Of a DNA stretch of 64,000 bases, positions 1-64,000 are shown one piece after another. Source of the DNA: Candidatus Woesearchaeota archaeon (GTDB taxonomy: Archaea > Nanoarchaeota > Nanoarchaeia > Woesearchaeales > JAGVZT01). The first letter of the stretch is position 1. Every line of letters begins with the position of its first letter. Under the pieces are notes generated by a model. That model saw only the letters and a program-made list of their open reading frames with translations, had not been told where the DNA came from and made no database searches. The stretch is taken from positions 117,924 to 181,923 of the forward strand of contig JAFCGF010000005.1 in the NCBI GenBank assembly GCA_017608295.1, written 5' to 3'. Both the position numbers and the translations under genes were made by a program.

Positions 1-3000
1 CTGTTACGGTGATGGGATAGTTGCAGTCTAGGTCAGTGCAGCTCATCACGTAGTCCTGCATCGTGAAGTTGAGCGCAGGGGTGAGGTAGCTGACCTCTAA
101 TGAGTCGAGTATGAATTTCGTCTGGTTCCATGGGGTTGAGAAGTTCACCCGTATCTGGCAGTATCCCTGCGTGTCTGCAGTGCAGTCTTCCAGGGCATAG
201 CGAAGGTAAAGTGTGATGTCCACATCTTCAATTTCATAATCTGGGACGCTCCTTGCCCACCAGTCGTTGACGTAGATTTCCGTGGAGATTGGTTCAGGAT
301 AATGACCTGCGTCGCAATAGTGCGTAGCGTTGAGCTGCGTCGTGCTGTTCTCGCATCTGGCAGGGAGTGTATTGCAGACGCAAGTGTGATTAACGAAAGT
401 CTCATTCTCCCAGTAGTTGCAGGCAGGGTCGCAGCTCAGATGGTCACAGGTATAGGTGAGCGGGTTGCCAGTGGAGGTGTTGCAGTATTCATACCCTGCG
501 CAGTCGTCAGTGCGGCCGCATTCCAGCACAAGGTAGTTTTCTGAAGTGTCACCAGGTATGCATCCAGTATTATTTGCATTGTAGTATGTGGAAGTGGTCT
601 CGTTCTTGCAGCGTTCTAAGGTATAGGGGCCGAAACCCACCTGGTAAGCTGAAGTGTGACTGTCCATGCACCAGATTTCTTTTGTAGTAATTGAACTGGA
701 GCTCGATGAATAGCTAATCTTTACGTCATCCTCTTCTACATCTTCAATGGAGCTGTCTCCACAGGGAGCGGCATCGCAGGAATATGTTGGATCTCCATCT
801 GATTCAGCGAAACCATCTATGTAATTGGGGCTGCATTCTCCACCGACCTGTACAGTTTTGCATTCCATATTAGTATAATAATATGAATTGCTCGTCAGCA
901 GGTAGGCTTCTGTGAAGTTGTCGTTGTCAGCATCGTAGTATTTCCAGTTGTTTGCCGATGGGCAATAGGGTCCAAAATAGCCCTTCCACACGCCGTTTGC
1001 GCAAGAATGAGTATTCCAGTCTTCCCAATCCCACACCGTGCACCATGCACTCTGTGGCTCAAACCCCTCGGTCTCGAACTCTTTGACTTCGACTATCGTC
1101 GCGTTGATGTCAGTGACGCTCTGGTTGCCCACGCTGAGCGCTGCATAGGTGATGATAGCGTCTTTTGGGATGGAGAGGAAGAATGTCTCAGAGTCGTTGT
1201 TAAGAATCCAGGTGCCGTTCTGTGTGGTGTCGTTGAATTCGTCTAGGATGAAATGCTGCTCGTGCAGCTCTCCCGGAAGCGTGTAGTCAATCCCGTCGTC
1301 TCCGAAGTCCACTGTGATGTTGTTAGGATAGCTTATGCTTTCAAGGAACCGGACTTCGCTCTCATACAATGCCTGGGAAGCCCATTCTCCGTTGATGTAG
1401 CGATAATACCACCTCGTAGCATTATCATTGTTGGTACTATTGACAAAGTCACTGATATCGTCCACCTGCAGGGAGAAGTGCGTGCTGTTCGTCGGCCAGA
1501 GCGGGTCTTCAGTGTACAAGTCGAAGTAGAGGTCTTTGTAGGTATCAAAAAATGGTGGAACATTACTGGTCACGACTTCATACAGGTCTGTGTTGTAGTT
1601 GTACATGGCAAACCTGCCGTTCCCCTGCGCGTACACCCTTGCTCGAAGGCGGACGATAAGATGGCCCGGGCTTGCAGGAACTGTGAGGTTGCTGAGCTCT
1701 ACGATAGCTCCTGTAGCGTTTCCTGCTGAATAGTATGATGACCAGTTGCCATCTGCAGTGAGATTCGCCCAAATCTCTCCCTCGTTGGCTTCAATAACTG
1801 TCGCGTTCGGTGCCTGGTAGTCTGGAGTGGTGTCGTAATCGTGCGGGAAGCCGCTCAGGTAAAGCTCTGCTGTCCAGACACGGCTCTGGTTCGAGATGTT
1901 GATACCTAATGAATGGCTCTCAGTATCGGTGTAGTTGAGCGTCTGGATTGATTCTGTGTCGTTGAATGTTGTGAGATTAGTAGTGTCCCAGCGGAAGATT
2001 TCCACAGTGACAAGTTGAGAATCTCTGAGTTGTCCATCAGATACTGAAGCAAGTACTTCATATGTTCCTGATGAATTGCCTTCTGTAGTGACCCACCTAG
2101 CATTGTCTAGGATTGGAGATGTAAATGAGTAGGTCAAATAATCATCATTAGGGTCGGATGCACTTCTTCCTAAATCGATAGTATCGCCTTCTATCGCCTT
2201 TACATCCTGAATGAAGGGGAGTTCTGGTTTTTGATTCTGGGTGTCTAATGCTGTAATGCTCGATGAGCTGCTAGTCATGATGCGGAAGCCGTGCATTGCT
2301 TCTCGCATCATCTCTGGGACTGGTTTTTCAGGTACATGAGTAAATACACCATACACTCTGCCTGTAAGCGGGTCAAAAGGAATGCTTTCTCCTTGAGATG
2401 TCAGGACACCATATTCCTGATATGCTTCAGCGACCATGGTTGGATTGTTGATTATGCTGTCATGTTTTACGATAATTTCAGCATATCCATCACCATCTAC
2501 GTCTGCGATAGCAGGAGAGCTCCATACACTCCCTGACAAGGTCCATCTCCACTCTTCCATGCAAGTGGATGTTCCGTCGTAGCTGATAGCATAGACTGTT
2601 CCGCTCTTAACACCAAAGATGACTTCATTAGTATCGTCGTTGTCAATATCAGCGATGACTGGGGAAGCGTATATTTCATCCATGTCGCCTCCATCAGTGA
2701 ACTCACAGAGCTTTGTCATATCCGAATCGAGGATGACAATTTTTCCGCCATAGGGCGCCCCCCAATAGTCCCCATAGAATTTGCTCACAAGGTTGCGGTT
2801 TTCTCCAGTGACGATTTCGTAATCACTATTGTCACCGTCAAGATCGCCAATGGCAGGATCAACATTAGCAAACCATTCGTGTGAATAATTCCCCTGGATG
2901 TTTCCGTCTTTGTCTACCTTCCAAGTGTAATTACCCCAGGTGAATCCTGTGCTATTACATGTAAGATCACATTCATCTGATGCTGTTGTGTAGATAATGT

Positions 3001-5122
3001 CAACTGTGCCGTCTTTATCAACATCCGCAACTGCAGGGGTATCAAAGAGCTGGCGTTCGTGCATATACCAATACAGCTCACTGCCATCATTATCAAGGAC
3101 AAGTAAGCCTGAGACACTCGGACTGACAATCTCGAGTTCGTCATCTTCATCAAGATTCGCAAATGCCAATGTGCCTTCAGGACCCATGCTCTGGGCATAC
3201 CATGATTCGGTTTCCTTCGCATTCTTGTCGAGGACGTACACATGGGATGTGAATTGCGTGATGTAAGCCATATCTGCGAATACCACCTCTAGCTCGCCAT
3301 TATTGTCAAGGTCAACCATTGATACACTTTGGATGGAGCCTTTGATTGGGGAGTCGCCTGCGATGAGCTTGTCGTTGACAACATACGGGCTCTCCCAGCC
3401 CGGAGCTGGTCTTCCATCCTTAGCGTTAAGCACAAACACTTGTCCTGAAGACGTACTAAACGCTACCTCCGGGATGTTGTCATCATTGATTATGTCTGCA
3501 ACTTCAGGAGCCCCCCAGATGGAATCTACCTGGATACCGTCGCTTTCTGTGGGAAAGTGCCACATTCGTCTCCAGGTGCCATCTGACTCACGATTGAGAG
3601 CATAGATAACATCATCACCATGCAGTGTAGGTGCTGAAGCAGTGATGATTATCTCATTCACTCCGTCGTTGTCTATATCAGCTGCGACTGGTGAATCTAG
3701 GAATACAGTGCTGTCTGCTGCCTCATCATAGGACCAAGCTTCTTCTATGCCGCTGGTTGATGATAAATCGCCTCGCATAAGTGTGAATCCTGTGCGTTGA
3801 TGATTATGACGGTATGTGTCCCAGTCGCAATGTGGACCTTTTGGGTCGTACATGTCCTGAATATACTCACTAGGATAATCATCAACAAGATTAATGATGC
3901 CTTGTTTTCTGTAGATGTCACAAAGCGCGCATTCGTATTTTTTGTAATCAGGGCCCTGCTCCATCCATTTTTTGAAGAATTTAAGAATGTCCGTTGGGGC
4001 CTCGTCACGCATAAGTTCCCATGTTTTTTCGGCTTCACCATGAATCCAATCATCATCACTACTAGGATAACTGTCCTGACTGTCTGGACTGTCGGCTATG
4101 TCCCAGAGGATTTTAATTGTCGTTAATTCATAATCTTGAGCTTTTTCAGGTTGATAACCATTGACTGTAGCATCTTCGAAATGTATGTTAGTTATTCCAA
4201 AGCCCCCTTGATTAGCTGAGGTTCCGAGAAGCTTGACTGAGTAATAATGGTCATTGTCTCTCGCTGCAAGTGGGAGATACGTCGCAAATCCTTCTTCATA
4301 AGCACATCGTGAAGGAGAGCCACATCCTTGCACATCAAAGAAAGGCACATTCCAAGAAGGTTCGACCGATATGCTTTCAAAGGGTGCATCAAGGCTGTGG
4401 CCGCCCGAATATGTCTGCAGAGGGTAAGGGTAAAAATGGTCCATTACAAAGTGTGAATATTCATGAAGTGGAGCGTCGTGCTGCGCTGAACCTTTATTTA
4501 TCACTATTCGTTCAATGTCAGGTCGATAATAATTTGTTAATTCGGGAAACGGGGCAAAGATGTTACATTTTGCCTGATTCCATTCATCACCCGTAGAACC
4601 ATCTGAATCTCTATCTGAATTTTCACTGTCTTCAAATTGAGTTAGATAGTCATACATCTCCCCTAGATTCTGTAGCATCTCAATTGCGTCAACATCTGCA
4701 AAATCCCAATCTGACGGGTCCGAGTTTAGAACAGGTGACACTTCATCGCAGAGTGGAGAATACACTATTTCGACTTCATAGTAGTCTCCTCTATTCCAAT
4801 TATAATTATCTATGCTATATTCGCGAACAGAGCACACTGCAGAGTCAGAGAGTATAACTAATCTTGGGGAATTAAGGGCAGTGATATCAGTTTCTCCAAA
4901 TGTGAAGTATCCTTGTGAGTCTGTCGTTGTGGACTGAATGTCTTGTGAGCCATCCCTGAGAACAACTGAAAAATTTTTTAGGCGATTAACTTCAGCATCT
5001 TTATTGCGCAACGAAATATTCCCATGAAAACAATCCGCAAATCCTGTAGGGATTAGAAGGAGGAATAGTGCCGCTAGGATGATAATCCTCTTCGACTTCT
5101 GTTTTTCGCGGAGGAACCACAT
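1..5122 (-). CDS. Secreted zincin metallopeptidase-like protein with FG-GAP/VCBS repeats (C-terminus off the window)
   Basis: Reading the minus strand from the ATG at 5122 gives one frame open to base 1, about 1,707 codons, so the C-terminus lies outside the window. AGGAGGT precedes the start. Residues 1-31 form a signal peptide with a hydrophobic core. A zincin signature is visible: HEYSH at 220-224, then EEGFATY at 276-282 as the likely third ligand. From about 475 to 880 there are at least seven DxDxDG-like calcium-loop repeats (ADIDNDGVNEI, ADVDGDGYAEI and similar), typical of an FG-GAP beta-propeller. An Ig/cadherin-like segment follows near 970-1045, then a long Cys- and Asn-rich region. 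It starts 25 bp after the subtilase stop, so the two are probably co-transcribed as extracellular or surface enzymes. The substrate is unknown. Confidence 0.85.
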   Translation of the reverse strand, partial: MWFLREKQKSKRIIILAALFLLLIPTGFADCFHGNISLRNKDAEVNRLKNFSVVLRDGSQDIQSTTTDSQGYFTFGETDITALNSPRLVILSDSAVCSVREYSIDNYNWNRGDYYEVEIVYSPLCDEVSPVLNSDPSDWDFADVDAIEMLQNLGEMYDYLTQFEDSENSDRDSDGSTGDEWNQAKCNIFAPFPELTNYYRPDIERIVINKGSAQHDAPLHEYSHFVMDHFYPYPLQTYSGGHSLDAPFESISVEPSWNVPFFDVQGCGSPSRCAYEEGFATYLPLAARDNDHYYSVKLLGTSANQGGFGITNIHFEDATVNGYQPEKAQDYELTTIKILWDIADSPDSQDSYPSSDDDWIHGEAEKTWELMRDEAPTDILKFFKKWMEQGPDYKKYECALCDIYRKQGIINLVDDYPSEYIQDMYDPKGPHCDWDTYRHNHQRTGFTLMRGDLSSTSGIEEAWSYDEAADSTVFLDSPVAADIDNDGVNEIIITASAPTLHGDDVIYALNRESDGTWRRMWHFPTESDGIQVDSIWGAPEVADIINDDNIPEVAFSTSSGQVFVLNAKDGRPAPGWESPYVVNDKLIAGDSPIKGSIQSVSMVDLDNNGELEVVFADMAYITQFTSHVYVLDKNAKETESWYAQSMGPEGTLAFANLDEDDELEIVSPSVSGLLVLDNDGSELYWYMHERQLFDTPAVADVDKDGTVDIIYTTASDECDLTCNSTGFTWGNYTWKVDKDGNIQGNYSHEWFANVDPAIGDLDGDNSDYEIVTGENRNLVSKFYGDYWGAPYGGKIVILDSDMTKLCEFTDGGDMDEIYASPVIADIDNDDTNEVIFGVKSGTVYAISYDGTSTCMEEWRWTLSGSVWSSPAIADVDGDGYAEIIVKHDSIINNPTMVAEAYQEYGVLTSQGESIPFDPLTGRVYGVFTHVPEKPVPEMMREAMHGFRIMTSSSSSITALDTQNQKPELPFIQDVKAIEGDTIDLGRSASDPNDDYLTYSFTSPILDNARWVTTEGNSSGTYEVLASVSDGQLRDSQLVTVEIFRWDTTNLTTFNDTESIQTLNYTDTESHSLGINISNQSRVWTAELYLSGFPHDYDTTPDYQAPNATVIEANEGEIWANLTADGNWSSYYSAGNATGAIVELSNLTVPASPGHLIVRLRARVYAQGNGRFAMYNYNTDLYEVVTSNVPPFFDTYKDLYFDLYTEDPLWPTNSTHFSLQVDDISDFVNSTNNDNATRWYYRYINGEWASQALYESEVRFLESISYPNNITVDFGDDGIDYTLPGELHEQHFILDEFNDTTQNGTWILNNDSETFFLSIPKDAIITYAALSVGNQSVTDINATIVEVKEFETEGFEPQSAWCTVWDWEDWNTHSCANGVWKGYFGPYCPSANNWKYYDADNDNFTEAYLLTSNSYYYTNMECKTVQVGGECSPNYIDGFAESDGDPTYSCDAAPCGDSSIEDVEEDDVKISYSSSSSSITTKEIWCMDSHTSAYQVGFGPYTLERCKNETTSTYYNANNTGCIPGDTSENYLVLECGRTDDCAGYEYCNTSTGNPLTYTCDHLSCDPACNYWENETFVNHTCVCNTLPARCENSTTQLNATHYCDAGHYPEPISTEIYVNDWWARSVPDYEIEDVDITLYLRYALEDCTADTQGYCQIRVNFSTPWNQTKFILDSLEVSYLTPALNFTMQDYVMSCTDLDCNYPITVT

Positions 5123-5147
5123 TATCCTTTACCTCCTATCGAAATCC

Positions 5148-6857
5148 TCATCTCATCATCAGCCTCACTGGATTCATCATGACTGATGACTCTGGGGGAT
5201 TGACTCGGATTGTCTGCGTGAAGTCGTAACGGACGGAGTCGTCTTCAGAGATGACGATGTGCATACGATGCTTACCCGGCACTAGGGGGCTGAGTTCGAG
5301 GAAGTAGTCCTTTGTCTTGTCTATGGGCACTGCTTTTTCTTCGTCTGAAGTGAACTCATAATCTAGTTCCTCAACTGACATCTGCACTTGGATCTTCCGT
5401 GGCTTGCAGAGGGCCTTCAATGCCTTCGTACATTCTTCCCCGTATAGATTGCTGAACACGAGCTCAATGGTTCCTGGCTGCCCTGCAGTTAGCTCAGGGA
5501 TGATGAGTTGATATTCGTCTGGCTGAGTTGGCTCTTCGTCAGATGTATACTCTAGCACACTCGCTAAGTCCAGCATACCTGAGCCGTATTGCGCATCCTT
5601 TCCTTCGACGCCAAGGTCAAGGGCGCTCTGCTCAAGGAGAGACTTTATTCCCGTTGGTGACAGAGTAGAATCGTGCTCCAAGAGCAGTGCTGCAGCGCCC
5701 GAGACATGCGGGGCAGCCATAGAGGTGCCTGAGTAGCATTCATAGCCCCATGGCACGGATGAGCAGATGTTTTCGCCTGGAGCGACAAGATCTGGCTTGA
5801 CGAAATCGTCAATCATCGCTCCTCCGCTGAATGCTAAGTGGTTGTTCTCTCTATCCACAGCACCAATAGTGATGGCGTTTTCAGCAATTCCTGGTGTTGT
5901 GACGCCAATGAAGTCGCCACAGCCATTGCCGCAGTTGCCTGATGCAATTATTACAGTAACGCCAGCTGCTACAGCTTCCTCAATCTTCTGTACTTCAGGA
6001 GAATTGAGTTGTTCTTCAGGAGAGCTGTCGTACGTTGCGCCAAGGCTCAAGGAGATGATGTCTGCATCATTAGCAATCGCCCAATCAATCCCGTTGATGA
6101 GCCAAGACAATTGCCCGTAACCGTAATCATTTAGCACTTTTACATTGAGAATCTTCGCTCCTGGCGCAACTCCTACGTATTGTCCATCTCCTGCTGCGAT
6201 GCCTGCTACATGTGTGCCGTGGCCGTGGCCATCATCTGAAGAAGTGCTTGTGAAATCTACGCTGGCGATGACTCTGCCACTTAGCATCTCGTGGTCAGCA
6301 GCAACGCCAGTATCAAGAATCGCAATCGTCACATCCGTGCCGAGAAGTCCCTCGTTCCAGAGCACATCAGCGCCGACCTGATACACGCTTTCATCAAGAT
6401 GAGCCATGGTTTCAAGGTCAGGCCAGACTTCAATTGTGGAATCGTCAGCAGCAAGAGCAGCAAGCTCCTCACCATCAAGCTCTGCAAATAGCAATTCATC
6501 ATCTAGGCTCTTCTTTAGTTGTCCAGAACTGAGCACAGTAGAGAAATTCGCATCCTTGTGAACTTTGATGAGAACCTTTGACGTCTCGCTATCTTTGACC
6601 TGTCGAAGAGAATGATGGACCTTGCCGAGCTGCTGAATATCTAAGCGCTCATCGAGCTGCTTCTCCTTCTGCTTATTTGGAAGATTTGTGGCAAGAGCGA
6701 CTGTTGCGAGAAGGAAACAAAGGATAAGAGCAAGCGCGCTAAGCTTGATTTGCCCTTTGTCAGAAAAGATGAACTTGCTGAAAATGGCTCCAAAAGAACT
6801 TCTTGAAGTTAAGCGCCTCCCTGCGCACAATGATTTTTGCTTGCTTTTTCCGTCCAT
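5148..6857 (-). CDS. Subtilisin-like serine protease (peptidase S8), exported
   Basis: 569 aa. The S8 catalytic triad is complete: Asp182 in ILDTGV, His216 in GHGTHVAG and Ser379 in SGTSMAAPHVSG. The oxyanion Asn is at 308 (ASGN). A hydrophobic segment at about 39-57 acts as signal peptide or anchor after a basic cytoplasmic leader. Residues about 95-150 look like an inhibitor-I9-type propeptide. After the protease domain, residues about 440-560 form a beta-rich accessory domain. Such proteases work outside the cell on proteins or on their own surface layer. It lies upstream of the zincin/FG-GAP gene on the same strand, 25 bp away. A TATA-like box (AATTTATAAAC near 6973-6983 on the minus strand) may drive both. 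The family is certain; the physiological substrate is not visible. Confidence 0.95.
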   Translation of the reverse strand: MDGKSKQKSLCAGRRLTSRSSFGAIFSKFIFSDKGQIKLSALALILCFLLATVALATNLPNKQKEKQLDERLDIQQLGKVHHSLRQVKDSETSKVLIKVHKDANFSTVLSSGQLKKSLDDELLFAELDGEELAALAADDSTIEVWPDLETMAHLDESVYQVGADVLWNEGLLGTDVTIAILDTGVAADHEMLSGRVIASVDFTSTSSDDGHGHGTHVAGIAAGDGQYVGVAPGAKILNVKVLNDYGYGQLSWLINGIDWAIANDADIISLSLGATYDSSPEEQLNSPEVQKIEEAVAAGVTVIIASGNCGNGCGDFIGVTTPGIAENAITIGAVDRENNHLAFSGGAMIDDFVKPDLVAPGENICSSVPWGYECYSGTSMAAPHVSGAAALLLEHDSTLSPTGIKSLLEQSALDLGVEGKDAQYGSGMLDLASVLEYTSDEEPTQPDEYQLIIPELTAGQPGTIELVFSNLYGEECTKALKALCKPRKIQVQMSVEELDYEFTSDEEKAVPIDKTKDYFLELSPLVPGKHRMHIVISEDDSVRYDFTQTIRVNPPESSVMMNPVRLMMR

Positions 6858-7169
6858 GTTTAGTGCCTAACCTGCACTTCCAACATGTCCGCTAGTCTAA
6901 CGCCTCTCCCCGTTTTCCAAACTCCATTTTCTTTTTGTGTTGGAAATTCTAATTATTTTTTCGCTTAAAGAAAGTTTATAAATTCTTGTGACCTTTGAAA
7001 AATAGTAAAAAATCCCAGTATATTTTTTATACTAAATCGGGTTTAGACGAGAAGAAAAATTATTTATCCCGTTTTACGAAGATTTATCTCCTTTTTTCAT
7101 TTTGGGATAAATCCTCTCTTGATCCCTTAAGGAAAAGAATTATTAACTGGTAGGTCTTTTTTAGAAGAT
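6858..7169. promoter_or_regulatory. AT-rich divergent intergenic region with TATA-like box and GGGATAAAT inverted repeat
   Basis: No gene is seen here. TTTATAAAT near 6974-6982 reads as a TATA box in either direction and suits the minus-strand subtilase. ATTTATCCC (7062-7070) and GGGATAAAT (7104-7112) form a 9-bp inverted repeat upstream of the small plus-strand gene at 7170, either an operator or a hairpin. A similar TTTATCCC/GGGATAAA pair lies downstream of folE2 at 53.5 kb. Confidence 0.4.
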
Positions 7170-7445
7170 ATGATGAATAGGGTATTGAAGATTGGATTGA
7201 TGGTCCTAGGCGGCCTTTTATTACTTTACTTGGTATTTGTCGCAGAGTATTGGATAAGTGATTACTTGTGCATGGATTGTGGGGGATTTGGTGAAGTTAC
7301 AACCATTGATGAAGCATGCGCTACAGTTGGAGGAAAAGCATGCGTATTTTCGTGTCATGAAGCATGGATAAACGGAACAGAAGATATCGTTCCCGAGGAT
7401 GTCTATTGCTGCAATCTCTCTTATGATGGTCCTTGCAAGGAATAA
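7170..7445 (+). CDS. Small Cys-containing membrane protein
   Basis: 91 aa, family not recognised. Residues about 5-30 form one hydrophobic transmembrane segment or uncleaved signal. The rest has seven cysteines (CxxC at about 35-38, then scattered single Cys and a CC pair), suggesting a small extracellular disulfide-bonded domain. The start could be the ATG at 7170 or the next at 7173. It is divergent from the subtilase gene. Confidence 0.6.
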   Translation: MMNRVLKIGLMVLGGLLLLYLVFVAEYWISDYLCMDCGGFGEVTTIDEACATVGGKACVFSCHEAWINGTEDIVPEDVYCCNLSYDGPCKE

Positions 7446-7636
7446 CTCTTATGATATAGTGCTAAACTACCCTTTATGTCCTCTCATCTTCCCGGAAGTC
7501 CCATCTTCTGATTCTAAGTCCAGATGTGCATACTCTTTGTCATTATGAATTCTCACAGAAAAGGTTATCTCCTTAACTAAGAAACATCGCAATTCTTCCG
7601 GTCATTTCCCCGCAACATTGTTAAGGGAAAAATCCA

Positions 7637-7936
7637 ATGCGCCTGTCAATGGCCAATAGGTATATCGATAAATATGGATATGAGAGATATGCAGATACTC
7701 ATAGGCTCGTGCATAGGGGGATTGCGTATGAATACATCTACCGCAGAAACAGGAGTCACTATCCGCTTCAGTTTAGATATTACCAAATCCATCATAGGGA
7801 TAGGAACAAGAGAAATAATGTCCCGGGAAACCTGCAAATAGTCACACGAGGAGAGCACAAGCGGATTCATAAGCCAAGCTTCTTCCGCATCCTGTTCAGG
7901 CTGGTGTGTTTTTTTTCGGCTCGACGCGCCCACTGA
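7637..7936 (+). CDS. HNH endonuclease-like protein (copy 1)
   Basis: 99 aa. The core motif is an HNH signature: HHRDRNKRNN, then NLQIVTRGEHKRIH, i.e. His-His-Arg-Asp, Asn-Leu and a final EHxxIH, as in AP2/HNH homing-type nucleases. The C-terminus is short and only partly hydrophobic. A paralogue on the other strand at 44908-45255 shares the MRLSMA start and the core and has two extra transmembrane segments. About 60 bp upstream of both genes also look alike, including TCTTCCGGTC and TCCAATGCG. The copies therefore seem to have spread as a unit. It sits at the left edge of the conjugation-like module. Cleavage specificity is unknown. Confidence 0.7.
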   Translation: MRLSMANRYIDKYGYERYADTHRLVHRGIAYEYIYRRNRSHYPLQFRYYQIHHRDRNKRNNVPGNLQIVTRGEHKRIHKPSFFRILFRLVCFFSARRAH

Positions 7937-7997
7937 GGATATCGTCAAGCTTCTGAACCCAGTCAGGCACCTTGATTGATTCTTTCTTGTCTTCCAT
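7896..7997 (-). CDS. Possible 33-aa small protein
   Basis: A minus-strand ORF starting at ATG 7997, preceded by AGGTGAT as ribosome-binding site, encodes 33 aa beginning MEDKKESIKVPDWVQ. It overlaps the 3' end of the HNH gene in antisense. The composition (charged, amphipathic) is protein-like, but there is no family match that I recognise. Low confidence. Confidence 0.25.
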   Translation of the reverse strand: MEDKKESIKVPDWVQKLDDILSGRVEPKKNTPA

Positions 7998-8049
7998 AAC
8001 TATCACCTTGAACGAAGAGCTAGAGCCAGAAGTATTAAGTGGCTTCTGA

Positions 8050-8108
8050 GAACGCTTTGGTACAGTGCTGGTACCAACCCTTGGTCCAAGACTTGGTCCA
8101 AAGCGTTC
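8050..8108. repeat. Inverted-repeat cluster upstream of the conjugation module (oriT- or operator-like)
   Basis: A perfect 11-bp inverted repeat, GAACGCTTTGG (8050-8060) and CCAAAGCGTTC (8098-8108), encloses three further palindromic elements: TGGTACCA and two TTGGTCCAA boxes. It lies directly before the first genes of the type IV secretion-like operon. Such an array fits a relaxase nick region (oriT) or a repressor-binding site. Which one cannot be told from sequence. Confidence 0.5.
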
Positions 8109-8148
8109 CCCTGGTTCTTCTTATGTGTTTCTTGCGAAGCTAGAAGGC

Positions 8149-8403
8149 ATGACGTGCATCGTGTGCGGAACGGACACCAACCCGTACGACCTATGCCACA
8201 CCTGCCAGCGCTGGTTTCTCTGGCGCTACCAGAACGATGGCGAGGTCTTGCATTTGGTGCTGAAATGGTTCCGCACGCAGCACGGAGGTGAATTAGATGA
8301 ATTCAATGAATTCGACGAAATCAATGAAGTGGATAGCATTGGTCTTGCTGCCCTTGATGATCCTGCCGATTTTTTCGATGGCAGCGGAAGCGCAGTTGGA
8401 TGA
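8149..8403 (+). CDS. Small CxxC-CxxC zinc-finger protein
   Basis: Starting at ATG 8149 this gives 84 aa. Two CxxC pairs (MTCIVCG and DLCHTC) within the first 20 residues form a zinc ribbon or knuckle, followed by an aromatic region and an acidic tail. The tail overlaps the start of the next gene by about 107 bp in another frame, an unusually long overlap, so the true 3' extent is uncertain. It is probably the first gene of the conjugation operon; a regulatory role is only a guess. Confidence 0.45.
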   Translation: MTCIVCGTDTNPYDLCHTCQRWFLWRYQNDGEVLHLVLKWFRTQHGGELDEFNEFDEINEVDSIGLAALDDPADFFDGSGSAVG

Positions 8404-8650
8404 CGGCCCTACATCGGGCGAGCAGGAGGCGTTCGACGAGATACTGTCGCCTGTGATGACAATATACAAGCTGGTCAAGTACGCAGCCTCAATAGTGGCT
8501 GCATTGGCACTGGTAATAGCAGGCATACTGTACATGTTCTCAGCGAACAATGTGCAGCGCAGGGACCAGAGCAAGTCCTGGGTAGGTTATATCTTCATGG
8601 GCCTTGTCGTCATCTGGGCAACCCCGACAATGATTGGGCTCCTGACATGA
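8297..8650 (+). CDS. VirB2/TrbC-like pilin-type membrane protein
   Basis: 117 aa. GGAGGTGA at 8284-8291 supports the ATG at 8297. The protein has an N-terminal signal peptide (about residues 10-32, ending near AAEAQ), a short acidic region, then two transmembrane helices (about 55-80 and 90-112) joined by a short basic loop (QRRDQSKSW). This is the layout of VirB2/TrbC pilin subunits of type IV secretion systems. It overlaps the next gene by 4 bp, and VirB6- and VirB4-like genes follow. Assignment rests on topology and context rather than on a strict motif. Confidence 0.65.
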   Translation: MNSMNSTKSMKWIALVLLPLMILPIFSMAAEAQLDDGPTSGEQEAFDEILSPVMTIYKLVKYAASIVAALALVIAGILYMFSANNVQRRDQSKSWVGYIFMGLVVIWATPTMIGLLT

Positions 8651-10041
8651 AGCTGTTGCTGACTATGGTGCTGCTGATAATGACAGCGATAGCCTTGCCC
8701 GGAGCAATCGGAAGCGTATGCACCCGCTCTCCAGCCGGATATCTGCGGGAAGATTGCGAGACAATCATCGCAAGCGATTTGGCACCAGACGAGAAAGCAG
8801 AGGCAGTTGGCGCATTGCTCTCAGGCTACAGTGGGCAGCCCGCCCATGAAACCGTCCTTGATTGGAACAGGCAGGCCTTGAAGGACGTTACAGGTCAGAG
8901 TCCTCCCTCAGCAACCCCCACAATGAGCCAAGGCTCCATCCGCGATGCGTGGACAAAGCTCCTTGGCCTTCATCCCTCCATCCAACAGCAGGGCGCCCTC
9001 TTCCACTCGGGAGAGGGTGTTGCCCTGCTCGCCTCACATTATATTGTAGAGCCGCATGCGGGCACCCTTCCGGGAGACTGCCACACTACGTATCACCCCC
9101 AAGCAGAGAGTGTGGCACTCTCCCTTCTTGTCAACGGCGTACAGCAGGGGACAGGCTCAGAGGTTATGTACACAGCCAGCAGTGACGCGACCTTCACAGC
9201 CCAGCTTAGCGTGTCGCAAACCACGTATGTGGAAAGATACAAGGACGAGCCCTTTTGCTGCCTGTGGAAGCACGGCTGCAGTCTTTGGGCCTGCTGGAAG
9301 TATTGCCTGGAATGGTGCCCCAACTGCAAGTATGATTCTTCCGAGACCTGGCACGATTCTGTTGTTGTCGAAGATTCGCTCGAAGCAAAGCTCCATATAT
9401 ATACACCCGAGGCATCGCTCTCAGCAGTTGAGCAGTACGGCGATACTGTCCGGCTGATATTTTCTCCTGATGCTGTCGAGAACACGTTCCTTGAGACAGA
9501 AGTGCAGGACTTTGTGAGCCAGCCTGTTGTATATTCAGCATTGATGGACACCTCCGGCTTCGCCACGCTAACTGTGACTGCTAAAGCTCAAATGCCAATG
9601 CAAGAAATTGATTTTCTCCTGCCTGCTGGAAGTGACTGTCAACTCTCTACTGTTGGCCATTTCGGAGGGACTGTGTACCCTTGCACTACATGGTACACAG
9701 GCTCTCGCATCTCAATATCAACGGACAAGCTGTTCTACAAGGCAGGCGACACTATATATGTCTCTGTTGAAGGCGCTGAAGGAGATGTTACAATAGAATA
9801 TGCAGGGCAGATGCATTCCACAATAGACGAAGACGGGTTCACGCTCAAGGCGGTCTCGGGCTCGAATCGCATCACAGCCTTAGCTGCCTGGCAGGAATCG
9901 TCCGTGACAATCGGAATAGTGAACCCGGACATCTGGCGCTTCTTCGCGAAATTGCTTGTGCTCTGCTGTGTTGTCGCCGGAACCTATTCGTTCATCAAAA
10001 ACTGGGCACGGAGGAGATTTGGAACATGGCCTGCTCACTAG
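8647..10041 (+). CDS. Exported Cys-rich protein of the conjugation module, C-terminally anchored
   Basis: 464 aa, no family recognised. It has a cleavable-looking signal peptide (residues 1-22), a long extracellular part with a Cys/Trp-rich patch near residues 200-225 (CCLWKHGC, CWKYC, CPNC), then predicted beta-rich domains. One transmembrane helix lies near 438-458, followed by a basic cytoplasmic tail. It overlaps the genes on both sides (4 bp upstream, 16 bp downstream), so it is translated as part of the VirB2-VirB6 operon. It may be a surface-exposed channel or adhesion component of the conjugative apparatus. Confidence 0.6.
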   Translation: MKLLLTMVLLIMTAIALPGAIGSVCTRSPAGYLREDCETIIASDLAPDEKAEAVGALLSGYSGQPAHETVLDWNRQALKDVTGQSPPSATPTMSQGSIRDAWTKLLGLHPSIQQQGALFHSGEGVALLASHYIVEPHAGTLPGDCHTTYHPQAESVALSLLVNGVQQGTGSEVMYTASSDATFTAQLSVSQTTYVERYKDEPFCCLWKHGCSLWACWKYCLEWCPNCKYDSSETWHDSVVVEDSLEAKLHIYTPEASLSAVEQYGDTVRLIFSPDAVENTFLETEVQDFVSQPVVYSALMDTSGFATLTVTAKAQMPMQEIDFLLPAGSDCQLSTVGHFGGTVYPCTTWYTGSRISISTDKLFYKAGDTIYVSVEGAEGDVTIEYAGQMHSTIDEDGFTLKAVSGSNRITALAAWQESSVTIGIVNPDIWRFFAKLLVLCCVVAGTYSFIKNWARRRFGTWPAH

Positions 10042-10856
10042 CCAACATCGGGCAGTGCCTGCCAGAGTCCTTCATGAATTATCTGCTTGACATCCTCAAC
10101 ACTCCCCTGGAGCCCCTGCTTACGTTTGTCCAGAAGCTCTTCACTGAGCCGGTCAATATTAGCGGTTTCAAGTCATTGTGGACAGTTATTGTTTCCATCC
10201 TCGGATTGTTCTACGGCCTTGCCTTCCTCTGGGCTGGCTTCAACTTTATCATGGCTGGCTTTGATTCTTCCAGAAAGGAGACAGCCAAAACCTGGCTCAA
10301 GAACATCCTGATGATGCTTGTCGCTGTCCAGGCAAGCTTCTGGCTCTACCAGCTTTTGGTGGAGATGGGCGCCCTGCTCACAGCAGGCGTGTTCTCGATG
10401 ATACCTGAAGAATTCTTCAGGCTCACAGCAGATGTCTTTTCGGATATAGGCATGTCCCTGCTCATGACCGGCTGCTATGTCCTGGTTTTGCTCTTTACTG
10501 CATTGCTTCTTGCTATCAGGTACATCTTGGTTGCAGCAGGCGTGCTGTTCTTTCCTATTGCGCTGTTCCTCTACTTCCTGCCTCCTTTGAAAGCATTAGG
10601 GCGGCTGATGCTCTGGCTCACCGGCGTTGTCGTCTTCATGACATTCTTCGCGTCCATATGCCTGCTCATGGCATCAAAGCTCCTCATACTGGACCTCTTC
10701 ACAGGCAACAAGCTCATGCTGATGATGGCTTCGTTCATCCTTGTCGATTTCACAATGATGGGCATGCTCGCCTTCAGCGTCATCAAGGCAGCGCTCTCCC
10801 TCATGGACATCAGCCCCTACCAGGGCATCACTACATCACTAAGAATGATCGCATAA
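10026..10856 (+). CDS. VirB6/TrbL-like polytopic membrane protein
   Basis: 276 aa, very hydrophobic, with about six to seven transmembrane helices spread over its length and few charged loops. This size and topology match VirB6/TrbL inner-membrane channel proteins of type IV secretion systems. It overlaps the end of the preceding gene by 16 bp and is the last plus-strand gene before the reversed AAA_13 insertion. The virB4-like gene resumes at 13189. The family call is by topology and context. Confidence 0.6.
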   Translation: MACSLANIGQCLPESFMNYLLDILNTPLEPLLTFVQKLFTEPVNISGFKSLWTVIVSILGLFYGLAFLWAGFNFIMAGFDSSRKETAKTWLKNILMMLVAVQASFWLYQLLVEMGALLTAGVFSMIPEEFFRLTADVFSDIGMSLLMTGCYVLVLLFTALLLAIRYILVAAGVLFFPIALFLYFLPPLKALGRLMLWLTGVVVFMTFFASICLLMASKLLILDLFTGNKLMLMMASFILVDFTMMGMLAFSVIKAALSLMDISPYQGITTSLRMIA

Positions 10857-10958
10857 GCGGAACATAATTCAGCAGCAAAGACTTCCCTGCATCCATTGGC
10901 GATAACACTGGATGTGGCACACCACTTTACCGGGTAACAGTCCGGGTTTTTATTTTCA

Positions 10959-13064
10959 CTAAGAAATAGAGATTGTATCAATTGCCTTATCGCATTCATC
11001 AATAACAAATTGAGGCACCATTTGATATTTTCGAGGATTTAACTGATAAATATAATCATTTTCGATATGATATGCTTGGTTGATAAATTTTTGAATCACT
11101 TTAGATTCAATTACGTCCGATTTATTCTCAAAAATAATTCTGTATATGTGAAGTTTCTCATAATTATTAGTGGAGGAGCGATAAATTTCGCTCATTTGTT
11201 TGTCATCACACATAATTTTCAATAGACTCTTATAATTAAAATCAGTAATATGTTTTTGAATCTCTTTCTTACCTTCTTCTATTTCATTAGGAGTCATTTC
11301 TCTGTTGTTAGTTCCTTCTTTTAATGTTGGTGTTCCCCTCCGATGCAATAGATTTGAAATTAATTGATAACCAAATCCTTTTTCATTTTGGATTTCAAAT
11401 AATCTACGTAAATACACTAATTTGTTTACAGTTTGTCCAGATAATTCGTTTATGTTTGCTTTATTTACTTCTATGAACGTTTGAATATCTGACCTTTGGA
11501 TTTCTATTTCAGATAAATGTCCATGATTGTTTTCTAAGAATGTCGCAATTGGTATTTCGAACCTGTCCCTGTGATGGAGGATCATGTCTACAATTGGTTC
11601 AAAATCGTGAGTTAACATCAAAACTGTTTTGTCTCTCAAACTTTGTTCTTTGCTAAACAGCATATCAATAATTGCATACTTCTTATTTTGATCAAAAGAT
11701 GAAATAGGATCATCAAGAATAATTACGTCTGGAGACTCATTTATAGCATCATACATGAACAATACTAATGCAAACGCATTACGCTCTCCAAAACTTAAAT
11801 GTTCTGTCACCGTCGATATTTCATTATCCGTTTCAATATGACGTAGTTTAAGATTATAACCTCCTTCCTGATTATCCATTAAGTCAACAGAGTAAGGATA
11901 TCCAGCAGTTTTGAGAAATAAGTCAATCTCAGTTTTATATTTAGATATCAATCCTTCAATAAGTATCTTTTGCTTATTGATTTGTCCTTGTAGTATCCCC
12001 ACTTTTTCAAGAGTCTGAGTAATCGCATCATTAATCAAAGCTACCTTACTTTTTGTTTCTTCTGAATTCAAATGATTAAATAATTCCAATTTAATCTTAC
12101 GTGCTTCTAATTCATCCATAACCGTTTCTACATCTCTTAATGAGATAAATCCGAGACTCAATGCCTCGACAAATTTATTGCCTAACTTATCTATTTGAGA
12201 TCTAATCTCTCGCAGATAATCAACTTCGTCATCAGTATATCCCTTAGAATTCTTAATAAAATCATCAATTCTCTTCTTAGTATCTTCACTGAAGTATTTT
12301 CTTAATCGATTGAAAACCTCGATTATTCGATTTAAGTTTTCCACAGATTTTGAATCATAAACTTTGGATAGAGTTTTAATCTTCTCTTTCTCTTCTTTAA
12401 TTTCGGAAACGCAATATGGGCAGTTATCAGTTACATCTAAAAAGGGTTCTCCATTCAATTGCCACTTAATCCATTTGTAATTCTCTTCAAGAGCAATATA
12501 CTCGCTGTAATCTTCTAATTCAGGGGGGATATTCAAGATCCTATTCCCGTCTGCAAATGCCCTATGTAATTTACTTGATTTATGGATTCCGGTTTTTGTT
12601 GGTTTTCCAAAACTACTGCTTAGTTCACGGAAATCAGTTAATAATTCTTCAATCTCTGGGTCTCCTATGAATGAGTCTTTTATTTTCTTAATCAGTTCTT
12701 CAATACGTTTCAGTCCCAATTCATAATCTTCATTCCGGATAAGAATATCAAAACTTCCTTTCAATAAATCATCTTGCTGGAACACAAATTCATCAACATA
12801 AGCTTCATTAAAGATTTTTACATTGCTAATTTTTTCTGCACCCGTTATTTCGGGATCGTTTTTGTCTTGATCATAAAACTTAAATGGTTTTAATTTCAAT
12901 AAAGAATTTGAACCTAAACCTTTGTCATCGATGAAACTCTTTAATGCTTTAGCAATTGTACTTTTTCCAACGCCATTTATTCCATATTTAATGTTTAATC
13001 TATTTTCAACAATATTGACTTCCCCTTCCTCGATATTATTACAATTCCTAATCTTTATGTCCAT
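10959..13064 (-). CDS. AAA_13-type ATPase with zinc hook (RloC/PrrC-like family), probable defence gene
   Basis: About 701 aa from ATG 13064, which has GAGGGGAGGG upstream; a GTG at 13079 would add five residues. Walker A is GINGVGKST near residues 29-37. A central coiled coil carries a Zn-hook-like CPYC. The ABC-type signature LSFGERNAF and Walker B VIILDDPISSFD follow, then a His-switch-like LTHDF. This order is that of AAA_13 (PF13166) proteins, which include the anticodon nuclease RloC/PrrC ATPase part and other anti-phage ATPases. The C-terminal 200 residues are not a nuclease I recognise. The gene is AT-rich and lies antisense inside the conjugation operon, a sign of insertion as cargo. 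DNA damage or phage sensing is inferred. Confidence 0.75.
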   Translation of the reverse strand: MDIKIRNCNNIEEGEVNIVENRLNIKYGINGVGKSTIAKALKSFIDDKGLGSNSLLKLKPFKFYDQDKNDPEITGAEKISNVKIFNEAYVDEFVFQQDDLLKGSFDILIRNEDYELGLKRIEELIKKIKDSFIGDPEIEELLTDFRELSSSFGKPTKTGIHKSSKLHRAFADGNRILNIPPELEDYSEYIALEENYKWIKWQLNGEPFLDVTDNCPYCVSEIKEEKEKIKTLSKVYDSKSVENLNRIIEVFNRLRKYFSEDTKKRIDDFIKNSKGYTDDEVDYLREIRSQIDKLGNKFVEALSLGFISLRDVETVMDELEARKIKLELFNHLNSEETKSKVALINDAITQTLEKVGILQGQINKQKILIEGLISKYKTEIDLFLKTAGYPYSVDLMDNQEGGYNLKLRHIETDNEISTVTEHLSFGERNAFALVLFMYDAINESPDVIILDDPISSFDQNKKYAIIDMLFSKEQSLRDKTVLMLTHDFEPIVDMILHHRDRFEIPIATFLENNHGHLSEIEIQRSDIQTFIEVNKANINELSGQTVNKLVYLRRLFEIQNEKGFGYQLISNLLHRRGTPTLKEGTNNREMTPNEIEEGKKEIQKHITDFNYKSLLKIMCDDKQMSEIYRSSTNNYEKLHIYRIIFENKSDVIESKVIQKFINQAYHIENDYIYQLNPRKYQMVPQFVIDECDKAIDTISIS

Positions 13065-13080
13065 TTTCCCTCCCCTCACT

Positions 13081-13103
13081 TAAAGTATACAAAATATACT
13101 TTA
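13081..13103. promoter_or_regulatory. Palindromic promoter/operator of the AAA_13 gene
   Basis: TAAAGTATA (13081-13089) and TATACTTTA (13095-13103) form a perfect 9-bp inverted repeat around CAAAA. The AT core lies 25-35 bp upstream of the minus-strand ATG at 13064, so it can serve as TATA box with an overlapping operator. This would allow autoregulation or repression of the ATPase. Confidence 0.5.
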
Positions 13104-13138
13104 CATCATGCCTGTTGGAATGGTCGGTTCCCGGGTGG

Positions 13139-13147
13139 TTTATAAAT
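13139..13147 (+). promoter_or_regulatory. TATA box of the virB4-like gene
   Basis: TTTATAAAT sits about 45 bp before the ATG at 13189, with GGAGA in between as ribosome-binding site. It shows that the PrgI-VirB4 gene has its own promoter, as needed after the insertion of the reversed AAA_13 gene. It also argues against the in-frame upstream start at 13108. Confidence 0.6.
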
Positions 13148-13188
13148 CTTATCCTTGTAATCTCGGAGATTCTCCGGAGAATTCGAAC

Positions 13189-16122
13189 ATGTCATACGAA
13201 ATACCGACAGAACTGCAGTATCAGGAGCGCATCGTATTCGGACTGACGATGGCTCAACTAGCTTGGGCGCTCCTGTTTGGGATTCCTATTTTGTACATCG
13301 TGATGAAGACTTCGGTCTTTCTCGTGTTGAAGATTGTGGTTGTCGCCATCCTCACCGCGATTGCGGTGCTGTTCATGTTCCTCGACGCCCTCGGCTGGGT
13401 GAAGCGGCTTGTCGGTTGGTGGCGCCTGCGCGAGTTCAAGGCTGGAGAGCCGGAGATGAAGAAGTTCTTGCCAGTGTCCTTCGCAAAGGATTGCGTTTTT
13501 GTGCAGCAGAATAACGGCAGGACGCAGAAGATAGCCGTCCTGAAAGTGTCACCCATCAACTTCGCCATTAAGAACCGCGAAGCGCAGAATGCGATTGTCA
13601 CTGGCTTCCAGCGATTCCTCAACTCCCTTGACTTTCCCATTCAGATAGTGATGGGCACTGACACCTTAGACCTTGACGCGTATCTCGACGCACTTGAGAA
13701 GCGAGCTGGAAAATGTTATGCTGAAAGATTCGAGGATTACAAGGCATACTTGAAGCAAGTGGTGAAGGAGCGGAGCGTACTCAACCGCATATTCTACCTT
13801 ATCGTTCCTGAGCAGCAGCGCATCGGCTTAGGCATCCAGGTTGAAATCTGCAAGTCACAGCTTGCAGGCATGGACATCGATGCAGAGCTTCTCGACAGTA
13901 GCCAATATCCTGTTGTCTTGGCCCAATTCCTCTGCTTGCCCACTGCCAGATATCCAAGGAGTGTGGTGAACAAGATGGACTTAGTCCACATGGACGATGT
14001 CTATTCCTGCATCCTGCATGCTCACGGCTATCCCCGTGCAGTCGAAGCTGGCTTCCTTGACCGATTGGTGACTCTCCCAGGAGACTTCGACCTGAGCATC
14101 CATATAGAGCCGCATCCCATTGAGAACACGATGGTCATGCTCAACAGAGAGCTTCAGAAGCAGAGGGCAGACCTGTATGCAGCAGAGCGCAGGAGCATCC
14201 TCACTCCATCCTTAGAGATACAGCATCGAGACACTCTCAGCATCCTTGAATCGTTGCAGAAGGGCCAGGAGAAGCTATTTCGTGTTTCGCTCTACCTCAA
14301 CGCCAAAGCATCATCTGAGGAAGAGCTTGCACTCCTGACAAGCACTCTTCAGGCTGAGCTCAACGCCCTGCTCATATTGCCGAGAAAAGCCTCGTTTCGC
14401 ATGGTACAGGGAGTTCAATCCGTATTACCATTAGGCATGAATTCGTTGAAGCAGCAGCGCACCATCACGACAAAGCCCTTGAGCGCTTTCTTCCCCTTTA
14501 CTTCTCGGTTTCTCCAAGTGGACGAAGGAGGTGTATGGTTCGGCTTATCAAAAACTCAGGTTCCCCTTATCAGGGACATATTCTCACTCACCAATCCCAA
14601 CGGCTTAATCCTCGCATCAAGCGGTGCAGGCAAATCATTTTTAGCCAAGCTCTTCATCATGCGCCAGCTTTTGACAGGCACAAAAGTCCTCGTGATAGAT
14701 CCTCAAGGCGAATACTCTCCACTTGTCGAGCACTTCGACGGCCAGCTCGTCACTCTTTCGAGGACAAGCGAGACCATCATCAACCCCTTGGACTTGATGG
14801 GGCACAGCTACGCTGAGAAGCGCCTTGCTCTCATGGACCTGTTCCCCATCATGCTCGGCGAAATGTCCGAAATACAGAAAGCAGTGCTGGACAGGGCCCT
14901 GACCAAAGTGTATGAGCAAAAAGGCATTTCGTCAGACCCCAAGACCTGGAACCGCACTCCCCCCATTTTAGGAGATGTACTGCACGAGCTGGAAAGTTCC
15001 ATTAAGGTTGTCACAGTGATTGAGAAGCCGACCTATCGCTCGCTCTCTAACAGATTGTCGATGTACGTCACCGGCGTTTTCAGCTTTCTCAACACCCAGA
15101 CTAAGCTCAACTTCGACAATAATTTCGTGTGCTTCAACATAGGAGAGATGCCCAGGCAGGTCAAGCCGGTGCTGATGTTCCTCATCCTTGATTTTGTCTA
15201 TCTCAAGATGAAGTCAGACGAAGGCAAAAAGCTGCTCGTGGTTGATGAAGCCTGGTCATTGCTTGGCAGAACAGAGGACTCTACTTATGTGTTCGAAATT
15301 GTCAAGACCTGCAGAAAGTTCGACCTTGGGCTGCTGCTCATCACGCAGGACGTGGCAGATCTCCTGCGGAGCGACGCAGGGCAGGCAGTTTTGTCGAACA
15401 GCGCCTACACCATCCTCCTCAGGCAGAAGGCAGCAGTCATCGAAGATGTAGTGAGAACCTTCCATCTAAGCGGCACAGAAAAGGACAAGCTTTTGACAGC
15501 CCAGCGCGGCGAGGGTTTGCTCTTGATGGAGAACGAGCACACCGAACTCCAGATAGTCGCGAGCGACCAGGAGAAAGAGCTGATTGACACCAAGCCCGAG
15601 AAGAAAGAAGAAAACATCCCAGAGCGAGAAACCGTCAACCTCAATGTCAATCTTAACACTCCGCTCTACCGCATGGACGAACTCACCGAAGAAGAGCAAG
15701 AGTATCTGCTCAAGCACGGCTTCACGAAGCACCGGTTCGTAGGTATCGATTCCCAGGCACCGCGAGACTGGCTGTTGAAAGGTTCGTCAAGAGAAAGCCC
15801 CGCGCACTTCTTCCTTGTGCATCTTATCGCAGACTACCTTCGCACACAAACAGACAAGGTTGAACTTTACGAAACACGAGATGCTGACATTGTGTTCACC
15901 GCAAGGAACGGCACCAAGGTCGCGTTAGAGATTGAGTGCGGGAGCCAACTCAAGACAGCGAAGAAACGTTTTGTTGAAAAAGTAGAAGCGCTCCGCGGGA
16001 AATACGGCAGGAACTGGGTGTTTGTGGTGTCTCGCACTAACCTCAGGACCAGCTATAAACGGTATGGGAAGGTTCTCACGAGGCAGACAGTGAGGTCATA
16101 CTTAGACTCTTTTTTCGCCTGA
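13189..16122 (+). CDS. virB4: PrgI-VirB4 conjugation ATPase with C-terminal nuclease-like domain
   Basis: 977 aa from ATG 13189. Residues 1-85 form a PrgI-like domain with two transmembrane helices. The VirB4/TraC-like region follows. Walker A is SGAGKS at 478-483, Walker B is LLVVDEAW with Asp686-Glu687, and the arginine-finger region TCRKFDLG lies after it. VirB4 ATPases power type IV secretion and pilus assembly at the inner membrane. After an acidic/Lys-rich linker (about 800-830), residues 860-977 form an extra domain with Asp900, then ALEIECGSQ (Glu914, Glu916) and Lys residues. This pattern resembles PD-(D/E)xK nuclease folds of replication-relaxation type. No VirD4 or relaxase gene is visible here, so this domain could supply a DNA-processing function; that is inference. 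Confidence 0.85.
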   Translation: MSYEIPTELQYQERIVFGLTMAQLAWALLFGIPILYIVMKTSVFLVLKIVVVAILTAIAVLFMFLDALGWVKRLVGWWRLREFKAGEPEMKKFLPVSFAKDCVFVQQNNGRTQKIAVLKVSPINFAIKNREAQNAIVTGFQRFLNSLDFPIQIVMGTDTLDLDAYLDALEKRAGKCYAERFEDYKAYLKQVVKERSVLNRIFYLIVPEQQRIGLGIQVEICKSQLAGMDIDAELLDSSQYPVVLAQFLCLPTARYPRSVVNKMDLVHMDDVYSCILHAHGYPRAVEAGFLDRLVTLPGDFDLSIHIEPHPIENTMVMLNRELQKQRADLYAAERRSILTPSLEIQHRDTLSILESLQKGQEKLFRVSLYLNAKASSEEELALLTSTLQAELNALLILPRKASFRMVQGVQSVLPLGMNSLKQQRTITTKPLSAFFPFTSRFLQVDEGGVWFGLSKTQVPLIRDIFSLTNPNGLILASSGAGKSFLAKLFIMRQLLTGTKVLVIDPQGEYSPLVEHFDGQLVTLSRTSETIINPLDLMGHSYAEKRLALMDLFPIMLGEMSEIQKAVLDRALTKVYEQKGISSDPKTWNRTPPILGDVLHELESSIKVVTVIEKPTYRSLSNRLSMYVTGVFSFLNTQTKLNFDNNFVCFNIGEMPRQVKPVLMFLILDFVYLKMKSDEGKKLLVVDEAWSLLGRTEDSTYVFEIVKTCRKFDLGLLLITQDVADLLRSDAGQAVLSNSAYTILLRQKAAVIEDVVRTFHLSGTEKDKLLTAQRGEGLLLMENEHTELQIVASDQEKELIDTKPEKKEENIPERETVNLNVNLNTPLYRMDELTEEEQEYLLKHGFTKHRFVGIDSQAPRDWLLKGSSRESPAHFFLVHLIADYLRTQTDKVELYETRDADIVFTARNGTKVALEIECGSQLKTAKKRFVEKVEALRGKYGRNWVFVVSRTNLRTSYKRYGKVLTRQTVRSYLDSFFA

Positions 16123-16146
16123 TACGGTCGCCCTCTCAAAAAAGCT

Positions 16147-16170
16147 CTCCTGGCTGAAATCTGCCGGGAG
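16147..16170 (+). terminator. Hairpin after virB4-like gene
   Basis: CTCCTGGC (16147-16154) pairs with GCCGGGAG (16163-16170), giving an 8-bp stem with one G-T pair, 25 bp after the virB4 stop. It marks the likely end of the operon. No long T-run follows directly. Confidence 0.4.
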
Positions 16171-16280
16171 AAGCGTTTGTATGACCTCAAACCCTTAGAC
16201 ATATACTCTCCTCAAATCATTTTAGATAACACGGGTAACTTTTCCATAGTTTTAAAAAAGGCTCAGGTAATGATTTTGAC

Positions 16281-16388
16281 ATGGGTAAGGATGGAAACAT
16301 GGCGGGAATTGTATGGCTTGTAGTTGCTTTCATAATTTTTGTCTTCTGCATCTATGCAGCCAGCTTCATCACACGCAATCCACTTTGA
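16281..16388 (+). CDS. 35-aa single-span membrane protein
   Basis: ATG at 16281 to TGA at 16388. After a short charged start (MGKDGN) there is one transmembrane helix of about 22 residues rich in Val, Ile and Phe, then the short tail TRNPL. A T/A-rich TATA-like stretch lies 35 bp upstream. Similar tiny membrane proteins occur at 21796 and 22584. Function unknown. Confidence 0.5.
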   Translation: MGKDGNMAGIVWLVVAFIIFVFCIYAASFITRNPL

Positions 16389-16430
16389 GCCCCTAAGAAT
16401 TTTAAGGAGAAATGCATTTCTAACATAAAG

Positions 16431-17174
16431 ATGGATAGACTACGTAATATTGTGACTGACCGAAGCTGGTACCATACTTCCGCACCTCTTGAAGTGTTTG
16501 AAGGAAGACTGAAAAACATGGAGATTCTATTGATAACAGTGCTCTCCTCGGATGCCTCAGATTCTGTGAAGAATGAAGCGCGAAAACAATATTTAGTGAT
16601 GTTAGTTACTTGTTATGAAACCTATGTTAGGGAGGTTTTCAAAATAATTCTCGATGAAAATCTGGTTCCGACATCTGATATTTTTCAGTTTCGTAGGCTG
16701 AAGAATCTCAAGTTCACACTAGAAGAAGTGGAGTTCATGAAAAAAGAAAGCATTGAACTTTCAGAGCTCATTGCTGAGTATATTAACTTTCAAAACTTCG
16801 AGCAAATGGTTGGCACGTTCTCGATTATCAACATTAATGAAAAGATTGAGAGCTTGATTGACCAAAAAGACGGCATCATGCCTCCCCTAAGACCAATACT
16901 TACCGATGTGGGAGGAGACCCAATGGGATTCCTTATGGAATTTCAAAAAGCTTATGCTAAGCATGTGAAAATGGGCGATAGGGATACGATGTACGCTCAT
17001 ATGAAGCGAATTATTGCTGCTCGACACAAAATCATTCACAGAAATATTGATATTGAGATAACTCAAGAAGACATTTATCTAAATGCTGCAGTTTTTTATG
17101 AGTTTGTTATTTTGTTGGATTTCATACTTCAAGATTTACGTGAGATTGCCAAGGAGACTCGTATAACCAAATAG
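16431..17174 (+). CDS. RiboL-PSP/MAE_28990-like HEPN protein
   Basis: 247 aa, all-helical. The decisive motif is RHKIIH near residues 202-207 (R-x4-H), followed by N: the catalytic Rx4-6H motif of HEPN ribonucleases. The RiboL-PSP/MAE_28990 group has about this length and is usually found near defence genes. It stands alone, 260 bp downstream of virB4 and before the zinc-ribbon gene. No antitoxin is obvious beside it. RNA cleavage in an abortive response is known for the superfamily; for this protein it is inferred. Confidence 0.6.
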   Translation: MDRLRNIVTDRSWYHTSAPLEVFEGRLKNMEILLITVLSSDASDSVKNEARKQYLVMLVTCYETYVREVFKIILDENLVPTSDIFQFRRLKNLKFTLEEVEFMKKESIELSELIAEYINFQNFEQMVGTFSIININEKIESLIDQKDGIMPPLRPILTDVGGDPMGFLMEFQKAYAKHVKMGDRDTMYAHMKRIIAARHKIIHRNIDIEITQEDIYLNAAVFYEFVILLDFILQDLREIAKETRITK

Positions 17175-17316
17175 CTATTCAAACTCTGCTTGGAATCACT
17201 TTTCTCGCCTCAATTCTGAAATTCTAAATCACATCAAGAGTCACACCACACCCCATCTGCCCGCACCCCTCGCCCCCGAGGGTAGCAGGCCGGAGCGCTG
17301 ACGCCTGATGGAAACG

Positions 17317-17324
17317 TTTATATG
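17317..17324 (+). promoter_or_regulatory. TATA box of the zinc-ribbon gene at 17344
   Basis: TTTATATG is 27 bp upstream of ATG 17344 and 33 bp upstream of ATG 17350. This makes the longer in-frame start at 17308 impossible on that transcript and suggests leaderless translation. Confidence 0.5.
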
Positions 17325-17343
17325 GGCTTTGAGAAGTCTGGAA

Positions 17344-18651
17344 ATGAGAATGAGTAACAAGATTGTGGAAGTGTCATTTAAGACAGACCCAGATGGATTT
17401 ATATCTCAACAATGCCCTGAGTGTAATAGGTATTTTAAAGTAAAATTCGAGAAAAGTTCAAAGAAAAAGCTTAGTTATTGTCCTTATTGTAGCTTCAATA
17501 GTGAATCCTTTCTAACTGAAAAACAAATCAATTATGCAAAAGATATGATGTCATCTAAAGTCGTTTTACCTCTGTTAAAGAAATTCGGTAACTCTTTCAG
17601 TTCTTCAAGTAAATTTATCCAAGTTAAGTCAGAATATAAATGTAAACCTCATGCTTTAGCACCAATCGAGGACAATAGAGTTAATAAGATAATTCAATTT
17701 TCTTGCTGTGCTGAGGATGCAAAGATTAGGGATTCTTGGAATCAGAAAGTCTATTGTATTATATGTAAAAAGGAATTTGAATCTCTTGGGGGTGAAATCA
17801 GAATGAATTCAGCTTACGACTCATTTGAAAAATCCTATAAGCGGTTGAAAGATTATGCTGAAAATGTTCTAAGTTCAGATCGGGCTAACTTTGAAACTAA
17901 TTTAAAGATTTTCATCAATCATGTAGAGAAGGATGGATTCTTTTCTCCAATAACAAAACAACTTAATAATCATCCAAGAGTTGTTGATGGTTGGTGGAAA
18001 ACAGCCTTAGATTCAAGATCTTCCTTTGTTGGCAGTGGCAAGTTGGATTTGCCTGAGGATGAGGAGGAGAGACTTGCGTTATTATATCAATTATGTAAGT
18101 CAATTAATTCTAATGAAATTAAACTAACCACTATTGCAATGACTTTTTTCGGTGGTTCTAACTTAAATTATATGGTTCAGAAATTTAATGAAACTTTCTT
18201 CACACCCTTTTTGAAGTTGTTAGAATACAAAATAGATGAAATTGAGGAAAAAGTAAGAATTGATGAAAGTACATTGGGTTCTAATGAAAAATATACCGAG
18301 ACAGTAAAAACGGTAATAAATGTTCACGGTGACAATTTAGGAATAATCTCAACAGGTGATAATACGACCAATACTTTGATTAATAGTGAACCGGAACTCA
18401 TAAATCGGTTGTTAGAATTAAAAACTATAGAGGATGTTGAAGATAAATCTGGATTCAAGAACCTTGTTGATGAGATAGTTCATCTGACTAAAGATAACGA
18501 AGATAAGATTACAATTGTACAGAAACTCGGAGAGCTTATTGGCCGAAGTCCTTCTGTAAAATCAAAGTTAAAACAGATTGCATTCAATGCCGGAATCGCA
18601 GTTAGTTCTAATGTAGTAATTGAAGGAATTAAATTTGTTCTTGGCATTTAG
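17344..18651 (+). CDS. Zinc-ribbon protein of unknown function with conserved HGDN/STGDN segment
   Basis: 435 aa from ATG 17344. An N-terminal zinc ribbon (CPEC and CPYC) is followed by a second Cys cluster (CC then CIIC) near residues 115-140. The middle is helical. Near residue 330 there is the motif INVHGDNLGIISTGDN, which I associate with the linker of some multi-domain defence or NLR-like effector proteins. The C-terminal 25 residues are hydrophobic or amphipathic (GIAVSSNVVIEGIKF), as in membrane-disrupting effectors. It is AT-rich compared with the conserved chromosomal genes and lies in accessory DNA beside a HEPN gene. A defence role is possible but unproven. Confidence 0.55.
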   Translation: MRMSNKIVEVSFKTDPDGFISQQCPECNRYFKVKFEKSSKKKLSYCPYCSFNSESFLTEKQINYAKDMMSSKVVLPLLKKFGNSFSSSSKFIQVKSEYKCKPHALAPIEDNRVNKIIQFSCCAEDAKIRDSWNQKVYCIICKKEFESLGGEIRMNSAYDSFEKSYKRLKDYAENVLSSDRANFETNLKIFINHVEKDGFFSPITKQLNNHPRVVDGWWKTALDSRSSFVGSGKLDLPEDEEERLALLYQLCKSINSNEIKLTTIAMTFFGGSNLNYMVQKFNETFFTPFLKLLEYKIDEIEEKVRIDESTLGSNEKYTETVKTVINVHGDNLGIISTGDNTTNTLINSEPELINRLLELKTIEDVEDKSGFKNLVDEIVHLTKDNEDKITIVQKLGELIGRSPSVKSKLKQIAFNAGIAVSSNVVIEGIKFVLGI

Positions 18652-19062
18652 TAATCCCTCTTAATGTTTCAACTGAATGGGAATTGTGCCCCCTCTCCCT
18701 TCTTCCTTCGCGCTGCACCTGACTCATGCCGTCCATTCATCCCCCGCAAATGCAAATCCGGTTGATACACAAATTAGGCAGAGCCTAATTGTGCCCAAGT
18801 AATCGAAGATTACTTTGGGTGTTAGTGCGGCCTGAAGCCGCACGTCGCACTGCTTCCGTACTCCTTGCCTCTGCTGCCCTTGTGTCGATGGCCTGCTCCC
18901 CCTGCTTCAGTTGGGTAGCGGGTCGGAGTCCGCACCTCTTCATCAATTTCGAGAACGATTTCGAAATCCGAAATCACATCAAGAATCACTCAAATTGAAT
19001 GGGCCGAAGCTTGTTTTGAGGAGGTTTTTTAAACGACTGTGCGATGTCTAGGATAGAATCCA
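18652..19062. repeat. Gene-free stretch with three tandem short-loop hairpins and a shared 32-bp repeat
   Basis: No convincing gene. Three hairpins stand in a row. The first is CACAAATTAGGC-AGA-GCCTAATTGTG (one bulge), at about 18768-18793. The second is AAGTAATC-GAA-GATTACTT near 18797-18815. The third is GTGCGGC-CTGAA-GCCGCAC at 18826-18844. The last is part of a 32-bp sequence (18822-18853) found again exactly at 20238-20269. The 3' end also repeats a motif near 17222 (AATCACATCAAGA). Nothing else is seen in the stretch. Confidence 0.65.
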
Positions 19063-20031
19063 ATGAAAATAATGTGGAATGCTATCAGTAGATTCGTTGA
19101 GAACATTCAGACTACGTTCCATCGGAAGAAAGACCAGGCTATAGAAACTGTCCAAGATTCATTCATTCCCAAACTCAAGCCAATTATTCCCAAACTCAAG
19201 CCAAGTCTTATTTTCGTTCTCGGAATTGTTGTTGGTCTTCTATTTGGTGTAGTCTTCGAGGAGCAGATCATTGACTTTTATTCCTACAACATTTTACAAA
19301 ATAAACCTAGGGTGCTAGTAAGCCTGACCTCAACAGTTATTTATCCGAATAACGAAACGATAGATTTACTTTCTGATGGAAGAAGCTACTTGAATTCTGC
19401 GTTACCTTACTTGTATGAATTTAACACTTATGAGAATATTGTGTTTAATCCGTTCACAGAAATTAACTTCAGTTCCGTAAATGAAACATTTTGTTTTATT
19501 ACAGCACCTACACGTATTTTCCTTGAGTCAAAAGAATCGAAGACTGCATCCTTCACCTACGATTATCGGGTGGAAGAATTAGGTAGGGGTGAGCCGTATC
19601 TATACCATGACATAATGTTGCATAATCTCGGCAAGGTAAAGATTGAGAATCTTCGATTCAGAATATGCTTTGATGGCTTAGTGGACCTTTCGCCTGACCA
19701 GTTTAATGTCTTCAGTGCTGAGGGTGAATGTATTATCGGAGAGAAAGACATTCTATTGCCGGATGATAAATATGTCATCAATTTTGAGCTATCTGACGTG
19801 AGCATAGAGGATTTTAATCCTGATCAGATTTATAATGAGCTGGAAATTCGATATTACAAAGGAGAGTTATATCAGGAGAGAGTCAATTTCTCACAAAATG
19901 TCTTTATGAATACCTATGTGATTGGAATCCAGAACTGTGAATTCTCTTCACGGAGCCTTTCAATTGAAAAACGCATTCTTCTCAATAAGAAAACTGGTGA
20001 GGCAACCGCCGAGTACGACCTGGTTTCATGA
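19063..20031 (+). CDS. Membrane-anchored protein with extracellular beta-rich domain
   Basis: 322 aa. The N-terminal 45 residues are cytoplasmic and contain a duplicated PKLKP segment. One transmembrane helix (about 50-72, FVLGIVVGLLFGVVF) is followed by an exported, Asn- and aromatic-rich domain of about 240 residues with several beta strands. No known family is recognised. It lies between two gene-free stretches that carry the same 32-bp hairpin repeat. Confidence 0.6.
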   Translation: MKIMWNAISRFVENIQTTFHRKKDQAIETVQDSFIPKLKPIIPKLKPSLIFVLGIVVGLLFGVVFEEQIIDFYSYNILQNKPRVLVSLTSTVIYPNNETIDLLSDGRSYLNSALPYLYEFNTYENIVFNPFTEINFSSVNETFCFITAPTRIFLESKESKTASFTYDYRVEELGRGEPYLYHDIMLHNLGKVKIENLRFRICFDGLVDLSPDQFNVFSAEGECIIGEKDILLPDDKYVINFELSDVSIEDFNPDQIYNELEIRYYKGELYQERVNFSQNVFMNTYVIGIQNCEFSSRSLSIEKRILLNKKTGEATAEYDLVS

Positions 20032-20402
20032 CGGAGTTCACCTTTTGCTTTTTTAATATCTTGTGACATTGAGTTTTTTCTATACTTTTCCGTTCGTGTC
20101 TCCCCCGTACACTGAAGCTCTGCTTTGTGTCCTCTCCCGCCCGCGCCATCCCTGCGTCCACATTCCACCTCACTCGCCGTTCTCCCCCTGGACATGATGA
20201 AATCGTCATCAGAGCAAACTGCAAACAGTTTGATCATTTAGTGCGGCCTGAAGCCGCACGTCGCACTGCCTCGCGCTCTTCTCGCAGAAGGACTGTTTTC
20301 TCTGATGCTCTTGATACTCGTCTCCATTGCCTCTCCATGTTCTTTCATCCTCTGGACACTTTCACACCTAAGTCGATGAAAGTGTCATCGGAGGAAAGAA
20401 AC
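20032..20402. repeat. Gene-free stretch with second copy of the 32-bp hairpin repeat
   Basis: 20238-20269 is identical to 18822-18853 and contains the hairpin GTGCGGC-CTGAA-GCCGCAC at 20242-20260. Just before it are GATGA-AATCG-TCATC and CAAACTG-CAAA-CAGTTTG. Further on, ACACTTTC and GAAAGTGT pair around 20356-20386. GGAGGAAAG at 20390-20398 is the ribosome-binding site of the next gene. No gene is supported in this stretch. Confidence 0.6.
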
Positions 20403-20645
20403 ATGGATAGTATTGCAGTGTATCGCATAGTACAGTCGCTCAAAGCGAACAACAGCGTGCGCTTCGACACGCATGACCTCGCGGACTTCGATTCGCTCCT
20501 GGCGAACCTCGACATCTGCACACCCCTGAAAGCGGCTGACAAGGCGGCCCTCCTGCAAGAACTGAGACCGCTCGCAGAGCGCTACCAGACCAGCGAGATG
20601 AGGCGCATGGTCGCACGGGGAACAGACGAGATGCTCGTGTGGTGA
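20403..20645 (+). CDS. 80-aa helical protein of unknown function
   Basis: The ATG at 20403, with GGAGGAAAG directly upstream, decides the start. The 80-aa product begins MDSIAVYRIVQSLKANN and is soluble and helical with many Leu, Ala, Asp and Arg; no family recognised. GC content is higher than its AT-rich neighbours. It is followed after about 60 bp by the promoter of the RHH gene. Confidence 0.5.
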   Translation: MDSIAVYRIVQSLKANNSVRFDTHDLADFDSLLANLDICTPLKAADKAALLQELRPLAERYQTSEMRRMVARGTDEMLVW

Positions 20646-20706
20646 GGTCACAGATGGATGTGTTTATATAGCCTGGCTTATCCCTCCCATAAGGAGGATA
20701 GCGATT

Positions 20707-21015
20707 GTGATGTTCGGATTCCTGAAACGGCTGGGAGAGTTAATTCTAGAAGCAGAACGTGAACTCAGTCGTAGTGATAAATTGTATGGGGGGTTGAGAG
20801 GGTGGCTTTTTGGTTCTTGCATTCTCGCTGCCGCTCTTCCTGTTCTTTTTCAGCCAGGGCGAACGAGGAGGAGAAAGGCAATGAGCACGAAGTTCACGTT
20901 GCGGCTGAGCAGCTCGCTCCGGCGTAGGCTTGAGGAAGAGGCAGCGCACAGAGAAGAGAGCCTGAGCGAGCTCGTGAGAAGGAAGCTGGACCCGTATGGG
21001 GAGGTTGGGACGTGA
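20707..21015 (+). CDS. Ribbon-helix-helix protein, possibly with an N-terminal membrane segment
   Basis: One 102-aa frame with two plausible starts. The outer start (20707/20710) has TATA box TTTATATA at 20663-20670 and AAGGAGGA upstream. The inner ATG at 20881 also has a strong GAGGAGGAG. The inner 44-aa product (KFTLRLSSSLRRRLEEEAAH and on) is a classic RHH DNA-binding domain. The outer 58 residues include a likely transmembrane helix (WLFGSCILAAALPVLF). The cell may make a free repressor, a membrane-tethered form, or both. Arc/CopG-type RHH proteins act as dimers that bind DNA through the N-terminal beta strand. Confidence 0.6.
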   Translation: MMFGFLKRLGELILEAERELSRSDKLYGGLRGWLFGSCILAAALPVLFQPGRTRRRKAMSTKFTLRLSSSLRRRLEEEAAHREESLSELVRRKLDPYGEVGT

Positions 21016-21097
21016 GCCTGAGCCAAACAGGTGCTAATTCAGGAGCAGGGTGTGGCTGTAGGGAAAGACAACTGTTTGGATTAGGGTTTAAACGGAA

Positions 21098-21700
21098 TTA
21101 TGCACGTTCCCAAAGACTTAAAGCCTTTTTCTGAGAGATTTCTTCCTCAATTTTTCTTAATTCTTCAATATCAGTATAATAGCTATCATAGAATGAACTA
21201 TATTCTTTGACTAGTATATTCCAATTTTCTGTCACTTTAGGGAACGGTGAACTAAATCTCCCCCTTGTTTCATGTGGTCTATGACCTCCATCATATCCAT
21301 AATCCTTAATGATGTCTATACTTTTTCCAGAAATTTGGCTCATAGTTTCTTTAACTATTGCTTCGTGCACTTTTCCGAGAGAAAGTAGATTCCGTGTGTT
21401 TTCAGTTTTTTCAAGATGAGGAAATACATTAGGATTAGAAAATGATTTTTCAACCATTTTAGCTACTTTATCTTGAAGCTGGCAAATTTTCCCCTTCATT
21501 TCTTTTATTTGTTCTTCTCCTATTTTTTCAGTAACGCCCAATTCATAAATGACGTGTCTTTTTGCTTCTTCTTCAATGGCACCTTTAATTATTGGTATAG
21601 ACTCTTTGATGACTTCTTCCCTCACCCTTTCCATTTCTCCTTTAAGTCGAGAAATATTAGCTTTCAGCCCGTCAATTTTCTGTTTTGTTACATCTTCCAT
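21098..21700 (-). CDS. Coiled-coil protein of unknown function
   Basis: 200 aa. Residues 1-90 are a charged heptad-rich coiled coil. The middle has HRPHETRGRF and the C-terminus is again helical and acidic. No catalytic motif or family is recognised. It is alone on the minus strand, with its promoter probably in the AT-rich segment near 21760, shared in divergent fashion with the small membrane protein at 21796. Confidence 0.55.
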   Translation of the reverse strand: MEDVTKQKIDGLKANISRLKGEMERVREEVIKESIPIIKGAIEEEAKRHVIYELGVTEKIGEEQIKEMKGKICQLQDKVAKMVEKSFSNPNVFPHLEKTENTRNLLSLGKVHEAIVKETMSQISGKSIDIIKDYGYDGGHRPHETRGRFSSPFPKVTENWNILVKEYSSFYDSYYTDIEELRKIEEEISQKKALSLWERA

Positions 21701-21795
21701 AATACATCCCCACCGACAGAAAAATCAGGAGTTTCTTTTATGTGTTTCTCTCGCAGACATCTAAGTATATAAATCGAATTCTGTCTTAAGGAAAA

Positions 21796-21900
21796 ATGAA
21801 AGACATTCCTTTCTCAGCCCTAAGAAATCCTAAACAGGCATTCATTATCGCTCTAGGGATGCTTCTGGGTTTGATATTCCTTGTATGGATATTTAGATGA
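21796..21900 (+). CDS. 34-aa single-span membrane protein
   Basis: ATG at 21796, TGA at 21898-21900. Sequence type: short basic N-terminus (MKDIPFSALRNPKQ) and one transmembrane helix ending in WIFR. TATA box GTATATAAA lies about 30 bp upstream, so the transcript is nearly leaderless. Function unknown. Confidence 0.5.
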   Translation: MKDIPFSALRNPKQAFIIALGMLLGLIFLVWIFR

Positions 21901-21936
21901 GATTTTTTATTAAGAGGGGCATAACCCCAAACGTCG

Positions 21937-22251
21937 ATGGTAAAAATCCCACTATTAACCAAGAAAGAACGCTTGAACTACAGGATAGATTTTTTGAAAC
22001 ACGAGGTGGGTTGGGGATTAGCTAAAATTGCTATGATTTTAACCTTCATTGTCGGAATGGACAAAATCTGGTACGCTCTCGCGTTAGATGATAGATATGA
22101 GACACTATCTTTGTTATTGAAATTGTTCTTATGGGGAGCGATTATTGGTTACAATGCGATACTTCTTCTAATGCTAATAAAGCAGGTATCTATATTTCGA
22201 GAACGTTATGAAGAACTAAATGAGGTATACACAAAGATCTTCGGAAAATAG
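21937..22251 (+). CDS. Small two-span membrane protein
   Basis: 104 aa with two transmembrane helices (about 27-48 and 62-86). N- and C-terminal cytoplasmic segments are rich in Lys, Arg and Glu (FRERYEELNEVY). No family recognised. It follows the 34-aa membrane protein by 36 bp on the same strand and may share its transcript. Confidence 0.6.
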   Translation: MVKIPLLTKKERLNYRIDFLKHEVGWGLAKIAMILTFIVGMDKIWYALALDDRYETLSLLLKLFLWGAIIGYNAILLLMLIKQVSIFRERYEELNEVYTKIFGK

Positions 22252-22383
22252 GGAATTTTTACACAAGGAACCTTGATTATTACACAGGCGTCAATTTTTA
22301 CACAAGGCTACCACAACCCTCAAGAACTCGAAAATCATTTGGGTTTTAGAGCGAAATCTATATAAGTCGTATAGAGGATAGAG

Positions 22384-22560
22384 AAGCTAGCACATAGAAC
22401 CTTCTGTTGGATGGGGCCGAGGAAAAACACCCGTTCTGACTTAACGTCGGAAATCCACTGGACAGACGGGCGTAATGCATATAAAACGTCAGTGACCTAA
22501 AACTCATATCGCATTGAACTGGATGCGCCCTTCCCGGCCGGCGCATTCAGAGACTATAGT
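22384..22560 (+). ncRNA. Candidate structured non-coding RNA with its own promoter
   Basis: TATA box TCTATATAAG (22357-22366) predicts transcription from about 22385, but no ORF follows for 200 bp. The region is GC-richer than its surroundings and can fold: AGAAG...CTTCT at the 5' end, CCCGTTCTG pairing with CAGACGGG (about 22429-22476), and ATGCGCC pairing with GGCGCAT near the 3' end (about 22523-22547). The last hairpin could be a terminator. I could not match it to SRP RNA, RNase P RNA or a C/D-box pattern. The ends are estimates. Confidence 0.4.
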
Positions 22561-22583
22561 TAATACAATTACTCACCATCACT

Positions 22584-22751
22584 ATGGAAAAAAAAGAAAT
22601 CAATTCTAAGGGAATGTTTTACTCAGGAATCCCATTTGTCGGTGCTGGTGTCGTATTCATGGCTGCAGTGAATGCTGCGCTTGGAGCAGCCTTTATTGGA
22701 ATCGGAATCACGTTTATGATTCTCGGAAGAAAGGAGGTGTCAAGAAAATGA
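22584..22751 (+). CDS. 55-aa membrane protein
   Basis: ATG 22584 to TGA 22751. A Gly/Ala-rich hydrophobic stretch of about 35 residues (from FVGAGVVFMAAVNAALG to FMILG) can form one long or two short membrane helices, flanked by Lys at both ends. AAAGGAGGTG near its 3' end is the ribosome-binding site of the following gene, which overlaps by ATGA, so the two are translationally coupled. Function unknown. Confidence 0.55.
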   Translation: MEKKEINSKGMFYSGIPFVGAGVVFMAAVNAALGAAFIGIGITFMILGRKEVSRK

Positions 22752-22882
22752 GATGTTCAATATGTGGTGCAGAGGCTTGTTACATGGTTGCGGTCGACAG
22801 TAGGTTAAGCAGAATAGCTACACACGTTGTTGATAAGTATGCTGCAAGATGTAAGAACTGCCAGGACAAGAAACAGCAGTAA
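22748..22882 (+). CDS. 44-aa zinc-ribbon protein
   Basis: The start codon overlaps the preceding stop (ATGA). Two CxxC pairs (CSIC near residue 3 and CKNC near 35) define a small zinc ribbon with a basic C-terminus (QDKKQQ). Strong AAAGGAGGTG precedes it. The overlap with a membrane protein gene suggests a functional pair, but neither has a known family. Confidence 0.55.
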   Translation: MRCSICGAEACYMVAVDSRLSRIATHVVDKYAARCKNCQDKKQQ

Positions 22883-23376
22883 CAGACCACTTACACAGTC
22901 GGCGCATAGTCGTTCATTCTAGTCCACACTAACGAAGACAATACCAAAGAATAAATCCCTTCTCAGCACGCGTGCTTAGGGATACAATTATCACACTTGC
23001 ACTGGCCCATCAGCCTTGCACAATCTTGACATACCATCGGCTTATATCCATAGTAATATCATCTCTTCATGCTTCCTCATCTGGAAACATCCTTTCAATC
23101 CAATCAAGGGGATACGTTTTCATCATAATCAATCACCTCTGTTTCTCCTGCCTCTCCCGTAATAAGTATAGGGCTCTGTGAGCCGGGTTTTTCTCATCCA
23201 GAAGACAAAGGACACCTGCACTCTGTGTCTCGTCAAAGCCTCCCCATCAAGAGAAGGCACCGAATCTTCCACACGGAAAAAAAACGGGAAATGTTAGTTA
23301 TTCCCTAATATACTCCTTAGAAACCACTCTCTCTTTATATGTGTTGAGTCATTTTTTCGAGTTTTTAGAGGGCAGT
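22883..23376. other. Gene-poor stretch; possible minus-strand small RNA and a tiny Cys-rich ORF
   Basis: No solid gene. On the minus strand, CATATAAAGAGAG near 23330-23342 can be a TATA box. Downstream of it are several pairings: GGGAA...TTCCC, GACAC...GTGTC and GGCTC-ACA-GAGCC. These would fit a small RNA from about 23315 to 23165. A 24-aa Cys-rich minus-strand ORF at 22963-23037 (MVCQDCARLMGQCKC and on) has six Cys in a zinc-binding-like spacing but no clear ribosome-binding site. Confidence 0.3.
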
Positions 23377-24585
23377 CTATTCCCCTGGCTGGTAGCTGTA
23401 ATCGAACACGCCCATCTCAGAGGCCTGCTCATAGATGACCACAGGCTCACGCTCCACATACTCCCTTGCATCGTCTGAGAACTCTACAGGATAATCATCT
23501 ACAGAGTATTCAAACGTCAGCTTTGCTAGCTCTCCCGATTCATCAACATTAAAGATAGCGTAATAGGTCTCGTAGTTCCCTTCTATCAGGACCTTATTGC
23601 CATCCACAGTCCATTGGCCTTCCAGCAGATAATTAGCGTCATACTGGTCTATGCCGCGCATGAAGGTTCCTGTCCAATACATGTTGTCGACATCCAGGAA
23701 GGCGAGCATATCAGGCCTGCCGTCGCTCTCCCATTTCTCAGTCGATATCCACTCGCCAGTCAGTTCACCAGTATGCTCATCATGAAACAGCACCTTATTT
23801 GTGAGAAAAGGCTCCCACAGGCCAACGCTATTAGTGCTCTCTCCTTTCTTAATGTAAGGCTCAATGATTTTCTCCTCAAAAAGCGCGATAAAAACAGCCT
23901 GGTCCTCTGCTTCAAGATAATCAAACATCGAGACAGCCCTTCCCCTGGAGAATTCGCTCACCTGGCCATCTGCCCTGTTAGAATCAGCCAACAAGAACTC
24001 CAGAGAAGGATTCGAGCCCATATAAGAATGACCCTCGCCTAAAGCATCACCACGCTTCAGCTCCTGGTCCTGCTCCACAATGCATTCCTTGAGATAGTGA
24101 TGCCTTCCCTCTAAGCCATCACCATAATCTATCTGGACCTGGTAGCCCATGTAATCATTGCCAGGAGTGACAGAAACCACCACACCATCAGCCATGTTCC
24201 GGATGATTGTGCCAGGCTTCAATTCAAAAGCAGCAACCTCCACCCCTTCTATGCGGTCATTAATATGTGCACCAAAGCCCTGGAAATGGCCATTCTTTTC
24301 AAACACGATTTCGTCAAGCTCAACAGGCAAGAAAAGCCGCACATCAGAAGCGTGCTCAGGAACTGGCTGGACAATCACATCCTCCACCCACTCTACTTCA
24401 GGAATATGCTTAAGAAAACGGCCTTTGCCTGGGACTGGCTCTTGAACTTGTGTAGGAGGCCCAATCTCCTCATAGGGTTCAGGCACATCCTCAGGCAGCT
24501 CTTGAGGGAGATCAATATCCGCATTACAGCCCATAAGAACAACCACAATCAGGATGCACGCCAGCAGTCTGAGGTTTAATGCCAT
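23377..24585 (-). CDS. Lipoprotein with degenerate M23 (LytM-like) domain, paralogue A
   Basis: 402 aa. The N-terminus is a lipobox signal (VVVLMGC, Cys at about 20), so the protein is predicted to be membrane-anchored outside the cell. Residues about 90-215 resemble an M23 peptidase fold: GFGAHI, MADGVVVSV, GYQVQIDYGDG and RGDALGEG in the usual order. The zinc-binding HxH near the end is not seen, so catalysis is doubtful. The C-terminal half is beta-rich and unassigned. The next gene upstream (24587-25861) is a paralogue one base away; the pair arose by tandem duplication and is one operon. Confidence 0.7.
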   Translation of the reverse strand: MALNLRLLACILIVVVLMGCNADIDLPQELPEDVPEPYEEIGPPTQVQEPVPGKGRFLKHIPEVEWVEDVIVQPVPEHASDVRLFLPVELDEIVFEKNGHFQGFGAHINDRIEGVEVAAFELKPGTIIRNMADGVVVSVTPGNDYMGYQVQIDYGDGLEGRHHYLKECIVEQDQELKRGDALGEGHSYMGSNPSLEFLLADSNRADGQVSEFSRGRAVSMFDYLEAEDQAVFIALFEEKIIEPYIKKGESTNSVGLWEPFLTNKVLFHDEHTGELTGEWISTEKWESDGRPDMLAFLDVDNMYWTGTFMRGIDQYDANYLLEGQWTVDGNKVLIEGNYETYYAIFNVDESGELAKLTFEYSVDDYPVEFSDDAREYVEREPVVIYEQASEMGVFDYSYQPGE

Positions 24586-24586
24586 C

Positions 24587-25861
24587 TTACCCGTAATAAT
24601 TTAGCCAGCCACCGAGCTTCCAGGCATCGTACCTCGGGTTCCACACGCCCCTGGCCTGGTATGTAAGGGCCTTTTCTGAAAACTCAGCCATTGGGGTTTC
24701 GCTGTACTCGAACTTCATGCGGGCCTGCTTCGCCCCTGTGGAATCCACTCCCGCATCCTCGGTAATCTCAAAGAGTGCGTAGGACTTCAAGCCGTGTCTT
24801 ACTTCTGTAAAATCAAGCGTCCCTTTCCCCGTAGCAGTATATATCACCTCATATGTGCCATCTAAATACACCATAGGGTTCCCCATACCTCCACCCTCGG
24901 ATCTCAGGCGATAAATATTTCCGGTGTAATACGCGTTGTCTGCTTCAATGAAGGTCATAAGAGTAAGCTCACTCCCGTCCCAGTCCTGCTCAACAAGGAA
25001 CCATTCTCCCATAATGCTATTGGGCTCGTGAATCATCATTTTATTTGTGAGGAATGGCTCAAGCGGAGTCCAGAGTCCTTCAGGCACTACACCAGTAGCA
25101 GCATAGGGTTCAAGCACTTTCTCAGTATACGCCTGCTCGAAAGCTGCCTTCACATCACTCTCAAGATAGTCAAATGGAGACACCGCTGTAAAGCCATGGC
25201 CGTTTGAGCTTACCAGACCGCCGTTGATATTCTCGTCCTCGCAGTAGATCTCAATCTCATCCACATTGTCAAGCCCCCACAGGGAATTTGCCTTACCTAG
25301 GGGGTCGAGATGCTTCACTGTATCGCCTACCTCAACAAAAATCTCATTCATCTCGCCGTGCACGCAATACAAGCCGTCTCCATAGTCTATGCTAATCATA
25401 TATTCTGGCTCACCCTGTGGCTGGATCATGTCTATACTTATCACTGTGCCGTCTCCCATCGCTCCTGGCGTGACTCCTTTTCTCACAGAAATCCAGGGAT
25501 GGTCAAGGCCCTCTATGTGCTGGCCCTGATGGACTCCAAAGCCAACAATGGGAACATTGTCAGGCATCAGGTCCTCCAGCGGAGCAGGCAGCTGCAGCCT
25601 CGTTGAAGATGCCTGGGGATGCAGGGGCTGGGTGATGACATTCTCCACCCACTCGACTTCAATAATCTCTCCTGAGGGGTCCCCTAGCCTGGGAGGCATC
25701 GGCGGCTCACCATCATCATCATCAGGGATCTCTGGCACATCAGGGATCTCTGGCTGGTCAGGCTCATCATCATCGCTGTAATCAACAATGCCATCTGTCT
25801 TACCACATCCAGCGACAACAAGTATCACACACAACAACACAATCAACGATTTCAAACCCAT
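24587..25861 (-). CDS. Lipoprotein with degenerate M23 (LytM-like) domain, paralogue B
   Basis: 424 aa from ATG 25861. Lipobox ILVVAGC near residue 19, followed by an Asp/Glu/Pro-rich spacer. The same domain order as its downstream paralogue is seen: a conserved EWVENVITQP segment, an M23-like part (GFGVHQGQHIEG, MGDGTVIS, ISIDYGDGLYCVHGE), then a beta-rich C-terminal domain with LTNKMMIHE. M23 proteins are normally peptidoglycan hydrolases; in an archaeon the fold more likely binds or remodels another surface polymer. It stands first in the two-gene operon. Confidence 0.7.
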   Translation of the reverse strand: MGLKSLIVLLCVILVVAGCGKTDGIVDYSDDDEPDQPEIPDVPEIPDDDDGEPPMPPRLGDPSGEIIEVEWVENVITQPLHPQASSTRLQLPAPLEDLMPDNVPIVGFGVHQGQHIEGLDHPWISVRKGVTPGAMGDGTVISIDMIQPQGEPEYMISIDYGDGLYCVHGEMNEIFVEVGDTVKHLDPLGKANSLWGLDNVDEIEIYCEDENINGGLVSSNGHGFTAVSPFDYLESDVKAAFEQAYTEKVLEPYAATGVVPEGLWTPLEPFLTNKMMIHEPNSIMGEWFLVEQDWDGSELTLMTFIEADNAYYTGNIYRLRSEGGGMGNPMVYLDGTYEVIYTATGKGTLDFTEVRHGLKSYALFEITEDAGVDSTGAKQARMKFEYSETPMAEFSEKALTYQARGVWNPRYDAWKLGGWLNYYG

Positions 25862-25959
25862 GATAATCAACTCTGCTGTATCAATTTCAGCCTTCAGAGT
25901 CTTTAATATCTTTCGATAGGGGTACAGCTACGTCAATAGTAGCTGATTGCACACCAGGA

Positions 25960-26862
25960 CTAATCTTTGCCGTCGAAGTCGCGCTTCTTATCAAAGTGGC
26001 CGCCCTTCATCTTCCCAGGATGGTGCGGGTGGCGCTTTGGATGATGCTTCTTTTTGTGAGGATGATGCGGGTGGCGCTTTGGAGGGTGCCTTTTCTTGTG
26101 ATGGTAACTGCCCTTTTTCATCCTGTCCTTCATCTTTGGGTGGCACGGGTGGCATCCCTTCTTCATGTGCGGGTGGCCCCCTTTCATCGTCTTCTTATGC
26201 GGATGACCGCCCTTCATGTGATGCCCGTGAGGCGGCATTGGAGGCCTCGACACGCTCGCGACCAAGCCTAGATAGTTCTTGTTGCAGGGCTCAATATCCA
26301 CAAGCTCTTTCAGTGTGGTCACTGCCACAAAGTCTCCATGCATAATGTACATCCCGTAAGCATGCTGGACCATCTCCTCTTCAGGTCCAACTCCAGCTTT
26401 GTCTTGCCACTTCTCCAGCATCTCGAAATCTCTCTTCTTGAGGAAAATCTTATACCCTTTATTCACAACCCACTTATCAGGCTCGGCATCAAGCTCATCC
26501 CACCAGCGGAGCAAAATGCCATAATGACCTTTCTTAAGGTGAGAGCAAAAAGCCATATCAACATCCATCTGCTTCATCTCGACACCCAGAAGGCCCTTCC
26601 ATGTTTCAAGCCTCTCAAGGGTTTGGACATAAGGAGGTTGACTCTCGATGATGCGCTTGTAAAGGTCACGTGCATCCATCTCACAGATGTAGCCTTTACT
26701 TCCCATTGCCCCGCCATAGACCTCCGGCTCGACACCGCTCAGCTCCATGAGCGCGGTGAGGTTCTCCAGGTCATCTATCTTCACATAATGCCTGTATCTT
26801 CGTTGTACTGAGTTCTCAAAATGCTCTTCCAATGTCTCTTCAATTCCATCAGGTAAATCCAT
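25960..26862 (-). CDS. Helical protein with a long His/Lys-rich tail
   Basis: 300 aa from ATG 26862 (GGTGATTGGGG upstream; a TTG at 26868 is also in frame). Residues 1-205 are helical with TPR-like or HEAT-like spacing. The last 85 residues are extreme: repeated HPHK, KKGCHP, HHPKRHPHHP and KMKGGHF units with dozens of His and Lys, plus two Cys. Such a tail can bind Ni, Zn, Cu or nucleic acid. No family recognised. At DNA level the tail is a degenerate repeat, so its length may vary between strains. Confidence 0.6.
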   Translation of the reverse strand: MDLPDGIEETLEEHFENSVQRRYRHYVKIDDLENLTALMELSGVEPEVYGGAMGSKGYICEMDARDLYKRIIESQPPYVQTLERLETWKGLLGVEMKQMDVDMAFCSHLKKGHYGILLRWWDELDAEPDKWVVNKGYKIFLKKRDFEMLEKWQDKAGVGPEEEMVQHAYGMYIMHGDFVAVTTLKELVDIEPCNKNYLGLVASVSRPPMPPHGHHMKGGHPHKKTMKGGHPHMKKGCHPCHPKMKDRMKKGSYHHKKRHPPKRHPHHPHKKKHHPKRHPHHPGKMKGGHFDKKRDFDGKD

Positions 26863-26949
26863 CCCCAATCACCAATAGTCCATCCGCCCTCTGCCTATAA
26901 AAATGTATCGAGAGCAGAAGGCATATAAGGGAGCTTCTCCTAAAAATGA

Positions 26950-27165
26950 ATGATGGAGAGTCAAAAGGTTCCTCAGGAAGGACGGTTACAGCGGATGGGA
27001 TTCGTCATGGTAATATTTCTCGGCATAGGCGGCTGGATGTATTACCACCACCTCAAGAATCCTGCCTCAAGCCTAATCGGCAAACTATGGCTCATATTGA
27101 TAGGTATGGGAATGGCACTCGCTTACTCCTTATTCCTCAGCACCAAGGCGAAAACCAACAGATAG
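26950..27165 (+). CDS. Small two-span membrane protein
   Basis: 71 aa. Two transmembrane helices (about 17-35 and 44-63) after a charged N-terminus and before a short Lys-rich tail. TATA-like GCATATAAGG lies about 25 bp upstream, so translation is probably leaderless from 26950 or 26953. The other frame that starts at 26946 lacks protein-like composition and is a shadow. Function unknown. Confidence 0.5.
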   Translation: MMESQKVPQEGRLQRMGFVMVIFLGIGGWMYYHHLKNPASSLIGKLWLILIGMGMALAYSLFLSTKAKTNR

Positions 27166-27235
27166 GCCGGAAACCATACTTCTCACTTGCTAAATCCATA
27201 TAAAATCCAGGCTGTTTTGAAAAAGTTGATTCTAG

Positions 27236-27754
27236 ATGAAAATCGCGTTTATCGGCACACATGGAACAGGCAAGACTACGCTCTGCCACCTTCTCACAGG
27301 AGAGCTGAAGAGGAGGGGCATCCATGCTGACATGGTAACAGAAATTGCCAGGAAATGCCCCCTGCCAATCAACCAGGACACAAACGCTGACGCACAGCTA
27401 TGGATACTCGTCAACCAGATTGGAGCAGAGCTTGAAGCGGCAAACTCGCACGACTACGTCATCTGCGACAGGTCTGTATTGGACAACTACGCATACCAAG
27501 TCGTGAATTCAGGAGGGCACACCCTCATGGAAGGATTGGTGGAGGAATGGATTCTCAGCTACGACATATTATTCAAGACGCCGAACTGCATCGAGATGGA
27601 AGCAGATGGCATCAGGGACACTGACATCGAGTTCCAGAAAACAGTTGACAAGCAAGTGGACCAGCTTCTCATCGAGAAAGGCGTTGACTATGTTGTTCTG
27701 CCGGACAAGCCAGAGGAGCAGCTTGGCTTTGTGCTGGACTATCTTAGCTTCTAG
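27236..27754 (+). CDS. NadR-like P-loop kinase (AAA_28 family)
   Basis: 172 aa. Walker A is GTHGTGKTT at residues 7-15, and the conserved DRSVLDNYAY lies near 80-90. This pattern matches the AAA_28/NadR-C ribosylnicotinamide or nucleotide kinase group. TATA box CATATAAA lies about 40 bp upstream. It overlaps the 3' end of the convergent DUF362 gene by 4 bp. The substrate cannot be read from the sequence; nucleoside or NAD salvage is likely. Confidence 0.7.
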   Translation: MKIAFIGTHGTGKTTLCHLLTGELKRRGIHADMVTEIARKCPLPINQDTNADAQLWILVNQIGAELEAANSHDYVICDRSVLDNYAYQVVNSGGHTLMEGLVEEWILSYDILFKTPNCIEMEADGIRDTDIEFQKTVDKQVDQLLIEKGVDYVVLPDKPEEQLGFVLDYLSF

Positions 27755-28710
27755 AACTCATACTGCATACTGCCCATACCCAGCTTCTCGGCAGACTCTA
27801 TCTGCCCCAAGCCAGAGCGGTGATGATGCTTGAGAAATACATCTTCACCAGCTGCAGCGACGATGATGTCATGGCTCGCCTTATCGACCGCGACAATATC
27901 CTCACTCGCCACATAGCCGCAGTCAGGCGCGATAATCTCCCTTGAATCGCCCCAGCAGTCGCACTGGAAGGTTATTGTATTCAACACAGAGATGTAATAC
28001 ACGTCCTTGAAGCGGGTGGCTGCGGCGTTCGCACCATCAGCGAGCAAATCGTCGAACAGCGCCACCTTTGGTTTGAGAATATCCTTTGGGCACACGAGGA
28101 TGCAGTTGGAGCAGCCGAAACAGGAGACAAACTCTGCTTTCTTCCCTATCCTGATGCCGTTGAAGGGGCAGTTGGCCTCGCACACGCTGCAGGCATCGCA
28201 TTCTCCAGTGAATTCTGGCTTTCCTCCCTCGTGGATTGCGCTCTTGCTCTCCTTCGATAAAGCCCCCATCCCTAGGTTCTTGATAGCTCCACCAAAACCG
28301 GGGCACTGGTGGCCCTTGACATGAGTCAGGACAAGGACACCGTTAGCCTCAAGCAGGGGCTTACACACTCCGTACTCCATGAATTTGCCTTTCACCTTGA
28401 CACAATCATCGTCAGTACGCACGTCTCCAAGCGCTCCCCAGCCCCTTTCAAGCGCTGCCTTCTTGTGCCCTTGTGGATTATCCCTTGGACTAGAATACGC
28501 AACAGAGGAATCATAGAGGAAAAACTCAACATTCAACTCCTTCAGCAGGTCGATGAACGGCTTAACCTGCTCCGGCATGAACGCTGTCTTGTTGCCAGGC
28601 TCACCAAAGTGTATCTTTACCGCAATCTTCTTGCCAGAGAAGCGCTTGAGCTCTGGTTTCACGCGCTCAAGGAACGCCTTCATCTCTTTCTCGTGAATCA
28701 CTGTTGCCAT
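27751..28710 (-). CDS. DUF362 protein with two [4Fe-4S] ferredoxin motifs
   Basis: About 319 aa from ATG 28710, which overlaps the stop of the upstream EndoQ gene (ATGTGATGG). The DUF362 part includes KIHFGEPGNKT near the N-terminus and THVKGHQCPGFGGAIKNLGMG centrally. Then follow two complete Cx2Cx2Cx3CP clusters (CDACSVCEANCP and CFGCSNCILVCP), each able to hold a [4Fe-4S] centre. Proteins of this family are cytoplasmic electron-transfer or maturation factors with no firm reaction. Co-transcription with EndoQ is clear from the overlap. Confidence 0.85.
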   Translation of the reverse strand: MATVIHEKEMKAFLERVKPELKRFSGKKIAVKIHFGEPGNKTAFMPEQVKPFIDLLKELNVEFFLYDSSVAYSSPRDNPQGHKKAALERGWGALGDVRTDDDCVKVKGKFMEYGVCKPLLEANGVLVLTHVKGHQCPGFGGAIKNLGMGALSKESKSAIHEGGKPEFTGECDACSVCEANCPFNGIRIGKKAEFVSCFGCSNCILVCPKDILKPKVALFDDLLADGANAAATRFKDVYYISVLNTITFQCDCWGDSREIIAPDCGYVASEDIVAVDKASHDIIVAAAGEDVFLKHHHRSGLGQIESAEKLGMGSMQYEF

Positions 28711-29999
28711 CACATATACTCTCCAAGCCCCTTCTGCGCAGGCATGGGCTTCTCAACCTCAACACTCTTCTTTGTTTTTTTCTTGCCATCATGCTTTACC
28801 CACTGGCTGAAATCCGGCTTACCGTATTCGCCGTCATAGCCTGGATGAAAGGGAATCTGCTGACCGCGGTTCGCCAGGATGAGCTTCAGGATTTCAGGAG
28901 AAGCATACTTCGCGATGTCCTCCTCAGAAGCCTTGAGCAATATACTCATCTCGTCTCCGAATGCAGAGAGCAACGCGTTATACGCTGCCCAGCATTTCTT
29001 GGTCGCGACTCCTGAATTGAGCGCGCCTGAGATGAGTTCTGAGAGTGGAATGAGATTGCGAAAGGGAATCGCATTATCCGGCTTGTATCCTTCAGGCCTG
29101 TCTGCAAGCTCCTCCACACGGTTCAGTACGCCAATAGTCAGAGGCTTCATGCACTGGGGGCAGATATTATTGTGTTTCTTGGATTCCGCAGGTGAGAAGC
29201 AGACATTGCACTTGCGATGGCCGTCAAAATGGTATTTGCCCTCATGAGGCCAGAACTCAATGGTCTCAAGCAGGCCTTCTCTCGTTCTAAGGATTTTGAT
29301 GAGCGCGTCATAGCTCCAGTCCTTCAGCTCGAGGACATTTCCCTCCCTTCCTATTCTCCAGGGCCAGAAGCTGTGAGCGTCGCTGTTCGAGATGAGAGTA
29401 TACTTATCGAGGGCAGACAGGCGCCAGTTCATCGCGGGGTCACTTGAAAGGCCGGTTTCCATCGCGTAGATGTGTTTGGTGGTGTCGTCAAAGCATTCCT
29501 CGACAGAATCAAATCCGGATTTCGAGCCAAACATACTGAACCAGGGGGTCCAGATGTGCGCAGGGATGATCTCAATTCTGTCGTCAATCTTTTTGAGCGC
29601 ATCAACCATGACAGGACAGCTTGTCCCGAAGATGGGCCTGCCGTCATAGTCTATTCTTCCAAAGCGGAGCAGCGCCTCCTGTATCTGCTCAACCACTTCA
29701 AAGCCAGGCGCCAGCAGGCAGAGATGCACCCTTCTGCCCCGCCCTCCCTGCGAATAGATAAGCGATATCTCGCCGGAGAGCACGAACTTGTAGCCGGAAG
29801 AAGTCTCGAGAATCCCGCTTCCATTGTCAGTAAGGGACTGCTTCATCTCAGCGAGCCACTTGGGATGTGTCAGGTCTCCAGTGGCAAGAAGGCCTATGCC
29901 CTTCATGCGGCCGTATTTCTCGAGGTTCTCAATAGTAAGATTCTTGGACGTAGCCTGAGAGAAGTGGCTATGGATGTGCAAGTCAGCATACACGCGCAT
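28710..29999 (-). CDS. endoQ: Endonuclease Q (PHP-domain DNA repair nuclease)
   Basis: 429 aa. N-terminal PHP domain with ADLHIHSHFS (metal-binding His and Asp) and TGDLTHPKW. Further conserved EndoQ blocks are AHIWTPWFSMFGSKSG, ETGLSSDPAMNW and SNSDAH. A C-terminal zinc-binding segment (CNVCFSP and CPQC) precedes GVLNRVEELADRPEG. EndoQ cleaves 5' of deaminated bases (uracil, hypoxanthine, xanthine) and AP sites and is typical of Thermococcales, some methanogens and a few bacteria. It is the first gene of a two-gene unit with the DUF362 ferredoxin. Confidence 0.9.
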   Translation of the reverse strand: MRVYADLHIHSHFSQATSKNLTIENLEKYGRMKGIGLLATGDLTHPKWLAEMKQSLTDNGSGILETSSGYKFVLSGEISLIYSQGGRGRRVHLCLLAPGFEVVEQIQEALLRFGRIDYDGRPIFGTSCPVMVDALKKIDDRIEIIPAHIWTPWFSMFGSKSGFDSVEECFDDTTKHIYAMETGLSSDPAMNWRLSALDKYTLISNSDAHSFWPWRIGREGNVLELKDWSYDALIKILRTREGLLETIEFWPHEGKYHFDGHRKCNVCFSPAESKKHNNICPQCMKPLTIGVLNRVEELADRPEGYKPDNAIPFRNLIPLSELISGALNSGVATKKCWAAYNALLSAFGDEMSILLKASEEDIAKYASPEILKLILANRGQQIPFHPGYDGEYGKPDFSQWVKHDGKKKTKKSVEVEKPMPAQKGLGEYM

Positions 30000-30044
30000 T
30001 GCGCATTTGAGAAGCCGCGACGTTCTAAAGCTTTTCGATTCTAT

Positions 30045-30626
30045 TCACTCAAGATGCTCTACGCAGTTGAGCAGGCGAAGATTATGCTTCCCGTCCTCAT
30101 CGAATTCTAGAATGGTTATCGCAGTATTCTGCAGGCTGATGAAGCCAATGTCCTTGCCATCCAGTTTCTCCAGAAATTCAATCAGCCTCATAATAATGCC
30201 ACCATGGGACACAAAGAGCACAGAGTCCTGGGAATGCTTCTTGAAGACAGCATAGAGAAAGGTGGTGATGCGCCTTATCATCTGTTCATTGGGTTCCGCA
30301 TCAGGAGGCAGGTTCCACTTACCGTGTTTATCAAATCCCATCTCCTCACAAAGCTTGCCCTCGCACGAGCCGAAGGCCCGCTCACGGAGTGCCTCTGTGA
30401 ACCTGAGAGGAGTCCTTCCATGATAATGGTGGATTGCCTCAGCAGTATTTCTTGCCCTGGCAAGGTCACTGCTGTATATGCAGTCAAAGTCCTCGTGCCG
30501 CAGCCGCTCAGCCACTCTCTGGGCTTGCATTCTGCCTTCATCTGTCAACTCGCCGTCAGTCTGCCCCTGGATTCTCCCTTCCACATTGCCAACAGTCTCG
30601 CCATGCCTGACTAGATAAAGTTTCAT
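30045..30626 (-). CDS. Histidine phosphatase family protein (1 of 3)
   Basis: 193 aa. The phosphoglycerate-mutase/histidine-phosphatase motif YLVRHGET (catalytic His8) opens the protein; LRERAFGSCEG supplies the acid and FVSHGGII the second His. The C-terminus LLNCVEHLE is shared with its two upstream neighbours. The family removes phosphate from small metabolites such as sugar phosphates or alpha-ribazole phosphate. Three tandem copies on one strand (30045, 30651, 31290) indicate local duplication followed by divergence. Confidence 0.85.
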   Translation of the reverse strand: MKLYLVRHGETVGNVEGRIQGQTDGELTDEGRMQAQRVAERLRHEDFDCIYSSDLARARNTAEAIHHYHGRTPLRFTEALRERAFGSCEGKLCEEMGFDKHGKWNLPPDAEPNEQMIRRITTFLYAVFKKHSQDSVLFVSHGGIIMRLIEFLEKLDGKDIGFISLQNTAITILEFDEDGKHNLRLLNCVEHLE

Positions 30627-30650
30627 AATTGGATGAGAAAGCAGAGCATT

Positions 30651-31235
30651 CTAAAGTGTTTCGATAGGCTCAAGATGCTCCACGCAGTTGAGCAGGTGAA
30701 TCTCGTGGTCTCCGCCCTCCCTGAGGTCAAGGATGGTGATGGACGTATTTTCAAGGGGGATGAAGCGCTGCTCGTTCATTTCATCCTTCTCTATCGCGGC
30801 AAGCAGGGCGTTCAGCAGCCCGCCGTGGCTCACGAAAAGGATATTGCCCTCTGGATACTCGTCATACACCCGGTCCAGCAGGCCCTTGGCGCGGCGCATC
30901 ATGGAATCATTCGGCTCGACGTTCTCCGGCAGGTCGTCCCAGTCCCACTCGTCGTCCCAGGGGATGCCCTCATGGCCCCCCATGTCGCGCTCCCTGAGCT
31001 CTCTTGCGAAGTGCATCGGAGTGCCCTTGTGGAATTTCGCGATAGCCCTCGCGGTATTCGCAGCCCTTCCGAGGTCGCTCGCGTAGATGACGTCAAAGCT
31101 TTCCTTTCTGAGGCGCTCGGCGATGCGCAGGGCCTGTTCCTGCCCAAGCTCGGTGAGCTGTCCGTCAGTATGGCCCTGGTGAATGTGGTTCACGTTCTCC
31201 ACAGTCTGCCCGTGGCGGACGAGGTAGAGTTTCAT
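30651..31235 (-). CDS. Histidine phosphatase family protein (2 of 3)
   Basis: 194 aa. Catalytic YLVRHGQT, acid loop LRERDMGGHEG and second His in FVSHGGLL are all present. The C-terminus NCVEHLEPIE matches copy 1. It is GC-richer than copies 1 and 3. The three proteins differ in the insert after the acid loop (here WDDEWDWDDLPEN), so their substrates may differ. Confidence 0.85.
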   Translation of the reverse strand: MKLYLVRHGQTVENVNHIHQGHTDGQLTELGQEQALRIAERLRKESFDVIYASDLGRAANTARAIAKFHKGTPMHFARELRERDMGGHEGIPWDDEWDWDDLPENVEPNDSMMRRAKGLLDRVYDEYPEGNILFVSHGGLLNALLAAIEKDEMNEQRFIPLENTSITILDLREGGDHEIHLLNCVEHLEPIETL

Positions 31236-31289
31236 GGCAAAAAATATACCAGGCCTATTTATAAATGTGATTGAGGAAAAGCTGAAAAA

Positions 31290-31862
31290 TCATTTGAGAT
31301 GCTTCACGCAGTCAAGCAGGTGTATATCATGGTTTTCGTCCTCGCGCAGCGTGAATATGCTCACCGAAGTGTTGCGCTGGCGCGACACCTTATCGACCTC
31401 TTCATGGGGCACCTTGAGGATAACTGATGTCAGGGCGCGGTTGATGCCTCCGTGCCCAACAAAGATAACAGTGCCGTCAGGAAACTCGTCGTATGCAGTA
31501 TCGAGCAGCTTCTTCGCCCTCGCCACAATCGTCTCCTTGGATTCTCCCTCGTCCCAAAACGTGTTGTCCCACTTGATCTCATCCTTGCTCTTCCCTGTCA
31601 AAGGTCCATGGTCGCGCTCCCGCAGTTCTTCTATAATGCGCAGAGGAATATCAGGATGATGTTTCGCGATTGCCTTCGCAGTGTTGACAGCGCGCTTCAG
31701 GTCGCTTGTGAAGATGCAGTCAATTTTCTCATCTTTCAATCTCAGGCCGAGCTTTTCAGCCTGTTTTTTTCCAGTCTCTGACAGCCTGCCCGGAAGGTGG
31801 CCCTGGATAATGCCTTTCTCATTCTCCACAGTCTTCCCGTGGCGCACAAGGATGAGTCTCAT
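31290..31862 (-). CDS. Histidine phosphatase family protein (3 of 3)
   Basis: 190 aa. Catalytic ILVRHGKT, acid loop LRERDHGPLTG and second His in FVGHGGIN are intact. The C-terminal LLDCVKHLK aligns with NCVEHLE of the other copies. It is the most upstream of the array and is divergent from the glycosidase-like gene at 31935. Function as for copies 1 and 2; no metabolic neighbour identifies the substrate. Confidence 0.85.
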   Translation of the reverse strand: MRLILVRHGKTVENEKGIIQGHLPGRLSETGKKQAEKLGLRLKDEKIDCIFTSDLKRAVNTAKAIAKHHPDIPLRIIEELRERDHGPLTGKSKDEIKWDNTFWDEGESKETIVARAKKLLDTAYDEFPDGTVIFVGHGGINRALTSVILKVPHEEVDKVSRQRNTSVSIFTLREDENHDIHLLDCVKHLK

Positions 31863-31934
31863 AAAATCTCTCCACCCTACCTAATTAATAAATCTATGCA
31901 AACACTTATTAGGTGCAAAAATAGCGATGTGCGC

Positions 31935-33044
31935 ATGGAAATCCGGCCCCTGGTCTGGCTGTCAGAGGGCGGGAAGATGGTGTCCCGCAGGCTCATTGTC
32001 AAGGCAAACGGCTTCATGCGCTACGGCGGGGACGACGAGCACATCTGCCGCACGATTCTCGACGAATGCTGGAACGGGACTTATTTCCGCACATCGACAG
32101 GGCACTTTGAGAGCTTTTACTCAAGGGACTTCGGCTGGGGCGCAGGGCCGCTATGCATGTTAGGCTACAGGGAAAAAGTCCTAAAGACCCTGAGATGGGC
32201 ACTCAAATCATTTGAGTATGTGGGCAGGACAGCAACAATCATAACCTCAAAGCGGCGTGTGTTCGACGCCTTCACCTATGCACCAGATTCCCTTGCCTTC
32301 ATCCTCCACGCCCTGCACGAGGCAGGCGCGAAGGAACTCATCGGCTTCTTCCACGAGTTTCTCGAGAAGGAGGTTCAGCGCTGTCATGATGTGTGCTGGG
32401 ATGAAAAAAGAGGAATGGTAAGGGCAGACAGGGCATTCTCATCCATCAAGGACAATGCGATGCGAAAATCCAGCACATACGACAACACGATGGTCGGCAT
32501 GATAGCGCGCTACTGCAATTCTTTTGGATTGAATAACCCCTGGGATGGGGTTGATTTCGAGGAGCTTCTTCTGGAGAAATTCTGGACAGGCACCCACTTC
32601 AGAGAGGACATCACGCCCAATGAGATGGTGACAGGAGACGCGAACCTCTTCCCCTACTGGACAGGCGTTGTCCTAAACAAGGAAGCCCTGGATAAGTCCA
32701 TCCGCGCAGTCAGGGAAGCAGGGCTTGACAAGCCCTTCCCGCTCAAGTACACTGCAGCCCATCCAGACAACATCATGCTCACGCACCGCATCATCGCGCC
32801 CAACTACGAGGGCACGACAATCTGGGCCCACCTCGGGATGCTCTACATCGAGACAGTCGCTCAGGCAAACAGAAAGCTGGCAAAAACATACCTTGACCAG
32901 TATACCTCAAGAATCAACCAGCACAAGACGTTCCTTGAGGTCTATCATCCCGACGGCACACCCTACACAGCGCCGTTCTATGTGAGCGACGAGGGCATGC
33001 TCTGGGCAGCGAATTATCTCATGCTGAAGAAACTGTTAGGATAG
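31935..33044 (+). CDS. Six-hairpin glycosidase-like protein
   Basis: About 369 aa from ATG 31935. TATA-like ATTAATAAATC (31884-31894) predicts a transcript from about 31910, so the in-frame starts at 31797 and 31896 are unlikely. Motifs spread through the protein (FESFYSRDFGWGAGPL, YAPDSLAFILHALH, YDNTMVGMIARYC, YEGTTIWAHLGMLY) fit an (alpha/alpha)6 barrel related to glucoamylase, glycogen-debranching and amylo-alpha-glucosidase families. A catalytic acid pair cannot be named with certainty. It probably acts in polysaccharide or glycogen turnover. It ends 1 bp before the convergent coiled-coil gene. Confidence 0.6.
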   Translation: MEIRPLVWLSEGGKMVSRRLIVKANGFMRYGGDDEHICRTILDECWNGTYFRTSTGHFESFYSRDFGWGAGPLCMLGYREKVLKTLRWALKSFEYVGRTATIITSKRRVFDAFTYAPDSLAFILHALHEAGAKELIGFFHEFLEKEVQRCHDVCWDEKRGMVRADRAFSSIKDNAMRKSSTYDNTMVGMIARYCNSFGLNNPWDGVDFEELLLEKFWTGTHFREDITPNEMVTGDANLFPYWTGVVLNKEALDKSIRAVREAGLDKPFPLKYTAAHPDNIMLTHRIIAPNYEGTTIWAHLGMLYIETVAQANRKLAKTYLDQYTSRINQHKTFLEVYHPDGTPYTAPFYVSDEGMLWAANYLMLKKLLG

Positions 33045-33045
33045 C

Positions 33046-33753
33046 CTACTCTTTGAGCTTCCTGTATAAAGTCAGCTCATCCTTGAACCTGAGGCGGATG
33101 TCCATCCACGGGTATTCTTTTTGAAGAGTTTGTGCCAGTGTCCGGGCAGTGTCCACATACTTTTCGGTTTTCTTCTCATCCTCCTGGTCATACACCATGA
33201 GGGTGAGGCTCCACTTTTGGCTGTCCTCATTGGAGAAATCTGTCTGAAGGGACATCTCAAGCTTTCGAGGGAATACCTGATACGTATTTTTCCTTGTGGT
33301 CTCTTCCCAGCAGCCTTCCCTATTCAGGTGCTCGATGCGCTGCTCAAGGGTTGTTATCTGCTGATTGAGCTTCCGGACATGGCGCTTCTTCCTGCGATAT
33401 TCACCTATTGCGCCCGTGCTTGTGAGGAACTGCCAGTTTCCCTTGATTTGAGGCTCTTCACGGTATTCCTCAAGGAGTATTTCCATCTCACTCTGGGCTT
33501 CCTTCACTTCAGTCTGCAGTTCAGAGCGCTCCTTCCTCATCTCAGAAGCCTTGGAATCTTTACTCATATTCGCATACGCGAGCCACTCCCATTGGCCCGG
33601 GCCGTGAGTATCATTGAGAATCCTCGAATAGCTGTTGCTGAATTTGTATTTGAACTTCTTTTCAAGCTCCTCTTTGATTTCCTCAGCATAGGGTGTGCCG
33701 ACCCTGGCTACACCTGGAAGGTCATCCTTGATTTTGCCTACTTTATCTCCCAT
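33046..33753 (-). CDS. Coiled-coil protein of unknown function
   Basis: 235 aa from ATG 33753, chosen because GGGGGAG lies 6 bp upstream. The N-terminal 60 residues contain RVGTPYAEEIKEELEKKF. Residues about 75-160 are coiled coil rich in Glu, Lys and Arg. The C-terminal part looks like a small alpha/beta domain (WSLTLMVYDQ, YPWMDIRLRF). No known family is recognised. Single-gene unit between convergent and divergent neighbours. Confidence 0.6.
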   Translation of the reverse strand: MGDKVGKIKDDLPGVARVGTPYAEEIKEELEKKFKYKFSNSYSRILNDTHGPGQWEWLAYANMSKDSKASEMRKERSELQTEVKEAQSEMEILLEEYREEPQIKGNWQFLTSTGAIGEYRRKKRHVRKLNQQITTLEQRIEHLNREGCWEETTRKNTYQVFPRKLEMSLQTDFSNEDSQKWSLTLMVYDQEDEKKTEKYVDTARTLAQTLQKEYPWMDIRLRFKDELTLYRKLKE

Positions 33754-33870
33754 CGTTACTCCCCCAATGAGCGCTGACAAACTGAGGAAGCGGCTTTCCC
33801 ATTATAAAATTAACTCCTGGATGATGGAATGTGCGGGCAGGGAAAAGCTTTATGAAGCCGAAAGGCGAAG

Positions 33871-34359
33871 ATGAAGCAGAACATGGAAGAGAAGACCATT
33901 GACCCCCTGGGGATTATCGTCGGAGGGATTGCGCTGCTGTTCGTGGTGATTGCCCTTGTCATGGCAGCCTATACACACCTGACTGCTCCTGAGCCCTGGG
34001 AATCAATTCCCGGGAACTGTAATCTTCCAGGGAATCTCATCTGCCTCAATCATTCCCTTACAGAAGATAATGCAAAACTCGTCCTAGGAAACAATCTCGG
34101 GAGAATAATCACCATCACAGGGATTTCCATATCTGAAATAGAGGGGAAACAGCACTGCTCATTCGAGTCATCAACTGAAGAGGGGCTGCCCCTGGGGCAG
34201 GGGCAGATTATTACGCTTGAGAGCGACACGTGCGGCATCCGCTTTACAGAAGCAGGCACAGAATACAACTATACCTTTCAGGTGCAGTTCACATACGAGG
34301 GCGGCGAGGAGACGCTGTCCTTTGACGGTGAGATATCAACGTTCGTGAAGAAGCGATAG
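33871..34359 (+). CDS. Membrane-anchored protein with extracellular beta domain
   Basis: 162 aa. One transmembrane helix (about 14-37) after a short cytoplasmic start, then about 120 residues with alternating beta strands and four Cys that can form disulfides. The layout resembles archaeal pilin-like (DUF1628-type) or small surface proteins, but no class III signal motif is clear. Separate transcript from the stomatin gene downstream. Confidence 0.55.
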   Translation: MKQNMEEKTIDPLGIIVGGIALLFVVIALVMAAYTHLTAPEPWESIPGNCNLPGNLICLNHSLTEDNAKLVLGNNLGRIITITGISISEIEGKQHCSFESSTEEGLPLGQGQIITLESDTCGIRFTEAGTEYNYTFQVQFTYEGGEETLSFDGEISTFVKKR

Positions 34360-34438
34360 ATTTTCCCAGAGATACGAACATTCTCAGAAACAAGATTTAT
34401 ATAATCGTAATACTCGAGAATGCCAGAGGTGACTATAC

Positions 34439-35332
34439 ATGCAAATATGGATTTGGAGTCTTATTGGCATTTTCATCCTGTTTCTCCTCTGGGGTATCAG
34501 GATAATTCGTCCTACACACCGCGCATTGGTTGAGCGATTCGGAAAGTACAACAGGTACGCTAACCCAGGCTTCCACTGGATTATCCCAATCATTGACAGG
34601 ATGTTCCAGGTGAACATCACAGAACAGATGGTGGATGCTGAGCCGCAGGAAATTATCACAGGCGACAATCTCAATGCCCGCGTGGACGCTCAGGTTTATT
34701 TCAGGGTAAAGCCTGACGAGGGTGATGTCAAAGCATCGCAGTACAACGTATATGATTTCGAGTACCAGATAGTCAATCTTGCAAGGACAACCCTAAGAAA
34801 CATCATCGGAACACTCACACTGATTGAGGCGAACAGCGAGCGTGACCGCATCAACGTCGAACTCATGAAAACTCTCAAGACTGAGACTACTAACTGGGGC
34901 ATTGAAGTCGTGCGAACTGAATTGAAAGAAATCGACCCGCCAAAAGATGTCCAGGAGACCATGAACAAGGTTGTGAAGGCAGAGAACGAGAAAATCGCAG
35001 CAAAAGATTACGCATTGGCAACTGAAACTCAGGCAGACGGTGACCGAATGGCAGCCATCAAGGTAGCAGCTGGTTTCAAGGAGGCAAAGATTCTCGAGGC
35101 ACAAGGTGACGCGCGGGCAATCCAGCTTGTTCACGAAGCAGCCAACAAGTATTTCGTCGGGAATGCACAGCTTCTCAAGCGCCTTGAGACTGTTGAAGTT
35201 TCACTCAAGAAGAACGCAAAAATCGTTCTCCCAACTGAAGGCAATCTTGTCAATATCATCAGCGACATGGCTGGCGGCATAGTGCCTTTCGAGAGGAACG
35301 GCAAGAACGTGAAGGTTCCTAAGCCGAAGTAG
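34439..35332 (+). CDS. Stomatin/prohibitin-like SPFH (band 7) protein
   Basis: 297 aa. One N-terminal transmembrane helix (3-22) and then the SPFH domain (RIIRPTHRALVERFGKY, ARTTLRNIIGTLTL, IEVVRTELKEIDPP) with a helical C-terminal part (AKDYALATETQADGDRMA). These proteins form oligomeric rings on the membrane and organise proteases or transporters. TATA box TTTATATAAT (34396-34405) and GAGGTGA near 34426 decide the start. No NfeD or membrane protease partner is adjacent; it overlaps the 3' end of pepF by 14 bp. Confidence 0.9.
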   Translation: MQIWIWSLIGIFILFLLWGIRIIRPTHRALVERFGKYNRYANPGFHWIIPIIDRMFQVNITEQMVDAEPQEIITGDNLNARVDAQVYFRVKPDEGDVKASQYNVYDFEYQIVNLARTTLRNIIGTLTLIEANSERDRINVELMKTLKTETTNWGIEVVRTELKEIDPPKDVQETMNKVVKAENEKIAAKDYALATETQADGDRMAAIKVAAGFKEAKILEAQGDARAIQLVHEAANKYFVGNAQLLKRLETVEVSLKKNAKIVLPTEGNLVNIISDMAGGIVPFERNGKNVKVPKPK

Positions 35333-37115
35333 TGTAGTCTTCCAGTCGGTCCATCATATCGGAAAGCATGTTGAAGCCGTTTTGCCAGAAGTCAGGAGAT
35401 GTGATGTCCATCCCAACTTCAGCAAGCAGCTCAACAGGATTCTCTGAGCCTCCTGCTGAGAGCACTCTCTCTATCTTAGGAAGATTCTCTTCAGGATCTT
35501 CCTTGTACATCTGGTAGAGGGACATGGTGAGGAGGTCTCCAAAGGAGTATCCATAGCAATAGAAAGGTGTGCGCTGGATATGAGGTATCTTCGCCCAGCT
35601 GTACCTGGTTTTCTCCCCTACTTCAACGCTATCCCCGACCATCTCGGAATACACATCATGGAAAATGTCAGAAAGACTCTCCATAGTGACACCCTCTTGG
35701 ATTGCTTCATGTGCTGCCAATTCGAACTTCACTATGTAGGACTGCCAGAGGATTGTTCCATAAGCATCTGTTAGCTTTGAGGCGAGCATGGTCTTTCGCT
35801 CTTCATCATCAGCTTTTTCAAATAGCTTATCCCACACAATCATCTCACACAGTGTCGAAGCAGTCTCAGCAAGCGTTATTGGTGCATGCTGGACTGATTG
35901 TGAGAGATGGTTGGCGTAGAGTGAATGGATACCATGGCCAAGCTCATGAGCAAGTGTCATCACGCCATCCATGGTGCCGTTGAAATTCATGAGCACATAA
36001 GGGGGAAGGTCAGGACCTACTGTCGCACAAAAAGCGCCTCCCCGCTTACCTGCCCTGGGATGTGAATCAATATGGTCAGCATCTACAATTGCCCTCGCAT
36101 GCTCTGCAAATGTGGGTGAGAATTCCGCCAGCGTCTCGAGCACCAGCTCAAGGCCTTCCTCATAGCTGATTTCCTTGGGCTTCTTATCATCAAGCGGTGC
36201 CCAGAGGTCATAGCCATGAAGTTTGTCCAGGCCCAGCAACTCTGCTTTGTGGCGGAACCAGCGGTGGAATATGCCTCTGTTCTCTGTGCACGTCTCGAGT
36301 AGAGTCTCCACGACTTCGTCTGGAATCTCATTTCTGCGGTTCCTCACTGAGATAGGTTTTTCATGTCCCCTAAGCTTCACGCCCACACCATTCCAATCTT
36401 TCACCGACGCTTCGTAGATAGAGAAATACAAATCGAGATTTTCCGCAAATGCCTCTGCGGTTGCTATTGAAGCTGCCTCTCTCTCCCTTCGGTCAGGTGA
36501 GTCATAGAACTTACTCAATTCTGCCCTCGTGTCAAACCATCGACCTCTCTTCTTACCTTCAGGCTTGAAGAAATATCTCTGCTTGGCCTCAATCTTCGCC
36601 CTCAAATCTGAAGGCAAACTTCCAAGGGCGTTGTTCTTCGTGGAGATTGCCTGTTCAACGTCCTGGTGGAGGGTAAAGCGCTCTGATTCCCTGGACAGGT
36701 GAAGCCCGTATTCCTGGTCTGGCATGGTTGGTGTCGCTGCAAACAGCCTGGCCGCATTCTCATCATCGAGAGTCTCCATTCCCTCGACTTCCTTTCCTTT
36801 GAGCCAGTGGCTAATAGGTCTGCCAGCATCTCCCCATTTGTTCCAGAGGTCCATAGTCTTTCCTTTCTCAAGCCCACCCTCAGGAGAACTCGTGTCTGTG
36901 CTCAGCTGAAGATAGCCATGATAGTAAAGCCTGTACATCCTGGATGAGATATCTTCTCCAAATCGGATATATTCCTCGAATAGCTCCTTCGACATGTCAG
37001 GAGACATCTTCTCTTTCCATTCACTGTACTTTTCAATATCGGGTTCAATGGTCCCATATATCTCGTCCCACCCGTTGGGAACAAGACCAGTAATATCCCA
37101 CCTAACTTCATCCAT
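35319..37115 (-). CDS. pepF: Oligoendopeptidase F (M3B metallopeptidase)
   Basis: 598 aa from ATG 37115 (GGTGAT upstream, TATA box TTTATAAAC at about 37153 on the minus strand). The M3 zinc motif HELGH is at 390-394, and ETASTLCEMIVWDKLF carries the third ligand Glu. Length and the C-terminal YSWAKIPHIQRTPFYCYGYSFG block are typical of PepF. It cleaves short peptides in the cytoplasm during protein turnover. Independent gene; convergent with the stomatin gene. Confidence 0.95.
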   Translation of the reverse strand: MDEVRWDITGLVPNGWDEIYGTIEPDIEKYSEWKEKMSPDMSKELFEEYIRFGEDISSRMYRLYYHGYLQLSTDTSSPEGGLEKGKTMDLWNKWGDAGRPISHWLKGKEVEGMETLDDENAARLFAATPTMPDQEYGLHLSRESERFTLHQDVEQAISTKNNALGSLPSDLRAKIEAKQRYFFKPEGKKRGRWFDTRAELSKFYDSPDRREREAASIATAEAFAENLDLYFSIYEASVKDWNGVGVKLRGHEKPISVRNRRNEIPDEVVETLLETCTENRGIFHRWFRHKAELLGLDKLHGYDLWAPLDDKKPKEISYEEGLELVLETLAEFSPTFAEHARAIVDADHIDSHPRAGKRGGAFCATVGPDLPPYVLMNFNGTMDGVMTLAHELGHGIHSLYANHLSQSVQHAPITLAETASTLCEMIVWDKLFEKADDEERKTMLASKLTDAYGTILWQSYIVKFELAAHEAIQEGVTMESLSDIFHDVYSEMVGDSVEVGEKTRYSWAKIPHIQRTPFYCYGYSFGDLLTMSLYQMYKEDPEENLPKIERVLSAGGSENPVELLAEVGMDITSPDFWQNGFNMLSDMMDRLEDYTTSA

Positions 37116-37255
37116 AAGTATCACCAACTATACTTGTAAAAATGTCTTGCTAGTTTATAAATCTATCGTTTTTAATTACTTCCAAATAGTGAATTTAAGT
37201 AATTTTTATGCAAAGAGACTAAGACAGATGAAATCTCAAGAAGATAAGGTCTGAA

Positions 37256-37436
37256 CGAGCCCGCGGGGATTCGAACCCCGGACCTACTGCTTTATCCGCC
37301 TCTGCTCTTTTTTTCTCCCCGCTTGCGCGGAGACTACTCCAAGACTCGTCATTGGCGTAGGAGGCAGTCGCGCTATTTGCCTTACGGCAAATCCACAAAT
37401 CGCAGATTTGTCGTATCCAGACTGCGCTACGGGCTC
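37256..37436 (-). tRNA. tRNA-Arg(CCU) with anticodon-loop intron and a 40-nt hairpin insertion in the D-loop
   Basis: Acceptor GAGCCCG (37430-37436) pairs with CGGGCTC (37257-37263); discriminator G; no CCA encoded. D stem GCGC/GCGC, anticodon stem ACTGC/GCAGT, loop CTCCTA with anticodon CCT at 37359-37361, and T arm CGGGG-TTCGAAT-CCCCG are all perfect. Two insertions interrupt it. A canonical 37/38 intron of about 66 nt (37292-37357) can form a bulge-helix-bulge: GCCTC/GAGGC and CGCC/GGCG. A 40-nt insert in the D-loop (37374-37413) is made of two perfect hairpins, ATTTGCC-TTAC-GGCAAAT and ACAAATC-GCA-GATTTGT in plus-strand reading. Without both, the tRNA is a normal 75 nt. Confidence 0.85.
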
Positions 37437-37441
37437 TTAGG

Positions 37442-37481
37442 TGGCGTTAGCCAGCTAAGCCAGTCAATGCGTAGCATTGAC
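37442..37481. repeat. Two abutting short-loop hairpins between tRNA-Arg(CCU) and truD
   Basis: 37442-37462 forms TGGC(G)TTAGC-CA-GCTAAGCCA. 37463-37481 forms GTCAATGC-GTA-GCATTGAC, perfect over 8 bp. They touch each other and lie just upstream of the tRNA 5' end, whose D-loop contains two hairpins of the same type. Confidence 0.65.
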
Positions 37482-37542
37482 GCTGCTTGACGGAATGGAA
37501 GCAGATAATGTTTTTTAAAGGTTCTGCCATCTTCAACTGACA

Positions 37543-38562
37543 ATGACGTTCACCTTGAAGCAGGAGCCTGAAGACTTTGTCGTAGAGGAAATCCCAAAAC
37601 CCTGGATAATCAACGACATCAAGGGCCCCTACACCTATTTCAAACTTCAAAAACGCGACTTCACCACAGAGGAAGCAGTCAGAAGAATCGCACAAAAGGT
37701 CAGGAGGCCGAGGAAGCTCTTCGGCTATGCAGGCACAAAGGACAGAAGGGCAATGACAACACAGTACTGCTCCGTCAAGGGGAGTTTCCGCACATTAGAG
37801 ATGGACGGAATATCAGCAGAGCCAATAGGTGCAGGAACTGAGCCAATCTCCCTCGGAGACCTTTTAGCGAACCGCTTCACCATAAAGGTAAGGGATGCAA
37901 AAAAAGAACCCACACGCCTCAATTATGTTCCCAACTATTTCGACGAGCAGCGTTTCGGCTCGAAAGGGGACAACCACATCATCGGAGAAGCGATTCTCAG
38001 GAATGATTTCCAGAAGGCGGCACAGCTTGCGATACAGCAGAGCATCAGATTCGCAGAAAAAGCCAGAGAACATCTCGAAAAGAACCCCAATGAGCATGTC
38101 GGCGCATTGCGCCTCCTGCCGAAGAAAACCCTCCTCTTCTATCTCCACAGCTATCAAAGCATGCTCTTCAACGAGCTGCTCGACGGGATAATACGTGTAT
38201 CGACAGGGGACATCAGTGAAATCAAGATACAGCCCTTCGGCACCTTTGCAGTCCCTAAAGAAGTCCTGCTCAATATGCTTTCGATAGAGCTGCCCATCAT
38301 CGGCTTCGGCACAGCATTTGAGGATGTTGAAGATAACATCATAAGGAAGCTCGCAGCAAAGAGCATTTCATCAAGAAACCTCACTCCAAGGAGCTTCATC
38401 ATCCGCCAGATCCCCGAACTGAGCGCAGAAGGCAAGATGAGAAGCGCTTTTGTTGCCCTGGACGGCCTTGTTGTCAAGAAAGAAAAAGATGGCTTTCTCG
38501 TCTCATTCTCACTCCCCCCAGGAAGCTACGCAACAGCCGCTATCAAAGCAATGTTCGCGTAG
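37543..38562 (+). CDS. truD: tRNA pseudouridine synthase TruD family
   Basis: 339 aa. N-terminal DFVVEEI, then the catalytic motif FGYAGTKDRRAMTTQ with Asp67 as nucleophile. The central RFG and NYFDEQRFG motif and the later YLHSYQSMLFNELL block are standard for TruD. In archaea the family modifies tRNA (for example position 13 and/or 35). It stands alone, with its start about 105 bp upstream of the tRNA-Arg(CCU) gene in divergent orientation. Confidence 0.95.
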   Translation: MTFTLKQEPEDFVVEEIPKPWIINDIKGPYTYFKLQKRDFTTEEAVRRIAQKVRRPRKLFGYAGTKDRRAMTTQYCSVKGSFRTLEMDGISAEPIGAGTEPISLGDLLANRFTIKVRDAKKEPTRLNYVPNYFDEQRFGSKGDNHIIGEAILRNDFQKAAQLAIQQSIRFAEKAREHLEKNPNEHVGALRLLPKKTLLFYLHSYQSMLFNELLDGIIRVSTGDISEIKIQPFGTFAVPKEVLLNMLSIELPIIGFGTAFEDVEDNIIRKLAAKSISSRNLTPRSFIIRQIPELSAEGKMRSAFVALDGLVVKKEKDGFLVSFSLPPGSYATAAIKAMFA

Positions 38563-38679
38563 GGGATATATGTCCCATTTTTCAAAGAAAACACTTATAA
38601 GCGTCCCTCTATTGTCCGGAGCCAGGGGAAGGACACTATCATACATTGGAGATAGTTGTACCTTAAGAAGGGGAGTGAA

Positions 38680-40083
38680 GTGGCACGCAGCCTTGAGGAG
38701 TATCTAGATGACATCAAGCAGGAAGGCCTCTCTTTAGACCACAGAGAAAAAGTCGTCTGCGATGCATTTAGGGAAGCAATCAAGGAGCACGGGCGCTACC
38801 CTGCGAGGAAGATGCTTGCCGAGAACCTCGGAAACCTCTTGCGCCAAGAAGAGGCAGTTGACATCTACAGTGAGTCCACCCCGGGGTGTGATAAGCACTT
38901 TGAGCTCAAAAAGCAATTCGATGATGGCGAGCGCATCGTCATCGAGGGCATAGGTTTCTACAATCCCAAGGCAATCAACACAGAGAATCCCCTACAGAAC
39001 TCGACCGCGGCAAACACATTCTTCAACACGATAACAGCATCATATATCCCGCTCAACATCGCCAACAAGTTCACGGACAATGAGATTATCAAGAAACTCA
39101 GCGCAGGCGTAATGCCGATGGGAATTGCCCTAAAACTCTTCACCAAGGCATTCAAGGAATGGAACAAAGAGAACCGTGATTATAACAAGGTCGCAAGGTA
39201 CACCCTGGCGGGCGTGGGCGGAGTAGCCATATCAACAGGAGTGACATTTGTCAATGGCCCTCTCAAGAAGTACATCCTCAACCCTATGATGGCAGCATAC
39301 AGCGGGATGGCCACAGGCATCAAGGACAGGTTCACCAAGCGGGGCCTTTCCCTGCACGAGCAGCTTCCCCCATTGGGCACAATCCGCAATGACCTCAGAG
39401 AGCAGGCACAGCGCTACGACGGGGTGCTGGCAGCCCACGATGAAGACATCTACGCCATCAAGAGAGATTATATTCCGGACCTTGTGAGGGATGTCAATGT
39501 ATTCCTCAAGCATCACCTCAAGAGCGTGAAGCCGCGGGACATCGACATTGAGTTTGATATTGCAGTCGCACCGCTCAACACCATAGTAGACGACAGTGTC
39601 TCCCTTGGCAGCCGCTCCACTGAGACTGTGGAGTTCTCATACTTCCATGTGAACGGCCTGAGCGCCCCAGAAGTCGCATATTCCTACATCACCTCAGCAA
39701 TATTTATCGACCGTGAGCAGAACCCGGGAATGATACGCCTCAGGGGAGATGAAGTACTGGAGGAGCTTGCAGTATACCACAGCGACAGGGGATTCGACAT
39801 CATGCTCGAGCAGACACGCCTTGAGACTGTCGCGTATGCCTATGCTGATGTGAGAAGGGCCGAGCTTGATGACACCATGGAAAAGGACGAGATACTCGGC
39901 GAAATCAGCGCAGAGCTGCTCTTGCTTGGTATCGACGAAGAGATCATAGGGACCATAAGGGAAAAGCTCTACCCCGACATCATTGGGGAAGCAATGGCCG
40001 TATTCCAGAAGTGGACAGGTAACACAGATGTATACGGCTACCTCACACATTACACGCTCATGAAAGCCGAGGGGCTTTTTTGA
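38680..40083 (+). CDS. Protein of unknown function, membrane-associated centre
   Basis: About 467 aa with a GTG start at 38680, preferred because AAGGGGAG lies 6 bp upstream; a TTG at 38656 is also in frame. TATA-like CTTATAAG is near 38593. Residues about 90-215 contain hydrophobic patches (YTLAGVGGVAISTGVTFV) that may enter the membrane. The rest is soluble, with a helical, acidic C-terminal half (EKDEILGEISAELLLLGIDEE). No family or catalytic motif is recognised. The gene-free hairpin region follows it. Confidence 0.6.
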   Translation: MARSLEEYLDDIKQEGLSLDHREKVVCDAFREAIKEHGRYPARKMLAENLGNLLRQEEAVDIYSESTPGCDKHFELKKQFDDGERIVIEGIGFYNPKAINTENPLQNSTAANTFFNTITASYIPLNIANKFTDNEIIKKLSAGVMPMGIALKLFTKAFKEWNKENRDYNKVARYTLAGVGGVAISTGVTFVNGPLKKYILNPMMAAYSGMATGIKDRFTKRGLSLHEQLPPLGTIRNDLREQAQRYDGVLAAHDEDIYAIKRDYIPDLVRDVNVFLKHHLKSVKPRDIDIEFDIAVAPLNTIVDDSVSLGSRSTETVEFSYFHVNGLSAPEVAYSYITSAIFIDREQNPGMIRLRGDEVLEELAVYHSDRGFDIMLEQTRLETVAYAYADVRRAELDDTMEKDEILGEISAELLLLGIDEEIIGTIREKLYPDIIGEAMAVFQKWTGNTDVYGYLTHYTLMKAEGLF

Positions 40084-40097
40084 AGGAAAAGTGATAA

Positions 40098-40228
40098 CAT
40101 CAACTCGCCGCTCGGCCCCATCCACCGGCTAAAGCCGGTGGTATTGCGGGTCTCGCATTTATAGGCGAGTTGATGGAATTGAAAACGTCGCGCTAAAGCG
40201 CGAGGTATTAAACCATGACGTTTTCAAT
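40098..40228. repeat. Two nested palindromic units with TAAA-loop hairpins
   Basis: Unit 1: CATCAACTCGCC (40098-40109) pairs with GGCGAGTTGATG (40164-40175) and encloses CCACCGGC-TAAA-GCCGGTGG (40122-40141). Unit 2: ATTGAAAACGTC (40178-40189) pairs with GACGTTTTCAAT (40217-40228) and encloses GCGC-TAAA-GCGC (about 40190-40201). In both units GGTATT follows the inner hairpin. Both have a 12-bp outer stem, so they are two copies of one element with compensatory changes. They sit between two plus-strand genes. They resemble ends of IS200/IS605-type elements or a structured 5' leader of the MoxR gene. Confidence 0.75.
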
Positions 40229-40265
40229 AAGCTAAAATTGAAAAACAAGGATGGGGGAGATAGGG

Positions 40266-41633
40266 ATGACATTACAAGAAAAAGTGCATGCACTCTATGA
40301 TGTGATTAGCGACAATTTTTACAAGAACGTTCCTGACTTGAAGGTCAAGACACCGAAGGGAGACAACGCAGCCTATAATTCCTGCCTGCTCTTCTCGACG
40401 CTGACCGCGTTGAACAACGGAAAGATTCTGCTGTTCGGCGAGTACGGGGGGGGAAAGACGACCTCGGCAGAGTATGTGTTGTCCATGTTCAAGGGCATTC
40501 CCCTGGACATCATCCAGATGGGCCAAATCAGGGGCCATCCTGAGCTGACAGAGGAAAAGACCAAGGGCCGGCCTGACCTGGCAAAGATGAACGCCGGTAT
40601 CGGGGAGGAGGTCATATGGGAGTTCTTCCCGCTGCTGCCCGGCCACCTGATTGACGAAATCAACCGTATTCCCGAGAGCAAGCAGAGCATGATTCTCGAG
40701 GGAGTGGGCAGAGGAATCTGGCAGTACCTTCGTGAGATTCTCTTCAAAGAGAACTGCCCCCTGTTCTCAACAAACAACTACGCTGACAAGGGCAACGTCG
40801 ACCTGATTCCGCCGATGAAGGACAGGTTCGACATGGCTGTGGAGTCGAAGTATCCAGGGGTTTTGAACGCGCTGGACATCGCCCTCACCTACCACAACGA
40901 GCACGACCACCTGCTCAAGAATGAGACAATCAAAGCAGACTGCATTGACATACTCATGGACGGCACCAAGCGCCTTGAGGAGCTTCCTGCCAAGCTGGAA
41001 GAGTACAAAATGCACATCAGCGAGAAGTTAAGGGTCGAGACGCTCTCTGCAGAGGAACTTGAGGATATCAATCTTGAGATTCGCGCGATGCCTGTGGACG
41101 ACAACGCCAAGATGTTCCTCAGTATGCTGATAACCGAACTGAACTGGAGCCCTGAGCACGGGACCAAACGTACAGGCGAGAAAGCAAGCCAGCACTATGA
41201 GCAGTATCTCTTCGCGAAAATAGAGAACGCTGGCTCAAGGCGAATGGACAAGGCCATTGTGCACTATGCAAGGTCGCTTGCGTGGCTCACAGGCGCAGAG
41301 TCTGTCAATCTCGAGCACATCACGACCGTTGCCCCTTACACCATGTGGCACCGCATCAAGTGGGCGGAAAGCCCCTGGTACCGCGGCCACAAGGAATCAC
41401 GGCAGCGCGAGGATCCCGAGGAGCTACACATCTCGAGAAAGGCAGTCGAGGAAGTCCAGGGGAGGATGCGCGAGCAGATGAAGAACGATACCCTGCCCAA
41501 GTTCTTCAAGATGCAGGAAGAAGTGATGGAGGGCAAAGTAGAGTTCAAGGCATTCAAAGCCAAATATGAGAGAGCGCAGCACCCTGTGTTCTCTGAGATT
41601 ATGGACATCACCGAGCGACTGACCCAGTGGTAA
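40266..41633 (+). CDS. MoxR-family AAA+ ATPase
   Basis: 455 aa from ATG 40266 (GGGGGAGAT upstream). Walker A is FGEYGGGKTTSAE, Walker B is HLIDEINRIPES, and sensor-1 STNNY follows. The extended lid domain and C-terminal helices fit the MoxR branch. These ATPases act as chaperones together with VWA proteins, inserting metal or remodelling complexes. The VWA partner starts 4 bp downstream. A palindromic region lies in its 5' leader, where it could affect expression. Confidence 0.9.
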   Translation: MTLQEKVHALYDVISDNFYKNVPDLKVKTPKGDNAAYNSCLLFSTLTALNNGKILLFGEYGGGKTTSAEYVLSMFKGIPLDIIQMGQIRGHPELTEEKTKGRPDLAKMNAGIGEEVIWEFFPLLPGHLIDEINRIPESKQSMILEGVGRGIWQYLREILFKENCPLFSTNNYADKGNVDLIPPMKDRFDMAVESKYPGVLNALDIALTYHNEHDHLLKNETIKADCIDILMDGTKRLEELPAKLEEYKMHISEKLRVETLSAEELEDINLEIRAMPVDDNAKMFLSMLITELNWSPEHGTKRTGEKASQHYEQYLFAKIENAGSRRMDKAIVHYARSLAWLTGAESVNLEHITTVAPYTMWHRIKWAESPWYRGHKESRQREDPEELHISRKAVEEVQGRMREQMKNDTLPKFFKMQEEVMEGKVEFKAFKAKYERAQHPVFSEIMDITERLTQW

Positions 41634-41637
41634 GCCC

Positions 41638-43518
41638 ATGGATGAGGATAACCTCGAAGAGATGCTGAAGCGTGTCTGGATGGAGGTACGGGAAGCCTTC
41701 TGGTACCCTCCCCTACCGGACCCTGTTTTCATGGATCCCATTCCCGCACCTGCAGGAATGGACATGCAGAACCATTTCAACACCTTCGTGAGCAAGGCAT
41801 TCCTCGGCTACCTCACTGAAGTCGGCCCTGCCGACACAGAAACCATTCTCACCGGGCTCCTGCTCCACGAGGCCAACCATTATGTGACCTGCCCGAAGGA
41901 TTTCAAGGGCTATCTTGAGTTGTTCTCAGCTTCCCGTCACGCGACATGGGGAAAGCAGCATGGGGTTGACATGGCAAAGAACGCGGTGAATTACTATGCC
42001 GATGTTGTGGTGAATACAGACATCACGGTTGTGATGGACAGGCATGAAGTCACCGAGATCTACAGAATCATGTATTCACCTGAGATGAGCGTACACCCCA
42101 AGCTAGGCCCTGCCATCCGGGCATCAGAACCTATCAACCGCATCATGGGGGGTCTGTATCAAGAGTTATGGGAATGCGATTTAGGGATTGTACCCATAGA
42201 AGAGGAACGAGCCATCATTGACGAGCTGAAGGGAATCGACTACCTCCATAGTGATAATAGGAAAGAGGACGTGCGGGAGTTCACACGGATTATTCTTCCT
42301 GTGATGCAGGAGATGATTGAGAAGCAGAAGGAAATGCAGAAAGAGCAGAAGAAAAAGAAGAAGGACCAGAAGGGCAAGCAGCAGCAAGACCAACAGGGAG
42401 ATCCTAGTTCCTCCTCCTCAGGAGAGGAATGCGAAGAGGGAGAGGAAGGAGACGAGCAGGGAGAGCCCCAGTCAGGGCCAGGCGGGGAAGGGGATGAGGA
42501 CATGTTCTCAGACGGCCTCCTTGATAATATTGACCCGAGCAGCTTCTCAGACGACGAGATAGAGGAAGGCCTGCGGGAATTCGCAGAAGAAGAAAACCAG
42601 AACGATTTCGCCGATGCGATGCATGATTTGGATTTAGATGAGCGCTTATATGGGGAGAAAGACAAGAAATCAACAGGCTATATCCCTATCAAACGTGGCA
42701 AAGAAGGGCTGCTGGCGCAGATTCAATTTTACAGCGCTCTCGCGAAGAAGTATGACCTACCCATCAAGACCCAGGAAATCCACAAGGACGGCTCATTGTA
42801 TCCTCACAGCCACACCAAGTACCAATTGGGAGATGACCTCCAGCGCGTGGACCCATTTAACAGCATGGGCAAGGTCATTCCCGGGCTGAGCAATCGCTGG
42901 CAGATGAAAGAGAGTGAGACAGTCGGCCAGAAGGAAGGTGTCCCGGACGCGATTATCTGCATTGATTCGTCTGGCAGCATGATCAACCCGTCTGGCGACT
43001 CGATAAACACGGGGAGGATATCACCAGCTGTTTTAGGTGCGTTTTGCGCTGCTGACGCTTACCTGGCGAATGATGCCAAGGTGGCGGTGGTGAACTTCAG
43101 CGCGTCTACCAACAGGACCGACTTCATCGACGACACGAAGACACTGTACAAGCTCATCTGCAGCTATCAGGGTGAAGGGACTCAATTAAGGACTGAAGCT
43201 ATTGACGAGCTGGTCGAGATGGCTACTGATAAGGTGGACATCATCCTGATAACAGATATGGCGATATTTAACATCGGCGAGGTGCTGCAGAACCTGAGCG
43301 AGCACACAAAGACGAACCGTTTGACTGTTGTGTCGCTTCATAGCCCTGGGGCTGTCTCCCAATACGGAAATTATGAAGGGGAGTCCTTGAGGAACGTGAA
43401 GATGCTCCAGAACCAGCTGGGCGATAGTGACAATGTCGGTTTTTACCATGTGAAATCTACAGACGACATCGCCAAGATTATCCTCGGCGAAACCACCAAG
43501 TCTTTCGGTATGAAGTAG
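41638..43518 (+). CDS. VWA-domain protein with N-terminal HExxH region (MoxR partner)
   Basis: 626 aa. HEANH at 77-81 in a helix (TGLLLHEANHYVTCP) looks like a zincin active site. A Lys/Gln and then Glu/Ser-rich low-complexity linker spans about 225-300. The VWA domain starts near 437 with a full MIDAS DSSGS at 443-447, followed by the conserved Thr in GEGTQL and Asp in ITDMA. MoxR-VWA pairs form ATP-driven chaperones. The N-terminal peptidase-like part suggests a DUF2201-type protein. Co-transcribed with the MoxR gene, 4 bp apart. Confidence 0.85.
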   Translation: MDEDNLEEMLKRVWMEVREAFWYPPLPDPVFMDPIPAPAGMDMQNHFNTFVSKAFLGYLTEVGPADTETILTGLLLHEANHYVTCPKDFKGYLELFSASRHATWGKQHGVDMAKNAVNYYADVVVNTDITVVMDRHEVTEIYRIMYSPEMSVHPKLGPAIRASEPINRIMGGLYQELWECDLGIVPIEEERAIIDELKGIDYLHSDNRKEDVREFTRIILPVMQEMIEKQKEMQKEQKKKKKDQKGKQQQDQQGDPSSSSSGEECEEGEEGDEQGEPQSGPGGEGDEDMFSDGLLDNIDPSSFSDDEIEEGLREFAEEENQNDFADAMHDLDLDERLYGEKDKKSTGYIPIKRGKEGLLAQIQFYSALAKKYDLPIKTQEIHKDGSLYPHSHTKYQLGDDLQRVDPFNSMGKVIPGLSNRWQMKESETVGQKEGVPDAIICIDSSGSMINPSGDSINTGRISPAVLGAFCAADAYLANDAKVAVVNFSASTNRTDFIDDTKTLYKLICSYQGEGTQLRTEAIDELVEMATDKVDIILITDMAIFNIGEVLQNLSEHTKTNRLTVVSLHSPGAVSQYGNYEGESLRNVKMLQNQLGDSDNVGFYHVKSTDDIAKIILGETTKSFGMK

Positions 43519-43557
43519 GCAAACCTTTTTAAGGCAATTTCGGTCAATAGTAGCCAC

Positions 43558-43649
43558 GGGCCTGTAGCCTAGTCTGGATAGGGCGGCAGCCTTCTACTCC
43601 CCAGGGAGAAGCAAGCTGTAGGTCGGGGGTTCAAATCCCTCCAGGCCCA
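43558..43649 (+). tRNA. tRNA-Arg(UCU) with a 17-nt intron; likely integration site
   Basis: Acceptor GGGCCTG pairs with CAGGCCC; discriminator A at 43649. Anticodon stem GCAGC/GCTGT surrounds loop CTTCTA with anticodon TCT at 43593-43595. A 17-nt intron (43597-43613) sits at the usual 37/38 position. T arm is CGGGGG-TTCAAAT-CCCTC-like with one imperfect pair. The integrase gene starts 62 bp downstream in the same direction, so the 3' half of the tRNA (about 43625-43649) is the expected attachment core. No second copy of it is visible in this window. Confidence 0.95.
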
Positions 43650-43711
43650 TAACCCTTTTGGGCACTAAAAAGGATAACATTTAAATAGTCCTAGCTCTTT
43701 TCTCGTCTATA

Positions 43712-44911
43712 ATGAAGGATATCTACAAGTTCGATATGTATCTCCAGAGAAAGATGGAGAGAATCAGAACTGACCCTGAACTCAGCGAGGGAAACAGGGA
43801 GCTAATTCTGCGCTATCTGAAGGAAAGCCAGCTAGGCAAGACCGTCCGCAAGGGGCAGAAGCGCGAGATTGGCCCAGGGAGGAACCTCCAAACTGCTGGC
43901 TACCTGACGATGATGGCAAAGGATTGGTTCAAGAAGGACCTCGACAAGGTGACGCAGGAGGACATGGAGAAGTTCGTCATGGAGCTGAACACTGGTGTCA
44001 TAACGACAAGCAGGAGGAACCCTGGCCACAAAGAAACCCCCTACAGCGATGGCACAAAGTCGAACATCAAGAAGTTCGTCAGAAAGTTCTACAAGTGGCT
44101 CCTTGAGGATAACAAGCGTTTTCCTGACCTCGTCGAGTGGATAGACACCTCACAGAAGGAAACAGAGGTAGAAGCTATCAAGGGGCTGAACAAGGGCGTG
44201 TGGGAGATTGTGGAGATCATACCAGTTCTCAACAAGAAGGCCTTGGTGTGGGCGACCTTCGACAGCGGTTTCAGGGAGGGAGAGATTATCAACTGCGACA
44301 TCAGAGACCTTGAGCAGCGCGAGGACGGGATATTCTACCTCACCTGCAGAGAATCGAAAACAAAGCCCCGTACTGTCTCGCTGCCGCTCTCTTCTGAACT
44401 GGTCGGCAGGTGGCTGGAGAAACACCCTGACAAGGACAATCCAGACGCGAACCTATGGCAGACCTCGCGTCGGCAATTCTACAAGACAGTAAAGCTGTAT
44501 GGGAGGAAAGCTCACAACGCCAACATCACAGTGCACATGCTCAGGCACACTTCAGCGACATATTATGCCCCAAGACTCGACAGAACAACCTTCTGCAAGA
44601 AGTTCGGGTGGAGCTATGCCTCGAAGAGTCCAGACAGGTACATCGATTTCGCCAAGGTCAGCCAGAGCAAAGTGATTGAGGTCGTCAAATCAGAGAAGTA
44701 CGGCAATCTGAAAGAGGACTTCGACCAACTCAAACTCGCGAACAATATCATGAGGGAAAACATGGAGAAGCTCACGAAGAGACTCCAGCACTACGAACAG
44801 GAAGGCCCTATCATGGACAGGGCTATCAGCGGCGACAAGGACCTCATGGACAAGGTCAAGGCGGCAGTCCTTGAGGAACTGAAGAAGGAAGCCGCAGCGA
44901 CCCAGACTTAG
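43712..44911 (+). CDS. Tyrosine recombinase/integrase
   Basis: 399 aa. Core residues are present: Arg in SGFREGEI (near 190), Lys in ESKTKPR, HMLRHTSATYY with the His-x2-Arg pair, and Tyr in KSPDRYIDF. The N-terminal SAM-like DNA-binding domain (about 20-130) precedes the catalytic part. The C-terminal 70 residues are a coiled coil. TATA-like ATTTAAATA is about 35 bp upstream. Position right after tRNA-Arg(UCU) marks the left end of an integrated element that probably includes the genes to its right. Its 3' end overlaps the antisense HNH gene by 4 bp. Confidence 0.9.
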   Translation: MKDIYKFDMYLQRKMERIRTDPELSEGNRELILRYLKESQLGKTVRKGQKREIGPGRNLQTAGYLTMMAKDWFKKDLDKVTQEDMEKFVMELNTGVITTSRRNPGHKETPYSDGTKSNIKKFVRKFYKWLLEDNKRFPDLVEWIDTSQKETEVEAIKGLNKGVWEIVEIIPVLNKKALVWATFDSGFREGEIINCDIRDLEQREDGIFYLTCRESKTKPRTVSLPLSSELVGRWLEKHPDKDNPDANLWQTSRRQFYKTVKLYGRKAHNANITVHMLRHTSATYYAPRLDRTTFCKKFGWSYASKSPDRYIDFAKVSQSKVIEVVKSEKYGNLKEDFDQLKLANNIMRENMEKLTKRLQHYEQEGPIMDRAISGDKDLMDKVKAAVLEELKKEAAATQT

Positions 44912-45255
44912 CCCAACATCGCTCCCACTGAAATTATTACTGCTAACAGGATGAAGCCCAGGATTACAGACGCAAGAATCAGCCATCCCAGGAACTCAAA
45001 TAGAGAGTGCTCACCAATGCCGTGGATGCTCTTATGCTCCTCTCTGGTCACTATCTGAAGGTTCCAGACAGCGTTGTTCCTCTTCTTTCTGTCTCTGTGG
45101 TGCACTTGGTACACCCTAAACGGCCTCGAGAAGAGGTGGCTGTTCGGGAGATAGATCTGCCAGTAGGCAATATCCCTGTGAACGAGCCGGTTGCTTCCAA
45201 CTTCCCTTTCGTATCCGTTCTTGTCGATGAACTTTGCAGCCATTGATAGCCGCAT
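44908..45255 (-). CDS. HNH endonuclease-like protein with C-terminal membrane segments (copy 2)
   Basis: 115 aa. Same start (MRLSMA) and core as copy 1: HHRDRKKRNN, then NLQIVTREEHKSIH. Unlike copy 1 it continues into a hydrophobic region of about 35 residues (FEFLGWLILASVILGFILL), one long or two short transmembrane helices. Conserved upstream DNA (TCTTCCGGTC and TCCAATGCG) indicates that the whole cassette was duplicated. A membrane-bound HNH nuclease could act on incoming DNA at the membrane or be a homing element; neither is proven. Confidence 0.7.
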   Translation of the reverse strand: MRLSMAAKFIDKNGYEREVGSNRLVHRDIAYWQIYLPNSHLFSRPFRVYQVHHRDRKKRNNAVWNLQIVTREEHKSIHGIGEHSLFEFLGWLILASVILGFILLAVIISVGAMLG

Positions 45256-45329
45256 TGGAAAGAGTTCTCTTGAATGTTTCCCCCCTCAGACCGGAAGATT
45301 TCCGAACTACTGAGGCAACTTGCCCTTCC

Positions 45330-45632
45330 TTAAGGGGCCATTACGGCCATTTCTCCCCCCTCCGTGTAGAAGAACAGCATCAATGGCATCGGTACTTTAT
45401 CGTTTCTAATCATCTGCAAGACCTTGTCAAGCTTCGCTTTGGTACGGCAGACTAGGGCCTTGTAGTGGATTGAATTCTGCTTGTCCCGCAGCACAGGCAA
45501 GCCTTCGATGATTCCCTGCCTGAAACGCAGGGTATTCCATGCCTTGGCACTCTCTTGATAATACATTGGTCCCTCGAACTCTTGGAGGTCGTTGTTCCAG
45601 TCGATATACCTCCGCACATTTTTCTTCCCCAT
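45330..45632 (-). CDS. 100-aa basic protein of unknown function
   Basis: Start ATG 45632 with GGGGTGA upstream; a longer frame to 45731 lacks a signal. The product (MGKKNVRRYIDWNND and on) is soluble, with the strands HYKALVCRTK and MPLMLFFYTEGG. No family recognised. It lies between the HNH and Lrp-like genes in the integrated element, divergent from the regulator. Confidence 0.5.
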   Translation of the reverse strand: MGKKNVRRYIDWNNDLQEFEGPMYYQESAKAWNTLRFRQGIIEGLPVLRDKQNSIHYKALVCRTKAKLDKVLQMIRNDKVPMPLMLFFYTEGGEMAVMAP

Positions 45633-45795
45633 GTTTTTCACCCCATTGTTGCCTCTAGGTGAATAGGTATTCCTAGAGGCCGGTCCTGTTTTGTTTTGGA
45701 AGAAAACCCTCGGTTTCCTTCCCCACTGCAATTGTTTTGTGTAATATGTTGTTTCTTATTTACTACTTTCTAATAATAACTAATAGGTAACAACC

Positions 45796-45804
45796 TTTAT
45801 ATAT
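45796..45804 (+). promoter_or_regulatory. TATA box of the Lrp-like regulator gene
   Basis: TTTATATAT about 30 bp before ATG 45833 predicts a near-leaderless transcript and rules out the in-frame upstream start at 45806. Confidence 0.6.
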
Positions 45805-45832
45805 CTTGTGTTCCAAATATGTTAAGAATACT

Positions 45833-46798
45833 ATGGTAAAGACAAAGAAAATATCAACTTTTTCAAATTATTTAGACCCTTTATGTGAAAATATTGTATA
45901 TCTCCTCTCTCTTGACTGCAGAACTTCCACCAGCAAATTGGCAGACGAATTAGGCGTCACCAGGAGGAAGGTAGAGACCCGCGTGGAGAGGCTCTTCTCA
46001 GAGGGCTTCGTGAGGCCAGCGCTTATCAACAACGCCCCGCCTGCAACCTATGTAACAATCCTCATGGAGCTGCGGGCCATAAAGCAGCCTATCATAGAGA
46101 AGATAAGGAAGCTCCCCACGCTCACTGTGTTCCGCGAGACCACTGGGATGTATGACTTCTCCGTCGTGTGCCGTCCCCCTTCCTGGAGTGCGGTGAGGGA
46201 AGTGGTCAATAAGGTGAGCACCCTGCTGCACAGGAACACCATCAACTTCGACGTGCTACCACACGAATACATGAGCGCCCTGACCTACGCGTCGTTCTGC
46301 CACAAGGCTGAGCTGAAGAAGGAGTTCTCGATGGTCAGGCCTGCAAAGAGGGAGATCACTAAGTGGGAGATAAAGGTGCTCAAGGCGCTCGAGACAGACG
46401 CACGCATGTCCTACCGCGAGATATCAAAGCAGACAGGCATCCGCTTTGAACGGGTGTCAAAGATTGTATCCGCACTCAAGAATGACGCACTCATCCAGTG
46501 CACCATTTACCCTGATTACAGGAAACTCGGACTGGAGTACCACTACTACCTTGCCAGAGTCGAACCGCTCAAGCGCCAGCAGTTCGAGAACTACATCACA
46601 GAGCATCCGCGAGTTCACTGGGTGAAGCCCTGTATTCCTGGCTTCAGCAGATGGGATTACGTGCTGTCTGTGGTGGCGCAGAGTATAGATGACTACATAG
46701 ACACTACCAGACAGATACGCACTGACAATCGAGGGATACTCCGTGACCACACAGAGCTCATCAACAAGCTGAGATATACGTGGGCGAGGAAGAAGTGA
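45833..46798 (+). CDS. Lrp/AsnC-like transcription regulator with two HTH domains
   Basis: 321 aa from ATG 45833. First HTH about 25-65 (TSTSKLADELGVTRRKVETRVERL), second about 180-225 (MSYREISKQTGIRFERVSKIVSAL). Each is followed by a RAM-like ligand domain, so the protein is a tandem Lrp duplication as often found in archaea. It is the first regulatory gene next to the integrase and may control the element or the neighbouring defence genes. Ligand and operator are unknown. Confidence 0.75.
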   Translation: MVKTKKISTFSNYLDPLCENIVYLLSLDCRTSTSKLADELGVTRRKVETRVERLFSEGFVRPALINNAPPATYVTILMELRAIKQPIIEKIRKLPTLTVFRETTGMYDFSVVCRPPSWSAVREVVNKVSTLLHRNTINFDVLPHEYMSALTYASFCHKAELKKEFSMVRPAKREITKWEIKVLKALETDARMSYREISKQTGIRFERVSKIVSALKNDALIQCTIYPDYRKLGLEYHYYLARVEPLKRQQFENYITEHPRVHWVKPCIPGFSRWDYVLSVVAQSIDDYIDTTRQIRTDNRGILRDHTELINKLRYTWARKK

Positions 46799-46870
46799 GA
46801 AGGCAGTCAAGCCCCACCTGAACCCGGACCTCATAGAGTCAAGTGGAGAGGAAGCGCAGGAAAAGGCTGG

Positions 46871-48022
46871 CTAGCGGCTTTTAGGTTCAAGTAGCCCCTT
46901 CTCACCGAGCAGTTTGGCTATCATGACGGGAGTGAGTCTATCAATGTCATATGGGAAATTATTATTAACTTGTTTAAGACCATCCTGGATATCTTTTAGG
47001 TATTCTTCCTTAGCATAGAAGAGTAATCTATCGCCTACAAACTCAAGGTGATAATCTACGGGAGGATTAATCTTGGGAGGTTTAGTCTTGTCAGGATTAG
47101 CCTTGGGCCTATCCCAATCCTGCAATTCATCACATACCTTAAGTAATGTTGCAAGACGGGCCTTATCGAAATCATACGTAAGACTTTCAATATCTAAGTT
47201 GTGAATAAATAGTGCTGCGCACACATCAGTGATATCCTCATTCAAATGTTTATAATCCCAGAACCCGCCGCGTCCAGTTGTTTGAGAAGGATTGTTTTCT
47301 TTGTATTTCTTGTCAATCGCTTTCATCACTAAAATAGTGGATGCAATACCATGGTCTGTCCTTAAAAACGGCTTTCTGTCAAAGCGCTGTCCTTGTATCA
47401 TCTTTTGAAAGATGGGATGCACGAGAAGTGGGATGTCCCAGCGTCGAAGTCTGTTCTGAACCAAGTCCAGGGTATTTCGTGGCGCGCTGATTTCAACACT
47501 ATATAATGAGAGGTGGCCCTTCAGGTATCTACCCATCTGTGGCTGGAAACTGGAATCTATTCCCAAAACCTTTTCCTCATACAAATTCAAGAAGTCTCTG
47601 CAAGTATTATCAGCAATTTCTAGCGGATAACCTATATCATGAAGTAGTGCCGCCAGTTTCCATTGAAAAATGAAGGCTTCGTCTTCCGGGTTGAGAATCT
47701 CACAGATTATTGCAAATCCCAGAAGAAAGGTCAGAACTGCATGACATACGTGGTCTCTTTGGTGTCGCTGCAAGTCCTGTAAATTCAGTTCTAGGTCGGC
47801 CAAGTGGTCAGCCAAAACATACAACTCCCCTTTCTTATGGAACTTTAAGATTGCACGAATTATATCCACTGCTAGTTTCTGTCTATTTTTATAGTTGCTT
47901 GCCTCCATTTTAAGAAAGGCCTTTATGTCCCGTCTCAAGCTCTTCAAGATCTCTGGGTCAGCTGTTAGAAGATGTAGTTTAGTCTTAATCAATTCAAAAA
48001 TGGTTTTATTTATGCCCTTCAT
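46871..48022 (-). CDS. HD-domain phosphohydrolase-like protein
   Basis: 383 aa. RHQRDHVCHAV (about 86-96) supplies the first His, LLHDIGYP (His128-Asp129) the HD pair, and later ALFIHNLD further ligands. HD proteins cleave phosphoesters in nucleotides or cyclic nucleotides. It is divergent from the SNF2-type helicase gene, 120 bp apart. In this island it could be an effector or a nucleotide-depleting enzyme of the defence system. No second catalytic domain is seen. Confidence 0.65.
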   Translation of the reverse strand: MKGINKTIFELIKTKLHLLTADPEILKSLRRDIKAFLKMEASNYKNRQKLAVDIIRAILKFHKKGELYVLADHLADLELNLQDLQRHQRDHVCHAVLTFLLGFAIICEILNPEDEAFIFQWKLAALLHDIGYPLEIADNTCRDFLNLYEEKVLGIDSSFQPQMGRYLKGHLSLYSVEISAPRNTLDLVQNRLRRWDIPLLVHPIFQKMIQGQRFDRKPFLRTDHGIASTILVMKAIDKKYKENNPSQTTGRGGFWDYKHLNEDITDVCAALFIHNLDIESLTYDFDKARLATLLKVCDELQDWDRPKANPDKTKPPKINPPVDYHLEFVGDRLLFYAKEEYLKDIQDGLKQVNNNFPYDIDRLTPVMIAKLLGEKGLLEPKSR

Positions 48023-48142
48023 GGGAAACGGGAGGGTATGGGTCTAATAAAAAGGTATCGAGATGTGCTCCACAAACCTGAAATAATTCCAATCGTAAAG
48101 GAACAAGACATAAAAAGTATGGATACTTCACCACTATAATAA

Positions 48143-51100
48143 ATGGCCAAGCAACAATTTCGGATTGGTGACCTCGTTCAGCTTAAGGCAGACTCTTCGA
48201 GATGGGGTTCAATAGTTAAAGTTATGAGGCCAATTGCAGGAAAGAAAAGATACCTTGTTTTTGACAGGGACCAGAACCAGCAGCAATTCTTAGAATCTCA
48301 GTTGAGAGCCGTCCAACCCCCAGCCGTTCTCACAAATAGTTCAACCCCTTTAAACGAATTCCGTGCTAAGGTTACTGCGTTCCGATTTTGTAACCCTCTC
48401 GTAGATTCACTTTACTCATTACACTCTGCCAGGATTGACTTTATACCTTTCCAACTTAAGCCACTGATTCGTATTCTAAAAGCAGACCAACCACGCATTT
48501 TAATTGCCGATGATGTGGGGGTTGGAAAGACCATAGAAGCTGGGATAATACTCCGTGAGCTACAAGTGAGGAAGAACATCAAAAGGATACTTATTGTCTG
48601 TCCTAAAGCGCTCGTACATAAATGGCACGCGGAGATGCTGAGATTTGATGAGACGTTTAAGCCTTTGACCTCGGAGGACCTTAAATACTGTTTGCTCGAG
48701 GCCCACAATAATGGTGCATGGCCGGGGCAATATTCCAAGTCAATCATTAATCTCGAGCTATTGCGTCTCACGAACTATCTACATGGCTCAAAAAGCAAAG
48801 GGATTCCAGGACTCCTAGAGTTACAAACTCCCCCAAGTTTTGATTTACTCATTGTAGACGAAGCTCATCACCTTCGATCAACTGCAGGCAATACAAGAAA
48901 ACTTGCGAAGTTCTTGTCCACCATCTCTCAGAATGTAATCTTCTTAACTGCTACACCTATCCAGACCAAATCGCAGAACCTCTTCACTTTGTTAAATTTA
49001 CTCAGGCCAGATATCTTTCGGAGTTTTCGAGAATTCAAAGAGATTGTAGAGCCAAACAAATACTTGAACACAGCTATACGCCATATCAGGTCAAAAAAAC
49101 CAAAAGACACATGGGAGGTTGACGCGGCTAAAGCAATACAAAAGGCCTCCGAGACAACTTATGGGAAGAAGATATCAGACAGATTCGAGAGCTACCAAAA
49201 AGGTTATCATAAACTACGAGAAGGTCCCCTGTCAAATGAAGACAGAGTGAGTCTCCTAAGATATCTAGACGATTTGCATACACTCTCTCAGGTTATGAAT
49301 AGAACAAGGCGTCGTGATATTGGTAAGTTTACTATCCGTGTACCGGTTAAAGTGTCTGTTCCTTTCAATAAGCAGCAACAGGCATTTTACGGAGAATTAC
49401 GGCAATTCCTTAAAGAGCTCTTATCTCACAAATATGGCCCTAAAATAATGAGACTGATTATCGATACATTTGAAAGACAGGCTTCAAGTTGCCTGCCAGC
49501 ATTTATAGCCGTACTACCCAATATAATCAAGAGTGGAAAAATTAGCGAAGAGTCTTTCGCTGATTTTGATTCTGAGCTTATAGCGACCCTACCCTCTCCT
49601 TTGAAAGAAAAAGCTAATCATTTGTTAAATTTGGTAGAATCTCTCCCCCCTGCGGATCCAAAGTTTGATGAGCTGTATAAGATTATTCAAGCCACACTAA
49701 AATCCTCTGGACCCGGTAAATTGATGGTATTTTCCTTCTTTCTGAGAACTCTATCGTACTTGGAACAGCGTCTAACTAAACAAGGCATCAGAGTAGCAGT
49801 CATCAGTGGAAAGGTGCCAGACCGTGAACGAGAACAGATTCGTGAGCGTTTCCGATTACCCAAAAAGAATGCTGATGCCATAGATGTTCTGCTATCTAGT
49901 GAGGTTGGATGTGAAGGCCTGGACTATCAGTTTTGCGACCGCCTTGTTAACTACGATATCCCCTGGAATCCGATGAGGATTGAGCAGAGAATTGGAAGGA
50001 TTGATAGGTATGGTCAGAAGAGTCCAAAAGTTCAAATCTTCAACTTCATCACACCTGGTACCGTTGAGGAGAGAATTTTCTATAGGTGTTTTAAACGGCT
50101 TGGGGTGTTTACAGATACAGTGGGTGATTTAGAAGATGTTCTGGGGGACCTCACTGAGAATCTGAATGCAGTTCTTCTGGACTACTCCTTAAATTCGAAA
50201 GAGGCAGAGAAAAAAGCCATTCAACTTACTGATAATGCTATACGTGCAATGCAAGAACAAAGAAAGCTTGAGGTTGAAACTGAGAATCTCCTAGATGCGG
50301 GAGGTTTATTCACACAGGATTTACAGTCGATGAAGGAGAATAGCCAATATGTCTCTCCCCACGCACTCCAACACTTTATATTTTCATATCTAAAGATACG
50401 GTGTCCTCTTTCGAAAGTTGTTCCAGATTCAAGCAATCCGGCCCGCATTGATATAAAACTAAATGCGGATGAAAAAGAAATCCTGATGAGGGATTTGCTT
50501 CGCGTAGAACACAATGGTAATCAAGTGGACGAATTCAAAGGGTGGTTATCTTCAGATGTACCTGCATACACTGTTACTTTCTCCCAGACCGAGGCACTTG
50601 AGGATAGGCAAGTTCCATTTATTACTCCCGTACATGTGCTTAGCAAAATGGCTATTGATTCTTGGGGTCCTATCAATGCTCCCTTTTTCACACGAGTTAA
50701 GGTTAAAGGCAAAGATACAACCCTCAAACCCGGAACCTACATCTTTGCACTCTATAAATGGGAGGTTCTAGGGGTCCGACCGAGCATCCAATTAGTTCCT
50801 CAATTGTGGGACCTCACTCAAGGTAAGCAGGTGCCTATTCACTTAAATGACCTTCTTCAATGCCTCTTTAGCCACGATGCTGTATCTGTAGATGATGCAT
50901 TTCCGATGAGCACCATTGAGCTTGTGCTCAATGAACTTGACACAGCCATACATGCTCGGAGGCAGGAGGAACTTCACCTGCTGAGTCAGAAATATGGAGA
51001 GCTGTTCAAGCGAAAATTAGCTTCAGTAGAAACCCGCTACAAACTTCAAATAAAGTCAATAGAGAAACAGATACAGTTGATTGGAAACCCGAGCATTAGA

Positions 51101-51226
51101 AGATTAAAGGAATCGCACAAGAGCCGTCTTCACTGGGAACTTGAGAGTAAGAGAGCAACTATAAGTCAGAAGTCCAGACCGGACATTGTTATTGGGTTAC
51201 TCGCGTACGGTGTGATGGAAATATAA
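48143..51226 (+). CDS. SNF2-family helicase (DpdE/DrmD-like)
   Basis: 1,027 aa. An SH3-like N-terminus (FRIGDLVQLKADSSRWGSI) is followed by SNF2 motifs: DDVGVGKTIEAG (123-134), DEAHHLRS, and LTATPIQ. The second RecA lobe has SSEVGCEGLDYQ and WNPMRIEQRIGRIDRYGQ. A long C-terminal region without a known nuclease ends in a coiled coil. Size and motifs resemble RapA/DrmD and the DpdE helicase of 7-deazaguanine DNA-modification clusters. It would translocate on unmodified double-stranded DNA. The assignment to DpdE is by context: all preQ0 genes and a DpdA-like enzyme lie within 10 kb. Confidence 0.8.
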   Translation: MAKQQFRIGDLVQLKADSSRWGSIVKVMRPIAGKKRYLVFDRDQNQQQFLESQLRAVQPPAVLTNSSTPLNEFRAKVTAFRFCNPLVDSLYSLHSARIDFIPFQLKPLIRILKADQPRILIADDVGVGKTIEAGIILRELQVRKNIKRILIVCPKALVHKWHAEMLRFDETFKPLTSEDLKYCLLEAHNNGAWPGQYSKSIINLELLRLTNYLHGSKSKGIPGLLELQTPPSFDLLIVDEAHHLRSTAGNTRKLAKFLSTISQNVIFLTATPIQTKSQNLFTLLNLLRPDIFRSFREFKEIVEPNKYLNTAIRHIRSKKPKDTWEVDAAKAIQKASETTYGKKISDRFESYQKGYHKLREGPLSNEDRVSLLRYLDDLHTLSQVMNRTRRRDIGKFTIRVPVKVSVPFNKQQQAFYGELRQFLKELLSHKYGPKIMRLIIDTFERQASSCLPAFIAVLPNIIKSGKISEESFADFDSELIATLPSPLKEKANHLLNLVESLPPADPKFDELYKIIQATLKSSGPGKLMVFSFFLRTLSYLEQRLTKQGIRVAVISGKVPDREREQIRERFRLPKKNADAIDVLLSSEVGCEGLDYQFCDRLVNYDIPWNPMRIEQRIGRIDRYGQKSPKVQIFNFITPGTVEERIFYRCFKRLGVFTDTVGDLEDVLGDLTENLNAVLLDYSLNSKEAEKKAIQLTDNAIRAMQEQRKLEVETENLLDAGGLFTQDLQSMKENSQYVSPHALQHFIFSYLKIRCPLSKVVPDSSNPARIDIKLNADEKEILMRDLLRVEHNGNQVDEFKGWLSSDVPAYTVTFSQTEALEDRQVPFITPVHVLSKMAIDSWGPINAPFFTRVKVKGKDTTLKPGTYIFALYKWEVLGVRPSIQLVPQLWDLTQGKQVPIHLNDLLQCLFSHDAVSVDDAFPMSTIELVLNELDTAIHARRQEELHLLSQKYGELFKRKLASVETRYKLQIKSIEKQIQLIGNPSIRRLKESHKSRLHWELESKRATISQKSRPDIVIGLLAYGVMEI

Positions 51227-51246
51227 ACCTCAGGTGCAGTGTTTAG

Positions 51247-53418
51247 TTAAAGGCCACATTCGTCACGGAATTTCTTTAAGCAAACTTCATGCTGGAAAAA
51301 AATCCCCTGCCTATCCATATCCAGTATCCGCTTTCCTCCTCTTGTTTCAATTTCGGGAGGGAATTCATCAATATACTCCATAGCGTCCAGTAGATGGCCA
51401 GGTAAACTCGAAAGAAATTCTTTCATCTTTGGTCCGTTCTCCTTAAAGAATTTATTGATTTGTTCTTTTGGATCCATAAGATCAGCCACTATGATTTTAT
51501 TGATACCCTTCCAATATTTTCTCCAAAACGTATCGACAAAGTAAAATCTAGCATTCCATAGAAGATTTCTCTGATGTCTTTCTAGAGTATCTTCATTGTA
51601 ATCGAATAGTTTTTTAAGTCTGTTCCTCTGCGCAGGTTTTAGCTCAAGATTTAGATTCTGTAATGTAGCTGCAGCGCAAATCGTTAGTAGAATATGTGTA
51701 AAATCTTGGTTAGTCACATGTTGGTTGTGGCCATCCTCTATGTCTCCATAAGTAATCCAAATTGAGTTGTGCAGCTCGCGACTTTCATAAAACTGCTCAA
51801 CTTTGGTTCTTGCAGCATGAGCCAAGTTCTTTGTGGCCATAAGATACTGACCAAGAAGAACCCGTCCAAGTTTATTTGGTGTGCCTGACATTGGATATCG
51901 GGTTCGAGGTTTCTTAGTACCAATGCATGCTTTTAGTTCTTTAAGCGGACGTAATGAAGACCCTCCTTTGAACTTACGTGATTTCCTCCGCCCCCTCTTC
52001 TTCTTTCCGGCGGAGACACTCCTACGGAGATAAAATCTTTCCTTATAGGTTTTAGGAATCCACTTTTCTGTTCCCTTCCAGTGACTGCGCATAGAAACGT
52101 AAAATAGCCCATACCGTTTCAGTTTTTCACGTAGAGTTCTATGAAGTTTATAATTCGCCCAGAGATCTGATGTTTTAATTGCTTCCTGCGTATTACTTGT
52201 CACTGCAATCTTTGATCCTAAGGAATCATTGAATGTCTTCTTAGCGGGATCATATAGGATACATATCTTAACTGGTATAAGGACTTCCGTCAGGTCAGGT
52301 GGGTCAGTCTCCTGCGAAATCTCGTAACACGCTGCAAGCGTTTGTGCGCCGTTCACTATAAACAGATTCGAAAAGATATAGGTGTCCTCCATTCCTTTGA
52401 CCGGAGTAGTTCTACTGGCTGTAGCTGTCAGGCCATTATGGTAGAGTCTAAACCGCTCGGGGTTGTCACTAAGTGTTCTACGAAGCTTGTCTTGGAAGCC
52501 AGTTTTACCTAAAGAGAACCGGACATTTTTCCCAAATAGAAACGGCCCCACATCTTTTCTGGCGAAGTGTGCAACTAGCTGTATGAGTGAGACGTATCCC
52601 ATCACTAGCTCCACTCCATCTTCAACGGATTTTGGTGCTATTATACCCCTAAAGGATAATTGTAAGTCTGGGAGCTCCTTCCAATCACATCTAACATCAG
52701 TAGCCTTGAATATCAGGTCTGGCCTGGAGATGAGGTTAGTGGGAAGCAGAATAAAGTTATCACCAGAGTCAATTCCAACATCTTTTAAGATTGTATCTAC
52801 GGACAAATCAGAGATGTCTGACCGAGTTATGTAAATGGGTTCAATCCTCCACGGGTCATTTTGCTTTTTGAATCTTTCATGTAAGCTTTGGAGATGGGCA
52901 ACCCAGTTCTGGTCCTTAGTTCTTATGGTATGAGTTTCACCCCTAATAATTCTAGCTTTCACGTCTCGTAGGAATTCTCTCAACTCCCGTGCGTCGTCGA
53001 TTGAGGTTCTGTCCTTACATTGAATTGGGTACATTACATGGTTTCTGCTATCAACAACAACCCCATCAATGCCTCCATCGCTATCTTTGGTACAATCGAA
53101 TGATAGGTCATCGACCCGGGAATTAAGTAATTTCTCACGATCATATGCTAATCCAGGAAATCTACATAGAAGTGCTAAGATGAGCAGCCCTTGCTTTTCT
53201 TTCTCGCCGTGTCGTTCAGTCAGTTCATCAATCAGTTCATCTTGAAAAGCATCTGGGGATAATTGCCCACCGATAAAGACATCTTCTTCCTCAACGTTGT
53301 ACAAGTTGAGTCCGTTTAGCTTATCAACATAAGTTTCAATTTCATACGTCTCTTCTAAATCCTCTGGATCAGTTGGTTCTTCATACACCGGTTTTGTTTC
53401 GTCATTTGCCATGTCCAT
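51247..53418 (-). CDS. AIPR (abortive phage infection) protein with N-terminal PD-(D/E)xK nuclease
   Basis: About 723 aa from ATG 53418. An acidic N-terminus precedes a restriction-endonuclease-like motif: DGGIDG near 115-120 and YPIQCK near 131-136, i.e. D-x(n)-QxK. The AIPR part (PF10592) follows, with KNVRFSLG, FRLYHNGLTATA and LFIVNGAQT near 298-361. A basic patch KKKRGRRKSRKFKG lies in the middle. It ends 21 bp from the convergent helicase gene. It is a good candidate for the DNA-cutting component of the island's restriction system. Proteins of this layout occur in phage-defence loci. Confidence 0.8.
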   Translation of the reverse strand: MDMANDETKPVYEEPTDPEDLEETYEIETYVDKLNGLNLYNVEEEDVFIGGQLSPDAFQDELIDELTERHGEKEKQGLLILALLCRFPGLAYDREKLLNSRVDDLSFDCTKDSDGGIDGVVVDSRNHVMYPIQCKDRTSIDDARELREFLRDVKARIIRGETHTIRTKDQNWVAHLQSLHERFKKQNDPWRIEPIYITRSDISDLSVDTILKDVGIDSGDNFILLPTNLISRPDLIFKATDVRCDWKELPDLQLSFRGIIAPKSVEDGVELVMGYVSLIQLVAHFARKDVGPFLFGKNVRFSLGKTGFQDKLRRTLSDNPERFRLYHNGLTATASRTTPVKGMEDTYIFSNLFIVNGAQTLAACYEISQETDPPDLTEVLIPVKICILYDPAKKTFNDSLGSKIAVTSNTQEAIKTSDLWANYKLHRTLREKLKRYGLFYVSMRSHWKGTEKWIPKTYKERFYLRRSVSAGKKKRGRRKSRKFKGGSSLRPLKELKACIGTKKPRTRYPMSGTPNKLGRVLLGQYLMATKNLAHAARTKVEQFYESRELHNSIWITYGDIEDGHNQHVTNQDFTHILLTICAAATLQNLNLELKPAQRNRLKKLFDYNEDTLERHQRNLLWNARFYFVDTFWRKYWKGINKIIVADLMDPKEQINKFFKENGPKMKEFLSSLPGHLLDAMEYIDEFPPEIETRGGKRILDMDRQGIFFQHEVCLKKFRDECGL

Positions 53419-53490
53419 CACTTTATGTAAAACTAACTAACTAACAACAGCTAACTAGAATAGAACTATAAATACCTTTCCAGACCTGAG

Positions 53491-53523
53491 TTTTTATCCC
53501 ATTTTCAGATTTTGGGATAAAAA
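53491..53523 (-). terminator. Inverted repeat after folE2, terminator or operator
   Basis: TTTTTATCCCA (53491-53501) pairs perfectly over 11 bp with TGGGATAAAAA (53513-53523). It directly follows the folE2 stop codon and precedes the AIPR gene start region, so it may end the preQ0 operon transcript. A shorter TTTATCCC/GGGATAAA pair is at 7062-7112. Confidence 0.6.
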
Positions 53524-54291
53524 TCATTTAGAAATCAAAGCATACGCATTGTGGTTGTGGATGCTCTCGAAGTTCTCACTCTCTACAGAATACCACGTGA
53601 TACGTGCATCCTTATCAAGATGGAGGCTAACAGCCCGGACCATATCCTCAACGAAACGTGGGTTGTCGTAAGCGCGTTCGGTTACGAATTTTTCGTCCTC
53701 GCGCTTTAAGAGAGCGAAAAGTTCGCTACTGGCTTCTTTCTCAACAATCTCCACAATCTCCTCTATCCACACAAATTCTTTGAATTTAATCTTAACTGTG
53801 ACGATACTCCTCTGATTATGTGCTCCTTTCTCTGAAATCTCCTTGGAACATGGACACAGGGTCTTAATGGGCACATTAACCTCGAGGATGAACTCTTCCT
53901 CTTGTCCATTGCCGTTGCCGACGAATCTACAGTGATAATCCATGAGGCTTTTCTTCTTTGACACAGGGGCTTCTTTCTCGATGAAATAGGGGAATGAGAT
54001 TTCGACGTGGGCATTCTTGGCATCTAGCACCTTCTTCATCTTCTGCAACAGGTCGCGCGTAACGTGCATATTAAATATCTCTCCTCGGTGCTCTTCGAGA
54101 ATCTCGACAAAACGGCTCATGTGGGTGCCCTTGAACTGGTGCGGCAAATCTACGTACATGTTGACCTGAGCAACAGTGTGTTGAAGATTCTTTTTTCTAT
54201 CGGCAATAGTGAGCGGCATCAGGATGCCCTTTATCCCGACCTTGTCAATTTTCTTGTTTCGGTCATCTCGAGCATTCTGTAAATCCATCAT
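53524..54291 (-). CDS. folE2: GTP cyclohydrolase IB (FolE2/MptA family)
   Basis: About 255 aa from ATG 54291, one base after the queE stop; a GTG at 54300 is an alternative. The family blocks are clear: GTHMSRFVEIL, CPCSKEISEKGAHNQRS (metal-binding Cys and the His near 158) and the C-terminal VESENFESIHNHNAYA. The enzyme opens GTP to 7,8-dihydroneopterin derivatives. In QueD-QueE-QueC context this is the first step to preQ0; FolE2 rather than FolE supplies dihydroneopterin triphosphate. It is the last gene in the five-gene operon. Confidence 0.95.
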   Translation of the reverse strand: MMDLQNARDDRNKKIDKVGIKGILMPLTIADRKKNLQHTVAQVNMYVDLPHQFKGTHMSRFVEILEEHRGEIFNMHVTRDLLQKMKKVLDAKNAHVEISFPYFIEKEAPVSKKKSLMDYHCRFVGNGNGQEEEFILEVNVPIKTLCPCSKEISEKGAHNQRSIVTVKIKFKEFVWIEEIVEIVEKEASSELFALLKREDEKFVTERAYDNPRFVEDMVRAVSLHLDKDARITWYSVESENFESIHNHNAYALISK

Positions 54292-54292
54292 C

Positions 54293-55003
54293 TCACACAC
54301 CCCTTAACTTATTCCATATATGAATCTGAAGCCGAGACGAGTATCGATACCCATATTGTTTGCACCATCCAATAACACGCTCTTCCTTCTCAATCAGTTC
54401 CTCACGGGAAGTGGCCTCAGGCATGAGGATTATCCTATTGGGTTCAATCGCCCTGGCTGTGATGTACGTCTCGAACACCTCACCTAAGTCACCTACAGAA
54501 TCGACCACGAACTTGAACCAGCAGTTATTACTACCAACAAGATACTCGATGACTGCGGGAATATAGCGCTTGTTTAATGGCACCCCGCTGTTCTTCAGCT
54601 TTGGAGAGGCGTTTATTTGGTCAATTAATTCGTAGAACCCTGGTGCTTCTAGGGTTGCATTAGTCTCGAGCTCGAGGTACACTCCTTCGTCTTTCAATGC
54701 TCTAACAAATGGGATGAGCTGCTTCCACTGCAGCACTGGTTCGCCGCCAGTAATAACGAGGTGCGCCTCCTGAGAGATAAGCTTCTCCCACCACCCCTCC
54801 TTCTTCCAGGATTCTACAATCTCCTCAAAGGACCATTCCCGTCCCTGCTTCCACACTTCAATAGTATCGCAAGGCCACTTGCAGAGGAGGTTGCAGCCTT
54901 GCAGCCGAAGAAATACTGCTGGAACTCCCATAGTGGCTCCTTCTCCTTGAACTGAGTAGAACTGTTCACTTACCTTAATTGAGCCTTTAGGAACGTGTTT
55001 CAT
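54293..55003 (-). CDS. queE: 7-carboxy-7-deazaguanine synthase QueE (radical SAM)
   Basis: About 236 aa from ATG 55003, overlapping the queC end by 17 bp. SVQGEGATMGVPAVFLRLQ precedes the radical-SAM Cys cluster CNLLCKWPC. The spacing is Cx3Cx3C instead of the usual Cx3Cx2C, because a Pro is inserted before the last Cys (about residues 37-45). ITGGEPVLQW is the SAM-binding GGEP motif. The enzyme contracts carboxy-tetrahydropterin to 7-carboxy-7-deazaguanine, the third step to preQ0. Confidence 0.95.
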   Translation of the reverse strand: MKHVPKGSIKVSEQFYSVQGEGATMGVPAVFLRLQGCNLLCKWPCDTIEVWKQGREWSFEEIVESWKKEGWWEKLISQEAHLVITGGEPVLQWKQLIPFVRALKDEGVYLELETNATLEAPGFYELIDQINASPKLKNSGVPLNKRYIPAVIEYLVGSNNCWFKFVVDSVGDLGEVFETYITARAIEPNRIILMPEATSREELIEKEERVIGWCKQYGYRYSSRLQIHIWNKLRGV

Positions 55004-55649
55004 AGTCAATCGGGTCTTCCATGCCTGCTGTCTCGAAAGCTTCCAAGCGTTCTACGCAACTGCCACACTTACCACAAGCCTTTTCACGGCCCTTATAGCA
55101 GGTCCAGGTTAAGCTGTAATCCACTCCAAGTTCTTTGCCTCTGCTAGCGATATATCCCTTGTCTTTGTCTACATAGGGTGCACGGAGTTCGAGTTTGTGC
55201 TCATCACATATCTCAATCACTTTTCTCATGGCATCAACGAACTCTGTCCGGCAATCGTGATAAATCGCGTGGTCCCCTCCGTGTGCACCATAGTAAAGGT
55301 AATCCACTTTTAGACTGATGGCGTATGAAGCTGCTAAAGCGAGCATCACCATATTCCTATTCGGCACGACAGTAATCTTCATATTTTCCTCTTCGTAATG
55401 TCCGTCTGGAACGTCGATGTGTTGTCGTGTAAGGGCACTCTCAGCCAAACTGTTTAATGCTGGTGTTTTCACAGAACGAAAGGGTATACCCAGTTTTTCG
55501 CATGTCCTCCTAGCCATCTCCAACTCTTTCTTGTGCTTCTGCCCGTAATCAAAGCTGAGGGCATAGGTATCGTGGCCCTGACTCACGACATCATAGAGTA
55601 GCGTAGTGCTATCCATGCCACCAGAGAGCACACACACTGCCTTTGTCAT
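54987..55649 (-). CDS. queC: 7-cyano-7-deazaguanine (preQ0) synthase QueC
   Basis: 220 aa. PP-loop ATPase motif LSGGMDST at 8-15 and the C-terminal zinc site CYKG...CGKCGSC are complete, as is FDYGQKHKKEL. QueC converts carboxy-deazaguanine with ammonia and two ATP to preQ0. The start overlaps the queD stop by 4 bp. Here preQ0 is the presumed substrate of the neighbouring DpdA-like enzyme. Confidence 0.97.
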   Translation of the reverse strand: MTKAVCVLSGGMDSTTLLYDVVSQGHDTYALSFDYGQKHKKELEMARRTCEKLGIPFRSVKTPALNSLAESALTRQHIDVPDGHYEEENMKITVVPNRNMVMLALAASYAISLKVDYLYYGAHGGDHAIYHDCRTEFVDAMRKVIEICDEHKLELRAPYVDKDKGYIASRGKELGVDYSLTWTCYKGREKACGKCGSCVERLEAFETAGMEDPIDYETRS

Positions 55650-56068
55650 TTCTCTTCACCCCTGTATGATGCAGAGGAGGTAGGTGTTTCCCAGAGGATA
55701 ACTTCAACCACGGCGAGGTCTGCTTCCCTTAGTTGATTGTAAATCCATTTCGAGAGGTTCTCGGCTGTTGATTCAAAATCCATAATCTGGAGTTGCAGTG
55801 GGCGCTCTTGAGTCTCGCTGATTTTCTGCAGCGCTGCTACCAAAGGGTCTCCCTTTGAAAGCGTTAGGGCATGGTCAAGCTTTTCGAGAACCGTCTCTTT
55901 GACGATTTTCTTCAAATCGCCGAAGTCCATGACGAAGCCGTTCTTATCTGGCTCACCCTCAATGGTCACCTGTAACTTGTAGGTGTGGCCGTGCAGGTTG
56001 TAGCACTTGCCTTTGTGAAATGGCAATCTGTGCCCCATATCAAATGTGAAGTCTTTTGAGATTCTCAT
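55646..56068 (-). CDS. queD: 6-carboxytetrahydropterin synthase QueD
   Basis: 140 aa. The QueD/PTPS signature is present: MGHRLPFHKGKC with the catalytic Cys in CxxxHGH (CYNLHGHTY), then MDFGDLK, LDHALTL and the Glu in WETPTSS. QueD turns dihydroneopterin triphosphate into 6-carboxytetrahydropterin. It overlaps the RHH gene and queC by 4 bp each. Confidence 0.95.
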   Translation of the reverse strand: MRISKDFTFDMGHRLPFHKGKCYNLHGHTYKLQVTIEGEPDKNGFVMDFGDLKKIVKETVLEKLDHALTLSKGDPLVAALQKISETQERPLQLQIMDFESTAENLSKWIYNQLREADLAVVEVILWETPTSSASYRGEEK

Positions 56069-56250
56069 GGTTCTTCCCTCTTGTCAACGAGCCGACCGTG
56101 GCGAGCGTCAATCTCACCCATAAAGTCTAGCATCTTCCGTAAAGCGGTTCTCACTGCATCTGAGAAGTTGACGAACTTCTTATCGTCACCAACGTGTTCA
56201 TTCACATCGTTAATGATGTGCTGCGGTATGTTGACAGTAACCTTTGGCAT
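56065..56250 (-). CDS. Ribbon-helix-helix regulator heading the preQ0 operon
   Basis: 61 aa. KVTVNIPQHIINDVNEHV is the RHH beta strand and first helix; FVNFSDAVRTALRKMLDF the second helix. TATA box ATATAAAA (56295-56302, minus) lies 45 bp upstream. As the first gene of the operon and divergent from the DpdA-like gene, it probably autoregulates both sides. The inverted repeats it would bind were not identified with certainty. Confidence 0.8.
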   Translation of the reverse strand: MPKVTVNIPQHIINDVNEHVGDDKKFVNFSDAVRTALRKMLDFMGEIDARHGRLVDKREEP

Positions 56251-56294
56251 AGTATTCCCCCCGTGTGGCTAGGGCCATCCACTCATAAGGGGGC

Positions 56295-56373
56295 TTTTAT
56301 ATCGGGGCTTTTTATGTCTTTCGCTCTGCAAGTCGGAAATCTGGCGGTCTCAAGGAGAAAATAGATTTAAATA
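56295..56373. promoter_or_regulatory. Divergent promoters of the preQ0 operon and the dpdA-like gene
   Basis: On the minus strand ATATAAAA (56295-56302) serves the RHH-queD-queC-queE-folE2 operon. On the plus strand TTTAAATA (56366-56373) lies 25-32 bp before ATG 56398 and makes the dpdA-like transcript leaderless. Both transcripts start within 120 bp, so one regulator can control precursor synthesis and DNA modification together. Confidence 0.6.
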
Positions 56374-56397
56374 AACACTACAAGTTCTCTTATTGCG

Positions 56398-58338
56398 ATG
56401 ACTATAGAGTTCTCAGTAAAAGGGGGAGGGCTTGGCCAGTACCGCCAAGGCACCATACGATACAAGGGGTCCAACTTTGAAACCCCCCTGTACTTCCCAT
56501 CCCTAAATATCATGACAGGCCCCCCAACAGGTAGCGGCATCTACCAAAACGGAGGGTTCCATCGCTGGCTGAAGATACTGCATATCCACAAAAGTGAACG
56601 GCCGGTGTTCCTTACACAGGTTCTTCATTTTCTTGAGTATGGTATCTATCGTAAGGAGAAGCTAGCAGCGTGGACTCAGAAGTCCTTTGAGTCCTGGATT
56701 AATCAAAACCTCAAAAAGGCCAAGAAACCCCTCATTATGTTTGATTCGGGCGGATTTCAATTCATGAATGACGTAAATGATGACCTCAAGCGGTTTCTTA
56801 AGGATCAACTAGAGATAAATGTTGACACTGGCGACATATTGGATTTACAGCTACAATTGGGTGCCCCCCTCTTGATTTCTTTTGATTATCCCCTCCAACC
56901 GAATCTAGCCCTCGCTGAAGCCAGAAATAGGTCTCAACAGAGCATAAAGAACTGCATACTCACGCTTCAAAGGCTAGCCAAACAAAACACCTCGCCTTTG
57001 CCCTTTTTAGCAATACATGGACGAACTAAGGCTGAGGTCACGGCTTACTGCAGAAAGCTCTTCGCTGACATTGAGGCAAAGGGTCTTCAAAATGAACGTT
57101 TTGGTTTAGCATTGGGTTCGATGGTTCCCTTTGCCTTTGGGGGGAGAACTCGAGACTACTTGAAAATTCTTCAGTGCACAGCCGCACTTAAGGATGCTAT
57201 CCCAAAAGAGTACGGTGATGTGCCTGTCCATGTCCTAGGAATGTCAGGAGCAATTATGCCTGCGCTAATGCTCTTGGGCGTTGACAGCTTCGATGGCTCA
57301 TCATCCACCATGGCTGCTACGAACCTGAAATATGATAGTCTCAATGGGGGAACTAAGTTTCACTCTGTCAAAGATGGGCGTCTGAGCTGCCAGTGCCGGG
57401 GGTGCAAGATACTAAATGAAACGGGTTTGGACATGGCTCAAATCCATAAAATCCTTCAAACAGGGGAGCGGGTAGAATTTGACTTCCTCACAGAACACGA
57501 CCCTCGGCCCCCACTCAATTTACCTCAGAATGACCATCGTTCCGCCTTGTACGCGTTTGTCGCATATCATAACTATTCCGTAATCCTCGAGCGTCTTGCC
57601 AACTATAAGAAGGCTCTCAGAGAAGGGGACGGTATTATTGATATCTTGAAGAATTCCAATATGGGTAGTCGCTCAGAACACTCTAGGGTTCTAAAATTTC
57701 TCGACAAACGCATTCCTGACTTGAAGCTCAGGAAAAAGATTCCAATCGAGGTTCAAGGTAAGCTCACAAGATATGGCGTTCGGAACACGCAGAACGATAT
57801 CAAAACCCCTCCTTTTTCCTTAAGATACAATCGGAACAGCTTTACGGTCCCCTCACACTATAAGCCCCCAAAAGGGAAGGACATTTGTTTGATTGTCCCA
57901 TGCTCAAAGAAAAAACCCTACTCCAGTTCACCAAGTCACAAGGCAATGTTTGATTTCCTCACATCACATTTGGGTGGCGAGCTCAAGAGGATTCACAAGG
58001 TAACTTTGTCGGGGTTGTATGGGCCTGTGCCCGAGGAGTACGAGAATCGAGACTGCGTTGCGGGCTATGATTATATGCTCAAAGAAAGCCCAATTTATGC
58101 TAATCAAAGGGATACTGTTACTAAGAGACTCACTAACTATCTGCAACAACAGGGCGCTCGCTATAGGGCAGTGTTGGGATACTGTACTAAGGAACCATAT
58201 CGTCGCATCATAAGAAATTCCTTCGAACAATTGCCCGGCGGTTTCGAGTCCTACCAACTAATCCCAAAGGACACAAGTAAGAACCTAACGGATGAAAACA
58301 ATTTGAGAATCTTGTTAAACAGGCTTCGTTCTCTCTGA
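56398..58338 (+). CDS. dpdA: DpdA-like transglycosylase fused to an ArcS-type domain
   Basis: 646 aa. The N-terminal part is a tRNA-guanine-transglycosylase (TIM-barrel) domain in the DpdA style. FDSGGFQ (115-121) carries the Asp of the TGT active site, LGVDSFDGSS (293-302) the nucleophile region, and CQCRGC (331-336) with His391 the zinc site. LQLGAPLLISFDYP is DpdA-like. The C-terminal part has PCSKKKPYSSSPSH (501-514), an exact match to the ArcS motif PC-x3-KPY-x2-S-x2-H. ArcS converts preQ0 in tRNA to archaeosine. No PUA domain follows, unlike in archaeal TgtA and ArcS. I infer insertion of preQ0 into DNA and its conversion to deoxyarchaeosine by one protein. An alternative is an unusual tRNA archaeosine enzyme. 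Confidence 0.8.
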   Translation: MTIEFSVKGGGLGQYRQGTIRYKGSNFETPLYFPSLNIMTGPPTGSGIYQNGGFHRWLKILHIHKSERPVFLTQVLHFLEYGIYRKEKLAAWTQKSFESWINQNLKKAKKPLIMFDSGGFQFMNDVNDDLKRFLKDQLEINVDTGDILDLQLQLGAPLLISFDYPLQPNLALAEARNRSQQSIKNCILTLQRLAKQNTSPLPFLAIHGRTKAEVTAYCRKLFADIEAKGLQNERFGLALGSMVPFAFGGRTRDYLKILQCTAALKDAIPKEYGDVPVHVLGMSGAIMPALMLLGVDSFDGSSSTMAATNLKYDSLNGGTKFHSVKDGRLSCQCRGCKILNETGLDMAQIHKILQTGERVEFDFLTEHDPRPPLNLPQNDHRSALYAFVAYHNYSVILERLANYKKALREGDGIIDILKNSNMGSRSEHSRVLKFLDKRIPDLKLRKKIPIEVQGKLTRYGVRNTQNDIKTPPFSLRYNRNSFTVPSHYKPPKGKDICLIVPCSKKKPYSSSPSHKAMFDFLTSHLGGELKRIHKVTLSGLYGPVPEEYENRDCVAGYDYMLKESPIYANQRDTVTKRLTNYLQQQGARYRAVLGYCTKEPYRRIIRNSFEQLPGGFESYQLIPKDTSKNLTDENNLRILLNRLRSL

Positions 58339-58341
58339 GCT

Positions 58342-59859
58342 TCAGCCACCCGCCTTAAGCAATTCTGACAATACCAGTAGGTGGAGCACTTGCTCTCCTA
58401 TTTGTAGGCGGTATCTTCCCCGGAGGATTTTCTTTGCGCTAACTGGTTTTCCTAGATAGCTCTCAGGTAATATGCCATTGTTCCAACAGGCCAGTGCACG
58501 AAGTTCTGATAAATCGTGGTGCTGCTGGAAGAAGTCGCTCGCAGACACTACAACATTCATGAAGAATGGTTGACTATTTCCAAATCCTTTTGCTACGAAG
58601 TTTTTCTCTTTTGGATGAAATTCTACGAGTTCAAAAGGTAGGCTTCCACCCAAAGAAGCCAATGCAACTAGGTTCATTGCAACTTCTAGCTCATTGGTGG
58701 GATTGGTAAGAATAGTCTGCGCTTCCGAGACACGTTGCAATCTTGCCTTTGAGTATTTCTTCGTCCTCGGGAGTTTGTTTAGTTCTTTGAATCTCTTAAA
58801 CCAAGGATCAGTTAGGATTTCATCACGAATATAGTTTCGCACTACTTTCTTCACGGCCCTGAATACCCTGTTTCTCTGGATAGTGTTTCTATTCGCATTC
58901 AACTGAAACTGGTTACAGTTGACAATGAAGTGGAAACTGTGATAACCAACATCAACAATTTCATTGACGCGCTCGATATTGATGTAGTCCTTAGCGAACC
59001 AAACACCCATCAGGTACTTTGCGCTGTCCGTCAAGATATGCTTGGATTTAGCTCTCTTACCCGCTACAGCTCCAATGATTTCAATCTTTATGCCCGGAAT
59101 CTTGAGGATTTTGGGACCATAGTGCTTACACATGAATTGAGAGCGCTCAGGTTGATATCTCGCCCGATAGCCCATAGAATCTCTTCGAGGTAAGCGATGC
59201 TTGCCACTCATAGTTACAATGGAATCCTCGGGCTTCGCATTTTCGTTCAACCATTTCTCCAGACCTGATGCATCAATCTGTATCTGGAATGGTTTCGCTT
59301 TTCGGTTAAATAGCGGCTTCGAACTTCCCCCGATGGTATTCCAAAAGATATACTCGCGGAGTGAACTAAGTGTGAACTGTTTGTAACGGTTTTCAAAAAA
59401 TCCCACTACGGTGACTTTAGAGTGGGTGTGTTTTTTATTAACAATCTTCCTTGTGATTACGGGCTCTGGGAGAGACTGATTCCGCAAATTCAGCCATGAA
59501 TCCTTTACCTTCACCTTGTATCTCACGCGCTGCCCATTCTCCTTGGACACACTGTCAATGTAGAACTCATCTGACCGATAACAAATTTTAGTGCCGTAGC
59601 CTTTCTCCCCAATCTGTTTACTCTTATCAGAGAACCCCAGATTGAGAAAATTATGAATGTCCTGGGCAGTCATCCCACGACCATTATCCTTTATCTCAAT
59701 TACAAGACGCTCAAACTCGTCCACATTAGTCTTAATCCATACCTTTGATGCCCCGGCGTCATGAGCGTTACTTAGAGCTTCTCTAATCAACTCCAATGGG
59801 TTCTTGAAGTTATTGGATATCTCATATAAAGCCCTAACAACGTTCGCCCGTGGTTTCAT
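58342..59859 (-). CDS. GHKL (Hsp90/MutL/histidine-kinase-type) ATPase
   Basis: 505 aa. The Bergerat ATP-binding fold is clear at the N-terminus: N box ELIREALSNAHDAGAS, G1 DNGRGM, and G2 GEKGYGTKICY. Residues about 200-330 may be a transducer domain. The C-terminal third is helical without a known motif. The protein is like MORC- or paraMORC-type ATPases used in DNA compaction or defence. It ends 4 bp from the convergent dpdA-like gene and lies downstream of the SMC-like ATPase genes on the same strand. A role as DNA clamp or sensor is inferred. Confidence 0.75.
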   Translation of the reverse strand: MKPRANVVRALYEISNNFKNPLELIREALSNAHDAGASKVWIKTNVDEFERLVIEIKDNGRGMTAQDIHNFLNLGFSDKSKQIGEKGYGTKICYRSDEFYIDSVSKENGQRVRYKVKVKDSWLNLRNQSLPEPVITRKIVNKKHTHSKVTVVGFFENRYKQFTLSSLREYIFWNTIGGSSKPLFNRKAKPFQIQIDASGLEKWLNENAKPEDSIVTMSGKHRLPRRDSMGYRARYQPERSQFMCKHYGPKILKIPGIKIEIIGAVAGKRAKSKHILTDSAKYLMGVWFAKDYINIERVNEIVDVGYHSFHFIVNCNQFQLNANRNTIQRNRVFRAVKKVVRNYIRDEILTDPWFKRFKELNKLPRTKKYSKARLQRVSEAQTILTNPTNELEVAMNLVALASLGGSLPFELVEFHPKEKNFVAKGFGNSQPFFMNVVVSASDFFQQHHDLSELRALACWNNGILPESYLGKPVSAKKILRGRYRLQIGEQVLHLLVLSELLKAGG

Positions 59860-59946
59860 GATTGCCTCCGAAATGCTCTATTCTAGTCCTCTACGGGACG
59901 TTTTTTATAGTTTTTGATGAAATTTCCGGAAGATTTTCGATGCCTG

Positions 59947-60084
59947 TTATTTCTTCCCCAATATGCGGCATTCCTCTTCAAGCAGTTCTATGACTTCTCC
60001 GACTGTTTGCTCGGTCTTGAAATCCCTTTTTAGCACATCGATTGTTGCCATTTTTTCCGCGTAGAAGTCTTCACCCTCCCCCAT
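59947..60084 (-). CDS. 45-aa helical protein
   Basis: ATG 60084 to TAA 59947. The sequence MGEGEDFYAEKMATIDV, then KTEQTVGEVIELLEEECRILG, is acidic and amphipathic. In-frame codons extend upstream to a stop near 60150, just inside the FtsZ-C-like gene end, without a better start. It lies between the FtsZ-C-like gene and the GHKL gene and could be one of the operon's small subunits. Family unknown. Confidence 0.4.
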   Translation of the reverse strand: MGEGEDFYAEKMATIDVLKRDFKTEQTVGEVIELLEEECRILGKK

Positions 60085-60122
60085 CAGGACAGATTGGAAA
60101 CTAGTTCGATTCTTAAGTGTTT

Positions 60123-60140
60123 GGAGTCGAAAATGACTCC
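60123..60140 (-). terminator. Hairpin after the FtsZ-C-like gene
   Basis: GGAGTC-GAAAAT-GACTCC is a perfect 6-bp stem just after the stop codon of the minus-strand gene at 60151. It may weaken read-through toward the 45-aa ORF and the GHKL gene. Confidence 0.4.
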
Positions 60141-60150
60141 GTAGTTACCC

Positions 60151-60459
60151 TTAGTACACGTAAATTTGGACAACCTCGATATCTGGCAGGTCCTCGATTA
60201 TTCTCGCGCCCCAGATGACGTTCGCGTCCTCGTCACAGTACTTCCCTATGAGCTTCTCTCCCCAGTCGTTGATTTCATCAAGAGTGAGAGTAGTATTTCC
60301 CCTGATGAGGAACATGGCTCCATGCGCGAGCTTGCCTTCTTTCGGGCCAATGCTGACTTCAGTACCACAGGCCAGCACAGCATCGATGTCATCCTGATCA
60401 AGGTGGCAGAGATTCATCTCGTCTTTCAGTTCCTCAAGCACTTTATTCAATTTCTGCAT
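60151..60459 (-). CDS. Orphan FtsZ/tubulin C-terminal-domain-like protein
   Basis: 102 aa, start ATG 60459 with GGGGG upstream. After an N-terminal helix, the order of motifs GAMFLIRGNTTLTLDEINDW, then DANVIWGARI and IEVVQIYVY, matches the C-terminal domain of FtsZ/CetZ, whose hallmark is 'sGg-dLtl-Ea' followed by 'aNiIwGa'. The GTPase domain and its GGGTG motif are absent. It is encoded 14 bp after the SMC-like ATPase gene. It may cap or regulate an FtsZ filament, or be a fold reused for oligomerisation in this module. Similarity is by eye and needs a profile search. Confidence 0.6.
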   Translation of the reverse strand: MQKLNKVLEELKDEMNLCHLDQDDIDAVLACGTEVSIGPKEGKLAHGAMFLIRGNTTLTLDEINDWGEKLIGKYCDEDANVIWGARIIEDLPDIEVVQIYVY

Positions 60460-60473
60460 GTTTTACCCCCTCA

Positions 60474-61769
60474 TTACACCTTTAGGTCAGTAACCTTTGA
60501 GCACTGCTCCTTCTTATCCCAACTCACGCCGAGGAGAAGGTCTCCCTCTGCCAAGATGTAATCATTGCGCGAAACGATGATGACCTGCCTCTTCTTTGCG
60601 ATATCCCTAAGCAAGGCACCGACACGCTCCCCGCGCTCCTTGTCGATTCTAGCACCGACATCATCAAGAATGAGAGGCCCATTATGGTGAGACGCAAGGG
60701 CAAGGATGAAAGCCAGGGTGAGCAGTTCCCTCTCCCCGGCAGCGAAAGATGCCTCGGCCCCCCTGGAATGAGTAAAGCAGATGCGGGGTGCGCCCGGTGC
60801 CACACTGAGTTCCACCCTCTCAAGTTCAGGCACAAGTAGATTAGCTTGCCGCTGAAACTCCTTCTGAAGATCACTCCACGTTGCGGTGCTGGAGGCGAGC
60901 ATAGCGAGACCGAGTGCTGCACGGTCTTCTGGAGACATGAAAAGGCCATCGTACATGTGGATGCGGTCTGATAACTCAATGCCTTGGCGCAGAACCTCGG
61001 TGTCGGGTGTGCACTTCACTCGAGGCTCGTCACCATCTGAATCAGTGTAAGTGAGCGAGAAGATGTTCTTGTATCCATAGAATATTGCCCGGAGGAGGTT
61101 TGACTTCCCGCCTCCGTTTGGGCCCAAGATGACGTTCAGCCCATTGCTGAACTTAACCGTTGTCTTCTTCCTGAATGAGAGGAAGAAATTCTTAATCTCT
61201 ACTCTCTTGATGTAATTGTATTCCATGCTATTCCCTCCATCTCGAACACTTCTCCGAGTCCCCTCCAACTTGCTCTGCCTTTTTCTGATGTCAGACCGGC
61301 AACTCTTGATTTTAATGCTGAGAAGTGTCGCCTTTGCACGATTTAGGTTTATACACGCCCCATGAAACATCTCTGCTTGCTTACGGTCAGCACTCAACTC
61401 CCTGAGATAGGTGTCCCGGGCCTCAAGGATGATTTTATTGTCATGTAGCTTCTTCTCTATCCTGTTCAAATCCTTCTTCAGCTCCTTCTGTTTCCCCTTT
61501 ATCTTCATCTTCCCGAGGATTGTCTTCTTCTCCTCTCTGAGTTTCTTCTGTTTCTTCCTCAGGGTGTCGGCTTCCTTTTGGATAGCATCATAAATCTCCA
61601 CTGCCTTGGAGTTGATGTGGCCCATTCCGCCTATAGCGACCTCGTAACGCTCGATATGACTCTCAAGCCTGGATTTCGACATCTTTGTTAGTAGTCGCAC
61701 ATCTCCGAACCCCCGGAATTCTTTCTCGAGTCTGGTGAGCTCTTCCCTAAGTTCTAAAGTCTTCTTCAT
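60474..61769 (-). CDS. SMC/RecF-like ATPase with N-terminal coiled coil and internal start
   Basis: About 431 aa from ATG 61769 (GGAGGAG directly upstream). Residues 1-180 are coiled coil. Then IKRVEIKNFFLSF and Walker A GPNGGGKSN (about 215-223), signature FAAGERELLTL (about 335) and Walker B LILDDVGARID (about 366) follow without a coiled coil in between. In SMC/Rad50 proteins the coiled coil lies between Walker A and B; here it precedes both. An in-frame ATG at 61226 has its own GGAGGG, so a 250-aa ATPase-only form may also be made. It is flanked by the 192-aa coiled-coil gene and the FtsZ-C-like gene. Confidence 0.75.
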   Translation of the reverse strand: MKKTLELREELTRLEKEFRGFGDVRLLTKMSKSRLESHIERYEVAIGGMGHINSKAVEIYDAIQKEADTLRKKQKKLREEKKTILGKMKIKGKQKELKKDLNRIEKKLHDNKIILEARDTYLRELSADRKQAEMFHGACINLNRAKATLLSIKIKSCRSDIRKRQSKLEGTRRSVRDGGNSMEYNYIKRVEIKNFFLSFRKKTTVKFSNGLNVILGPNGGGKSNLLRAIFYGYKNIFSLTYTDSDGDEPRVKCTPDTEVLRQGIELSDRIHMYDGLFMSPEDRAALGLAMLASSTATWSDLQKEFQRQANLLVPELERVELSVAPGAPRICFTHSRGAEASFAAGERELLTLAFILALASHHNGPLILDDVGARIDKERGERVGALLRDIAKKRQVIIVSRNDYILAEGDLLLGVSWDKKEQCSKVTDLKV

Positions 61770-61784
61770 CGTCTCCTCCATCTA

Positions 61785-62363
61785 TCACAACCTTGCAAAA
61801 AATCCACGCTTGGGTTCAAAGATTACTCCATGGCGCTTGAGTTCTTCAATCACGTCATCCACGTCTTTGACATCAAGCCCCTTGGCTTTGGCACCTGCAA
61901 ATACCTCCTCCATATTGACATTCTTTCTGGAGAGGTCGTCGATAATATCAAGAACAATCTTCCCTTTAGGCGTAGTGTAGTCTCTATGCTTGAGTTTGAT
62001 TCCATGTTCTTTATACATCTCTTCCAGAAGTTCTCCTATCAATCTGCCGTTTCCCTTAATGTCCTTCCGATTCCTATCAGCCATCTTCATGAGTTCGTCG
62101 AGCTTCTCATCAGGGCTGTAAAAATGCTGGAGGGATTCGTTTGGAGATTTACTTTTGCTAACTGGGGATTCTAGTTCCTGCAGGTAGGCATTGCGCTCAT
62201 GTAGTTTTAGCTTGAGTTGTCCAATCCTCGCCTTAGAAACCCGCTTTCCAGCGGCACGGCGAGCAAGAAGAATTTCAAGTTTTTTTTCCAATTCCTCTTT
62301 CTCTCGCATAATCTTCGCTATGAGTTTCAAAGTCTGATTCTTCGTCTTCCCTATCTTAACCAC
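61785..62363 (-). CDS. Coiled-coil protein with C-terminal winged-helix-like part
   Basis: 192 aa with GTG start at 62363 and GGAGG upstream. Residues 1-75 are coiled coil (KEELEKKLEILLARRAAG). The C-terminal half (GKIVLDIIDDLSRKNVNMEEVF, then VDDVIEELKRHGVIFEPKRGFF) resembles a winged helix such as that of MCM or kleisin-type partners. It is the first gene of the minus-strand ATPase operon, 15 bp before the SMC-like gene, and may be its DNA-binding subunit. TATA box at 62396-62404. Confidence 0.6.
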   Translation of the reverse strand: MVKIGKTKNQTLKLIAKIMREKEELEKKLEILLARRAAGKRVSKARIGQLKLKLHERNAYLQELESPVSKSKSPNESLQHFYSPDEKLDELMKMADRNRKDIKGNGRLIGELLEEMYKEHGIKLKHRDYTTPKGKIVLDIIDDLSRKNVNMEEVFAGAKAKGLDVKDVDDVIEELKRHGVIFEPKRGFFARL

Positions 62364-62395
62364 CTGCCTCCTTCTGCCTGAGGAATTCAGAAGCG

Positions 62396-62404
62396 TTTAT
62401 ATAT
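62396..62404 (-). promoter_or_regulatory. TATA box of the ATPase operon
   Basis: ATATATAAA on the minus strand, about 33-41 bp before the GTG at 62363. It is divergent from the CARF-HTH gene at 62463, whose own A/T-rich promoter lies within 62420-62455. Confidence 0.55.
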
Positions 62405-62462
62405 TTTTGGACTGTCCAAAATAAATTATACAATAATCTTAATTATAAGACTGACAAACGAA

Positions 62463-63107
62463 ATGTATAAATACGAATTCTACGCGAGACAGAGCATGGC
62501 AACCCACCTCATCACTACATTCTTCCACTTCGAACCATTCAAAAAGGTCTTCTGGGAAGTGAAGCCTGACTCTGTGTATCTCTTTACTCAAGAGGAGGAA
62601 AATGCAGAAAGCAGGCAGGAACTGAAGAAGCTTGACAAGGCACTGCGGGAATTCTCAGGTCTGTTCAAGCAGAATATAATCAAAGTGCCGATGTATGGAA
62701 TTCACGAGGTTGCTACAAAAGCCGTGGAGGTCATTGACACCATCCAGCCGAAAAATGACGACAGGGTGATTATCAACATCACTTCAGGAAGGAAGCCCAT
62801 GGCAATCGGGTTGCTTTATGGTGCCTATGCGCGGCCAAAGCTGGTGAACCAGATTATGTACTTGGCTGAGGAACACAAAGAGGTCATCCAGCTCCCAAAG
62901 ATGTACTTTAATCTAAGCAGAAGTCAGAAGCAGCTGCTCATCCATATCAGGGAGCACGGCACTGCCACCATCAATGAGATGGCTGATGCACTCGGGATAT
63001 CACGGAGCATGCTATACAAGAATCTAAGCGACCTCTCGGACCAGGGCCTCCTCCAAGAGAAGGAGGACTGGGAGCTCACTGATTTCGGGAGGATAGCTGT
63101 GTTGTAA
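62463..63107 (+). CDS. CARF-HTH transcription regulator (Csa3-like)
   Basis: 214 aa. The Rossmann-like CARF domain contains RVIINITSGRKPMAIGLLYGA (about 101-121), the ligand loop that binds cyclic oligoadenylates in CRISPR regulators. The C-terminal winged HTH is at about 155-210 (TATINEMADALGISRSMLYKNLSDL). No cas genes or CRISPR array are in the window. It is divergent from the SMC-like ATPase operon and 1 bp before the 98-aa gene. Control of the island by a nucleotide signal is an attractive inference. Confidence 0.75.
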   Translation: MYKYEFYARQSMATHLITTFFHFEPFKKVFWEVKPDSVYLFTQEEENAESRQELKKLDKALREFSGLFKQNIIKVPMYGIHEVATKAVEVIDTIQPKNDDRVIINITSGRKPMAIGLLYGAYARPKLVNQIMYLAEEHKEVIQLPKMYFNLSRSQKQLLIHIREHGTATINEMADALGISRSMLYKNLSDLSDQGLLQEKEDWELTDFGRIAVL

Positions 63108-63108
63108 A

Positions 63109-63405
63109 ATGGCAAGGAAAAAATACGCTGATTACAATATTCGCATGGACAGGGATGGGGATGAGGTCACTATATACCAGGACACTCCTGAAGGTAGAGT
63201 TCAGATATCAACTACTCGAGAAGAACTAGATAACTGTCTCAAAGGCCTTAAGCGGGGTCAGGAACTCATCCTTGAGCAGGAATCTGGTGGTGAGATTCAA
63301 GAAATCACACTGACTAAGGAGCATATAGGGACTGCCTTAGAACTCCTTGAGGGAGATGATATGGGGGACTCTGTAAAATATCGCCACCACAAAAAGCCCA
63401 ACTAA
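63109..63405 (+). CDS. 98-aa protein of unknown function
   Basis: It starts 1 bp after the CARF-HTH stop and so is co-transcribed. Small, acidic, with beta-like N-terminal half (NIRMDRDGDEVTIYQD) and a helix, and a basic end RHHKKPN. No family recognised. Confidence 0.55.
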   Translation: MARKKYADYNIRMDRDGDEVTIYQDTPEGRVQISTTREELDNCLKGLKRGQELILEQESGGEIQEITLTKEHIGTALELLEGDDMGDSVKYRHHKKPN

Positions 63406-63411
63406 GGTTAG

Positions 63412-63681
63412 CTACAAGAAGTCCTCCAAAGGTCTCATATGCCGTGTTCTCTTTTTCCAGCAGCGACTACAATAGTATCTTCCTTTGAGGAGAGCAGTGA
63501 CCTCGTTCTCGTCTCCACAGTCCTGACACCAAGGGAGGATGCTTTCTCTTCCACATATATCGCATTTGAGCAGATACCCTTTTTCAGTCTTGCTGATGAT
63601 TCTCACGCAGTCATATCCCTTTGAGTGAGGACTAATACAACAGAACCTCATAACTCTGAGATTCTCACTTAGTTCTGCCAT
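63412..63681 (-). CDS. Zinc-ribbon protein
   Basis: 89 aa. CDIC, CQDC and CSRC (three CxxC pairs) define two zinc knuckles in the C-terminal two-thirds. An additional CC occurs near the N-terminus. It is convergent with the 98-aa gene, 6 bp away, and lies downstream of the RadC-like exon on the same strand. A DNA- or RNA-binding adaptor role is possible; no family recognised. Confidence 0.6.
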   Translation of the reverse strand: MAELSENLRVMRFCCISPHSKGYDCVRIISKTEKGYLLKCDICGRESILPWCQDCGDENEVTALLKGRYYCSRCWKKRTRHMRPLEDFL

Positions 63682-63735
63682 TTACATCACCGGCAGAGGG
63701 GTCCAGAAAGGCCTTGAAATAGTCTCCTGAGAGAA

Positions 63736-63892
63736 TTATTCCTCTGCGACTGAGCCCATGTTCTCAGCTGCGCTCCAATACCCCTCACCTATCACCACGT
63801 GGTCCAGCACCTCGATGCCGAGCAGCTCCCCTGCCTTCATGAGGTTCTTTGTGATGACCATATCCTCTTCGCTTGGCTTTGTTGCGCGTGGA
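63736..63892 (-). pseudogene. radC: Downstream exon of a RadC-like (JAB-domain) gene interrupted by a group II intron
   Basis: Reading the minus strand gives TPRATKPSEEDMVITK, then NLMKAGELLGIEVLDHVVIGEGYW and a stop at 63736. This aligns with the end of RadC/JAB domains, where HNHPSG-x-x-x-PS-x-x-D is followed by 'LKEAGELLGI-LLDHIIIG'. The JAB metal motif HxHPSG must lie upstream of the intron, beyond 64000. If splicing works the gene is functional; it is listed as broken because the frame is cut at DNA level. Confidence 0.75.
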
Positions 63893-64000
63893 GTAGAGAA
63901 AGGAGCGCCATACAGGGCTCACGCCTTGCGGTCTCTCCCTTCCCTCTCCCCGAACCGGACGTGCGCCTTTCAGCGCATCCGGCTCTCCATCAGACACTTA
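63893..64000 (-). mobile_element. 3' end of a group II intron (domains V and VI)
   Basis: Domain V occupies 63952-63985: a 34-nt hairpin on the minus strand with the catalytic AGC triad at its 5' base, GAAA tetraloop and a two-base CG bulge. Domain VI follows (63894-63951). The intron appears to end CTCTAC at 63893, directly before the RadC-like exon. GTGTCTGATGG just upstream of domain V fits the end of domain IV. The reverse transcriptase would lie beyond 64000. The exact 3' splice site is estimated. Confidence 0.85.

Follow-up and report, generated by a model that had tools for sequence, protein, structure and literature searches.

A transglycosylase fused to an ArcS core beside a preQ0 operon points to a probable variant 7-deazaguanine DNA-modification system

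The locus analyzed here has parallels in two described pathways: the bacterial Dpd island (DpdA-K), whose products in DNA are dPreQ0 and dADG, and the tRNA archaeosine pathway of TgtA and ArcS with RaSEA. Archaeosine in tRNA is described as confined to Archaea (PMC5485725), and ArcS of T. kodakarensis is reported to accept a nucleoside but not the free base and to yield preQ0-lysine, with RaSEA being required to reach archaeosine (PMC11298593). Outside cells, Vibrio phage nt-1 is said to encode DpdA2 together with ArcS, and its DNA holds dPreQ0, dADG, and dG+ (PMC6884629). Further parallels are found in defence: in type IV CBASS, a TGT-family enzyme has been reshaped so that it binds a protein N-terminus carrying NDG (PMC11996544), while MORC and paraMORC ATPases (MORCs being united by an S5-domain motif) are described in prokaryotic restriction-modification operons (PMC2292703).

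In the window, i.e., the whole stretch of 64,000 nucleotides that was analyzed and that likely belongs to a DPANN archaeon, we found a preQ0 operon that diverges from a single protein carrying both a transglycosylase (TGT) domain and an ArcS core (Table 1), as an earlier note on this DNA had proposed. The four preQ0 genes overlap successively, and the RHH-like ORF overlaps the start of queD. QueC is of the canonical kind (199 bits against a cut-off of 150.3, compared to only 30 bits for QatC), whereas QueE departs from its relatives in carrying a CX3CX3C motif (GCNLLCKWPC) where all 10 relatives of the set have CX3CX2C. Reading by eye, we noted an archaeal TATA-like TTTAAATA (56366-56373) 24 bp 5' of the fusion ATG and, on the minus strand, a TATA-like TATAAAAG (56294-56301) 43 bp 5' of the RHH-like ORF.

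Table 1. Features of the locus, in window coordinates; residue numbers refer to the fusion protein.
Feature	Position	Strand	Basis or remark
tRNA-Glu	43558-43649		candidate island edge
Tyrosine integrase	43712-44911	+	
SNF2 helicase, DrmD/DpdE kind	48143..51226	+	candidate member
AIPR/AbiU-like protein	51247..53421	-	candidate member; weak homologue directly 5' of fusion in L014
folE2 (GTP cyclohydrolase)	53524..54300	-	FolE2 325 bits
queE-like radical SAM	54293..55009	-	only sub-cut-off QueE matches, 73 bits vs 260
queC (7-cyano-7-deazaguanine synthase)	54987..55649	-	QueC 221 bits; above NCBIfam cut-off
queD (6-carboxytetrahydropterin synthase)	55646..56068	-	above QueD cut-off
RHH-like (ribbon-helix-helix) candidate regulator, 61 aa	56065..56250	-	assigned by eye
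Predicted divergent promoter region	56251..56397		147 bp, RHH-like ORF to fusion start 56398
TGT-DUF5591 fusion, 646 aa	56398..58338	+	profiles, alignment, and structure model
Fusion transglycosylase domain	56398-57627 (about residues 1-410)	+	
Fusion linker	residues 449-468		pLDDT <50 in predicted structure
Fusion ArcS core (DUF5591)	57847-58236 (residues 484-613)	+	
Fusion C-terminal tail	33 residues past DUF5591 match		without PUA
GHKL (MORC/GyrB/MutL/HSP90-like) ATPase, 505 aa	58342..59859	-	convergent with fusion, 3-bp gap

Both active-site sets that had been read from the sequence were in place in this one polypeptide. The TGT profile PF01702 matched residues 110-367 (E 2.5e-11), and PF17884 (DUF5591) matched the ArcS core at E 9.9e-15. 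In the fold search, the archaeosine TGT was the closest solved fold, and because the TGT half fills that list, the ArcS half was identified by profiles. Our alignment of 56 copies (the window protein, 3 database proteins, 3 plasmid copies, and 49 of 52 genome fusions) retained in every row D116, D299, the nucleophile equivalent (the second Asp in GVDSFD, which lines up with its counterpart in the GVDLFD of 1iq8), and the ArcS-motif residues C502, P507, Y508, and S511, with H514 kept in 50/56, even though these copies are just 27-37% identical to the window protein. The window protein also has the zinc/TGT residues C331/C333/C336/H391 and, exactly as previously noted, the motif PC-x3-KPY-x2-S-x2-H at residues 501-514. 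Five aligned ArcS N-domains, by comparison, all had an altered or absent DSGG and in three cases incomplete zinc ligands, while the Asp of the nucleophile column was present in 5/5. As the ArcS core reached only 55 bits to Pfam, its chemistry may differ from that of ArcS. The absence of a PUA domain was upheld as well: a hidden PUA was rejected for the window fusion given no Pfam match and a tail too short to hold one. Among the 56 copies, the post-core tail spans 0-104 residues (median 38), with the longest in L045 (78) and L050 (104), the PUA scan concerning the window protein.

The DpdA label given earlier to the TGT half did not hold. The NCBIfam DpdA model NF041059 (cut-off 200 bits) gave no match to the window fusion at E 0.05 or to three haloarchaeal fusions at E 0.001, whereas two canonical DpdA proteins scored 281 and 483 bits in the same scan. 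The fusion TGT domains formed one clade (SH-aLRT 97). Grouping the fusion with DpdA, which had two rows in the tree, was weakly rejected (p-AU 0.035). Placing it together with short TGT, DpdA, and L061/62 was rejected (p-AU 0.0014), as was a grouping with TgtA (p-AU 0.003), and one that united it with short TGT, TgtA, and ArcS was not rejected (p-AU 0.059); these values, from trees holding 29 and 19 of the 56 fusions, are uncorrected for the number of tests and refer to clades named after the first tree. Membership in canonical DpdA was hence rejected by profile scan and tree, and because the TGT domain sits in a separate clade, "DpdA-ArcS" is not quite the right name. Membership in tRNA TgtA was likewise rejected by the lack of a PUA, the tree, and a TIGR00432 score of 44 bits against a cut-off of 350; the ArcS equivalog NF040592 gave 69 bits against 440.

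What did stand was the contrast drawn with the bacterial DpdA/DpdC make-up; here the TGT domain and ArcS core share one chain. The Dpd island resembles our locus in that a TGT-family enzyme is accompanied by preQ0 genes, in being host-encoded and patchy, and in the helicase, PLD, and DUF6884 partners that occur in fusion relatives. It differs in that the fusion TGT falls below NF041059 and outside the DpdA rows of the tree, the ArcS core is in cis, a MORC-like ATPase recurs in fusion loci, and a general profile scan found no DpdB among the scanned proteins. Compared to the TgtA and ArcS pathway, with which it shares both domain families, the exact ArcS motif, and the closest solved fold, the fusion is one polypeptide, lacks a PUA, and adjoins preQ0 genes.

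The same fusion was encoded at 52 of 60 genome loci, three of these copies being partial or broken (L048, L049, and L051), and at two haloarchaeal plasmid loci. Because the same two-domain protein recurs at 52/60 loci, the pairing of TGT and DUF5591 is far beyond chance. At least three relatives were found by phmmer, and the family was recovered by genome scan; the alignment omits the three defective copies and the non-fusion loci L057-L064, and ORFs at fetched loci, read from their first start codon, could be overlong. The fusion is not restricted to archaea: carriers include Poribacteria, Cyanobacteria, Chloroflexi, and other bacteria. Within one class, the fusion was patchy (20/145 genomes). 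Searches of 46 genomes, which omitted the fusion loci L006, L007, L011, L044, L048, and L051, revealed an ordinary separate ArcS in 21/22 haloarchaeal hosts and RaSEA in 22/22, whereas none of 21 bacterial hosts had another DUF5591 protein or RaSEA above cut-off. Weak sub-cut-off RaSEA-model matches occurred in three bacterial genomes (G001, G012, and G015); as a control, three of 14 control genomes matched below cut-off only. L014, labelled Proteobacteria, was counted in neither group because TgtA, ArcS, and RaSEA of archaeal type are encoded in its genome, G007, and two other archaea (G040 and G044) lie outside both counts.

Parts of the family have DNA-handling neighbours, namely DpdK-like, DpdJ-like, DUF6884, MORC-like, GmrSD/HEPN, and PLD-SNF2 genes. 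A separate DUF6884 gene lies beside the fusion at 20 haloarchaeal loci. There were 8 DpdJ-like calls; the one in L055 probably represents the DrmA helicase encoded there, and the L001 protein scored 161 bits against the NCBIfam DpdJ cut-off of 800. Among 15 Poribacteria loci, we found no profiled partner except a GIY-YIG match in L012 and L020, the only two with a PLD-SNF2 helicase directly upstream of the fusion, and an Fe-alcohol-dehydrogenase-family gene lies nearby in 8/15. L005, the nearest tree relative of the window fusion, has no profiled partners, preQ0 genes, or ATPase within 10 kb. In the window itself, Pfam, NCBIfam, and PADLOC scans covered nine proteins (46.9-59.9 kb), and no DpdJ-like, DpdK-like, DUF6884, or second TGT gene was found at 44-64 kb. 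The SNF2 helicase scored higher with DrmD (332 bits, cut-off 610) than with DpdE (209 bits, cut-off 500) and has distant relatives directly 5' of the fusion in L012 and L020; the AIPR-like protein is linked to L014 at E 2e-5 only.

The convergent ATPase shows both GHKL ATP-binding motifs and fold, with MORC, HSP90, and GyrB so nearly tied in Z for its structure model that they are not separable. At 21 fusion loci besides that of the window, a homologue falls inside the fetched flank, and all 20 fusion-bearing genomes among the 145 encode a MORC/GyrB-like ATPase; fusion and ATPase co-occur in haloarchaea (in the Fisher test, G084, with ATPase fragments only, was scored as lacking it). Like the ATPases of MORC/paraMORC operons, which lie near helicases and nucleases, the window protein is a GHKL ATPase, yet it is paired with a deazaguanine transglycosylase, a word absent from the main text of PMC2292703.

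Our best reading is a variant 7-deazaguanine DNA-modification system in which preQ0 is inserted and then modified in place by ArcS chemistry. That the fusion is a two-step enzyme of this kind, with the MORC-like ATPase probably helping, we consider likely, at roughly 60%. FolE2, QueD, QueE, and QueC would supply preQ0, the TGT domain, by way of a covalent intermediate at D299, would replace G in DNA with preQ0, and the DUF5591 core would then act on the inserted base, which, we propose, would block the reverse exchange. The immediate product would be a preQ0-lysine base, from which RaSEA-bearing hosts could form the deoxyarchaeosine proposed in the earlier note; where RaSEA is missing, the fusion product could be the lysine-bearing base. 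The ATPase may remodel or clamp DNA for the fusion or for restriction partners, while variable helicase/nuclease partners (DpdJ/DpdK-like, GmrSD with HEPN, or PLD-SNF2) would attack incoming unmodified DNA, the window SNF2 and AIPR genes perhaps being such partners. A defence role common to the haloarchaeal and bacterial relatives is likely. We only tentatively entertain the fullest version, a cellular system of archaea and bacteria in which a single enzyme swaps G for preQ0 and conjugates lysine and in which, without RaSEA, the lysine-base serves as a self mark read by MORC, helicase, and nuclease partners.

Alternatively, the fusion might be a compact tRNA archaeosine enzyme that replaces TgtA and ArcS at tRNA G15 in a reduced, DPANN-like archaeon: both halves come from tRNA-pathway families, the fold match is an archaeosine TGT, and the nearest named relatives of the window TruD belong to Woesearchaeota/Nanoarchaeota, groups with reduced genomes. 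Descent from tRNA enzymes is possible, as the clade joining the fusion and short TGT with TgtA and ArcS was not rejected. We nevertheless judge a tRNA function improbable, considering the ArcS and RaSEA that accompany the fusion in haloarchaea, its occurrence in bacteria, its patchiness, the rejected clade with TgtA, and the DNA-handling neighbours. The earlier proposal of DNA as the substrate gains indirect support from the separate ArcS genes and these neighbours; DNA is the substrate that we infer.

If DNA is modified, the core might still be a DpdC-like nitrile hydratase giving dADG, or be silent and leave dPreQ0, with lysine or G+ never being formed. DUF6884, DpdC, and YaaA look related (the DUF6884 protein of L032 matched DpdC models at E 1.6e-4 and YaaA at E 0.0023), although their tie to DUF5591 consists of sub-threshold scores only; the nt-1 DNA holds dADG and dPreQ0 besides dG+, and the bacterial hosts had no RaSEA above cut-off. 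We regard this reading as unlikely, given that four ArcS-motif residues are invariant despite the low identity, and that the separate DUF6884 gene at 20 haloarchaeal loci would be redundant if the fusion core were itself a DpdC-like nitrile hydratase. Very improbable, in our view, is that the TGT fold was recruited to bind or attach deazaguanine on protein, as in type IV CBASS Cap10/Cap9, which likewise brings TGT-fold and QueC-family proteins into defence and whose Cap10 (9ntn) was matched by the fusion-family profile at E 2.9e-5. Here, the base-exchange catalytic and zinc residues are conserved, the locus has a full preQ0 pathway and an ArcS core, its QueC is canonical rather than Cap9-like, and no nucleotidyltransferase domain or CD-NTase partner was found among the nine scanned proteins.

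If the two-step DNA reading is true, host-encoded 7-deazaguanine DNA modification would exist outside the DpdA lineage in bacteria as well as archaea, a single chain would carry out the two chemical steps, and the co-occurrence of a MORC-like ATPase with a transglycosylase would find a reason. How ArcS homologues act on DNA could be tested in haloarchaea, which include several named strains and in which the predicted detectable nucleoside is dG+ or a deoxy-preQ0-lysine adduct, a DNA base with an amino acid. In literature titles and abstract openings, we found no mention of a TGT-DUF5591 fusion; a prior description is possible.

The tRNA-Glu and integrase (43558..44911) possibly mark the left edge of an integrated island, with no repeat >12 bp within the window as a second att copy of the tRNA. 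A phage origin of the fusion was rejected, as a search of 50,697 phage records (E 1e-5) gave no relative of the window protein and a viral_contigs scan confirmed none (12 pattern matches). Phage nt-1 differs in being viral, in its separate genes, and in a DpdA2 distant from the fusion TGT (26.6 bits), in a comparison covering two stretches (79.5 of 247.5 kb). Its ORF392, guessed by position to be ArcS, had no match to the ArcS core and was rejected; it starts with MCGLF and is presumably a class-II amidotransferase. Separately, one Staphylococcus phage record weakly matched a cyanobacterial fusion (E 0.007), and a haloarchaeal ArcS gave three weak Sulfolobus virus matches (E 0.003-0.008).

The earlier note's observation that a preQ0 operon stands divergent from a fusion of a TGT domain and the ArcS core was borne out. 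The locus at 53.5-58.3 kb of the window holds a complete operon (folE2, queE, queC and queD, with a 61-aa RHH-like ORF as its first gene), separated by 147 bp from a divergent gene for a 646-aa protein in which a TGT domain is joined to DUF5591, which forms the core of archaeosine synthase ArcS. Archaeal TATA-like boxes, read by eye, lie on both sides of the intergenic DNA, and a gene for a 505-aa GHKL ATPase (MORC-like) adjoins the fusion gene in convergent orientation with a gap of 3 bp. Among named organisms, Woesearchaeota and Nanoarchaeota have the TruD proteins closest to that of the window (about 40% identity), while unnamed relatives reach up to 66%; the host is therefore likely to belong to the DPANN archaea. 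The window's QueE-like protein carries CX3CX3C (GCNLLCKWPC), as opposed to CX3CX2C in 10/10 relatives of the set; the difference reflects a variant of the radical SAM motif or else an error in sequencing.

A single scan of genomes, one for each species, yielded 60 loci, 52 of them fusions by a two-profile test (three of these partial or broken), and three further copies were found on two haloarchaeal plasmids. The 52 fell in Poribacteria, Cyanobacteria, Chloroflexi, Deinococcales, Thermodesulfovibrio, a Kuenenia MAG and a MAG labelled Proteobacteria, as well as in 22 haloarchaea, one Thermococcaceae MAG and one Thermoplasmata MAG; the system is not specific to archaea, which corrects the earlier reading. 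Carriers include the haloarchaea Halorubrum coriense DSM 10284, Halorubrum lipolyticum DSM 21995 and Natrinema mahii and the cyanobacterium Planktothrix paucivesiculata PCC 9631. The Proteobacteria label (genome G007, locus L014) is doubtful; this genome encodes archaeal-type TgtA, ArcS and RaSEA and gave no bacterial-strength Tgt match. No relative was confirmed in the viral_contigs scan, and phage records searched with the window protein as query returned none. A haloarchaeal ArcS query gave weak core-domain matches (E 0.003-0.008) to hypothetical proteins of Sulfolobus spindle-shaped viruses (JQ287645.1 / OP999027.1, H12-H14).

The fusion is unlikely to be the tRNA enzyme and is not a canonical DpdA by membership. 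All 29 fusions used in the TGT tree formed one clade (SH-aLRT 97), and in a smaller tree 19 fusions grouped with the haloarchaeal TGT-only paralogue, the short TGT (support 96). Clustering with tRNA TgtA, which the earlier note had named as evidence against its reading, was rejected in the smaller tree (p-AU 0.003). The DpdA identity proposed there was not borne out by membership, and a fusion+DpdA clade was weakly rejected (p-AU 0.035, smaller tree). A single clade of fusion, short TGT, TgtA and ArcS was not rejected in that tree (p-AU 0.059). The deep order is soft: DpdA is represented by two rows, branches are long, and the groups were named once the first tree had been seen. Canonical DpdA plasmid clusters of Salinigranum and Nostoc also carry a second short TGT. 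The former, like the window with its Csa3/CasR-like regulator, has an annotated Csa3; in the latter, the N-terminal part of DpdA resembles YaaA/DUF6884.

According to PMC11298593, T. kodakarensis ArcS adds lysine to preQ0 in RNA, to the preQ0 5'-nucleotide and, slowly, to the preQ0 nucleoside, and does not modify the free base; TGT does not swap the lysine adduct back out, and RaSEA makes archaeosine after the ArcS step. From these substrate facts we infer insertion followed by the ArcS step, on polymer and in one protein: the fusion would insert the base, and the ArcS step would then take place on the polymer within the same protein. Genomic context points to DNA as the substrate, and a dual function with both steps on DNA is the best reading of the fusion. 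We searched 46 host genomes, among them 22 haloarchaeal (by record title) and 21 bacterial. A second, full-length ArcS-type DUF5591 protein occurs in 21/22 haloarchaeal hosts (the exception being G024). RaSEA passes its cut-off in all 22, and each also gives TgtA-like matches, in pieces for two of them. In the bacterial hosts, 21 in all, DUF5591 is matched by the fusion only; RaSEA does not reach its cut-off in any of them, three giving weak matches below it. In RaSEA-bearing hosts the fusion product may proceed to dG+; in bacterial hosts it may remain the lysine adduct or, alternatively, the ArcS core may hydrate the nitrile to give dADG. Deoxyarchaeosine is just one of three plausible products, which corrects the earlier reading.

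Neighbourhoods were counted over 55 fusion loci (the 52, two plasmid loci and the window), many of whose flanks end at contig ends. A MORC-like ATPase lies near the fusion in 22, DUF6884 in 20, QueC in 10 and a DpdK-like PLD in five, DUF6884 being the dpdC domain and PLD dpdK according to PMC11888242. A profile built for this analysis called DpdJ-like helicases in eight; DpdJ was the best PADLOC match for the four scanned, and the call in L055 is likely DrmA. The window layout recurs in L031, L032, L034 and L043, where 106-142 bp separate the fusion from a divergent queD ORF. Seven cyanobacterial loci (L015, L016, L021, L023, L025, L027, L028) pair the fusion with GmrSD-like genes, six of them also with HEPN genes (domain names taken from L028). 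In L016, from Nostoc sp. MG11, the matches to the core of the fusion, to GmrSD and to HEPN are each split over two pieces of ORF, giving the look of a cluster in decay. The TGT-only paralogue is present in 20 haloarchaeal loci, and a broken piece of it in L048. A PLD-SNF2 helicase stands immediately upstream of the fusion in two Poribacteria (L012, L020). Apart from the L048 piece, the other 13 Poribacteria loci have no partner by profiles, nor does L005, the closest relative of the window, and a uniform defence role is therefore disfavoured.

A split counterpart of the fusion is found in two further archaea. In an Archaeoglobales MAG (L061), NurA and HerA are followed in a row by a protein of 1413 aa, which matches STAND weakly and below cut-off, and by a DUF5591-only protein of 175 aa and a TGT-only protein of 373 aa whose genes overlap. 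Hydrothermarchaeum (L062) has the same overlapping pair, preceded by proteins of comparable size. The split form supports paired action of the two activities in a setting of DNA handling.

Coordinates of features in the window and in related loci
Feature	Position	Strand	Remark
tRNA-Glu, then tyrosine integrase 62 bp on	window 43558-44911		near G+C drop from 0.51 to 0.42
QueE-like protein	window 54293-55009		
TGT-DUF5591 fusion	window 56398-58338	plus	
GHKL ATPase	window 58342-59859	minus	
CARF-wHTH regulator, Csa3/CasR-like	window 62463-63107		PADLOC CARF3 score 165 bits; a few kb past the ATPase
Group II intron match, Rfam RF00029	window 63888-63987	minus	at window edge
DpdA plasmid cluster, Salinigranum	L003:10428-16029		
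DpdA plasmid cluster, Nostoc	L004:9578-15759		
Fusion locus, Nostoc sp. MG11	L016:10049-13582		
Split pair and neighbours, Archaeoglobales MAG	L061:2863-11537		
Split pair, Hydrothermarchaeum	L062:9244-10876		

No second att copy was found within the window for the tRNA-Glu and integrase site, a possible island edge.
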